Assembly (NCBI GenBank): GCA_023248875.1
Contig: JAHFDT010000001.1
Span: forward strand, 63,802-102,405
Source: Myxococcales bacterium
GTDB taxonomy: Bacteria; Myxococcota_A; Polyangia; Palsa-1104; SHYY01
Length of the DNA: 38,604 nt
Direction of reading: 5' to 3'
Made by a program: the position numbers and the translations under genes. The notes beneath the pieces are model-generated. The model had not been told where the DNA came from. It searched no databases and worked only from the letters and a program-made list of their open reading frames with translations. Below are positions 1 to 38,604 of the stretch, piece by piece; positions within the stretch are counted from its first letter, which is position 1, and each line of letters begins with the position of its first letter.

Positions 1-969
1 AAGGTGCATCGGGTGAGCTACGGCGGCGGGGGGGGCTGCTCGGGCGGGGCGTCGCGCTGGAGCGAGGCGGTCGCCGCCGCTGGGGAGGTTCGCTGGATTG
101 GCACAGGAGAACAGTTCTTTATGACGGCACTGGCGTTTGCCCCCCAGTCGGAGGGTCGCGCCTGCACGGTGGCGGGCGAGCCCAATGGGCGGATCACCGC
201 GCGGGCGATTTTCGCGGAGCGCCAGATCGCCTCGGGCCAGCGCGCCGATTATGAGATGGCGGCCTTTTTGGGGCCCAAGCTGCAGGACGAGCTCGATGCG
301 GTGACTGTGGGTGGGGCGGATGCCCAGCTCAGCGATGCACTGAACTACACCTTCGAATTCGTGGCGCGGCCGATGGCGTGGCTGCTGCGCCAAATCCATC
401 GCGTGACGATGAATTGGGGCCTGGCCATCATCGCGATTACCATTTTGCTCAAGGCGGCGCTCTGGTATCCCAGCCAAAAATCGATGCGCTCGGCGAAAAA
501 AATGGGCGCGCTCAAGCCGGAGATCGATAAGCTCAAAGAGCGCTACGGCGATGACAAGCAGGGCTTTTATCTCGCGCAGCAGAAGCTGTTCAAGGACCAC
601 AAGGTCAGCATGTTTGGCGGCTGCTTGCCGATGGTGCTGCAGCTGCCGATCATTTGGGCCTTCTACTCGATGCTCTCCAATACGGCGGAGTTTTATCGCG
701 CGACCTTTGTGGGGCCGATCAACGATTTGAGCGGGCCCTTCTGGCCGCTGGCGTTGGCGACGGGCGGCCTTCTGTTTGTACAGCAGCGCCTGGCGCCGAC
801 TCAGGTCGATTCCCAGCAGCAAAAAATGATGATGTACATGATGCCGGCGATGTTCATGGTGTTTACACTCATGCTACCGTCGGGTACGACGCTCTACATT
901 TTCACCAGCACGCTGCTCGGGCTGGTGCAGCAGGTCCTGATCAATCGAACGGAGCCGAAGAGAGCATGA
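1..969 (+). CDS. yidC: Membrane protein insertase YidC/Oxa1 family, C-terminal part (5' truncated by window edge)
   Basis: Contains MNWGLAIIAITILLKAALWYPSQKSMRSAKKMGALKPEIDKLKERYGDDKQ...GGCLPMVLQLPIIWAFYSML, typical YidC core; followed by jag and mnmE as in conserved gene order. Confidence 0.95.
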   Translation, partial: KVHRVSYGGGGGCSGGASRWSEAVAAAGEVRWIGTGEQFFMTALAFAPQSEGRACTVAGEPNGRITARAIFAERQIASGQRADYEMAAFLGPKLQDELDAVTVGGADAQLSDALNYTFEFVARPMAWLLRQIHRVTMNWGLAIIAITILLKAALWYPSQKSMRSAKKMGALKPEIDKLKERYGDDKQGFYLAQQKLFKDHKVSMFGGCLPMVLQLPIIWAFYSMLSNTAEFYRATFVGPINDLSGPFWPLALATGGLLFVQQRLAPTQVDSQQQKMMMYMMPAMFMVFTLMLPSGTTLYIFTSTLLGLVQQVLINRTEPKRA

Positions 970-1436
970 CGGAGATTGCAGTCGAGAGGATGAAGCAGCT
1001 GCTCGGCCACATGGGCGTGGTGGGCGAGGTCGTGGGACGCGAGGAGAGCGACCATGTCCTCCTCGAAATCAGCGGGCCGGAGACGGGCCTCATCATCGGC
1101 AAGCAGGGCGCGACGCTCGATGCGCTGCAGTATCTCATCAATAAGATGTTGGCGCCGCGCGGGGCCGAGCCCCGCGATCGCAAGCCAATCTATGTCGATG
1201 CCGAGGGGTATCGGCAGCGGCGGGCCGACTCGCTTACCGAGCTGGCGCTGCGTCTCGCCGAAAAGGCACGGCAGACGCGGCGGCCGGTTTCCGTGGAGCC
1301 GATGAATCCGGCGGACCGGCGTGTGATGCACGTCGCGCTTGCCGAGGCGGCCGGCGTGTCGACCCACTCCGAGGGCGAGGGGCCGGAGCGCCATCTGGTG
1401 ATCGTACCGGATCCAGATCCGCCGGCGAGCGGCTAG
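966..1436 (+). CDS. jag: Jag/KhpB-type RNA-binding protein (KH + R3H domains)
   Basis: ATGA overlap with yidC stop; GLIIGKQGATLDALQYLINKM (KH GxxG) and RKPIYVDAEGYRQRRADSLTELALRLAEKA...MNPADRRVMHVALAE (R3H). Confidence 0.92.
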   Translation: MTEIAVERMKQLLGHMGVVGEVVGREESDHVLLEISGPETGLIIGKQGATLDALQYLINKMLAPRGAEPRDRKPIYVDAEGYRQRRADSLTELALRLAEKARQTRRPVSVEPMNPADRRVMHVALAEAAGVSTHSEGEGPERHLVIVPDPDPPASG

Positions 1437-1448
1437 CCGCACACGCAG

Positions 1449-2780
1449 ATGGCGAACGATACGATCGCTGCCATCGCGACGGGCGCGGGGGGCGGCATCG
1501 GGATCGTCCGGGTGAGCGGGCCGGAGGCACCGGCGATGGCGCGGCGCTTGCTGAAGCCGTGGCCCGAGCGGCCCGAGAGCCATCGGCTCTACTTGGCGAC
1601 CTTTTGCGATCCAGCGACGGGTGAAGCGCTGGACGAAGGACTCGCCTGCGCGATGCGTGCGCCCCATTCCTACACCGGCGAAGAGGTGCTCGAGCTGCAA
1701 GGCCACGGCGGCGCGGGCAACTTGGCGCGCCTCGTCGATGCGGTGGTGCGAGCAGGAGCGCGCGTGGCGGAGCCCGGCGAATTCACCCGGCGGGCATTTT
1801 TGGCAGGCCGAATGGATCTCACCCAGGCGGAGGCGGTGGCCGAGGTCATCGCGGCACGATCGGAGCGGGCGGTGCGCCTCGCACAGACCCAGCGCGGTGG
1901 TGCGATTGCTGCACGGGTCGGTCAGTTCCGGCGGCGCGCGATCGATCTGCTCGCGGAAGTGGAGGCGCAGATCGATTTTCCCGACGAGAAACTCGATTTT
2001 CTTTCACCGGCCGTGCTGGCACAGACGACCCTGGGGTTGGCGAGCGAGGTGGCGGCACTCGCCGGCACATATGCCCGCGGGCGGCTGATCGCTTCGGGGG
2101 CCGAAGTGGCGCTGATCGGTCGGCCCAACGCCGGGAAATCGAGCTTGCTCAACGCGCTCGTCGGGGAGGAGCGTGCGCTCACCGATGCGGTGCCCGGAAC
2201 CACCCGCGATGGGGTGGAGGTGGAGCTCGAGCTCGAAGGGTGGATGGTGCGGCTCGTCGATACCGCGGGTGAGCGCGTGAGCGAATTGATGGGGCTTGAG
2301 CAGCGTGGTATCGAGCTCGGGCGCAGGCGGCGCGAGCGCGCGGATGTCTGGCTGATTGTGGTCGATGGCACGGTGGGCTGGACCGAGCTCGAAGAGCGGC
2401 TCCTCGGCGAGGCGGCGCGGCCAGTGGTCACAGTTTGGAATAAGTGCGATTTGGCGCCCTCACGGCGGCCGAACGTCGTAGTCACGAGCGCGCGATCGGG
2501 CGAGGGGCTGGGTGAACTCAAGCGGGTCCTTCGTGAGACGCTGAACGACGGCGATAAGGAGGAGAGTGCGGCCATCTCGAGTGCGCGCCAGCACGAAGCG
2601 CTCGAAGAGGCGGGCGCGGCGCTATCGCGCGTGACGGCCTTGCTGGAACGAGAGGAGCCGCTTGAGCTCAGTGCGGTCGATCTCCGCATGGCGATCGATC
2701 GGTTGGGCCGCGTCACGGGAGAGATAGTCGACGGTGAGGTGCTCGACCAGATTTTCGCGCGGTTTTGCATCGGCAAGTAG
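1449..2780 (+). CDS. mnmE: tRNA modification GTPase MnmE
   Basis: G1 GRPNAGKSSLLNAL, GTTRD, DTAG, NKCD motifs and C-terminal FCIGK. Confidence 0.97.
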   Translation: MANDTIAAIATGAGGGIGIVRVSGPEAPAMARRLLKPWPERPESHRLYLATFCDPATGEALDEGLACAMRAPHSYTGEEVLELQGHGGAGNLARLVDAVVRAGARVAEPGEFTRRAFLAGRMDLTQAEAVAEVIAARSERAVRLAQTQRGGAIAARVGQFRRRAIDLLAEVEAQIDFPDEKLDFLSPAVLAQTTLGLASEVAALAGTYARGRLIASGAEVALIGRPNAGKSSLLNALVGEERALTDAVPGTTRDGVEVELELEGWMVRLVDTAGERVSELMGLEQRGIELGRRRRERADVWLIVVDGTVGWTELEERLLGEAARPVVTVWNKCDLAPSRRPNVVVTSARSGEGLGELKRVLRETLNDGDKEESAAISSARQHEALEEAGAALSRVTALLEREEPLELSAVDLRMAIDRLGRVTGEIVDGEVLDQIFARFCIGK

Positions 2781-2922
2781 CGTATCCTCCGCGGATGCAG
2801 CTGGTGGGAAAGAACTGCGCCGTTTCCTGTCGTCCGATCCGGACCGAGGGCTGCGTCGTACAGACCGAAATGGGGCACGGAGAGGTCAATTCACTGATCG
2901 ACAAGCAACTCGGCCTAGGCCG

Positions 2923-4275
2923 TTAGTGCTTGCGATAGGGATCGGCCGCGGGGGCCTTGTCGGCTGCGCCGCTCGTGCGTCGACGGTTGGTTCGATTGGC
3001 GCGTTTGGTCGGCAATAGATCGATCGCGATCTCCTGTCCCTCGACGAGTGGCGTGACGTCGTAGGCGGCCTCATCGTAACCGTCGAGATGAAAGGTGAGG
3101 TGCACCGGCTGCTGGGAGCGCACGAGTTCGATCGATCGCGGGCTTTCTCCGAGGTTGCGCGCGCCGTCGAGGATCTTGGCGCCCGGCGGTTGGGTGGCGA
3201 CCCGCACGATCACGCTGGCCGGCGGCGCAGGAGAGGCGGGCGCCGCGGGCTGGAGAACGATTGCTGGCGGCGGCTGGGAATGGAGGCGCGCGTTGAGCAG
3301 CAGCCCCCCTCCGACGAAGAGCGCCATGGTGAGCGCAATCCAGGCCCAGCGGCTGCCGACCCGCGGCTGTGAGACCGCTCTCAGCGCGGTGATAGTGACG
3401 CCGCTGCGGACGCGTTCGAGATCGGTGGCCAGGTCGGCCATGGTCTGGTAGCGATCGTCGCGCGATTTCGCGAGCGCTTTGAGCACGAGTCGCTCCATCC
3501 CCTCGGAGATGGCCAGCCCGGGTGCCACCTGGCGAGGCGGCAGGGGCGGGTCGGTGATCACCTGCGATAGGATGCCGAGGTAATTGCTGCCACGGAACGG
3601 CACCTCGCGGGTCAAGCACTCATAAAGAATCACACCGAGCGCGTAGATATCGACGCGCCCGTCGAGCTGCTCTTCGCCGCGCGCCTGTTCGGGGGACATG
3701 TAGAGGGGTGTGCCGAGGACCATGCCGGTCTGGGTGAGGCGCGGCGTATCGGCGTCGTCGACGCGTACCAGCTTGGAGATGCCGAAGTCGACCACCTTGA
3801 CGAAGGTTTCGCCATCGCGCTGGACCAAGAAGATGTTCTCCGGCTTCACATCGCGGTGGATGATGCCTTGCGCGTGGGCGGCGCCGAGCGCGCTGGCCAC
3901 CTGGCGCGCGATATCGATGACCTGTTTTTCGGCGAGCGGTCCCTCACGCTGAATCAATGTGCTGAGCGATTCCCCGTCGAGGAGCTCCATCACCACATAG
4001 TTGCGGCCATCGCTCGTCGTACCCACGTCATAGATCTCAACGATGTGCTGGTGCTGGATCGATGAGGCGAGCTTGGCCTCGTGCAAAAGTCGCGCAGCGA
4101 CTTCGGGCTTTTCGGCATGCCGGTCGTGCAGGACCTTGATGGCGACCGTTCGCCCGATCAGCGTCTGTACCGCCTCATACACCATCCCCATCCCGCCCTC
4201 GCCGATGCGGCGCGTGATGTGAAAGCGGCTGTCGAGAAGGTTGCCGACCAGGGGATCGCTCGCAGGATTGGCCAT
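2923..4275 (-). CDS. Serine/threonine protein kinase (PknB-like) with TM segment and C-terminal PEGA-like domain
   Basis: GEGGMGMVYEA, VAIKVL, HRDVKPENIFL, DFGISK, GTPLYMSPEQ; TM WIALTMALFVGGGLLL; PPGAKILDGARNLGESPRSIELV. Confidence 0.95.
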   Translation of the reverse strand: MANPASDPLVGNLLDSRFHITRRIGEGGMGMVYEAVQTLIGRTVAIKVLHDRHAEKPEVAARLLHEAKLASSIQHQHIVEIYDVGTTSDGRNYVVMELLDGESLSTLIQREGPLAEKQVIDIARQVASALGAAHAQGIIHRDVKPENIFLVQRDGETFVKVVDFGISKLVRVDDADTPRLTQTGMVLGTPLYMSPEQARGEEQLDGRVDIYALGVILYECLTREVPFRGSNYLGILSQVITDPPLPPRQVAPGLAISEGMERLVLKALAKSRDDRYQTMADLATDLERVRSGVTITALRAVSQPRVGSRWAWIALTMALFVGGGLLLNARLHSQPPPAIVLQPAAPASPAPPASVIVRVATQPPGAKILDGARNLGESPRSIELVRSQQPVHLTFHLDGYDEAAYDVTPLVEGQEIAIDLLPTKRANRTNRRRTSGAADKAPAADPYRKH

Positions 4276-4279
4276 GGGT

Positions 4280-4609
4280 CTAGAGAAGCTTAAACACCGC
4301 TGCGGCCACGGCGAGCAGAACGATCGCCATCAGCCAAAACGGCGAACGTTTGGGCGAGGGTGCCGGTTCGATCCGCGGTGGGGGCGATGGCACGGTCGCC
4401 TCCTCCTCGGCCACAGCCGCTAGCACGGGGAGAGGGGCCGGCGTGGGCGAGTTGCGGCCTTGCGCCGCGCTGTCGTCCCAGCGCTCGCCGTGAGCAAAGG
4501 CCTCCTTGTGGGCGGCCGAGCAAAAGTAGTAGGTGCGTCCCTCGAAGATCCCCATCGCGCGCGCCCGCAGCGGGTCGACTTCAGCGCCACACACCGGATC
4601 TTGCGCCAT
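4280..4609 (-). CDS. YHS-domain protein with C-terminal TM helix (109 aa)
   Basis: MAQDPVCGAEVDPLRARAMGIFEGRTYYFCSAAHKEAF matches YHS domain pattern; Pro-rich linker; C-terminal FWLMAIVLLAVAAAVFKLL; start codon overlaps upstream stop. Confidence 0.82.
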   Translation of the reverse strand: MAQDPVCGAEVDPLRARAMGIFEGRTYYFCSAAHKEAFAHGERWDDSAAQGRNSPTPAPLPVLAAVAEEEATVPSPPPRIEPAPSPKRSPFWLMAIVLLAVAAAVFKLL

Positions 4610-6135
4610 CAGCCGCTCCCCGCGCCCATACTGAAGAAGCTCTTGATCCGTCCAATGAGATCCTTCTTTTGGGCCTCCCGTGCCTTGGCGACTTCGGCAT
4701 CGATGTGTGCCACTTCGCCGATCAGCTCCTGCTGGCGCGAGGTGAGAATCTCCGAGATGTCGTTGACGAGCGTCGTTCGCCGGCCGATCACTTCCTGGAA
4801 GAGCGCCCGGTCGATCACGTAGCACTCCGCGTCGGTTTTGGCCACTACCGTGGCAGCACGTGCCTCTCCCGTCATGAGCGACATTTCGCCGAACAGCTGC
4901 CCTTCCGTCAGCAGTGCGACCTCGTGCTCGGTCTGATCGATCGTCACCCGCACCGCGACGCTGCCGCGCCGGATCACGAACAGCGAATCGCCCGGAGCCC
5001 CTTGCCGCAGAATCGTTTCGCCGGCGCCGAACACCTCCACCTGGCAGCCATCGGCCAGATGCTCAAGATGTTCTTCGGCGAGCGGCCCAAAAATACCGAC
5101 CCTCTGGAGCGCCTGCAGCCGTCGCACGTGCTCCTTGTGCCACTTGGCCTCCTCGCGCTCCTTGTTGAGCTCGGTGACAAAGATATTGCGCGAGGGGTAG
5201 GGGATCTCAATCCCATTGCGACGCAGTGCGTACCAGATGCGTTTGCGCACTTCGCTATCGGTGGTGTCATCCTGTCGCAGGTCGGTCAGGCGATAGCGCA
5301 CGGCGTATTGATGATGATCCTGTTCGGCGCGAAACAGGATGCAGTCGGGCGCCGGATGGTCCGGCTTCACGTTGGGCACGCCCTTGAGCGCTTCGATCAC
5401 CACGCGCTGCACCTCGTTGGGCGGATGGCGGTTGTGGATATTGATGTAGACCCATTGGCGATGCCAGCCGACCGGGCGCGAGAGATTGGTGATCTGACCC
5501 TTGGCCAGCTGACCATTGGGAATGATGATGAGATCGTCGTTGCGCGTGACGATCGCCGTCGAGCGCCAGCGGATCTCCGCGACCTGGCCGGTGACCTCAC
5601 CGACCGTGATCCAGTCGCCGATCGAGAGGGTGGTCTCGAGCTGTAGCGCGATCCCGCCGATGACATTGCCGAGCGTCTCCTGCAGCGCAAAGCCGATGAC
5701 GCCGGTGAGCACCGCCGAGGTGGCGACGATCGAGCTGAGATTCACACCGGTCTGGTGCAGCAGCACGAACAGCACCACGATGGCTGCGATGATCGAGGTG
5801 ACGTCACGCAGAATGCGCAGCTTGCGGAAGCTGCGCCCGAGCACGTCGAACAGCACCATCGAGGAGAGGCCGATGATGCCGAAGGAGAGACAGACTTCGG
5901 CGGGCAGGGTGACGAGATCGCGCTCGCCCTCGAGGTGCTGCGAAATGAGGAGTGCCTGCAGCGGCAGCGAGGCCAGATAGAGCGCAATGTAGACCAGCGA
6001 AAAGCGCGCCTGCACACGCCCGCGTGAGCCCATCCGAGCGACGAGGGCCACGGTGATGCAGGCGAACGCGGCCGCCACGCCCCGCTGGTGGTCACGCAGA
6101 AGCTCGGCCAGTAGTTCCGAAAAGCGGCTACCCAT
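4609..6135 (-). CDS. MscS-family mechanosensitive channel with C-terminal cyclic-nucleotide-binding domain
   Basis: MscS core (GVIGFALQETLGNVIGGIALQLETTLSIGDWITVGEVTGQVAEIRWRSTAIVTRNDDLIIIPNGQL) then CNB fold (AGETILRQGAPGDSLFVIRRGSVAVRV...LLTEGQLFGEMSLMTGEARAATVVAKTDAECYVIDR). Confidence 0.94.
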   Translation of the reverse strand: MGSRFSELLAELLRDHQRGVAAAFACITVALVARMGSRGRVQARFSLVYIALYLASLPLQALLISQHLEGERDLVTLPAEVCLSFGIIGLSSMVLFDVLGRSFRKLRILRDVTSIIAAIVVLFVLLHQTGVNLSSIVATSAVLTGVIGFALQETLGNVIGGIALQLETTLSIGDWITVGEVTGQVAEIRWRSTAIVTRNDDLIIIPNGQLAKGQITNLSRPVGWHRQWVYINIHNRHPPNEVQRVVIEALKGVPNVKPDHPAPDCILFRAEQDHHQYAVRYRLTDLRQDDTTDSEVRKRIWYALRRNGIEIPYPSRNIFVTELNKEREEAKWHKEHVRRLQALQRVGIFGPLAEEHLEHLADGCQVEVFGAGETILRQGAPGDSLFVIRRGSVAVRVTIDQTEHEVALLTEGQLFGEMSLMTGEARAATVVAKTDAECYVIDRALFQEVIGRRTTLVNDISEILTSRQQELIGEVAHIDAEVAKAREAQKKDLIGRIKSFFSMGAGSG

Positions 6136-6214
6136 GTTCGTCGAGATATACCAGAATCAGCGCTTGACTTCACTTAGCCCATCGCATTGACTGCTGCGAA
6201 TCGGAGGCGAAGCC

Positions 6215-7471
6215 ATGTCCAACTACAAAGTTGCCGATCTGAAACTGGCCGATAAGGGCCGTTTGCGCGTCGAATGGGCCGAATCCCGCATGCCAGTGCT
6301 GATGGCGTTGCGCGAAAAATACAAGGACTCGAAGCCATTCCGTGGCCATCGCATTGCTGGCTGCATCCATGTCACCAAGGAGACTGCGGTGCTGGTGAGC
6401 ACCCTGCGCGCCGCTGGGGCGGAGGTCTCCTGGTCGGGCTGCAATCCGCTGTCGACGCAGGACGATGTGGCCGCCGCGCTCGCCGCCGAAGGCACTTCGA
6501 TCTATGCCTGGCACGGTCTCAGCAAGGACGAATTCTACTGGGCGATCGAGCAGACGCTGGCATTTAAACCCACGCTTACCCTTGATGATGGCGCCGATCT
6601 AATTTTCACGGTCCACTCTAAACACGCCCACCTGGCGAAGGACATCTACGGAGGCACCGAGGAGACCACCACCGGAGTGCACCGCCTGCGTGCGATGGCG
6701 GCCGACGGCAAGCTGCTCTACCCGATCATCGCCGTCAACGATTCTGAGACCAAGTGGGATTTCGATAACGTCTATGGCACCGGGCAGTCGTCGCTCGACG
6801 GGATTTTGCGCGCCTCGTCGGTGCTGATCGCCGGCAAGAACTTTGTGGTCGCCGGCTACGGCCACTGTGGCCGCGGCGTGGCGTCGCGCGCCAAGGGCAT
6901 GGGCGCCAATGTCATCGTCACCGAAGTGAAGGCGACGGCGGCGCTCAAGGCGACACTCGAGGGCTTCCGTGTCATGCCGATGGAAGAGGCGGCCAAGGTG
7001 GGCGATATCTTCGTCACCGCCACCGGGATGAAGGACATCATCGTCGGGCGCCATTTCGATGTCATGCGCGATGGCGCGCTGGTCTGCAACACCGGCCACT
7101 ACGACTGCGAAATCAATCTCGTCGATCTTGACGCCCGCACCAAGGGCAAGCGCGAGATCCGCGCCAATAACGAGGAGTACACGCTTCGGGATGGTCGCCG
7201 CGTTTACGTGCTCGGCCAGGGCCGGCTCATCAACCTCGCCGCCGCCGAGGGCCATCCATCGGAGGTGATGGACATGTCCTTTGCTAACCAGTTCCTCGGG
7301 CTGCTTAAGCTGGCCCGCGAGGGACGCTCGCTCGAAAAGCGCGTCTATGAGCTGCCCCCCGAGCAGGATCAGGAGATCGCGCGCACCAAGCTCAAGACCA
7401 TGGGCCTCGCCATCGATGCGCTGACCCCTGAGCAGGTCAAATACGCCACCGACTATTCAGCAGGAACGTAG
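6215..7471 (+). CDS. ahcY: Adenosylhomocysteinase
   Basis: CNPLSTQDDVAAALA, VAGYGHCGRGVASRAKGMGANVIVTEV, CNTGHYDCEI, GHPSEVMDMSFANQ, C-terminal YATDYSAGT. Confidence 0.96.
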   Translation: MSNYKVADLKLADKGRLRVEWAESRMPVLMALREKYKDSKPFRGHRIAGCIHVTKETAVLVSTLRAAGAEVSWSGCNPLSTQDDVAAALAAEGTSIYAWHGLSKDEFYWAIEQTLAFKPTLTLDDGADLIFTVHSKHAHLAKDIYGGTEETTTGVHRLRAMAADGKLLYPIIAVNDSETKWDFDNVYGTGQSSLDGILRASSVLIAGKNFVVAGYGHCGRGVASRAKGMGANVIVTEVKATAALKATLEGFRVMPMEEAAKVGDIFVTATGMKDIIVGRHFDVMRDGALVCNTGHYDCEINLVDLDARTKGKREIRANNEEYTLRDGRRVYVLGQGRLINLAAAEGHPSEVMDMSFANQFLGLLKLAREGRSLEKRVYELPPEQDQEIARTKLKTMGLAIDALTPEQVKYATDYSAGT

Positions 7472-7543
7472 CGCTTCTGGCCGTCCGAGGGGCGGGCTTT
7501 TCGCGCCTGCATTCACGTTGTCAAGAGGCGTAGGCATCGGAAG

Positions 7544-7563
7544 ATGGCTAGCGTGCTAGCCAT
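7544..7563. repeat. Perfect palindrome ATGGCTAGC-GT-GCTAGCCAT
   Basis: 9-bp perfect arms, 2-nt centre, in intergenic region downstream of ahcY. Confidence 0.6.
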
Positions 7564-7695
7564 GGCCAATTGGGTAGTCACCCGGTACGCGGCTAACCCC
7601 TGATGATTGCCAGGGATCGATCATCCCCGGAAAAGGTACGCGAATTGCTTATTGGTCGGGCCACACGGCCACTCGTCCTTTTTGTGAGGTTCTGA

Positions 7696-7875
7696 ATGCG
7701 ATTCGTCATTGCGGCCTTGGTTCTCATCGGTATGGCCTGCGGCCCTGTTTTCGACGAAGAGGACGACCGTCCCTACTGCGACACCGATCTCGACTGCAAG
7801 CAGTACGATATCCAGGGAATTGGATACTTCGAGTGCGATACCGATGCCCATCGGTGCGAGCTGCACGATGGTTAA
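7696..7875 (+). CDS. Small secreted Cys-rich (lipoprotein-like) protein, 59 aa; same frame stays open past the TAA for 58 more codons
   Basis: MRFVIAALVLIGMACGPVFDEEDDRPYCDTDLDCKQYDIQGIGYFECDTDAHRCELHDG*; signal peptide with near-lipobox Cys. Confidence 0.6.
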   Translation: MRFVIAALVLIGMACGPVFDEEDDRPYCDTDLDCKQYDIQGIGYFECDTDAHRCELHDG

Positions 7876-8052
7876 AACGTCCCACTTCTCATCATGTTGC
7901 CTAAGTTCATTCCGGATGTGCCGGGTCGCTGCGAGGCGAATCTGCAGCCGCTCGACGCCTGTGGCGGCTGCGCAAAAGGCACCTATTGCACCGTTTGTAA
8001 GACCCTCAGTGGGCCCAAGAATACCTGCATGCCGAACGGCTCAGCCTGCTAG
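7876..8052 (+). pseudogene. In-frame Cys-rich extension after TAA (58 codons, then TAG)
   Basis: NVPLLIMLPKFIPDVPGRCEANLQPLDACGGCAKGTYCTVCKTLSGPKNTCMPNGSAC* in the same frame as 7696; no convincing RBS/start of its own. Confidence 0.45.
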
Positions 8053-8254
8053 ACCGACCTCACGTTAAGTTGAGCGTAGCGAGGCGATCCCCTCTGCCTC
8101 GGCCGCAGACGTCCTCGGACCGGGGGACCCCGAGACCGAGGCGAGACGAGGAGCGACGACGCAGGACTACTGTAGTAATCCAAGGAGGAGCGACGAAGTA
8201 TCCCCGAAGGAATCGGCCGCCGAGTAGGTCAACTTAACGTGAGGTCGGTCTAGC
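8048..8254. repeat. Palindromic element A: 26-bp perfect terminal inverted repeats (8048-8073 / 8229-8254) with structured core
   Basis: GCTAGACCGACCTCACGTTAAGTTGA ... TCAACTTAACGTGAGGTCGGTCTAGC; core shares a motif array with element B. Confidence 0.9.
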
Positions 8255-8274
8255 GTTGAGGCTTCCCACCCAGA

Positions 8275-8305
8275 GCCCCTTCCCGCGTGGAGGGGGCCTT
8301 TTTTT
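8275..8305 (+). terminator. Rho-independent terminator between convergent genes
   Basis: GCCCCTTCC-CGCGT-GGAGGGGGC followed by CTTTTTTTA. Confidence 0.85.
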
Positions 8306-9152
8306 ATTCGAATTGTTGGATCAGCGCCGAGAGGTCGAGCTCGCCCCAGCCTGCAGTGACGGCCGCAGCAATTTGCACTCGGATCGATTCGAGCACGGGG
8401 AGGGGCATGCCCAGTGATTCGGCGGTTTTTAGCACGAGCTCCTGATCTTTGAGGAAGAGAGCCATCCGAAAATCAGGACTGAAATCGCGCGCCAAGATCT
8501 TGGACCCTTTGGTGGTGAACTGCGGTGAGGAAAAGGCGCCGCTTTGAACCACTTCGAGGATGCGTTCGGGCGCAAGGCCAAGTCGCTTTCCGAGCACCAG
8601 CATGGAGGTGAAGCCGGTGAGCATGTGTGCGCCGAGGCCATTGAGCACCAGCTTCATCGCCGCACCGCTGCCGCTCGGGCCAACGTAGTGAACTTCTCCC
8701 ATCGTTTCGAGGAGCGGCCGTACGCGTTCGACGCCTGCTCTTTCGCCGGCCGCCAGAATCAGCAGCGTACCCTCTTCAGCAGGGCGGCGCGAACCGGAAA
8801 CCGGCGCATCGACGAGCTCGATTCCGCGCTGCGCAGCGCGGGCGGCGAGGGAGTGAATCGTCGCTGGATCGACGGTCGACATTTCGAGGAGGAGGGTGCC
8901 CGGTGCCATCGCCGCGAGCGCTTGCTCGGCCACGGACAAAACCGCGACAGGATCGGCCAGCATGGTGATGACGACATCGGCCTGGGCGGCGGCCTCAGCC
9001 GGCGTGGCGGCGGCAGAAATGGCGGGTTCGGCGACGAGTGCCTGCGTGCGGGCCAAGGCGCGGTTCCAGACTGTGAGGGAGTGGCCAGCTCGAGCGATGC
9101 GGCGCGCCATCGGCGTGCCCATCGTGCCTAGACCAAGAAAGGCGACGTTCAC
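8304..9152 (-). CDS. NAD(P)-dependent oxidoreductase, 3-hydroxyisobutyrate dehydrogenase family
   Basis: MNVAFLGLGTMGTPMARRIARAGHSLTVWNR; DAPVSGSRRPAEEGTL; KLVLNGLGAHML. Confidence 0.9.
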   Translation of the reverse strand: MNVAFLGLGTMGTPMARRIARAGHSLTVWNRALARTQALVAEPAISAAATPAEAAAQADVVITMLADPVAVLSVAEQALAAMAPGTLLLEMSTVDPATIHSLAARAAQRGIELVDAPVSGSRRPAEEGTLLILAAGERAGVERVRPLLETMGEVHYVGPSGSGAAMKLVLNGLGAHMLTGFTSMLVLGKRLGLAPERILEVVQSGAFSSPQFTTKGSKILARDFSPDFRMALFLKDQELVLKTAESLGMPLPVLESIRVQIAAAVTAGWGELDLSALIQQFE

Positions 9153-10400
<1,248 letters not shown>

Positions 10401-10482
10401 CGGCTGCTCCTTTGAAAGAGGCGGGACGATACCATTCTGAAATGGGTTGTCAACGCAGGGTGGGGTCCCGTAGGGTTTGAGT

Positions 10483-11772
10483 ATGTTACGGAAGGTGCTG
10501 CCGGGCGAGCCCGATCGGCAGGCGGTGCTGGATCGCCTGGTGAACCGGGCCTCAACGACTGATCCAGCGATCGAACGAGCGGTGCGCGAGGTAGTGGGGG
10601 ATGTCCGAGCGCGCGGCGATGCGGCGGTGCGCGATTGGACGCTGCGGTTTGAGCAGCGTGCGCTCCTCGGGTTTGAGATCGAACGCGAAAGTTGGCGGCG
10701 TGCAGCGTCCGGCGTGGCACCGGGGGTGAAGCGGGCGCTCGCCTGTGCGCACCAGCGCATCGCGCAGTTCCACGCCGAAGAGGCCGAGCGGCTGCACAGG
10801 TGCGGGTTTGAAATGACCGATGCCGAGGGGGCGCGGCTGGCGCTGCGGATTTTTCCGCTTTCGCGCGTTGGGATCTATGCGCCGGGAGGGACGGCGCGCT
10901 ACCCCTCATCGGTGTTGATGGGCGCGGTGCCAGCGCGAGCGGCGGGGGTGGACGAGATTGTGTTGACCTGCCCGCAGCCGAGCCCGGAGGTGCTGCTGGC
11001 CGCCGAGCTCAGTGGCGTGCATCGGGTTTTTGCGCTGGGCGGCGCGCAGGCGATCGCGGCGCTGGCCTACGGCACGGAGTCGGTGCCGCGCGTCGACAAG
11101 ATCGTCGGACCGGGCAATGCCTACGTGGCGGCGGCCAAGCGGCTGGTGTTTGGCGATGTGGCGATCGATCAGATCGCAGGCCCCTCTGAGGTGCTGATTT
11201 TGGCCGACGATTCGGCGAATCCCATCTACGTAGCCGCCGACCTGCTGGCGCAGGCGGAGCACGACACCGCCGCCTATCCAGTGCTTGTCACCACGTCATC
11301 CGGACTGGCGGACGCGGTAGTGCAAGAGCTCGAGCAGCAGATCGCGACGCTGCCGCGCCGAGCGATCGCCGAGGCGGCGGTGCGCAACCAGGGTGCGGCG
11401 ATCGTCGTCGAATCGCTCGACGAGGCGGTGGCGCTCGCCGAAGCCTTTGCACCCGAACACATCGAGCTACATCTGCGCGGGGCCGAAGCGATCGCTGCAA
11501 AGCTGCGCTGCGCAGGGGCGATCTTCCTCGGCGCCTTTACCCCCGAAGCGGCGGGCGACTATCTCGCTGGCCCCAACCACGTGCTACCGACGGGCGGCAG
11601 CGCGCGCTTTGGCTCACCGCTCGGAGTCCACGATTTCTTGAAGCGCACTTCGGTGCTCGCCTATTCGCAGTCGGCGCTTGCGGCCCAGGCGGGCGATATC
11701 GTCGAGCTGGCGCGCGTCGAAGGCCTCGAGGGCCACGGCCGCGCGGTCGAACTGCGGCTGGGGCCCCAATGA
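10483..11772 (+). CDS. hisD: Histidinol dehydrogenase
   Basis: [91 protein letters not shown]. Confidence 0.97.
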
Positions 11773-12827
11773 GTTGGCGCGATGCTGTTCGGCCCGAGCT
11801 TTTGCCGCTCGCGGCCTACCAGGTTCCGTCACTCCCCGCGCGTATCAAGCTCGATGCCAACGAAAGCCCGTACGTGCCGCCGCCGGAGCTGTTGGCCGCG
11901 ATCGCCGAAGAGCTGCCGCGGCAGCAGTGGAATCGCTATCCCGACCGGCATGCGCTTCGCCTGCGGACCGCAGTCGCGCGCGACCTCGGCGTCGCGCCGA
12001 CGGAGCTCCTGTTTGGCAATGGCTCCGATGAGCTGATCGGCCTCCTCTGCCAGACCTTCGCCGCCCGCCCAGCGATCGTCTATCCCGCGCCATCATTTGT
12101 CGTCTATCGCACTGCCGCTGCCGGCGCCGGGCTCCGCGCGGTCGAAGCGCCGCTCGGGTCGCGCTTTGCTGCCGATGGCGCCGCCCTCGAGCGGGCGATC
12201 GCCGAGGCGCGCCCCTCGCTGGTCTTTGTCGCCACGCCGAATAATCCCACCGGCACCGAATGGCCGCGCGCAGTTCTGGAGGAGATCGTCGCCGCTCATC
12301 CCGACACCGTGTTTGTGCTCGATGAGGCCTACTGCGCTTATGCTCGCACGAGCCTGCTCGAGCTCGTTGCTCACTGGCCCCACTGCGCGGTGCTGCGCAC
12401 CTATTCGAAGATCGGTCTCGCCGGCCTGCGGGTCGGCGTGCTGATCGCGCAGGAGCCGCTCATCGCCGAAGTGGACAAGGTGCGGCCGCCCTACAATCTC
12501 GGTGCGCTTCCCCAACTCGCTGCTGCGCTTGCGCTCGAACGGTTCCGCTCCGCGCTTTTCGCTCACGTCGAGGAGATCATCGCCGAGCGGGAGCGGCTGG
12601 CGCAGGCATTGTCAATGCTGCCCGGCGTCGAGGTATTTCCCTCTTCGGCGAATCTGCTGCTCATCCGTGTCCGGGATGCCGCTCGGATTTGGCAGTCCCT
12701 GGTGGACCGCGGTGTTCTCGTGCGGAATCTAGATCGTCCCGGACCGCTCGCCGGCTGCCTGCGTATCACCGTTGGCACGCCAGACGAAAATCGAGAATTT
12801 CTAGCGAGCCTACGGAGCGTCGTATGA
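11769..12827 (+). CDS. hisC: Histidinol-phosphate aminotransferase
   Basis: ATGA overlap with his[49 protein letters not shown]. Confidence 0.94.
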
Positions 12828-15800
12828 AGCGGATTTCAGCGTTACTGCTTTTCGTGATCGGCTGCAGCAGCGGGCCGATCGCTGGACCGGGTGATGATCC
12901 CGCGGCGCAACATCTGCCCGATATCCCCTTTCCAGCGCCCGACCCAGCGATGTTTGCATGGCTCGAGGAGATCCCGGGCCGGCCGCAGGGGTTCTCGCGT
13001 CGCGAAATCGGTGTGGTGCTCTCTCCCTCTACGACGGTGGCACAGGCCAATGAACTTCTGGTCTCCCTCGGTGCAACGCTGGTGGGCTCCACGCCGGAAG
13101 CGGCGCTGCTTCTTCTACAACTACCCGATCGCGCGCCCGAGCAGCTGATGGTGCTTGGGGAACAGCTCGCGACCGATCCGCGCCTCCTCGGTGCGGCGGT
13201 AGAGGATGCGCTGCTCGAAGCCCAGGCGCTCCCGCCGAGTGTGATCGATGGCACGCTCTATCAGGTCGCCACCAAGCTCGATCCCATGCAGCTTCGGCCG
13301 CGCAACGACGCCAACTGGACCTGGGAGGTGTGGGATCCCGCGTTTGCCAAGGCAGCGCACGGCGGTAACTGGGCGCTCAAGCGCTCGCGCTTTCCTCAGG
13401 CCTGGAACCTCCGGGACTTTTTGCAGCAGCACAAGAACCGCGTGCCGGTGGTCGGGATCGTCGATGAAGGCTTTACCTACCAGCACGAAGATCTCGATCA
13501 CTACAGCCCGCCCGATGACAACCCCGTGTCGCCGCACGCGGGCGAATCGGCGCACGACCACGGCTCGGCGGTGCTCGGCTATATCGCAGCGACTTGGGAT
13601 AACGAGCTCGGCATCGCGGGCGCCATGCCGGTTACCACGCCGGTTCGGCTGGCGCGCAACCCAGGGCTCGAGCACCATCTCGAGGTGGGGCCCCATACTG
13701 TTCGCATGCCCCATCTGCGGGCGCTCGATACGCTACTGCGCCTTTTGCGCGAACCGTCTGTGCAGGTGGTCAACAACAGCTACGGCTACAATCTCTACTG
13801 TGCGCAGCAGGAGATCTACGACGGCCAGGGGCAGGTCATCGGCTATCAGCCCTGCTACGACCCGGCGGTTCACAAGGTGGCGGTCAATGCCAAGGTGACG
13901 TGGCATGAGTATGTTCGAGCGCAGGCCGAGTTTTACCGGCTGGCGCTCGAGCCGGTGCTACGGAACCGCAACCTGATCTTGGTTTCGTCAGCGGGCAACT
14001 GCGGCGTCTTGGTGCCGCAGCTACGAAAGAAGAATCCCTGGCCCTGGCCGGCTAAGTTGGCGCTCGGCAACCAGTGCACCAATTTGGCGGACGATTTTGT
14101 GTTCAGCGCGGAAGACAACGGTCCGCTCTCCAATCTGGCGGTGCGCTATGCGGGGGGGCACTACCTTACGGTCCAGGCGATCGACTGGAATGGCGCGCTG
14201 TCCGATTTCAGCGATCGCCAGGGTAACCTTTCGGCGCCGGGCGAAGAGGTGCGTGGTGTCGAAGCCAACGATACCCTCGACGACGACGCCGATGGCAACA
14301 TGAGCTATCAGACTGGCAATGGGACCTCCTACGCCGCGCCGATGGTGACGGGGCTGGTCGCCTGGCTTTGGGCGCTCGCGCCCGAGCTCGCGACGGCGCA
14401 GGTCCAGAAGATCTTGCAGACGACGGGTCGCGGCACCGAGCGGGCCATCGACGCCTTTGCCGCCTCGGTCGAAATCGATCGCGAGCTGCACCGTCACGAG
14501 ATCCAGCAGACGCTCGCCGATCTCGACGATGGTTCGGCGGATGGCAACCAGCGCTGGGATCTGCGAAAACCGGGCTGCGAGAACCATGATGTGAGCAAGG
14601 CCTCGCTGTGCGAAGTCGTGGCGCCGATCGGCCCCGGGGATGGCCGGGTGGACCTGCGCGATTTTCGGGTGCTGCGCGATTCGCTACTTTCGCTATCGGC
14701 CCCCACGGGCGGCCAACTCGACGGCGATTTCTACAACCCGAAAAATGATCTCAACCAGGATCGCTGCATCCGTCGTGCGGGCCAGGCGATCCAGCCGGTG
14801 CTCGGCCATGCGAGCACGAAGTGCCATGCGGATGCGCCGCATCAGCCGCCCGACGAGAACGTCTATCCGCGCATCGACCTCAACGGCGATGGCGTCCTGG
14901 ACACCGAGACCATCGCGCCCTTTCAGGATCGCAAGCTGACCGATCTCGCGGTGATGGCAGAGGTGTTCGGCATCGGGACGAAGCCGATTACCCTCGGCTA
15001 CGGCGGTGCCCAGTTGAAGGGTTTGCTAGCGTCAGGCGATCTTCACCTGGATCTTTCCCCGCTGCTCCTGCTGCAGGCGGCAGCGGGGGCCGACGAGTAT
15101 CAGGTAGAGGCACCAGGGATTGCCAAATTCAGCGTTTCTACCGCAGGAGAAGTTCCCGTGCTGACGCTCCCACCGGGATCCAAGGGGATGTTGGTGGTAC
15201 GAGCACGCAAGGGAGGAAAAGATCTCGCCTGTCGCCAGGCGCCTGTGCCCGCCGTGAAAGCGGGCGAAGATGTGCTGGTCCCGATCGATCAGTCGTGCGG
15301 CCCGACGCACTTCTGGCTCGAGGTGGAGCACGCGGGCGATGGCGAATGTGCCACCGCTCACGCCGGCTATGGTCCCTTTCAGGGGCCGGCACCTCAGTTG
15401 ACGGTGTCCGATCCGCCCGATCCGATCAATGCGACCTATTGCGCGCTCTATCCCAATGGCCTGATGGCCCCGCATGCGCAGGCGAGCAATGTCACCGAAG
15501 GCACCGGTTCAGGCAGCGGCTCCATCAAGATGAGCGGCGGCGCGGTGGGCAACGGTGCGGAGTATGTCATCACGCTCACGGGTAGCGCCATGGCCAGCAC
15601 CAGCGGCAGCGTGGGTGCGGCAGAGGGCTCCTACGACACGTGGGCGGCCTTCTGGATCAAGAGCGACCTCGATCCCAACGAGCTCAAGAGCCAATGGCGC
15701 ATCCGCGTGCAGTGCACCGGCGGAGCCAACCTGTCCACCAGCAATGGCGACGCTTCGGCGCTCTTCGAAAGCAACTGGCCGAACAACAATGGCAGCGGCT

Positions 15801-16003
15801 GTTATGGAACCACGATTGCGCAGCTTCCGCCGGTCGACCAATTCACGCTGGTCGGCAAAGAGGTGATTGCGCTGCCGCCGCCGCTGCACTTTTATTTTCA
15901 CGGAGTCGGGGGCACGGGTCTGCTCGATCCGATGGGGCAAGGGATGACCGCCTCATCGCAACTGGGCGTGACCGTCCACCTATTCATTGAGAAAATACCC
16001 TAG
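12824..16003 (+). CDS. Secreted subtilisin-like (S8) serine protease lipoprotein with Asp-rich dockerin/EF-like segments
   Basis: Lipobox LLFVIGC; Asp GIVDEGF, His SAHDHGSAVLGYI, Ser GNGTSYAAPMVTG; RIDLNGDGVLDTE; ATGA overlap with hisC stop. Confidence 0.88.
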   Translation: MKRISALLLFVIGCSSGPIAGPGDDPAAQHLPDIPFPAPDPAMFAWLEEIPGRPQGFSRREIGVVLSPSTTVAQANELLVSLGATLVGSTPEAALLLLQLPDRAPEQLMVLGEQLATDPRLLGAAVEDALLEAQALPPSVIDGTLYQVATKLDPMQLRPRNDANWTWEVWDPAFAKAAHGGNWALKRSRFPQAWNLRDFLQQHKNRVPVVGIVDEGFTYQHEDLDHYSPPDDNPVSPHAGESAHDHGSAVLGYIAATWDNELGIAGAMPVTTPVRLARNPGLEHHLEVGPHTVRMPHLRALDTLLRLLREPSVQVVNNSYGYNLYCAQQEIYDGQGQVIGYQPCYDPAVHKVAVNAKVTWHEYVRAQAEFYRLALEPVLRNRNLILVSSAGNCGVLVPQLRKKNPWPWPAKLALGNQCTNLADDFVFSAEDNGPLSNLAVRYAGGHYLTVQAIDWNGALSDFSDRQGNLSAPGEEVRGVEANDTLDDDADGNMSYQTGNGTSYAAPMVTGLVAWLWALAPELATAQVQKILQTTGRGTERAIDAFAASVEIDRELHRHEIQQTLADLDDGSADGNQRWDLRKPGCENHDVSKASLCEVVAPIGPGDGRVDLRDFRVLRDSLLSLSAPTGGQLDGDFYNPKNDLNQDRCIRRAGQAIQPVLGHASTKCHADAPHQPPDENVYPRIDLNGDGVLDTETIAPFQDRKLTDLAVMAEVFGIGTKPITLGYGGAQLKGLLASGDLHLDLSPLLLLQAAAGADEYQVEAPGIAKFSVSTAGEVPVLTLPPGSKGMLVVRARKGGKDLACRQAPVPAVKAGEDVLVPIDQSCGPTHFWLEVEHAGDGECATAHAGYGPFQGPAPQLTVSDPPDPINATYCALYPNGLMAPHAQASNVTEGTGSGSGSIKMSGGAVGNGAEYVITLTGSAMASTSGSVGAAEGSYDTWAAFWIKSDLDPNELKSQWRIRVQCTGGANLSTSNGDASALFESNWPNNNGSGCYGTTIAQLPPVDQFTLVGKEVIALPPPLHFYFHGVGGTGLLDPMGQGMTASSQLGVTVHLFIEKIP

Positions 16004-16055
16004 ATGCCATAAGGGCGCAGTTGACAATGGATCGTGAACCCGACAGATAGGGGCC

Positions 16056-17588
16056 ATGAGCCTTTCCGGGTCCACTGCCCAGGGGCCCTTCCGCGCTTCG
16101 TGGCCGCTCGGCCTGGTTCTCGTGGGCTGTGTGGCGCGCTTCGTGTGGTACCAGCTGCAGATCGGTGCCTTTGGGGGAGATAACGCCTATTGGTTTGATT
16201 TCGCCCGCCAAATTGGCACCGGCCATCTGGCGCTGACCCATTTGGCGGGCTGGAAAGGGGTGGATCAGAGCGCCTTCATCCATCCCCCGTTGTACCCGTT
16301 TCTGCTGTCGCTCGTTGATGGCGCGCTCGACGGTCGCTACTGGTATCTCTCCGGAAACCTGTTGTCGTTCGCCTTCGCAGTGCTCGAGCTCATCGTTTTC
16401 TCTCGTCTTCTCGGTCGCCTTGGCATTACGGGATGGACCGCCGGGGCCGCGCTGGCGGGGCTAGCGCTCGATCCATTTTTCGATAGTTTTTCCACCTTCC
16501 CCTCCTATGGCGCACTGCTCATGCTGCTTTCGCTGACGGCGCTTTGGCTCGCTAGCGAGGCGCTCGAGGGCTCCCTCGTGAAGGCGATTCTGGCCGGGAT
16601 GGTGAGCGGCCTGACGACGTTGACACTTTACGTCGGCGCGGCGGTGGGTCTGGGAATCGGCCTGGGCCTGATCGTCCGGCGCAGGGGGAGGCTGGCGGTG
16701 GGGTTTGCCCTGGGGGCGCTGGTGGTGGTGGCGCCGCTAGCCCTCTATATTTGGGGGGACGCAGCGCGGCACGGCATTTTTCAGGCCCAGATGGCCGCCC
16801 TCGCGAACGACCGGAGCTACGGGTCGAGCCTTCTCAATATCCCTCGGACCGTATGGGGCGATGGCAAGTTTTCGTTCGTCGGGTGGCTGGGCATCCTCGC
16901 GGCGCCGGTGGCGCTGGCCACTGCGGTTCGTAAGCGCGAGGACTCCGGTACGGTCTTCATGGCGGCTGCGAGCGTCTGTTGCGGTTTTCTTCTTCTACCG
17001 GGTAGCTTCGTGGCCATCCACCGACTGGTCGCTTTTCACCCCTATTACCCGCTGCTTCTGGCGGCGCTGCCTCACCGCGGCACTCCACGCCGGATCGCCT
17101 ATGGACTGCTCTGTCTCGGGGCGGCCGGGGCCTCTCTGCGCTTTACCCGGGAGCTGTTCGAGGGGCGAGCCAGCGGCCAGCAGATCCAATACAATGCGGC
17201 CTCTGTGGCGCGGATGGAGGCGACGCTGCGGGCGCGCATTCCTAGGACCGCCCGTATTTTGGCTCCCGACCCCTTTCGGCTGGTTTTTCCGGAATGGCGG
17301 AACGTCTATGACTCGTTGCTCATCAATGTGTGTGACTGGTCGTTCTATCCGCGGGAGCGGTCGATCGCACAAGTGGTGCGTGAAGATTTGAAATTCACTC
17401 CGGATATGATCGTTCTCCCCGATCCCCGTTTCGAGCCAGGGTTTTCCCCCCAGAATTGCCCAGCGCTTTCCGCCTACCTCGGCCAGGGGTTTCGCCAGGC
17501 GGATCCGCTGATCCTCGAAGGGCACAGGCTCGATGTGTGGGAACGCCAGTCGAGAAGAGATAGACGGATCAGCTGCAACCGGAAGTAG
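16056..17588 (+). CDS. Polytopic GT-C-fold (PMT/ArnT/GT39-like) glycosyltransferase
   Basis: Multiple TM segments, GGDNAYWFDFARQI and IHPPLYPFLL motifs near N-terminus. Confidence 0.72.
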   Translation: MSLSGSTAQGPFRASWPLGLVLVGCVARFVWYQLQIGAFGGDNAYWFDFARQIGTGHLALTHLAGWKGVDQSAFIHPPLYPFLLSLVDGALDGRYWYLSGNLLSFAFAVLELIVFSRLLGRLGITGWTAGAALAGLALDPFFDSFSTFPSYGALLMLLSLTALWLASEALEGSLVKAILAGMVSGLTTLTLYVGAAVGLGIGLGLIVRRRGRLAVGFALGALVVVAPLALYIWGDAARHGIFQAQMAALANDRSYGSSLLNIPRTVWGDGKFSFVGWLGILAAPVALATAVRKREDSGTVFMAAASVCCGFLLLPGSFVAIHRLVAFHPYYPLLLAALPHRGTPRRIAYGLLCLGAAGASLRFTRELFEGRASGQQIQYNAASVARMEATLRARIPRTARILAPDPFRLVFPEWRNVYDSLLINVCDWSFYPRERSIAQVVREDLKFTPDMIVLPDPRFEPGFSPQNCPALSAYLGQGFRQADPLILEGHRLDVWERQSRRDRRISCNRK

Positions 17589-20421
17589 CGCCGCAGTTCA
17601 TGCACTTGTGGCAGGCGCCGGAACGGACCATCATCGAACCGCACTCGTGGCACAGCGGGGCATCGGTTTCGGTCGCCCACGACACTTTCACTTGACTGGT
17701 GCCGATCGGTACTACCTTGGCTTTGGGTGCCTCGACATTGGTCGCTACCATGGCCGCCGGTTTGGCCACTGCTTCGGGGGGCATCACCAGCGGGAGCTGC
17801 TCGGGCTCTACGGCCGAGGGCTCGGCCAGGAATTTGGCCTGCAGCCAGCGGAAGATGTAGTCCATGATCGACGAAGCGCGCGGGATCTCCTCATTGCCGG
17901 TAAAGCCCGCCGGATCGAACCGGGTGTGGGAGAACTTGTCGCACAGCAAGCGCAGCGGCACGCCATGCTGCAGCGCCAAGGAGACCGCGGTGGCGAAGCA
18001 GTCCATGAGACCCGCTACCGTGGAGCCCTCTTTCGCCATGCGGATGAAGATCTCACCCGGCGTGCCATCCTCGTACATGCCGACGGTGATGTAGCCGTCG
18101 TGGCCCGCGACCGAGAACTTGTGGGTCTTGGAGTTGCGCTCCTCGGGCAACTTGCGCCGCATCGCCACCGGCGCGCCGGTCGGCTTGAGCGTCGCCGCCA
18201 CCTGGCGCAGGAGCTCCTCGGGTGCCACTTGCGAGGCGCGCTTGCCGCCGCTCGTGTCCTCGACACGAGCCGTCGACAGCGGCTGCGACCGTTTGCACCC
18301 ATCGCGGTAGACCGCGATCGCCTTGAGGCCGAGGCGCCAGGCTTCGAGATAGGCGTCCTGGATGTCCTGCACCGTGGCCTCGTTGGGGAGATTGACCGTC
18401 TTTGAAATCGCCCCTGAAAGGAATGGCTGCGTGGCCGCCATCATGCGGATGTGGCCGAGGTAGTGGATCGAGCGCTGCCCCTGCGCCGGCCGAAAGGCGC
18501 AGTCGAATACCGGCAGATGCTCGGGCCGGAGGCTGGGCGCCCCTTCGATCGTTTCGTGCTCATTGATGTAGTCGAGGATCGACTGCACATCGGCGGGCAT
18601 GTAGCCGAGCTTGCCGAGCGCCTCACCAACGGTGTTGTTGACGATTTTGAGCATGCCGCCGCCGACCAGCCGCTTGTACTTGACCAGTGCGATATCGGGC
18701 TCGATGCCAGTGGTGTCGCAGTCCATCATGAAGCCGATGGTCCCGGTCGGTGCCAGGACGGTCACCTGGCCGTTGCGGAAGCCCTCCTCGCGGCCGATCT
18801 GCAGGGTGGTATCCCAAGCCTCCCGGGCCGCCGTCATGAGATCGTAGGGCACCATCGCCGCATCGATCTGTTCGACCGCCTTGCGGTGCTTCTCCATCAC
18901 TGCCAGGAAGGGCTCACGGTTGGGCAGATAGCCTTCGAACGGCCCGGTGACATCGCGCGCGATCTTGGCCGAGGTGGCATAGGCGTGGCCGCACATGACC
19001 GAGGTGATCGCACCGGCATAGGAGCGGCCCGCCTCCGAATCGTAGGGCAGGCCACGCGACATGAGGAGCGCGCCGAGGTTGGCGTAGCCGAGGCCGAGCG
19101 GCCGGTAGGTATGGCTGTTCTCGGCGATCTTTTCGCTGGGATACTTGGCGGTGTCGACGATGATCTCCTGCGCCAAAATCGTCAACTCGACCGCACGCTT
19201 GAAGGCCTCGACTTCGAAATCGCCCTGCGCGTCCTGGAATTTGCGCAGGTTGAGCGACGCCAAGTTGCAGGCTGAATCGTCGAGATACATGTACTCGCTG
19301 CAGGGGTACGAGGCGTTGATTCGCCCCGAGACCGACGAGGTGTGCCAGGCGTTGATAGTGGTATCGAACTGCATGCCGGGATCGCCGCACTGCCAGGCGG
19401 CCTCGGCGATCATCCGCCACAGCTCTTTGGCGCGGTAGGTGTCGACCACGGCACCGGTCGTCACCGCTTTGGTGTGCCAGGTGCGGTCGTGGAGCACCGC
19501 TTCGATGAATTCATCGGTGATGCGCACGGAGTTGTTGGAGTTCTGGAAGAAGACCGAGCCGTAGGCCTCGCCGGTGAAGGTGCCGTCGTAGCCAGCATCG
19601 ATGAGCGCCCAGGCTTTGCGCTCTTCGGCGGCTTTGCAGTTAATGTACTCGACGACATCGGGGTGGTCGATGTTGAGGATGACCATCTTGGCGGCGCGGC
19701 GGGTTTTGCCGCCTGACTTGATGACGCCGGCAAACGCGTCGAAGCCCTTCATGAAGGAGACCGGTCCCGAAGCCGAGCCGCCGCCCGCGAGCTGCTCTTT
19801 CGACGAGCGCAGCGAGGAGAAGTTGGTGCCCGTACCCGATCCCCACTTGAACAGCATGCCCTCCGTTTTGGCGAGCCCCAAGATCGACTCCATCGTATCG
19901 TCCACGGAGTTGATGAAGCAGGCGGAGCACTGCGGATGTGGTTCCACGCCGACGTTGAACCATACCGGCGAGTTGAAGGCCATCTTCTGCTCGACGAGGA
20001 GGTGTTTGAGCTCATCGCGGAAGATCTCGGCATCGACGGGCGAGGCGAAGTAGCTTTGCGACATCCCCCAGCCGGTGAGCGTGTCGACCACGCGGGAGAT
20101 GAGCTGGCGGACTGAACGCTCGCGAGTCGGCGTGCCGAGGGCGCCGCGGAAGTATTTTTGCACCACGACGTTGGTGGCGAGCATCGACCAGCTCTTCGGC
20201 ACCTCGACATCCTTCTGCTCGAAGACCGTCTTGCCCGATTCGCTGGAGATCGCGGCGGTGCGGTGTTCCCATTCGACCTGCTCGAAGGGATCCACCCCGG
20301 CGCGGGTAAAGAAGCGCGTGAGGGTGAGCCCCTGGCCGGTGACCTTCGGTTCGCCTTTGCGGCGCTTCTGTGGCTGCGCCCGGTTCGTAGCGGTCGCTTT
20401 GCGCGGTTCAACTTTTTCCAT
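17569..20421 (-). CDS. nrdJ: Class II (adenosylcobalamin-dependent) ribonucleoside-diphosphate reductase
   Basis: MAFNSPVWFNVG, SACFINSVDDTMESI, GTNFSSLRSS, PCSEYMYLDDSACNLASLNL, TSCPD-like region and C-terminal CHECGSMMVRSGACHKCMNCG zinc ribbon. Confidence 0.95.
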   Translation of the reverse strand: MEKVEPRKATATNRAQPQKRRKGEPKVTGQGLTLTRFFTRAGVDPFEQVEWEHRTAAISSESGKTVFEQKDVEVPKSWSMLATNVVVQKYFRGALGTPTRERSVRQLISRVVDTLTGWGMSQSYFASPVDAEIFRDELKHLLVEQKMAFNSPVWFNVGVEPHPQCSACFINSVDDTMESILGLAKTEGMLFKWGSGTGTNFSSLRSSKEQLAGGGSASGPVSFMKGFDAFAGVIKSGGKTRRAAKMVILNIDHPDVVEYINCKAAEERKAWALIDAGYDGTFTGEAYGSVFFQNSNNSVRITDEFIEAVLHDRTWHTKAVTTGAVVDTYRAKELWRMIAEAAWQCGDPGMQFDTTINAWHTSSVSGRINASYPCSEYMYLDDSACNLASLNLRKFQDAQGDFEVEAFKRAVELTILAQEIIVDTAKYPSEKIAENSHTYRPLGLGYANLGALLMSRGLPYDSEAGRSYAGAITSVMCGHAYATSAKIARDVTGPFEGYLPNREPFLAVMEKHRKAVEQIDAAMVPYDLMTAAREAWDTTLQIGREEGFRNGQVTVLAPTGTIGFMMDCDTTGIEPDIALVKYKRLVGGGMLKIVNNTVGEALGKLGYMPADVQSILDYINEHETIEGAPSLRPEHLPVFDCAFRPAQGQRSIHYLGHIRMMAATQPFLSGAISKTVNLPNEATVQDIQDAYLEAWRLGLKAIAVYRDGCKRSQPLSTARVEDTSGGKRASQVAPEELLRQVAATLKPTGAPVAMRRKLPEERNSKTHKFSVAGHDGYITVGMYEDGTPGEIFIRMAKEGSTVAGLMDCFATAVSLALQHGVPLRLLCDKFSHTRFDPAGFTGNEEIPRASSIMDYIFRWLQAKFLAEPSAVEPEQLPLVMPPEAVAKPAAMVATNVEAPKAKVVPIGTSQVKVSWATETDAPLCHECGSMMVRSGACHKCMNCGATSGCS

Positions 20422-20436
20422 CTGGCCTCCTTTATG

Positions 20437-20615
20437 GGGGGACCTTCCCGTCCCCCACTCCCTCGGGCGAAGCCCTCGGGAGCCTCCCTACCGCGCGCTA
20501 CCCGCGCGGCAAGGCGAAAACTATGTATGTGGGGACCTTCCCGTCCCCCGCTCCTTCGGGCGAAGCCCTCGGGAGCCTCCCTACCGCGCGCTACCCGTGC
20601 GGTAAGGCAAAAACT
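20437..20615. repeat. Two tandem copies (period 93 bp) of a triple-hairpin GC-rich repeat in the nrdJ 5' region
   Basis: GGGGACCTTCCCGTCCCCC.CTCC.TCGGGCGAAGCCCTCGGGAGCCTCCCTACCGCGCGCTACCCG.GCGG.AAGGC.AAAACT twice. Confidence 0.9.
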
Positions 20616-20681
20616 ACCAAATCACGGAGCCACCCGTCAATGACAAAATCGATGTGATTTCGTATGTTTATGTTATTAAAC

Positions 20682-20714
20682 TGTGGATAAACCCGGGGGG
20701 ATTGGTGTGGATAT
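20682..20714. promoter_or_regulatory. Two DnaA-box-like sites upstream of nrdJ
   Basis: TGTGGATAA (20682-20690; exact TTATCCACA on minus) and TGTGGATAT (20706-20714), same orientation, 24 bp apart, AT-rich neighbourhood. Confidence 0.5.
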
Positions 20715-21078
20715 CCTGTGAGCTGGCAAACGGTCGGCGACGAAGAATCTGTGCGAGCTACCATGGTCCTGCTCCCGAGGGGCAACCCCGCCCGAGTAGT
20801 GTCTAGGGCCACGTATCGTATCGTAACGGCAATACGTGACAAGAGCAAATTTTTAAGTCCTTGAAGCCATTGTGATCATAGTTGGAGGGCCACAAAAAAC
20901 CTACATCCTCCTACAATTGTTCAGGTTTTTGCTGCCCTGCGTCATTATTGTCCGTATGGCCCGACCGGTAGAGTTCTCCTTGTGGGAGGATCCTCGGCCA
21001 GGGTGGCACCACACGGAAACGAGCTATCCTGGCGTTTGAACAGGCTCGCAAAATCGCCCCAGGGCCTACGCATTTGAA

Positions 21079-21279
21079 GTGATTGAAATCATTATCGAGG
21101 TCCACGGCACCGCGTTTCTGCGCAAGAGGGTGCGCATCCTCGCCGGCACGCTGGTCTACGCCGGGCGCCGCCGCTTTAGCGCCGCCGACGTCAGTGCGAT
21201 TCTTGCCAGCCGCGACCGGCGCCGTGCCGGACCGACCGCTCCTGCGCATGGCCTCACCTGGGTCCGGGTGGATGACTAG
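21079..21279 (+). pseudogene. truA: 5'-truncated truA (tRNA pseudouridine synthase A) C-terminal remnant
   Basis: IIIEVHGTAFLRKRVRILAGTLVYAGRRRFSAADVSAILASRDRRRAGPTAPAHGLTWVRVDD matches TruA C-terminus; no TruA N-terminal sequence upstream in any frame. Confidence 0.82.
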
Positions 21280-21434
21280 GGGTTGTCCTCAAAGTCCGGA
21301 CCGAGTTGGGCGAAGTTCGCAGTCCGGATCGCGCGGAGCGACGAGGGCGCCTACTGGCGATAGACAACCGAGGAGCGATAAAGCGAGCCGCGGCGAGAAC
21401 GAACCCGACGACAGGAGGACTTTGAGGACAGACC
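21280..21434. repeat. Palindromic element B, related to element A
   Basis: TGTCCTCAAAGTCC (21284-21297) / GGACTTTGAGGACA (21417-21430) arms; core GGAGCGACGA..CTACTG..GAGGAGCGA shared with element A. Confidence 0.8.
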
Positions 21435-21447
21435 TTAGTACAACTTG

Positions 21448-22098
21448 CTACTTGGGCAGGCCTCGGAGGGGCGAGTGGCGGGCATTGTACCGCTTGTTGG
21501 CCTCCCTCTTTCTCTGCACCTCCGCCTCCATCGTGTCGCTCAGCTGCCGGAGAGCAGCCGCGTCGACGAGCGAAGGCTGGGTCAAGAGACCCGTGCGCAG
21601 CATCGTCTCGGCGATGTGTGCCGTCCCGGGCACGCCGCGGTGCGCCGCTTCGAAGATCGTCGCTGCGTCCGGGTGAGCCTGCCCCTGAATAACGCCGGTC
21701 CGCGCGCCGACGTGCCAACCCGTGAATGCACCGGCCACAGCACCGGCGGCGGTACCAATCGCCGCGCCTGTGCCACCAGTATTTCCGGCAAAGGCTGCAC
21801 CCGTGACAGCACCCAGCCCACTTCCAACCAGCGCGCTGACCGCCGCACTCCGGGTCCGCTGAGACTGCTCCTCCCTGCGAAACGTAGCGAGCGCGGGGTT
21901 GGCGCGCAACCACCGGTTGAAGTCGCGCTGGGCCCGGACTCGCGGCGTTAGCTTGGCGCGCAGTCGACCGAACTGCTTCGCGGTCAGATTCTTGCCGCCT
22001 TGCGGCATGAGCTTGCCAAGCCACCCCATAGATCCCATAGGCGCAGCATCGACGGACGCCGCAAGAAGAACCAAGATCAGGCTGAATTTATAGGACAT
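21448..22098 (-). CDS. Secreted protein with glycine-zipper segment, function unknown
   Basis: Signal peptide MSYKFSLILVLLAASVDA; GSGLGAVTGAAFAGNTGGTGAAIGTAAGAVAGAFTGWHVGARTG; RBS GAGGAG before ATG. Confidence 0.8.
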   Translation of the reverse strand: MSYKFSLILVLLAASVDAAPMGSMGWLGKLMPQGGKNLTAKQFGRLRAKLTPRVRAQRDFNRWLRANPALATFRREEQSQRTRSAAVSALVGSGLGAVTGAAFAGNTGGTGAAIGTAAGAVAGAFTGWHVGARTGVIQGQAHPDAATIFEAAHRGVPGTAHIAETMLRTGLLTQPSLVDAAALRQLSDTMEAEVQRKREANKRYNARHSPLRGLPK

Positions 22099-22304
22099 GA
22101 TCTCCTCACGGTTCTTGAGTTTTAATAAGGTAATGGCGCAGACCTGGGTTTTTGATCGACAAAAATACCGATTCGTAGATCAGATTTCCCCACACAACGC
22201 CAATTCCTAACACGATCTCTGTTCGCGTACTTGAAATGCGATTGCCCTGAGCGATGCGTTCGGCACGGGTGACTTTGTAGCAGCAGTGTGCTAATTGCCA
22301 CAGA

Positions 22305-23378
22305 ATGTCCCGCCGCCCACGCCTCAAGGTCCTTTCCCGGTCGCTTGGTCTGGTTGCGCTCGGAGCCCTTTTGCATCTCGCTTGCGAACACGCGACACCG
22401 TCCAGCCAAGCCGCGCCCGGGCAGCGTCCCGAGGAGCTCGGCGAGGCGTTGGCAAAGATCGACGAGACCGTTATCACCGTTGGAGAGTTTCAAAATCGCA
22501 TCAACCAACAATCGCCCTACGTGCGGGCGCGCTATACGTCGATCGAGCGCAAGAAGGAGTTCCTCGACAATTTGGTGCGCTTCGAGGTGCTGGCCAAGGA
22601 GGCGCGCGGTCGGGGGCTGGAGAAGGATCCCGAGGTGCTGCTCACGATGAAGCAGCTCATGATCCAAAAGCTCATGAAGGAGGAGTTCGAAAGCCGGGTG
22701 AAGCTCGAGGACATCAGCGATGCCATGTGCCAGGCCTACTTCAATGCTCACCCGGAGGAGTACAACAAGCCGGAGGAGGTGCGGGTAGCGCACCTTCTGG
22801 TCAAGGATGAGAAGAGCGCTAAAAAGGTGCTCGCTGATCCGCGGGTGAAGGGGCAAGAGGGTGAGAACTTTAGGAAATTGGTGGCGGAGTATTCGCAAGA
22901 TCTGGCCACGAAAGAGCGCGGGGGCGACCTGCGTTATTTCGATGCGGCGAGTAAGGAGATCCCGGCGGAGATCGTGAAGGCGGCCTTTGCGCTGCAGAAT
23001 ATCGGCGATGTTTCGGCGCCAGTGCGCTCGAGCGCGGGACTGCACATTCTCAAGCTGACGGGGCGCCATAAGGCGCTCAACCGCAGCTGGGAAGAGGTCA
23101 AGCTGCAGATCCGCAACAAGCTCTACCGCGATCGGCGACAGACCGGTATGGAGGAGTTCGTCAAGGGGTTGCGGTCGAAGGCCAAGATCGAAGTGCACGA
23201 GGATCGGCTGGCCAAGGTCCGCATCGAAGGGACAGGGCCGGAGGCCTATCGCGGGCCGGGTGTACCGCCGCCCGCGCCGGGGATGTTCCACCCGGGGGCG
23301 CCAGGCGCACCTCAGGCGGGTCCGGCCATGCCGGGGACGCCCAGTGGTGCAGGCATGATCCAGCCGCCCGGGCAGTGA
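22305..23378 (+). CDS. PpiC/SurA-type peptidyl-prolyl isomerase lipoprotein with Pro/Gly-rich tail
   Basis: LLHLAC lipobox-like; VAHLLVKDEKSAKKVLADPR...FRKLVAEYSQDLATKERGGDLRYF; PPPAPGMFHPGAPGAPQAGPAMPG tail. Confidence 0.9.
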   Translation: MSRRPRLKVLSRSLGLVALGALLHLACEHATPSSQAAPGQRPEELGEALAKIDETVITVGEFQNRINQQSPYVRARYTSIERKKEFLDNLVRFEVLAKEARGRGLEKDPEVLLTMKQLMIQKLMKEEFESRVKLEDISDAMCQAYFNAHPEEYNKPEEVRVAHLLVKDEKSAKKVLADPRVKGQEGENFRKLVAEYSQDLATKERGGDLRYFDAASKEIPAEIVKAAFALQNIGDVSAPVRSSAGLHILKLTGRHKALNRSWEEVKLQIRNKLYRDRRQTGMEEFVKGLRSKAKIEVHEDRLAKVRIEGTGPEAYRGPGVPPPAPGMFHPGAPGAPQAGPAMPGTPSGAGMIQPPGQ

Positions 23379-24307
23379 TGCGCACTGCCCTGATGGTGGT
23401 GCTGGGGGTGCAAAGCGCCCTGGCGGCGCCGGCCACGGTGGAGCGCATTGCGGCGGTGGTCAACCAGGAGATCATCCTGCTCTCCGAGGTGAAGGAGCGG
23501 GCGGCGATGTTGGCGCAGGCGGGCGAGGTGGGCGAGGGGCAGCTCAAGCAGTTGGTGGAACGGATGGTCGAGGATGTCCTGGTGGTGCAGCAGGCGGTCG
23601 AGTTGAAGCTCACCGTCGAAGAGGCCGAGATCGACCGCGCCGCCGACGAGGTGATGAAGCAGAACCACCTCGATGCGGCGCAGTTCAAAGAGGCGCTGAG
23701 TGCGCAGGGCTATACCCTCGCCGCCTATCGCCGGGACCTGCGGCGACAGCTCTTACGGCTCAAGGTGATCAACGCTGCGGTGCGCTCGCATATCTCGATC
23801 AGCGACGATGAGCTCAAGGCGTTTTATGAGCAGAGCGCACGCCAATCGGGCGGCCGGCGGCAGAGCCATCTGCGCCATGTGCTGGTGGCGCTCCCGGCGG
23901 GCGCTGACGAGAAGGAGGTGGAGCGACGGCGCCGGATCGCGCTGCGGGTCGTCGAGCAGGCGCGTGCGGGCACGAGCTTCGCCGAGCTCGCCAACACCTA
24001 TTCCGACGATGGGGCGACCAAGAAGGAGGGCGGCGACCTAGGCTGGGTCGAGCCGGGCGTGCTGGAGAATGCGGTCGACGAAGTGGTGCTGACCCTGGAG
24101 GCGCCGAGCGAGGTACGCGGACCGATCAAGACCGCGCGTGGCTTCGAAGTGTTGCAGCTGGTCGAAAAAAAGGAGGGCGATGTGCGGCCCTTTGCCGAGG
24201 TGAAGGAGCAGCTGCGGCAGCAGCTCTATGCGAGCCAGCTCGAGAAGCAGACCTTGGCGTGGCTGACGGAGCTACGCAAGAAGGCGCATATCGAAATCCG
24301 GCTGTAG
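23378..24307 (+). CDS. SurA-like periplasmic peptidyl-prolyl isomerase
   Basis: VERIAAVVNQEIILLSEVKERA; QSHLRHVLVALPAGADEKEVERRR...FAELANTYSDDGATKKEGGDLGWV; stop/start overlap with previous gene. Confidence 0.92.
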   Translation: MRTALMVVLGVQSALAAPATVERIAAVVNQEIILLSEVKERAAMLAQAGEVGEGQLKQLVERMVEDVLVVQQAVELKLTVEEAEIDRAADEVMKQNHLDAAQFKEALSAQGYTLAAYRRDLRRQLLRLKVINAAVRSHISISDDELKAFYEQSARQSGGRRQSHLRHVLVALPAGADEKEVERRRRIALRVVEQARAGTSFAELANTYSDDGATKKEGGDLGWVEPGVLENAVDEVVLTLEAPSEVRGPIKTARGFEVLQLVEKKEGDVRPFAEVKEQLRQQLYASQLEKQTLAWLTELRKKAHIEIRL

Positions 24308-24347
24308 GTTCTTTTCTTGGCCGGCAAGGCGTGTGATAATCCCGCAC

Positions 24348-25619
24348 ATGATCATGCGTGTGCACAACCTCCTCGGGCTCGGTGTGTTGCTGGTGGGCTG
24401 CGGTAATGTGGGCGTGGGAGGGGGCATGGCGGATCTGGCCATGGCGCCCGCGTCCGATATGGCGAGCCTTTCTGGCGAGGACATGGCGACCAGCCCGGGT
24501 GCGGACCTGGCGACTCCAGGGGGGGATATGGCTGGCGCTTCCGCCGATATGGCGGTCACCGGTCTCCAACCCGGCTCGCCCTGGCCGATGCAGGGGCGCG
24601 ATGTCCGACACCAGGCGCTCAGCCCTTCGAAGGGACCCCAGGCCGCGCAGGTCAAATGGAGCTATCTGACCGGCGGTGTGATCCACTCCTCGCCGACGAT
24701 TTCCGCCGATGGCACCGTCTTCGTGGGCTCCGCCGATAAGAAAGTCTATGCCCTCGATGGCCAGAGCGGGAACAAGGTCTGGTCGTTTCCCACGCTGGGG
24801 GAGGTGAACGCGGCGGCGGCGCTGGGAGTGGATGGCACCGTCTACATCGGTTCGACAGATGCGATCGTCTATGCGCTCAACCCCCAGACGGGCACCAAGA
24901 AATGGTCCTACACGACCTCCGGCATCGTCGTGACCGCGCCGGCCCTCGGGACGGATGGGACGGTCTACATCGCCGGCAACGACACCTACTATGCGCTCGA
25001 TGGTCAGACGGGCACCAAGAAGTGGTCCTATCCCACGCCCGATATTGTGGCCTCTTCACCGGCGATTGGCCCCGACGGAACCGTGTACGGCGCCTCCGGC
25101 TCCACCGTCTACGCGATCAATTCTAAAACGGGCACCAAGAAGTGGTCCTATACGACCACGGAATGGATCACCAGTTCACCGACGGTGGGCGACAATGGCA
25201 TGGTCTACATCGGCAGCGGCGACAAGTACGTCTACGCGCTCGACGGGCAGACGGGGACGAAGAAGTGGTCGTATCTGACCGCCTACTACGTCGAGAGTTC
25301 GCCCGCGGTCGGGGCGGATGGCACCCTCTTCGTGGGTTCCGATGACAAGTATGTCTATGCGCTCAATGGGCAGACCGGGGCCGTGAAGTGGTCCTATCTG
25401 ACGGGTGGCTACGTCGGATCATCGCCCGCGATCGGCAGCGACGGGCTCCTCTACGTGGGTTCGAGCGATAACAAGATCTACGCCTTCGATGGCCAGACGG
25501 GCGCGAAGAAGTGGTCCTATTCTACGGCGGGCTACGTGACCAGCTCGGCAGCGATCGGTGCGAATGGTGTGATCTACATCGGCTCGAATGACAAGAAGGT
25601 CTACGCGATCGGACCTTGA
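24348..25619 (+). CDS. Lipoprotein with DMA/DLA-repeat linker and eight PQQ-type beta-propeller repeats
   Basis: Lipobox LLVGC; DLAMAPASDMASLSGEDMATSPGADLATPGGDMAGASADMA; eight WSYxT...SSPAIGxDGTVYVGSxDKxVYALDGQTGTKK repeats. Confidence 0.9.
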   Translation: MIMRVHNLLGLGVLLVGCGNVGVGGGMADLAMAPASDMASLSGEDMATSPGADLATPGGDMAGASADMAVTGLQPGSPWPMQGRDVRHQALSPSKGPQAAQVKWSYLTGGVIHSSPTISADGTVFVGSADKKVYALDGQSGNKVWSFPTLGEVNAAAALGVDGTVYIGSTDAIVYALNPQTGTKKWSYTTSGIVVTAPALGTDGTVYIAGNDTYYALDGQTGTKKWSYPTPDIVASSPAIGPDGTVYGASGSTVYAINSKTGTKKWSYTTTEWITSSPTVGDNGMVYIGSGDKYVYALDGQTGTKKWSYLTAYYVESSPAVGADGTLFVGSDDKYVYALNGQTGAVKWSYLTGGYVGSSPAIGSDGLLYVGSSDNKIYAFDGQTGAKKWSYSTAGYVTSSAAIGANGVIYIGSNDKKVYAIGP

Positions 25620-25625
25620 AGTGGT

Positions 25626-26312
25626 TTAGGATGCACGCAAGGTGAATTCGCGGTGCACTAGGAGGTTGCAACCCCTCGGCTCGACGAGAAACGACCAACC
25701 TCGACCGATGCGACCGTCAAACGAAGTCAGCCACCAGACATCGACGGCCCAGCCTGGCTGACCGCTTTCACAGGGCGGTATCCAACCCACGGCTTCGAGA
25801 TCGCCGAGATGGGGGGCACGCACGGTGGTGGCCGCGCGGATTTCGGCGAACTCTTTCGAGCGCCGGACCGAATCGACCGCACCGTGGCCAATTCGACTGT
25901 CCACCTCGCGCCGCCAAGGGGAGACCAGCCGGGTCACCTCCGCTTCCCATTCAAGGGTGAGATCGATGGCGTAGCTCTCGTCGGCGGGCAGCTCGGTGAG
26001 ATCGGGGAGATCAAACTCGGGGTAGAGATTGCGCTGGCTGATCTCTGCCAGGCGTCCCTCGAGGGTCGCCTGAAATCGCCGGAAGGCGGCGCCATCATAG
26101 AAGAGGTGCACGTGGAGCGTCAGCTTGCGAGACGGGAGTCGGTGATCCCAGTCGAGGAGGGCCACCACTTCGTGCAAGGGCTGGGGCCGAAATGGCATCA
26201 GCTTGGGGACAGCCGCCGCCAGTTTCTCACGCTCGGTGGATGCGATCGATTGCTGCTGGACGCGTGGATGCAGAATGAGACCTTCGACGATCGCGCTACG
26301 GATCCGATCCAC
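25626..26312 (-). CDS. Hypothetical protein (228 aa)
   Basis: Complete ORF 12 nt downstream of hisG on same strand; no motif recognised. Confidence 0.65.
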   Translation of the reverse strand: MDRIRSAIVEGLILHPRVQQQSIASTEREKLAAAVPKLMPFRPQPLHEVVALLDWDHRLPSRKLTLHVHLFYDGAAFRRFQATLEGRLAEISQRNLYPEFDLPDLTELPADESYAIDLTLEWEAEVTRLVSPWRREVDSRIGHGAVDSVRRSKEFAEIRAATTVRAPHLGDLEAVGWIPPCESGQPGWAVDVWWLTSFDGRIGRGWSFLVEPRGCNLLVHREFTLRAS

Positions 26313-26324
26313 GCCCCCACCCTA

Positions 26325-26942
26325 TCATACTTGCACGCTCGCCCGCAGCCGCCCGATCAGCTCGTCGATGGCCCCGCGCCGCAGCTTCCAACTCGCCCGA
26401 TTGACCACGACTTGAGCCGACACCTCGAGGATCGTGGCCACCTCGCGCAGCTGGTTCTGCCGGAGGGTCTCACCGCTGGCCACGAGATCGACGATGCAGT
26501 CGGCGAGACCGGTGAGCGGCGCCAGTTCGATCGAGCCATAGAGCTTGATCACCTCGGCCACGAGTCCGTGCTCTTCGAGGTAGCGCCGCGTGAGGTTCGG
26601 GAACTTGGTGGCAATGCGCAGGTGGAGCGGGTCCGCTCGCCGAGCCGCCGGTTCAGCCAGCGCCAGCCGGCAGCGTCCGATGCCGAGGTCGAGCGGCCGA
26701 TAGAGGTCGCGGCCCTGCTCATCGAGGATATCCCGGCCGGCAATGCCGAGATCGGCGGCCCCATGTTCGACAAAGGTGGGCACGTCGCTATCGCGCACGA
26801 CGTAGATGCGCAGCCCATCGAGATCGTGCACGAGGCGCCGCGAGCCCTTGAGCCCCGCCAAAGCGATGCCGGCACGGGCAAACAGGGCCACCGCCTCGTC
26901 GAGCAGGCGCCCTTTGGGCAGCGCGAGAGCGAGCGGGGTCAT
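26325..26942 (-). CDS. hisG: ATP phosphoribosyltransferase, short (HisG_S) form
   Basis: LALPKGRLLDEAVALF, RDSDVPTFVEHGAADLGIAGRD, ATKFPNLTRRYLEE, IKLYGSIELAPLTGLADCIVDLVASGETLRQN; about 205 aa without C-terminal regulatory domain. Confidence 0.95.
   Translation of the reverse strand: MTPLALALPKGRLLDEAVALFARAGIALAGLKGSRRLVHDLDGLRIYVVRDSDVPTFVEHGAADLGIAGRDILDEQGRDLYRPLDLGIGRCRLALAEPAARRADPLHLRIATKFPNLTRRYLEEHGLVAEVIKLYGSIELAPLTGLADCIVDLVASGETLRQNQLREVATILEVSAQVVVNRASWKLRRGAIDELIGRLRASVQV
26917..26941. repeat. Direct repeat copy 1 (25 bp) within the 5' end of hisG
   Basis: GGCAGCGCGAGAGCGAGCGGGGTCA, identical to 27790-27814. Confidence 0.97.
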
Positions 26943-26952
26943 ACGCGCGTAC

Positions 26953-27147
26953 CTACCCTCCGGGTTTTTCCTTCACCGGCCATCGCGGCAGAGCGCCGGT
27001 GCGGTGGCAAAGTGCGATCATCTCCTCGAGCCAGGCCAACCGTTGGGCGGGGGTGGCGGCCAGTGCCAGGGTCAGTTGGCGGCGCTTCGCGTCCCATCCA
27101 CTGTCCCATTCTCCGCTCGTTGAATCCGTGGGTCGCTCGTCATCCAT
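26953..27147 (-). CDS. Small protein (64 aa), partner of upstream nucleotidyltransferase
   Basis: MDDERPTDSTSGEWDSGWDAKRRQLTLALAATPAQRLAWLEEMIALCHRTGALPRWPVKEKPGG; 8-nt overlap with nucleotidyltransferase 3' end. Confidence 0.7.
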   Translation of the reverse strand: MDDERPTDSTSGEWDSGWDAKRRQLTLALAATPAQRLAWLEEMIALCHRTGALPRWPVKEKPGG

Positions 27148-27646
27148 TGTCGAGCTCCCTGCGCTGTACGATCGCCTCCAACGCTTCGATATCCAGCAGA
27201 TCCTGCGGCCGCCCGGCGAGCCGCTTCAGCTCGATCAAGTCTGGAATCGACGCAACCCGTACCGAGGTGTGCAAAAGCGCGATCCACTGTGCACCGGACC
27301 ATAAGCGTTCGAAGTCGATGGGATGCTCGACGAACAAGTCGACTACCCGCATCGGGTTCGCCGGATCCCACATCGAGAACACCCGCAGCCCCTTGTTCTG
27401 GATCCAGCTGGCGCGGATGATAGGGTCCGCGAACTCGATGGCGTTGACCGGCGCGCGGGGCCGAAAGCCCAGGTTTTCGAGGACGGCCAGCACCTTGCAG
27501 GCCTCCACGGGCCGGAGGTCGACGACGAGGTCGACATCTGCCGTAAGACGCGCATACCCGTGCAGCACCGTGGCAAGCCCTCCGACGACGACGTAGCGAG
27601 CCTCGGCGCGATTAAGCGCTTCGAAGATCGGCTCGAAGAGGGACAC
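27140..27646 (-). CDS. Nucleotidyltransferase-fold protein (MNT/AbiEii-like), probable GTG start at 27646
   Basis: YVVVGGLATVLHGYARLTADVDLVVDL = GG...H...R.T.D.D nucleotidyltransferase motif; IPDLIELKRLAGRPQDLLDIEALEAI C-terminus. Confidence 0.85.
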   Translation of the reverse strand: MSLFEPIFEALNRAEARYVVVGGLATVLHGYARLTADVDLVVDLRPVEACKVLAVLENLGFRPRAPVNAIEFADPIIRASWIQNKGLRVFSMWDPANPMRVVDLFVEHPIDFERLWSGAQWIALLHTSVRVASIPDLIELKRLAGRPQDLLDIEALEAIVQRRELDNG

Positions 27647-27652
27647 GATGGC

Positions 27653-27675
27653 AGTATAGTCCGTCCCGACAGGAC
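27653..27675 (-). promoter_or_regulatory. Candidate promoter/operator of the nucleotidyltransferase gene, possibly leaderless
   Basis: Minus strand TATACT (27658-27653) only 6 nt before GTG; dyad GTCC-TGTCG-GGAC (27675-27663) immediately upstream. Confidence 0.4.
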
Positions 27676-27789
27676 ACAAAAGTACCTTGGCCGACAACCG
27701 CGTGTGCGGTCGAATCGATGGCGCGCACCGCTCAGCCTGAAATAGTCTGACGCCAGCGATTCGGGACACAACCACTGCGGTGTACTGTA

Positions 27790-27814
27790 GGCAGCGCGAG
27801 AGCGAGCGGGGTCA
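27790..27814. repeat. Direct repeat copy 2 (25 bp), starting at the bacterioferritin stop codon
   Basis: GGCAGCGCGAGAGCGAGCGGGGTCA identical to 26917-26941. Confidence 0.97.
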
Positions 27815-28285
27815 CCGACGTCGTTTGGCCACTGGTGCGGCAGTGGGCGTCGCGCCGATATCGCGCAACATCTTGCGTAGCTCGAGGCTGTGCAGCTCCT
27901 CCTGCCCGATCATGGTGCGCGCGAACTCCTCGATGTAGACGCTCGCCTCCTTCACCTCGTCGAGTAGCTGCTTGTAGAGTCCGAGCGCCTGCTCTTCGTG
28001 GTGCAGGCTTTCGCGCAGGATCCGCTCGACCGAATGTTCGTAGCTCTCTTCGATCGGTGCAATCCGTTGGCTCGGATGGCCTTCCAAACCGGTCAGGATT
28101 TCACCCGCCTGCTGGGCGTGCAGCAGCGACTCGGAGGCCTGCTGCTTCATGAATTGCACAATCGGCAGCCGGTTCGGCCCGACCACCATCAAGGAGTAGT
28201 GGGTGTAGCGCACCACCCCCGCCAGCTCGAATTCCATGATGCGGCTGAGGAGCTGGTGCACCTTGGGGTCGTTGAGTTTTCGCAT
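27812..28285 (-). CDS. Bacterioferritin-like/ferritin-like protein
   Basis: MEFELAGVVRYTHYSLMVVGPNRLPIVQFMKQQASESLLHAQQAGEILTGLEGHPS...EEQALGLYKQLL...FARTMIGQEELHSLELRKML. Confidence 0.88.
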   Translation of the reverse strand: MRKLNDPKVHQLLSRIMEFELAGVVRYTHYSLMVVGPNRLPIVQFMKQQASESLLHAQQAGEILTGLEGHPSQRIAPIEESYEHSVERILRESLHHEEQALGLYKQLLDEVKEASVYIEEFARTMIGQEELHSLELRKMLRDIGATPTAAPVAKRRR

Positions 28286-28502
28286 GGTGGGGCGCCCAGC
28301 TTACCACGACTGGCATAAAAAGAGGGCTGGACATCCGGGGCAGAATAGCCAATACTGCTTGAAGCGTCCGAGCTGGAGCGCGGACATCGTGTCTGGAAGT
28401 CGATCGAATTCTTCGATTTTCTCCGTCTCAAACCTGACCACTCCAGCGCAATGACAACGGCGACCGAGCTGGGCGCGCGGCCGGCCACGTAAGGGAACAT
28501 CG

Positions 28503-28703
28503 ATGGAAAAAGGTACAGTGAAGTGGTTCAATGATGCGAAGGGATTTGGCTTTATCACGCGCGAGGGCGCACCGGATGTGTTCGTGCACCACACGGCCAT
28601 CAACTCCGAGGGCTTCCGTAGCCTGTCGGAGGGTGACCAGGTGCAGTTCGACGTCGTCCAGGGCCCGAAGGGGCTCCAGGCCGCCAACGTCAGCCGCCTC
28701 TAA
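28503..28703 (+). CDS. Cold-shock protein (CspA family)
   Basis: [30 protein letters not shown]...[20 protein letters not shown]. Confidence 0.97.
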
Positions 28704-28718
28704 AGGCCACTTCACCAG

Positions 28719-28757
28719 ACGGGCTCCGACAGCGATGTCGGGGCCCGTTGTATTTTT
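28719..28757 (+). terminator. Rho-independent terminator after csp
   Basis: ACGGGCTCCGACA-GCGA-TGTCGGGGCCCGT then TGTATTTTTG. Confidence 0.85.
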
Positions 28758-28766
28758 GCGGCGGTC

Positions 28767-29924
28767 ATGAACGTCGCTATGGTGGCAGCACGGTTTTACC
28801 CGGCGCTCGGCGGCCTCGAGGGTCAGGCTCGGTTGTTGGGGAAGACACTCGTTGCGCGCCAACAGGTCACGGCCATCACCGTGCTCACGCGGCGGTTTGG
28901 CGGCTGGGCTCCTCGGGAAACCCTCGACGGGATGGAGGTGGTGCGGCTGCCCTGGGGGGACAAAAACCGCTGGCTGGCGTCGGCCTCCTATATTTCGGCT
29001 GCGCTCGCGCGGGCCCGGTTTAGCGGCTTCGATCTCCTCCACTGTTTTCAGTCCTACTCCCCGGCAACCATCGGCAGCCTCTGCTCGCTCCTCGGCGGGC
29101 CGCCGGCCATCGTCAAGATCACCGCTTCCAACGAATATGGCGAGGTGCGGGAGCTCGGGCGACTGCCCTTTGCGGGCCTGCGACAGCGCCTGCTTCGGCA
29201 CATCGCCCGTTTTGTGATCGTCAATCGGACCATGCAGACGGAGCTCGAGAGCATCGGCATTCCGGCCGCAAAGATTCGCTACATTCCGAACGGCACGCTC
29301 ATTCCTGAGCTGGGCGATGATCGGGAGGCCGTGCGCGCCCAGGCCAAGGCCGAGCTCGGCATTCCCTTTGGGCAGGCGCTGGTCTTCACCGGCCGCCTTT
29401 CCGAGGAGAAACGGCTCGATGTCGCCCTCGATGCGCTCGCGCGGCTCCTCCCGCGCTACCCCGACCTGGGGCTGGTTCTGGTGGGCGATGACGGCGGCTA
29501 TCGCGGTGTGGAGGCGCAGCTGCGCGCTATGGCGAAGGAGCGCGGCCTGGTGGAGCGGGTTCTGTTTACCGGACGCGTGCCGAACGTCGCGCCCTATCTG
29601 CGTGCGGCCGACCTGTTTGTTCTGCTCTCGGTGTCCGAAGGGCTCTCGAATGCGCTGCTCGAGGCGATGGCCTACAGCTGCCCGGTGGTTGCCACCGACA
29701 TTCCCGCCAATCAGGATGTGTTCGACGATGGGCAGGAGGGGCTCAAGGTACCGGTGGGCGATGTCGCCGCCACCGCGGCGGCGATCGAGTTACTGGCTTC
29801 CGATCCACGGCTGCGGCGCAGCTTTGGCGAGCGCGCCCGCCACCGCGCGACGGAGAAGTTCTCGATCGACGCGGTGGCGTGGCAGCATGAGGAGCTCTAT
29901 CGGGAAGTGATCGACGAGGCGTAG
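28767..29924 (+). CDS. Glycosyltransferase family 4
   Basis: FYPALGGLEGQARLL, YIPNGTLIP, FTGRLSEEKRLDVALDAL, DLFVLLSVSEGLSNALLEAMAYSCPVVATDI. Confidence 0.92.
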   Translation: MNVAMVAARFYPALGGLEGQARLLGKTLVARQQVTAITVLTRRFGGWAPRETLDGMEVVRLPWGDKNRWLASASYISAALARARFSGFDLLHCFQSYSPATIGSLCSLLGGPPAIVKITASNEYGEVRELGRLPFAGLRQRLLRHIARFVIVNRTMQTELESIGIPAAKIRYIPNGTLIPELGDDREAVRAQAKAELGIPFGQALVFTGRLSEEKRLDVALDALARLLPRYPDLGLVLVGDDGGYRGVEAQLRAMAKERGLVERVLFTGRVPNVAPYLRAADLFVLLSVSEGLSNALLEAMAYSCPVVATDIPANQDVFDDGQEGLKVPVGDVAATAAAIELLASDPRLRRSFGERARHRATEKFSIDAVAWQHEELYREVIDEA

Positions 29925-29975
29925 TGTTTAGAGGGTGGCAAACATCCCGACGCAGCGGAACGGTTCCACCCTACC

Positions 29976-30137
29976 TCAGGCACCGAGTCGCTGAGGCCGC
30001 TTCGTTTCCGCCTTGCCGACCTTCCGCCGCGCCACTACGACGAGGTTCGCACCCATCACGGCGAGACGCCGCGCGAACGCCTCGCCGATTCCACTGCTCG
30101 CGCCGGTGACGAGCGCCGTCTTGCCACGGAGGTTCAT
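29976..30137 (-). pseudogene. 3'-truncated short-chain dehydrogenase/reductase fragment (53 aa)
   Basis: MNLRGKTALVTGASSGIGEAFARRLAVMGANLVVVARRKVGKAETKRPQRLGA*: TGxxxGIG Rossmann start then abrupt end. Confidence 0.75.
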
Positions 30138-30198
30138 GGCCTGAAGGTAGCACGAGCGTTCCGCCCGCAGTCAACGCAAAGGCCCGATCGGAAAGTAG

Positions 30199-31044
30199 TT
30201 AGCTGCCGGAATTGGCCTCGAGCCGCCTCGCGTCACGATCTTTTTTCAATCGCAGAATATCGGCCGCCGACTCTTCGATCGCTTTGCCGGTGATATCGAT
30301 CACTGGCCACGACGGGTGCTGGCGGAAGATGGACTGCGCGTAGGTGATTTCGCGCGCCACGTAGTCGCGCTGCGCGTAGCTGGTATCGCCGGGCATGCCG
30401 AGGTGGCGCAGCCGTTCGCGCCGAATTCGCAGGAGCTCCTCGAGCTTGATGGTCAGTCCAAAAATCTTTTCCTGGTTGATGGCGCTAAGCTCCTCAGGGG
30501 GCGGGATATCGAGCACCAGCGGCACGTTCGAGACCTTGAGCCCTTTTTGCGCCAAAAAGGTCGAGAGCGGCGTTTTCGAGGTGCGCGAAATCCCCACCAG
30601 CACGAGATCGGCTTTGGGCAGATTGCGCGGCTCGCGCCCGTCGTCGTTCTTGACGGTAAACTCGACCGCCTCGATACGCTGGAAGTACTCGTCGCCGAGT
30701 GTGTGGAGCAGGCCCGGCACGCCCTGCGGCTGCAGCCCGAGAAAGAGCGACAGTTTGGCCATGAGCGTGCCGATGAGGTCGACCGCATCGACGTTGGCCT
30801 CATCGCAGAGTCGCCGTAGAAGCTCGCGGTGGACGTTCGAAACCACGGTGAACACCACCAGCGCCTGACGCTCTTGGGCGCGCTGCACGATGTTGCGCAT
30901 TTCCGCTTCGAGCCGCACCCGCGTGTAGACCCGTAGCTGCACCGGCGCTTTGAACTGGAGGAGCGCCGCGCGCACCACCTTTTCGGCCGTCTCTCCAGTC
31001 GCATCGGAGATGACGAAAATGGCGCGCGGGGAGCGGTCGTTCAT
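30199..31044 (-). CDS. ppsR: PEP synthetase/PPDK regulatory protein (DUF299, kinase/pyrophosphorylase)
   Basis: IFVISDATGETAEKVVRAAL; LVLVGISRTSKTPLSTFLAQKGLKVSNVPLV; SYAQRDYVAREITYAQSIFRQHPSWPVIDITGKAIEESAADIL. Confidence 0.93.
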   Translation of the reverse strand: MNDRSPRAIFVISDATGETAEKVVRAALLQFKAPVQLRVYTRVRLEAEMRNIVQRAQERQALVVFTVVSNVHRELLRRLCDEANVDAVDLIGTLMAKLSLFLGLQPQGVPGLLHTLGDEYFQRIEAVEFTVKNDDGREPRNLPKADLVLVGISRTSKTPLSTFLAQKGLKVSNVPLVLDIPPPEELSAINQEKIFGLTIKLEELLRIRRERLRHLGMPGDTSYAQRDYVAREITYAQSIFRQHPSWPVIDITGKAIEESAADILRLKKDRDARRLEANSGS

Positions 31045-32294
31045 GGCCCACTGTGTATCACAGGCAGCCGGGTGATGGCCGTCCCAGCCATGGCAAAAGC
31101 CTGGACGCGCGGGCACTCGGGATCGGGCGCGGTGGGGTCGTGGGCCACGTGCGCGGAGACCACCCGGCAGCCGCCGCGGCACAGCGCCAAGTACTCGCAC
31201 GAACGGCAGGGTTCGCGCGCGGCCTCGCGCCAGCGACGGAACGGTCCAAAGGCCTCTTGGGTGCCCCAATAGTCGCCGAGGGTATCGACATTCGGTCCAC
31301 CGGCGGGAGGTGGGGCAAAGCTGCAGGCCGTGACCGCACCGCGCGCTTTGGCGCCGATCAGGAGATCGCCGCCGGCGCAGCCATAGATGGCGAGCCAGCG
31401 TACGAGCCGCGGATCGGGGGCGTGCGCGGTAATCATCGGCGTGTAGGAGCAGTCGAGCCGCACCCGCCGTCGGTAGCGGCGCGCGAGGCGCAGTACCAGC
31501 GGCAGGAGCGCGCGGTGCTGCTCGTCGCTGCAGCGCAGCTGTTCGTAGCAACCCGCGCCGCGTCCCGAGGGTTTGAATCGCAAGAGCTCCACTTCGGCGA
31601 GCCGCCGCTTTCGCGCGTAGCGAAATAGCTCCTCTAGATGGTCAAAATTTTCGCGCGTGACGACGCAATTGATGCCGACATGGCGTGTGGCCCGTCGCAA
31701 CGCCACGATCGCGGTATCCGCCTGCGCAAAGCCATCGCAGCCGCGCACGCGCGCATACACTTCACCCACGCCATCCAGGCTGACGTTGATCTGGCCAAAC
31801 AGCGGCGCCCAGCCGCGCAGCCGCTCGAGCTCTTCGGGCGTGATGAGGCCGCTCGTGGTCAGATTGGGCACGAGGCCACGCGCCCGCGCGTGCGCCGCGA
31901 TCTCGCCCAGCCAGGGCAGATGCGCCGATTCACCGCCGCCTAGCGCCAAATGGAACACGCCCCGTTCAGCGAGATGATCGATCGCACGTTTCCATTCCAC
32001 CGGGCCCCATTCATGGCGGTCGCCTTGCGGGCTGGCGCCGGTGTAGCAGCCGCGGCAGCCCGCGTCGCAGCGGTTGGTCAGCTGCAGATGGGCTTCGAGC
32101 GGCGCGGTCAGCACTCGATCGAGCGAGGCCTCGTCGCCACCCCAAGTGGATCCGCCGTCGGTGTGGCCGAGCGAACGGGCGCGCTCGCGATCGATGAACA
32201 CCAGGGCGCGCGGCGTCCCGAGCTGGGCGATGCCGCCAAACGATTCGTAGCGGAACCGGCGCGCAGGTTGCTTATGGCTGCGAAAAGGCCACAA
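31041..32294 (-). CDS. Radical SAM protein with C-terminal SPASM-like Cys motifs
   Basis: LTNRCDAGCRGCYTGASP (CxxxCxxC), GGGESAHLPWL, INVSLDGVG; CRSCEYLALCRGGCRVVSAHVAHDPTAPDPECP. Confidence 0.9.
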   Translation of the reverse strand: MWPFRSHKQPARRFRYESFGGIAQLGTPRALVFIDRERARSLGHTDGGSTWGGDEASLDRVLTAPLEAHLQLTNRCDAGCRGCYTGASPQGDRHEWGPVEWKRAIDHLAERGVFHLALGGGESAHLPWLGEIAAHARARGLVPNLTTSGLITPEELERLRGWAPLFGQINVSLDGVGEVYARVRGCDGFAQADTAIVALRRATRHVGINCVVTRENFDHLEELFRYARKRRLAEVELLRFKPSGRGAGCYEQLRCSDEQHRALLPLVLRLARRYRRRVRLDCSYTPMITAHAPDPRLVRWLAIYGCAGGDLLIGAKARGAVTACSFAPPPAGGPNVDTLGDYWGTQEAFGPFRRWREAAREPCRSCEYLALCRGGCRVVSAHVAHDPTAPDPECPRVQAFAMAGTAITRLPVIHSGP

Positions 32295-32317
32295 AAGGGC
32301 TATCCTCGTTGTTCATC

Positions 32318-33316
32318 ATGGCTCGCTGGCTGGTTCTCTCCTTGCTGCTTGCCGGCTGTCTCGCACCCGGCGATGGCGGCAGTATGCCCGACGCTGCGGC
32401 GCCGCGCGACCTCTTCATGGTGAGCGGCGCGTCGCAGCTGTCGGAGACCGGGCTCTATGCCGACTTCTCCTCGCGAACCCTGACCCCTGGAGTCATCGCC
32501 TTTGCACCGCGGTATCCGCTCTGGTCCGACGGTTCGCAGAAAAAGCGCTACCTCTGGCTGCCACCTGGTACCCAGATCGATACCAGCCAGATGGACCACT
32601 GGCAGTTTCCCGTCGGCACCAAGATTTGGAAAGAGTTCTCCATCGATGGCCAGGTGGTGGAGACGCGCTTGATTGAGAAGAAGTATCCCACCCCGACCGG
32701 CTGGTGGGTGATCTCCTACGTCTGGAATTCTGAGCGCACGAAGGCTACCGCCGCACCCGAGGGCGTCGACAACGTGCTTGGCACCAGCCACAAAGTGCCT
32801 GCGCAAGAGGATTGTATGCGCTGCCACAGCGGTGTCCGCGATGTGGCGATCGGCGTCAGCGCCATTCAGCTGAGCGTGAAGGACGGCCAGGGCTTGCTGT
32901 GGCAGCTCGCCGTCGCCGGCCAGCTTTCGCATCCTCCCGCGCATGAGTTCGAAGTGCCGGGTACCGGCGTCGTCCGAGAGGCGCTCGGCTATCTGCACGG
33001 CAACTGCGGCCACTGTCACAACAGCGAGAGTCTGCTCAACCTCGGCAAACACCCCATCCCGCTGAAGCTGCGCCTGCTCGTCGGTCAGCTCACGCCCGCC
33101 GACACCGATACTTACCTGACCGGCGGATCCAAGGCCTACCACAACATCGATGGCACCATGAACAGCCTCGTGCCCGGCCATCCCGAGCTGAGCCAGCTCG
33201 TCAATCGCATGGCGCGCCGCGATGACGACGCCATGCCTCCCGTGGGCACCAAACAGCCCGATCCGGCTGCTCTAAAAACCATCACCGACTGGATTAGCAG
33301 CCTGGACCACTTCTAA
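32318..33316 (+). CDS. Diheme c-type cytochrome-like lipoprotein
   Basis: Lipobox LLLAGC; two CxxCH motifs (CMRCH, CGHCH); terminal DDDAMPPVGTKQPDPAALKTITDWI. Confidence 0.82.
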   Translation: MARWLVLSLLLAGCLAPGDGGSMPDAAAPRDLFMVSGASQLSETGLYADFSSRTLTPGVIAFAPRYPLWSDGSQKKRYLWLPPGTQIDTSQMDHWQFPVGTKIWKEFSIDGQVVETRLIEKKYPTPTGWWVISYVWNSERTKATAAPEGVDNVLGTSHKVPAQEDCMRCHSGVRDVAIGVSAIQLSVKDGQGLLWQLAVAGQLSHPPAHEFEVPGTGVVREALGYLHGNCGHCHNSESLLNLGKHPIPLKLRLLVGQLTPADTDTYLTGGSKAYHNIDGTMNSLVPGHPELSQLVNRMARRDDDAMPPVGTKQPDPAALKTITDWISSLDHF

Positions 33317-33432
33317 ACAAGGTTGCATGGCGTAGTGGTTCACGGTCGCTGTGAACGCAGGGGCACGAAAGAGCCAATCGGCATGACAAGAAGCGGGCGT
33401 TTTGTGGCATACCGCTTGCCTTACGGCCGGCA

Positions 33433-34506
33433 GTGCGAACGCTATCGGTGCTCCTTCTGCTTCCCGCTTCTGGCCTGGCGTTGACCCAGCCGGACCATCA
33501 GCAGATCGCGGTCGAATCGTGTCGGCACGCGGGGCTCCCTAAGCCCTTCTGCCTTTCCGTCGGGCGGGCCGCCTACGACACCGATGCGGAGGCTTGGGAA
33601 GAGCTGAGTGCACATGGCCAGATCCCCGAGGGTGGTGAGGCTTGTAGCGCAGCAGCAGCGACGCAAGGCCGGATCTTCCAGCTCGGCACCTCCATTCACC
33701 TGCAGCTCGGGGCGACCCAGAGTGGCGCCCGAGGGGAGCTGCTGGGCCGCGTCGCTCAGGGGCTGGGTCGTGCATTGCACACGATCGAAGACACCTGCGC
33801 CCACGCCGGGATGCCCAATCCGCAGCACGCCTTTTGGAGCGACTCCGACGTCTGTCAAGGCACTCACTTGAGCCCCGATGTGCAGCCCGAAGCGCTAGGC
33901 TGTGCTCGTCGCGAAACCGATGCGGCGCTGATTCAGTTCGTCGACGCGGTGATCGCAGCGCAGCTGCTTCCCGACGAGCTAGCAGAGGGCGATCCCAGTC
34001 CGTGGACGCGCTACCCCAATTTGGGCGAGGTGTGCGATTTCATGAATTCAGTTCGCGCCTGGGATGGGGTCGATCGGCGCTGGGACAACCAGCGCGTGCT
34101 CCCGGCTCTGGCATCGGCGTTTGGCCGCGGGCTTACGGGCGAAGAGGCGCCACCGCCGATCTGCGCGCAAGGGGACATCACACGTAGGCCGGAGGCACCC
34201 ATTGATGTTGCGGCAAGAGGTCGCATGACCTGTACCATTACCGACGCCTTCTGCCTCGCGGGCGACGCCGCACGCAATGATCTCGCGCCACCCTTCTATA
34301 CGCCCGATGGTTTCGCGGCGCTGCTGTACGGCTGCACGCTGGGCTCACAGCGACCGTGGAGGAGTACGCCGTTGATGGTAGGACTGGCGCTTGTCCTGGT
34401 CGGATGGCGCTTAGCGCGGCGTAGATCCAGCGGCCATCCGGCTGAGCACACCGCGCAGGCGCATCCGCGCGCCGAGGAGAGGTCGAGGAATCGAGGCGGC
34501 TTCTAA
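33433..34506 (+). CDS. Secreted/anchored protein with zinc-dependent phospholipase C/S1-P1-nuclease-like motif (GTG start)
   Basis: Signal peptide; LGRALHTIEDTCAHAGMPNPQHAFW; C-terminal TM TPLMVGLALVLVGWRLARRR; last codons lie inside the 159-bp repeat. Confidence 0.6.
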   Translation: MRTLSVLLLLPASGLALTQPDHQQIAVESCRHAGLPKPFCLSVGRAAYDTDAEAWEELSAHGQIPEGGEACSAAAATQGRIFQLGTSIHLQLGATQSGARGELLGRVAQGLGRALHTIEDTCAHAGMPNPQHAFWSDSDVCQGTHLSPDVQPEALGCARRETDAALIQFVDAVIAAQLLPDELAEGDPSPWTRYPNLGEVCDFMNSVRAWDGVDRRWDNQRVLPALASAFGRGLTGEEAPPPICAQGDITRRPEAPIDVAARGRMTCTITDAFCLAGDAARNDLAPPFYTPDGFAALLYGCTLGSQRPWRSTPLMVGLALVLVGWRLARRRSSGHPAEHTAQAHPRAEERSRNRGGF

Positions 34507-34796
34507 CCTATCCAGCGATAGTCGACCGAGCGGCGGCGAGGGTGTTGTTGTGGCATCGAGAAGGCGATGCGATAGCGTTGGGCGGAGGAGGGTGTTCGCC
34601 GCCGAGGAGTTCCGCAGGCGCATCCGCGCGCCGAGGAGAGGTCGAGGAATCGAGGCGGCTTCTAACCTATCCAGCGATAGTCGACCGAGCGGCGGCGAGG
34701 GTGTTGTTGTGGCATCGAGAAGGCGATGCGATAGCGTTGGGCGGAGGAGGGTGTTCGCCGCTGAGGAGTTCCGCAGGCGCGTCCGCGCACCGAGGA
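34454..34796. repeat. 159-bp direct tandem repeat, two near-identical copies (34454-34612, 34613-34771) plus degenerate partial third copy
   Basis: CGCAGGCGCATCCGCGCGCCGAGGAG...GTTCGCCGC(C/T)GAGGAGTTC; one mismatch seen between copies. Confidence 0.95.
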
Positions 34797-34837
34797 CCTG
34801 TCCGACGAGGCGGCGAACACCCTCCTCCGCCCAACGC
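34734..34837. repeat. 28-bp perfect inverted repeat (34734-34761 / 34810-34837)
   Basis: GCGTTGGGCGGAGGAGGGTGTTCGCCGC ... GCGGCGAACACCCTCCTCCGCCCAACGC. Confidence 0.95.
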
Positions 34838-34840
34838 GGC

Positions 34841-34868
34841 TTGACAATCCCAGTTCTGGAGCCAGAAC
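34841..34868 (+). promoter_or_regulatory. Candidate -35 (TTGACA) with overlapping palindromic operator GTTCTGG-AG-CCAGAAC
   Basis: TTGACA 34841-34846; perfect 7-2-7 dyad 34853-34868 in the promoter spacer upstream of GH57-galT-glgA; -10 weak. Confidence 0.45.
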
Positions 34869-34970
34869 AACACCGTCGGCGCCGCGCTGCTCAGCGATCG
34901 TTTCCCCCTGCGATGGCGACGGTCGGCGCCGATTGTTCTTTTTTCCATCTCCACTATCATCGCCCCGCTC

Positions 34971-37109
34971 ATGATCACCCTGCTCCTGGCCATCCACAAC
35001 CATCAGCCCGATGGCAACTTCGATGCTGTCTTCGCGCGCGGCTACGACGACTGTTACCTGAGGATTCTGGCAGCGCTCGAGGCTGCGCCGCACATCCGTT
35101 GCAGTCTGCACTACACGGGGCCGCTCTACGAATGGATCGAGCGCGAGCGGCCGGAATACTTCGCGCGCCTGCGGGCGCTGGTGGCGCGCGGGCAGATCGA
35201 GCTCCTCGGCGGTGGCTTCTACGAACCGATGCTGGCGGTGCTGCCGGAGCGCGATGCGCTCGGCCAGGTCCGCAGGATGGCCGACTATTGTGCCGACCAT
35301 TTCGGCGTCCGCCCGAATGGAATGTGGCTCGCCGAGCGGGTGTGGGAGCCGGGGCTGCCAACGCTGCTCGAGCGGAGCGGCATGCGCTTTACCCTGCTCG
35401 ACGACGGCCACTTTCGCTACGCGGGCGAGACGGGTGCACTCCAGGGCTACTATGCGACGGAAAAGGCGGGCGCGTCGGCGGCGATCTTTCCGATCGATCA
35501 GAAGCTGCGCTATGCGATCCCCTTCGCTGAACCGGTGCAGGCCGTGCGCACGATCCTCGAACTCGGCGAGCTGCATGGTTCTCTGGAAGGTGGCCCGGTG
35601 GTGACCTACGGCGACGACGGTGAAAAGTTCGGCATGTGGCCGGGTACGAAAGAGTGGGTCTGGGACAAGGGGTGGCTCAGTGAGTTTTTTCGGCTGCTCG
35701 GCGAGGAGCGTGAGCGGATCGCCACCGGTACTTTTTCCGAGGTGCTGGCGACGCGGCCGCCGTCGGGCCGAGTCTATTTGCCGACCGCCTCTTACGAGGA
35801 AATGGGTGAATGGGCGCTGCCGCCGTCGGCGCAGGCGCGCTATCTGGCGGTGCGCCACCGACTCGAGGAGCGAGGCGAGCTCGAGGAGGCGCGGCCCTTT
35901 GTGCGTGGCGGCATCTGGCAAGGCTTTCTAGCCAAATACCCGGAAGCCAATCGCATGCACAAGAAGATGGTGCAGGTGTCGGACCGGGTGGCCCGCGCCA
36001 TCGAGCAGGCGCCCGATAGCGAGCGCAATGCGCTCATGACGCGCGAGCTCTATCGCGCTCAATGCAACTGCTCTTATTGGCACGGTCTGTTCGGCGGGCT
36101 CTACCTCAACTACCTGCGCGACGCGGTCTATCGCCACCTGCTGGTCGCCGAAGCCTTCGCGGATGCGGCCCTCGGGCGGCCTGCGCCCGGCTGGAGCGGC
36201 GGAGTTGCCGTCGAGACTGCCGTCGAAGTTCGCGACGTCGACGGCGATTTGCAGGATGAGATCGTGATGCAGTCGCCCAGCATCGACCTGGTCATCGAGC
36301 CCCACGGGGGGGGCACCGCCACGGAGCTCGGCTATCGCGACAAGAGCTTCATGGTGAGCAATGTGCTCAGCCGCTACGAGGAAGGCTACCACGCCAAGCT
36401 GCGCGCCCATCTCGCCGCCGGCCACTCGGCGCAGTCCGACCTTCCCCAATCGATCCATGATCTCGTCCAGGTGAAGGAGCCAGGGCTCGACCGCTACCTG
36501 GTCTACGATCGCTACCCCCGTGCCAGTTTCATCGACCATTTTCTCTCGCACGATGCGACGGTCGAGAGTTTTGCCGCCGGCGAGGAGCGCGAGCTCGGCG
36601 ATTTTGTCGGTGCACGGTATCGCCATCTCGGTCAGGGTCAGCTCGAGCGCACCGGCCGGGTCGATGGACGGCGGGTACAATTGCGCAAGCAATTCTCCCT
36701 GGCAGCCCGAGAATTGAAGGTTACCTATCGGATTTCGGCGAACGCACCATTCGAAGTTCTGTTCGCCCCGGAGTTGGCCTTGACGCTGCTCGACGGCCAT
36801 AGCCAGGAGCGCATCTACCGTTTGCCCGATCGCGATCTGGTATCTGCCGAACGTCCCCTCGCCAGCCAGGGCGTATGGCAAGAGGTGCCCTCGCTTGCGC
36901 TGTGCAACGAAGCGAACCGTTTTCGCATCGATCTGAGCTGGGGTGTGCGCCGCCCAACGGTGTGGCGTTTTCCCCTGGAAACCGTTTCCATGTCAGAAGC
37001 AGGATTTGAACGCACCTACCAGGGCTCGGTGATCCTTCCCCTCTTTGCTCTGCGTCTGGGCTCAACGACGGAGGAGCTCACCATGCACCTCTCCTTCAAC
37101 GACCTCTAA
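34971..37109 (+). CDS. Glycoside hydrolase family 57 (alpha-amylase/4-alpha-glucanotransferase type)
   Basis: LLLAIHNHQPDGNF; GQIELLGGGFYEPML; MWLAERVWEPGLPTLLERSGMRFTLLDDGHF; YGDDGEKFGMWPGT; C-terminal DUF1925/1926-like region. Confidence 0.93.
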   Translation: MITLLLAIHNHQPDGNFDAVFARGYDDCYLRILAALEAAPHIRCSLHYTGPLYEWIERERPEYFARLRALVARGQIELLGGGFYEPMLAVLPERDALGQVRRMADYCADHFGVRPNGMWLAERVWEPGLPTLLERSGMRFTLLDDGHFRYAGETGALQGYYATEKAGASAAIFPIDQKLRYAIPFAEPVQAVRTILELGELHGSLEGGPVVTYGDDGEKFGMWPGTKEWVWDKGWLSEFFRLLGEERERIATGTFSEVLATRPPSGRVYLPTASYEEMGEWALPPSAQARYLAVRHRLEERGELEEARPFVRGGIWQGFLAKYPEANRMHKKMVQVSDRVARAIEQAPDSERNALMTRELYRAQCNCSYWHGLFGGLYLNYLRDAVYRHLLVAEAFADAALGRPAPGWSGGVAVETAVEVRDVDGDLQDEIVMQSPSIDLVIEPHGGGTATELGYRDKSFMVSNVLSRYEEGYHAKLRAHLAAGHSAQSDLPQSIHDLVQVKEPGLDRYLVYDRYPRASFIDHFLSHDATVESFAAGEERELGDFVGARYRHLGQGQLERTGRVDGRRVQLRKQFSLAARELKVTYRISANAPFEVLFAPELALTLLDGHSQERIYRLPDRDLVSAERPLASQGVWQEVPSLALCNEANRFRIDLSWGVRRPTVWRFPLETVSMSEAGFERTYQGSVILPLFALRLGSTTEELTMHLSFNDL

Positions 37110-38096
37110 ATGCCGGAATTGCGAAAAGATCCGATCGTCGGGCGCTGGGTGATCATCGCCAGCGAGCGCGCCAAACGGCCTCGCGAAGTCCGCCCGCCAG
37201 AGGCGCCGCCCACGATGGGAATTTGCCCTTTTTGTCCTGGGCAAGAGGACAAAACTCCACCGGAGATCATGGCCTATCGCGACGCCACCGGCTGGTCGCT
37301 GCGCGTCTTTCCCAATCGCTTTCCCGCTCTGGTCATCGAGGGCGATCTACAGCGAGAGGGCGATGGCATCTATGACCATATGAACGGTGTCGGCGCCCAC
37401 GAGGTGCTGGTGGAAACGCCCGATCACGACCGGCGCTTCGCCGATCTATCGCTGGCACAAGCGCAGCTCGTTCTGGGAGCCTACAGCGATCGCATCAATG
37501 ATCTCGCCCGTGACAGCCGCTTTCGCAGCGTGATGATTTTCAAAAACTATCGCGCCGCTGCCGGGGCTACGCTGGCGCACAGCCATTCCCAGATCATCGC
37601 GCTGCCGACCGTACCGAAGACGGTGGCGGACGAGATGCGTGGCGCGCTCGACTACTACCAGTTCAAAGAGCGCTGCCTGTTTTGCGATCTCGTGCAGCAG
37701 GAGCAGCGCGACCGCCGCCGGGTAGTCTTTGAGAATGCCGGCCATCTGGTGATCGAGCCCTACGCACCGCGCTTTCCTTTCGAGACCTGGATCGTGCCGA
37801 AGGTCCATCGCTCGGCCTACGAGAGCTGCCCGCGCGAGGAGCTCGCTGGCCTGGCCGAGGCGCTGCTCCTGACGCTGCGTAAACTACGAAGGGCGCTCGA
37901 TGATCCGCCCTACAATTTCATGTTCCACTCCGCGCCATTCACTGCACGGGACACGGCCTACTACCATTGGCACATCGAAATCGTTCCCGCGCTGGGACAG
38001 ATCGCTGGTTTTGAGTGGGGCTCAGGCTTCTTCATCAATCCCACGCCGCCCGAGGAGGCGGCGGACTTTTTGCGCGGTCTGGTGGAGGGGCCGTGA
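37110..38096 (+). CDS. galT: Galactose-1-phosphate uridylyltransferase
   Basis: RKDPIVGRWVIIASERAKRP, CPFCPGQE, GATLAHSHSQIIALP, CLFCDL, YYHWHIEIVP. Confidence 0.94.
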   Translation: MPELRKDPIVGRWVIIASERAKRPREVRPPEAPPTMGICPFCPGQEDKTPPEIMAYRDATGWSLRVFPNRFPALVIEGDLQREGDGIYDHMNGVGAHEVLVETPDHDRRFADLSLAQAQLVLGAYSDRINDLARDSRFRSVMIFKNYRAAAGATLAHSHSQIIALPTVPKTVADEMRGALDYYQFKERCLFCDLVQQEQRDRRRVVFENAGHLVIEPYAPRFPFETWIVPKVHRSAYESCPREELAGLAEALLLTLRKLRRALDDPPYNFMFHSAPFTARDTAYYHWHIEIVPALGQIAGFEWGSGFFINPTPPEEAADFLRGLVEGP

Positions 38097-38604
38097 ACAT
38101 CCTCCACGTCTCATCGGAGGTGGCGCCCTTTGCCAAGACCGGTGGGCTCGCCGATGTCGCCAGCGCTCTGCCGCGCGCGATCGCTGGGCTGGGCCACGGC
38201 GACCGAGTGGTGGTGGTCACGCCGCGCTATCGCACCGATGTCGAGGCCTATGGGCTGGAGCGGCTTTCCGTGCCGATCCCGGTGGCACTCGGGCGGCGCA
38301 ATTACGAGCTCACCGTCTGGTCGGGGCGGTTGCCCGGCACCGGGGGTGCAGTCGAGGCGTGGCTCCTCGACCATCCGCTCTATGACCGGCCGCATCTGTA
38401 TCAGGAGAATGGGCAGGACTATCCTGACAATGGCGATCGCTTTGGCCTCTTATGTCGAGGTGCCCTGACGGCCGCGAAGGTGCTCGGCTTTGTGCCGCAG
38501 GTGATCCATGCGCACGACTGGCAGGCAGCACTGACGCTGCTGTGGGCGCGAGGCGGCGCTGCGCCCGAGACGCGGACCCTCATGACGATCCACAACATCG
38601 CCTT
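38093..38604 (+). CDS. glgA: Glycogen synthase, N-terminal part (3' truncated by window edge)
   Basis: GTGA overlap with galT; [35 protein letters not shown]...[22 protein letters not shown]. Confidence 0.93.
   Translation, partial: [170 protein letters not shown]

Follow-up and report, generated by a model that had tools for sequence, protein, structure and literature searches.

Two elements in the window, the whole 38,604-nt stretch analysed here (C123:63802-102405, in a 4.0-Mb genome of 304 contigs), carry the same interior between different ends, and the locus raises the question of what kind of element they are and what the shared interior is for. The initial annotation had taken elements A and B for diverged relatives with one core, and this reading holds: GGAGCGACGA lies at 8150-8159 in A and 21335-21344 in B, CTACTG at 8167-8172 and 21351-21356, and GAGGAGCGA at 8185-8193 and 21370-21378, with 35 nt from the first to the last motif in both. 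The closing arms of A are complementary over 26 bp, as had been claimed, whereas those of B are slightly longer than the 14 bp plus flanking pairs assigned to them (Table 1). A and B are probably MITEs of one superfamily that shares this core; several DDE transposases would act on them in trans, and the core would serve the element itself in single-stranded form.

Table 1. Positions of elements A and B, their parts and the coding-frame remnant next to B, in window coordinates.
Feature	Position	Strand	Basis or detail
Element A, A-family copy, 203 bp, TA to TA	8050..8252	+	CTAG at 8049-8052 and 8250-8253
A 5' inverted repeat, 26 bp, 100% complementary	8048..8073	+	
A 3' inverted repeat	8229..8254	+	
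Folded core of A	8138..8211	+	Model R1, 82.9 bits; G000:C123:71939-72012
A tandem G.A helix, two strands	8151-8159, 8185-8193	+	Sequence
A apical hairpin	8164-8181	+	Sequence
Coding-frame remnant, TAG stop in the CTAG at the B 5' end	21079..21279	+	Stops interrupt the earlier frame
Element B, MITE copy, TA to TA	21277..21437	+	CTAG at 21276-21279, TTAG at 21435-21438
B 5' terminal inverted repeat, 23 nt, 87% complementary to the 3' arm	21275..21297	+	
B 3' terminal inverted repeat	21417..21439	+	
Folded core of B	21323..21396	+	Covariance model R1, 67 bits; G000:C123:85124-85197
GAGCGACGA, 5' strand of the tandem G.A helix in B	21336..21344	+	Sequence, pairing
GAGGAGCGA, 3' strand of the tandem G.A helix in B	21370..21378	+	Sequence, pairing
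B apical hairpin, family consensus GCCUAC-UGGCG-GUAGGC	21349..21365	+	

The core is abundant and widespread. In the 4-Mb genome that holds the window, the covariance model R1 (75 nt) has 130 matches at E<=0.1 and about 120 at E<=1e-3, and these cores belong to eight or more families that differ in their ends; family C, for example, ends in CACTACTGCGTCACTTTC, and families D to H were found through weaker core matches. Of 193 relatives, 69 have R1 matches, and these span many families of the class; across the phylum Myxococcota, the model R2 finds matches in 84 of 379 genomes, other classes included. For a gene next to the elements, the strongest relatives are in MAGs of Myxococcota and Deltaproteobacteria. 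The initial annotation had proposed such a search of the genome and its relatives, allowing that A and B might prove to be the only copies; about 17 B elements, 40 or more of A type and some 120 cores in this genome settle that point. Many copies lie at contig ends (e.g., C50, C15, C48, C194 and C200), where the repeats probably broke the assembly, so the true copy number is likely higher.

Copies of the B family in this genome, near full length and about 160 bp long, are at least 90% identical and have the consensus ends CTAGGGTCTGTCCTCAAAGTCC..GGACTTTGAGGACAGACCCTAG. Window B is a decayed member of this family: G-to-A changes at 21360 and 21364 disrupt two pairs of the apical hairpin, and the 5' end of the copy departs from the consensus. 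Its predicted fold has an energy of -65.3 kcal/mol (z -3.97). Another B-family copy, L048 (G000:C266:12795-12868, about 74 bp), has kept both arms and lost its entire centre. The A-type elements, with at least 40 matches in this genome, form subfamilies whose arms differ from one another and are complementary inside each copy (e.g., TAGACCGACCTCACGTTAAGTTGA, TAGACCGCTTTCACGTTAAAGTGA and TAGACCCCTTTCAGGTTGAAATGA). Window A is a long form with an extra internal hairpin segment of about 45 bp, which many A-type copies lack. Three identical A copies of 163 bp, each at another TA site, point to recent movement. The ~45-bp segment of window A (8090-8135) is found inverted on the opposite arm in L057, L144, L148 and L152, as would result from a flip of core and arm or from copying across the hairpin. 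Two relatives have extra segments of their own: in G002, a family carries another hairpin insert, GTTGCTCTCCGAGCTTGCTGCACGTCGGCGATAGCCGACGAAGC, which L235 has on its 5' arm and L239, L240 and L241 have in the core's 3' strand, and in G001 the 5' strand of copies L226-L230 contains a GAGCGAAGCGAGC-type segment that rewrites the lower stem.

When 16 cores of families A, B and C were aligned by MAFFT alone (A1; 23 invariant columns), RNAalifold recovered the core helices without any structure being supplied. In model numbering, these are a stem (3-10/62-69), a helix (13-22/49-58) and an apical hairpin (27-33/39-45). The middle helix consists of the pairs G14.A57, A15.G56, G16-C55, C17-G54, G18.A53, A19.G52, C20-G51, G21.A50 and A22.G49, in which tandem G.A/A.G units are set apart by Watson-Crick pairs; GAGCGACGA and GAGGAGCGA are thus the two strands of a single helix with three tandem G.A units. 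The repeated GAGGAGCGA-type sequence that the initial annotation had singled out is a real motif, but it makes better sense as the paired strands of a single G.A-rich helix than as the linear recognition site it had been taken for.

Covariation accords with this fold. Two-sided changes are found at 10 of the 18 pairs in A1 (score 0.303 vs. 0.106 for shuffled alignments), at 16 among 59 distinct cores of relatives (0.538 vs. 0.149) and at 17 among 89 distinct cores from this genome and its relatives (0.529 vs. 0.155; slid controls at or below 0.10; 89.7% of cells paired), it being understood that alignments A3-A5 were fitted to the model structure and hence are biased toward the fold, whereas A1 is unfitted. 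That the fold is kept while the sequence varies, as had been suggested from two copies, is borne out by these figures, and the compensatory changes on which the suggestion depended do occur across core copies. Between two G.A units, the Watson-Crick pair 20-51 has flipped from C-G to G-C in roughly one sequence in four. At the non-canonical pair 15.56, 49 sequences have A.G and 34 have C.A, both sides switching together, and throughout the phylum the six non-canonical G.A pairs hardly vary. Kink-turn-type RNA motifs likewise have tandem G.A/A.G pairs between Watson-Crick helices, but the core has three tandem G.A units per helix, no three-nucleotide bulge of the kink-turn type was seen in it, and it has no Rfam match: a search of Rfam release 15 with both elements and 17 relative loci returned nothing meaningful at gathering or relaxed thresholds.

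The stems also tell the two strands apart. On the sense strand, G.U pairs outnumber A.C pairs by 97 to 25; G.A mismatches are far commoner than C.U; and 95 of 102 elements have the lower predicted RNA energy on that strand, although none of these counts is made up of independent cases, since the copies have common ancestry. Together these features mark one strand as the folded one, and a strand-specific fold suggests that the core acts as a folded single-stranded nucleic acid. This strand would form a long hairpin made of the internal stem, the three-unit tandem G.A/A.G helix and an apical UAC-loop-GUA hairpin. G.U pairs and coordinated non-canonical swaps are typical of RNA, and because both are in use here, the core more likely works as a folded RNA, with single-stranded DNA as the second choice.

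The ends differ between families in the target duplications as well. Family A has a 2-bp TA duplication flush with its ends in 48 of 60 cases, D a 2-bp duplication in 7 of 12, H a 3-bp TAA/TTA duplication in 14 of 15, C a 4-bp duplication in 13 of 17 (TTAG..TTAG among them) and G a 4-bp duplication in 10 of 10, where the counts take in both strand readings for some copies and the 2-bp TA or CTA repeat of A, D and B is indistinguishable from terminal bases without empty sites. The 4-bp duplications of C and G are CTAG, TTAA and TTAG, and the insertion sites are TA, TWA or YTAR according to family. Many dispersed, short, non-coding copies with terminal inverted repeats and target duplications (TA/CTA and ambiguous in B) are the marks of MITEs. 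Since duplications of 2, 3 and 4 bp occur side by side, the end arms appear to differ by more than drift, with different transposase types at work on different families; each family has its own terminal inverted repeats, and DDE transposases of more than one type would move the members in trans.

A candidate mover of family C is found in G010, where locus L268 (1266-2742) is a 1.48-kb IS701-family element with TTAACACTACTGCGTCA ends, flanked by TTAA/TTAG and encoding a 403-aa transposase (NF033540, 403 bits; PF13546, E 8e-64). Its end CACTACTGCGTCA equals the family C end over 13 nt, at one end; its 3' end has 2 mismatches in 13 positions to the family C MITE end. Duplications of 4-5 bp are reported for IS701 members (PMC8024623), and those of family C are 4 bp long. 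Judged by these ends, family C is most likely moved in trans by an IS701-family transposase. Unlike the MITEs, L268 encodes a transposase and lacks the core, and its ends are not those of A, B, D or H; no core was found inside any autonomous element. A DDE_Tnp_1 search of eight genomes yielded L268 alone with the ends of a core-bearing family. Of IS701, the genome of the window yielded only a remnant, internally deleted and with ends that do not match the MITEs. Because their duplications are TA, A and B would be mobilised by other DDE transposases. IS630-type DDE_3 transposases were considered and set aside, as this genome has four fragments whose ends do not match. A pattern search of the same genome with the A and B ends gave only MITE-sized pairs and no autonomous partner, and TAGGAGCCTGTT ends in the relatives G001 and G002 form about 50 pairs, all MITE-sized, with no autonomous copy among them. 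In G105, L275 (1-1542) looks like an intact insertion sequence: it has CTAGCAGCCCGTGGT ends, which are those of none of the core-bearing families seen, and codes for an IS1182/IS5-like transposase.

The position of the copies bears on whether the core acts on neighbouring genes. By crude gene calls, 46 of the 86 copies in this genome adjoin a predicted stop codon and none lies inside a gene, and the hairpins are stable, as would be expected if the elements were host regulatory RNAs, 3' untranslated hairpins that set mRNA stability or termination in the manner of Neisseria NEMIS, for which RNase III cleavage has been proposed (PMC2229807). The stop codon, however, adjoins the 5' end of the element in 30 cases (sense) and the 3' end in 26 (antisense), no orientation bias despite a strand-specific fold, which speaks against the element acting in cis on the upstream mRNA and led to the rejection of a strand-specific role in the 3' UTR. 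The YTAR target itself contains TAA or TAG, so that insertion preserves the stop, as it does at both window elements, and harmless, neutral insertion accounts for the location; moreover, the gene calls are crude and an element-terminal TAG can itself create a stop. A host regulatory role is thus decidedly unlikely. The frame that ends at B resembles what we take to be the C-terminal part of the tRNA pseudouridine synthase TruA; traced over 20800-21279, the frame is interrupted upstream, as it would be in a pseudogene or if the assembly had a frameshift. Since the folded core is kept by families whose ends are unrelated, in either orientation to the genes, it would serve the element itself, most likely as a protein-bound RNA, and would not regulate the neighbours.

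Inverted repeats are known hot spots of quasi-palindrome correction, and template switching of this kind might by itself keep arms and stems complementary in decaying MITEs whose core has no function. The segment found inverted at the mirrored site in four A-type copies amounts to an exchange between arms, and quasi-palindrome correction may, on that evidence, help to match the outer arms. Such correction would, however, turn the six G.A pairs into Watson-Crick pairs, yet these are near invariant phylum-wide; nor does it fit the joint exchange of A.G for C.A at one non-canonical pair or the roughly fourfold excess of G.U over A.C on one strand, and template switching alone is an unlikely explanation of the core. 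Least probable, and very much so, is the mobilisation of single-stranded hairpins by a Y1 transposase, as in REP/RAYT or IS200/IS605-type elements, which the initial annotation had suggested looking for. The elements share with REP/RAYT sequences the form of short, dispersed, multicopy hairpins, and the CUAC/GUA near the apex recalls the REP GTAG motif, if only superficially. But Y1 enzymes make no target duplications; REP elements, moved by such enzymes, have no terminal inverted repeats with target duplications, which here measure 2-4 bp (3-4 bp in some families), and the ends of family C are carried by an IS701 element with a DDE transposase.

A bacterial MITE with a hairpin transcript is a known kind of element (PMC2229807). 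Correia/NEMIS elements are likewise non-autonomous, about 100-160 bp long and intergenic, with 5'-TA terminal inverted repeats and long stem-loops, and one of their forms has an extra internal segment of about 50 bp (PMC2229807). They are, however, a single family with a 24-bp terminal inverted repeat, confined to one genus and with no core common to unrelated ends, whereas the elements described here have a tandem G.A core and a phylum-wide spread; membership in Correia/NEMIS was rejected because terminal repeats and phylum differ from the published description (PMC2229807). ERIC/IRU, RUP and YPAL resemble the present elements in size, terminal inverted repeats and TA termini, and their transcripts are predicted to be highly paired, with A-G mismatches (PMC2229807), but each of these families has common ends, not a common core, and RUP is tied to one IS (IS630-Spn1).

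In the open-licence literature on myxobacterial MITEs, IS701 MITEs and structured repeats, no description was found of a core common to families with unrelated ends and differing duplications. It is possible, and we put it forward tentatively, that the real selfish unit is a conserved non-coding RNA or single-stranded DNA module built on a triple tandem G.A helix, spread through Myxococcota on the ends of several unrelated transposon types, perhaps by recruiting a common host or transposition factor when folded. Bacterial MITEs are usually classed by their ends, with an interior that drifts; here the interior is kept phylum-wide while the ends and the duplication length vary. This raises the question, which can be put to the test, of whether a folded nucleic acid enables a non-autonomous element to exploit different transposases or to persist in its host. 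For annotation, the gain would be an undescribed structured motif with about 120 copies per genome.

Follow-up and report, generated by a model that had tools for sequence, protein, structure and literature searches.

How chromosomal toxin-antitoxin modules move without a plasmid, phage or transposon to carry them has long been an open question. The closest described parallel comes from restriction-modification genes, for which insertion with long target duplication is known (Nobusato 2000; Furuta 2010, cited in PMC3874152, PMC3031569, PMC1643837). As these insertions are presented in the citing papers, they share with the locus described here an unlinked addictive module, a long direct target duplication of variable length, the lack of an IS or transposase and an empty allele in a relative. 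They differ in that the cargo here is toxin-antitoxin-like, and predicted from its genes to be addictive, and in that the duplication spans 25–30 bp as compared to the order of 100 bp.

For the cargo itself the nearest characterized system is MenAT1 (Rv0078A-Rv0078B) of Mycobacterium tuberculosis. MenT1 attaches CMP to the ends of tRNAs; the 68-aa MenA1 silences it by binding and by inducing the phosphorylation of T39 (PMC10435456, PMC11375011). AbiE (AbiEi-AbiEii, type IV) and HEPN-MNT (type VII), the latter also a two-gene module with a small nucleotidyltransferase (NTase), were considered as well.

The insert between the ferritin-like gene and hisG

The window, i.e. the whole stretch of DNA that was analysed (38,604 nucleotides), is part of a fragmented draft genome (304 contigs, 88% complete). 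On its minus strand a ferritin-like (bacterioferritin) gene (28285-27812) is followed by an NTase gene, a 64-aa ORF and hisG, encoding ATP phosphoribosyltransferase (26942-26325); Pfam confirmed the flanking genes as Ferritin and HisG, and hisG also corresponds to TIGR00070. The sequence GGCAGCGCGAGAGCGAGCGGGGTCA occurs in two exact copies, at 26917-26941 and 27790-27814, and forms the direct repeat (25/25 bp) that the initial annotation had reported at this junction. Lengthened by 5 bases the repeat matches at 28/30 positions (26912-26941 and 27785-27814), and the duplication is, as had also been pointed out, longer than the target-site duplications typical of transposases. Read on the minus strand, the upstream copy opens with the TGA of the ferritin-like gene and continues into a remnant of a would-be hisG start, and the downstream copy constitutes the actual first codons of hisG. 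The A of the hisG ATG belongs to the insert, in agreement with the initial annotation. Such a duplication would spare both neighbours, the ferritin-like gene retaining its own stop and hisG its first codons.

The copies are separated by 848 bp (26942-27789, minus strand), in which ORF inspection and family searches found two ORFs only and no IS, transposase or integrase; the claim that the cargo lacks a transposase was thus upheld. Direct reading of the insert ends showed no evident terminal inverted repeat, and a transposon was ruled out on the basis of the missing transposase ORF or family match and the lack of evident inverted ends. A non-autonomous transposon making a long target-site duplication would leave the classical signature of an empty site plus a direct repeat, both of which are seen here, but the bare ends, the missing transposase family and a duplication length that varies between the loci described below make it a very improbable source of the insert.

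Among 59 genomes searched, the ferritin-like gene adjoins hisG only in G002, which belongs to another genus of the same family, and the hisG empty site rests on this one relative. Here (L004) the ferritin-like stop codon TAG is followed by 5 nt and then by the hisG ATG, with neither the NTase nor the 64-aa ORF between the two genes. This supports the proposal that a compact module of an NTase and a small ORF was inserted with target duplication. An empty site had been anticipated in relatives and was found, but not in the anticipated form of a GTGA overlap. An ancestral GTGA overlap with a GTG start of hisG is what joining the window's flanks would give, and the relative lends it no support. 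The pair would have been either gained in the lineage of the window or cleanly lost in that of G002, and we favour gain because the target is duplicated.

A further scan, for direct repeats spaced by 300-2000 bp, covered 1.08 Mb from the window's genome and one of the same family (the window, G000 and G002). Almost all matches were located inside single proteins or between paralogues, and one intergenic repeat was also set aside. Two clean pairs were found at a spacing of ~860-870 bp, the one in the window and one in G002 (L211, 8226/9088, 30/31 bp), beside which a 49-bp pair 527 bp apart (L227) remained ambiguous. Since only two clean pairs with such spacing occur in 1.08 Mb, the repeat in the window is not a chance match. 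In L211 a VapBC module is bracketed by the duplicated 3' end of its upstream gene, and the orthologue of this gene in the window's genome (L273) has the same ending with no VapBC behind it, which makes L211/L273 a second empty-site case. The scan also bears on the idea that the NTase pair is an old resident of the locus and that the 25-bp match arose by coincidence or gene conversion. GC and GC3 of the NTase resemble those of the neighbouring genes, as expected of a resident; against this stand the empty site in the sole comparable relative, the location of the repeat copies at the ends of the module and a perfect 25-bp identity that at such spacing is close to unique in the 1.08 Mb, and we give long residence almost no weight.

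Elsewhere in the window two other perfect direct repeats are present: one of 149 bp (34454-34602 and 34613-34761, spacing 159 bp), a recent tandem duplication where one ORF ends and the next begins, and one of 42 bp (20463-20504 and 20556-20597, spacing 93 bp). An ORF at 24333-25619 contains seven repeat units of ~41 residues (YALDGQTGTKKWSY...) and resembles a PQQ-type beta-propeller protein.

Taken together, the locus is best explained by a MenT1-like module that was probably acquired horizontally and inserted at the junction of the ferritin-like gene and hisG with a 25-30 bp target duplication, leaving the neighbours intact.

The nucleotidyltransferase and its 64-aa partner

The NTase gene (27140-27649, minus strand, 169 aa) most likely starts at the GTG at 27649, where its homologues begin, and not at 27775; the ORF finder's 211-aa ORF therefore probably begins too far upstream. 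NTase homologues were detected in 176 of 245 genomes of relatives at E < 0.001, many of them distant, and further in Rokubacteria, Nitrospira, Acidobacteria, Gammaproteobacteria and others, with the nearest ones (70-73% identity) in Rokubacteria. The conservation of the NTase/64-aa pair over several phyla, together with these 70-73% identical NTases, argues for horizontal spread of the pair.

A profile of 43 NTases matched M. tuberculosis MenT1 in the PDB at 1e-9. The best Pfam family was DUF6036, matched by all 43 proteins, and 33/43 also matched AbiEii (E < 0.01). This relationship was further supported by the AlphaFold model of the NTase (mean pLDDT 96), for which ranks 1-5 in Foldseek were all MenT1 structures (best E 3.7e-7). 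The protein has the NTase fold with a GG...DxD and distal lysine/aspartate active site, and G24, T36, D38, K142, D150 and D153 are invariant in the 43 homologues, with D40 present in at least 90%. The fold and active-site residues are shared with MenAT1, as the invariant T36, D38 and K142 align with T39, D41 and K137 of MenT1. The NTase is probably a toxin of the MenT1 type, and by analogy with MenT1 it would transfer nucleotides to tRNA acceptor ends.

The pair had initially been described as an AbiEii-MNT-like toxin-antitoxin cassette. Kinship with the AbiEii/MenT superfamily is borne out by the profile and Foldseek results; the MNT/HEPN part of the assignment is not, the closest relative being MenT1. 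HEPN-MNT (type VII) was ruled out because no HEPN family was matched and the NTase is closest to MenT1, not MNT. AbiE proper, to whose AbiEii the homology is distant, was ruled out because no AbiEi/COG5340 winged-helix antitoxin is encoded beside the NTase. Searches of the pair with NCBIfam and PADLOC gave nothing informative, and a literature search on DUF6036 found no paper.

A TATACT, resembling a -10 box, is located 6 nt upstream of the GTG (27653-27658, minus strand), and such TATA-type boxes also lie a few nt before the GTG of the NTase genes in four other loci (L062, L063, L065 and L069). This suggests that the transcript of the module may be leaderless; no full sigma-70 site was found in a consensus scan.

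The 64-aa ORF (ATPAQRLAWLEE...GALPR; 27147-26953, minus strand) overlaps the NTase stop by 8 nt. The small ORF is conserved and overlaps the NTase stop in nearly all close homologues, in one case starting within 1 nt after it, and the partner ORFs are about 50-95 aa long and carry a TPAxRLaWLEE-like motif. AlphaFold predicted two helices, residues 11-29 and 33-50 (pLDDT 80, pTM 0.46), with no match in Foldseek. The 64-aa protein had no sequence match to known antitoxins and no AbiEi-like, HEPN or DNA-binding domain was found in it, nor did a profile of 34 partners match any PDB chain named MenA1. As compared to MenAT1 the partner is similar in size (64 vs. 68 aa) and, as a predicted two-helix protein, may resemble MenA1, an antitoxin of one long and one shorter helix, in its overall build, but the gene order is reversed, with the toxin gene first and the partner second, and no MenA1-like antitoxin is encoded upstream. 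As the partner lies downstream and its profile finds no MenA1 chain, we regard the pair as probably a MenT1-like toxin-antitoxin system with an unrelated partner, the 64-aa ORF being the likely antitoxin. Its two-helix product would bind and silence the NTase, and might do so by stimulating phosphorylation of the conserved threonine in the active site.

One homologous locus differs in its partner. In an Elusimicrobia MAG (L073) the partner ORF, starting 8 nt before the NTase end, runs into a minimal-nucleotidyltransferase-like domain (GSYARGEADKDSDVDLLV), possibly a natural fusion.

Flanking repeats around toxin-antitoxin modules

To find repeats around NTase pairs, we compared the 300 bp preceding each NTase with 120 bp surrounding the end of the small ORF; mismatched loci served as the null. 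These windows were narrowed after a first look; the tests of VapBC, ParDE and controls were made later with windows of the same kind, and the census comprises draft genomes, mostly from one phylum. Six of the 50 NTase pairs had repeats at p < 0.01, vs. 0.5 expected, and five reached scores of at least 16 (the window, L068, L037, L067 and L051), with a weaker case at the end of a zinc-ribbon gene (L038); the remaining 45/50 lacked a strong repeat. In L068 the tail of gltD is repeated directly after the small ORF, over ~80 bp with small deletions and differences at synonymous sites, and behind it lies a degenerate copy of the remainder. The repeat in L037 (24 bp with 3 mismatches) includes the stop codon of the upstream gene. 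Intergenic repeats of uncertain kind, which may be multicopy, flank the pairs in L056 (138 bp) and L067 (127 bp); L067 is counted within the 5/50, and L056 is not, its repeat falling outside the tested window.

In L051 (G159:C303) a 23-bp repeat brackets the pair, with one copy preceding the NTase and the other following the small ORF at 11 nt. It looks like the complementary strand of a tRNA 3' end, and a neighbouring ORF carries a tyrosine-recombinase signature; ARAGORN and Rfam found no complete tRNA or tmRNA in this locus. Some NTase pairs may thus travel in integrase islands. Since the L051 repeat looks tRNA-like near a recombinase-like ORF and that of L067 is intergenic, the repeat-positive NTase pairs form a mixed class, and 3/50 pairs remain if these two are left out.

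Attachment-site cores are usually about 25 bp long. The window's repeats could on this ground be att cores, flanking a stripped island that a tyrosine recombinase integrated in trans, and L051 gives this idea some support. On the other hand, the 848-bp insert has no integrase, the repeats at other loci differ in sequence, have no core in common and reach 151 bp or more, and even L051 lacks a complete tRNA or tmRNA gene. Site-specific integration at the window is for these reasons unlikely.

The scar is not confined to NTase pairs. In the same genome set, 2/29 VapBC and 2/28 ParDE modules were flanked by repeats (83, 76, 43 and 28 bp), and a further mixed module set gave 3/38 (45, about 85 and 151 bp), i.e. 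7/95 for VapBC/ParDE. Over all modules of the three unrelated families the count is 12/145, about one in twelve, or 10/145 without L051 and L067. The repeats range from 23 to 151 bp, with one of 194 bp (L192) in a wider test. One example is a VapBC directly behind a gene resembling ImuB-type DNA polymerases (L123, 14-1990), whose 3' end and stop codon are included in the 83-bp duplication. PIN-domain (VapC-type) genes number more than 20 each in G002 and G008, vs. 3 in the window's genome.

Ordinary ORFs of matched geometry were positive in 7/731 cases, several of them tandem paralogues, and the difference to the modules was significant (Fisher p=5e-6). None of 29 hisG loci was positive; against this control alone the modules did not differ significantly (p=0.10), the control being too small. 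At random positions, where the single-ORF filter was not applied, 62/2858 were positive.

These results answer in part whether the NTase/64-aa pair is associated with duplications elsewhere: five of the 50 pairs are repeat-flanked, but what is copied is often the upstream gene's 3' end and not, as had been expected, the downstream gene's 5' end. The initial suggestion of a cassette that itself regenerates the 5' end of the invaded gene does not hold, as this scar also surrounds VapBC and ParDE modules, which are unrelated, and 45/50 NTase pairs have no strong repeat; an insertion machinery specific to the cassette was ruled out on the ground that VapBC and ParDE share the scar.

As to the joining step, the duplication is consistent with both homology-assisted joining and the filling of staggered ends. 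Ku went undetected in 8/11 genomes holding such loci. A requirement for Ku-dependent joining of staggered ends is disfavoured by this, and we have set it aside; the genomes are drafts, in which absence is not proof. Homologous or homology-assisted recombination is a variant of the explanation we prefer and differs in the joining step: incoming DNA, linear or as a circle, would carry a piece of the target gene beside the module, and a crossover there would leave two copies. The many repeats in gene ends, the gltD repeat of L068 with its deletions and synonymous differences and the failure to detect Ku in most of these genomes are in favour of this. However, the two copies in the window agree at all 25 bp, although differences would be expected in a donor copy that came from a different lineage, and the differences seen elsewhere are explained equally well by decay of a non-functional copy. 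We therefore regard recombination of this kind as possible, though somewhat doubtful, and retain insertion with target duplication as the preferred explanation.

Persistence and spread of unlinked modules

Direct repeats that flank an insert normally permit its clean loss, and losing an addictive module would be penalised. We hypothesize that the scar persists because of this penalty, and that inserts between direct repeats are preferentially retained if their cargo consists of toxin-antitoxin or restriction-modification genes. If this is true, repeat-flanked inserts with an inactive toxin would be lost cleanly and those with an active toxin would be kept.

In a wider sense, we tentatively suggest that unrelated toxin-antitoxin families commonly spread as bare genes that bring neither a transposase nor an integrase. 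A single gene-sparing process would duplicate 20-200 bp of the target, as a rule where an adjacent gene ends, and addiction would then protect an insert that otherwise excises itself; in addition, the NTase/64-aa pair would be a new system of the MenT type whose antitoxin is unrelated.

In the present case both the scar of such a move and an empty allele are observed, and 145 modules of three families served to measure how strongly the scar is enriched. What is new is that in this part of the tree the scar is found at about one in twelve toxin-antitoxin modules from three unrelated families, and that the duplication often takes in the end of an adjacent gene, which is thereby preserved. The pair probably widens the MenT toxin family by a new kind of small partner and a reverse gene order, and the pattern of scars points to a transposase-free spread of toxin-antitoxin modules.
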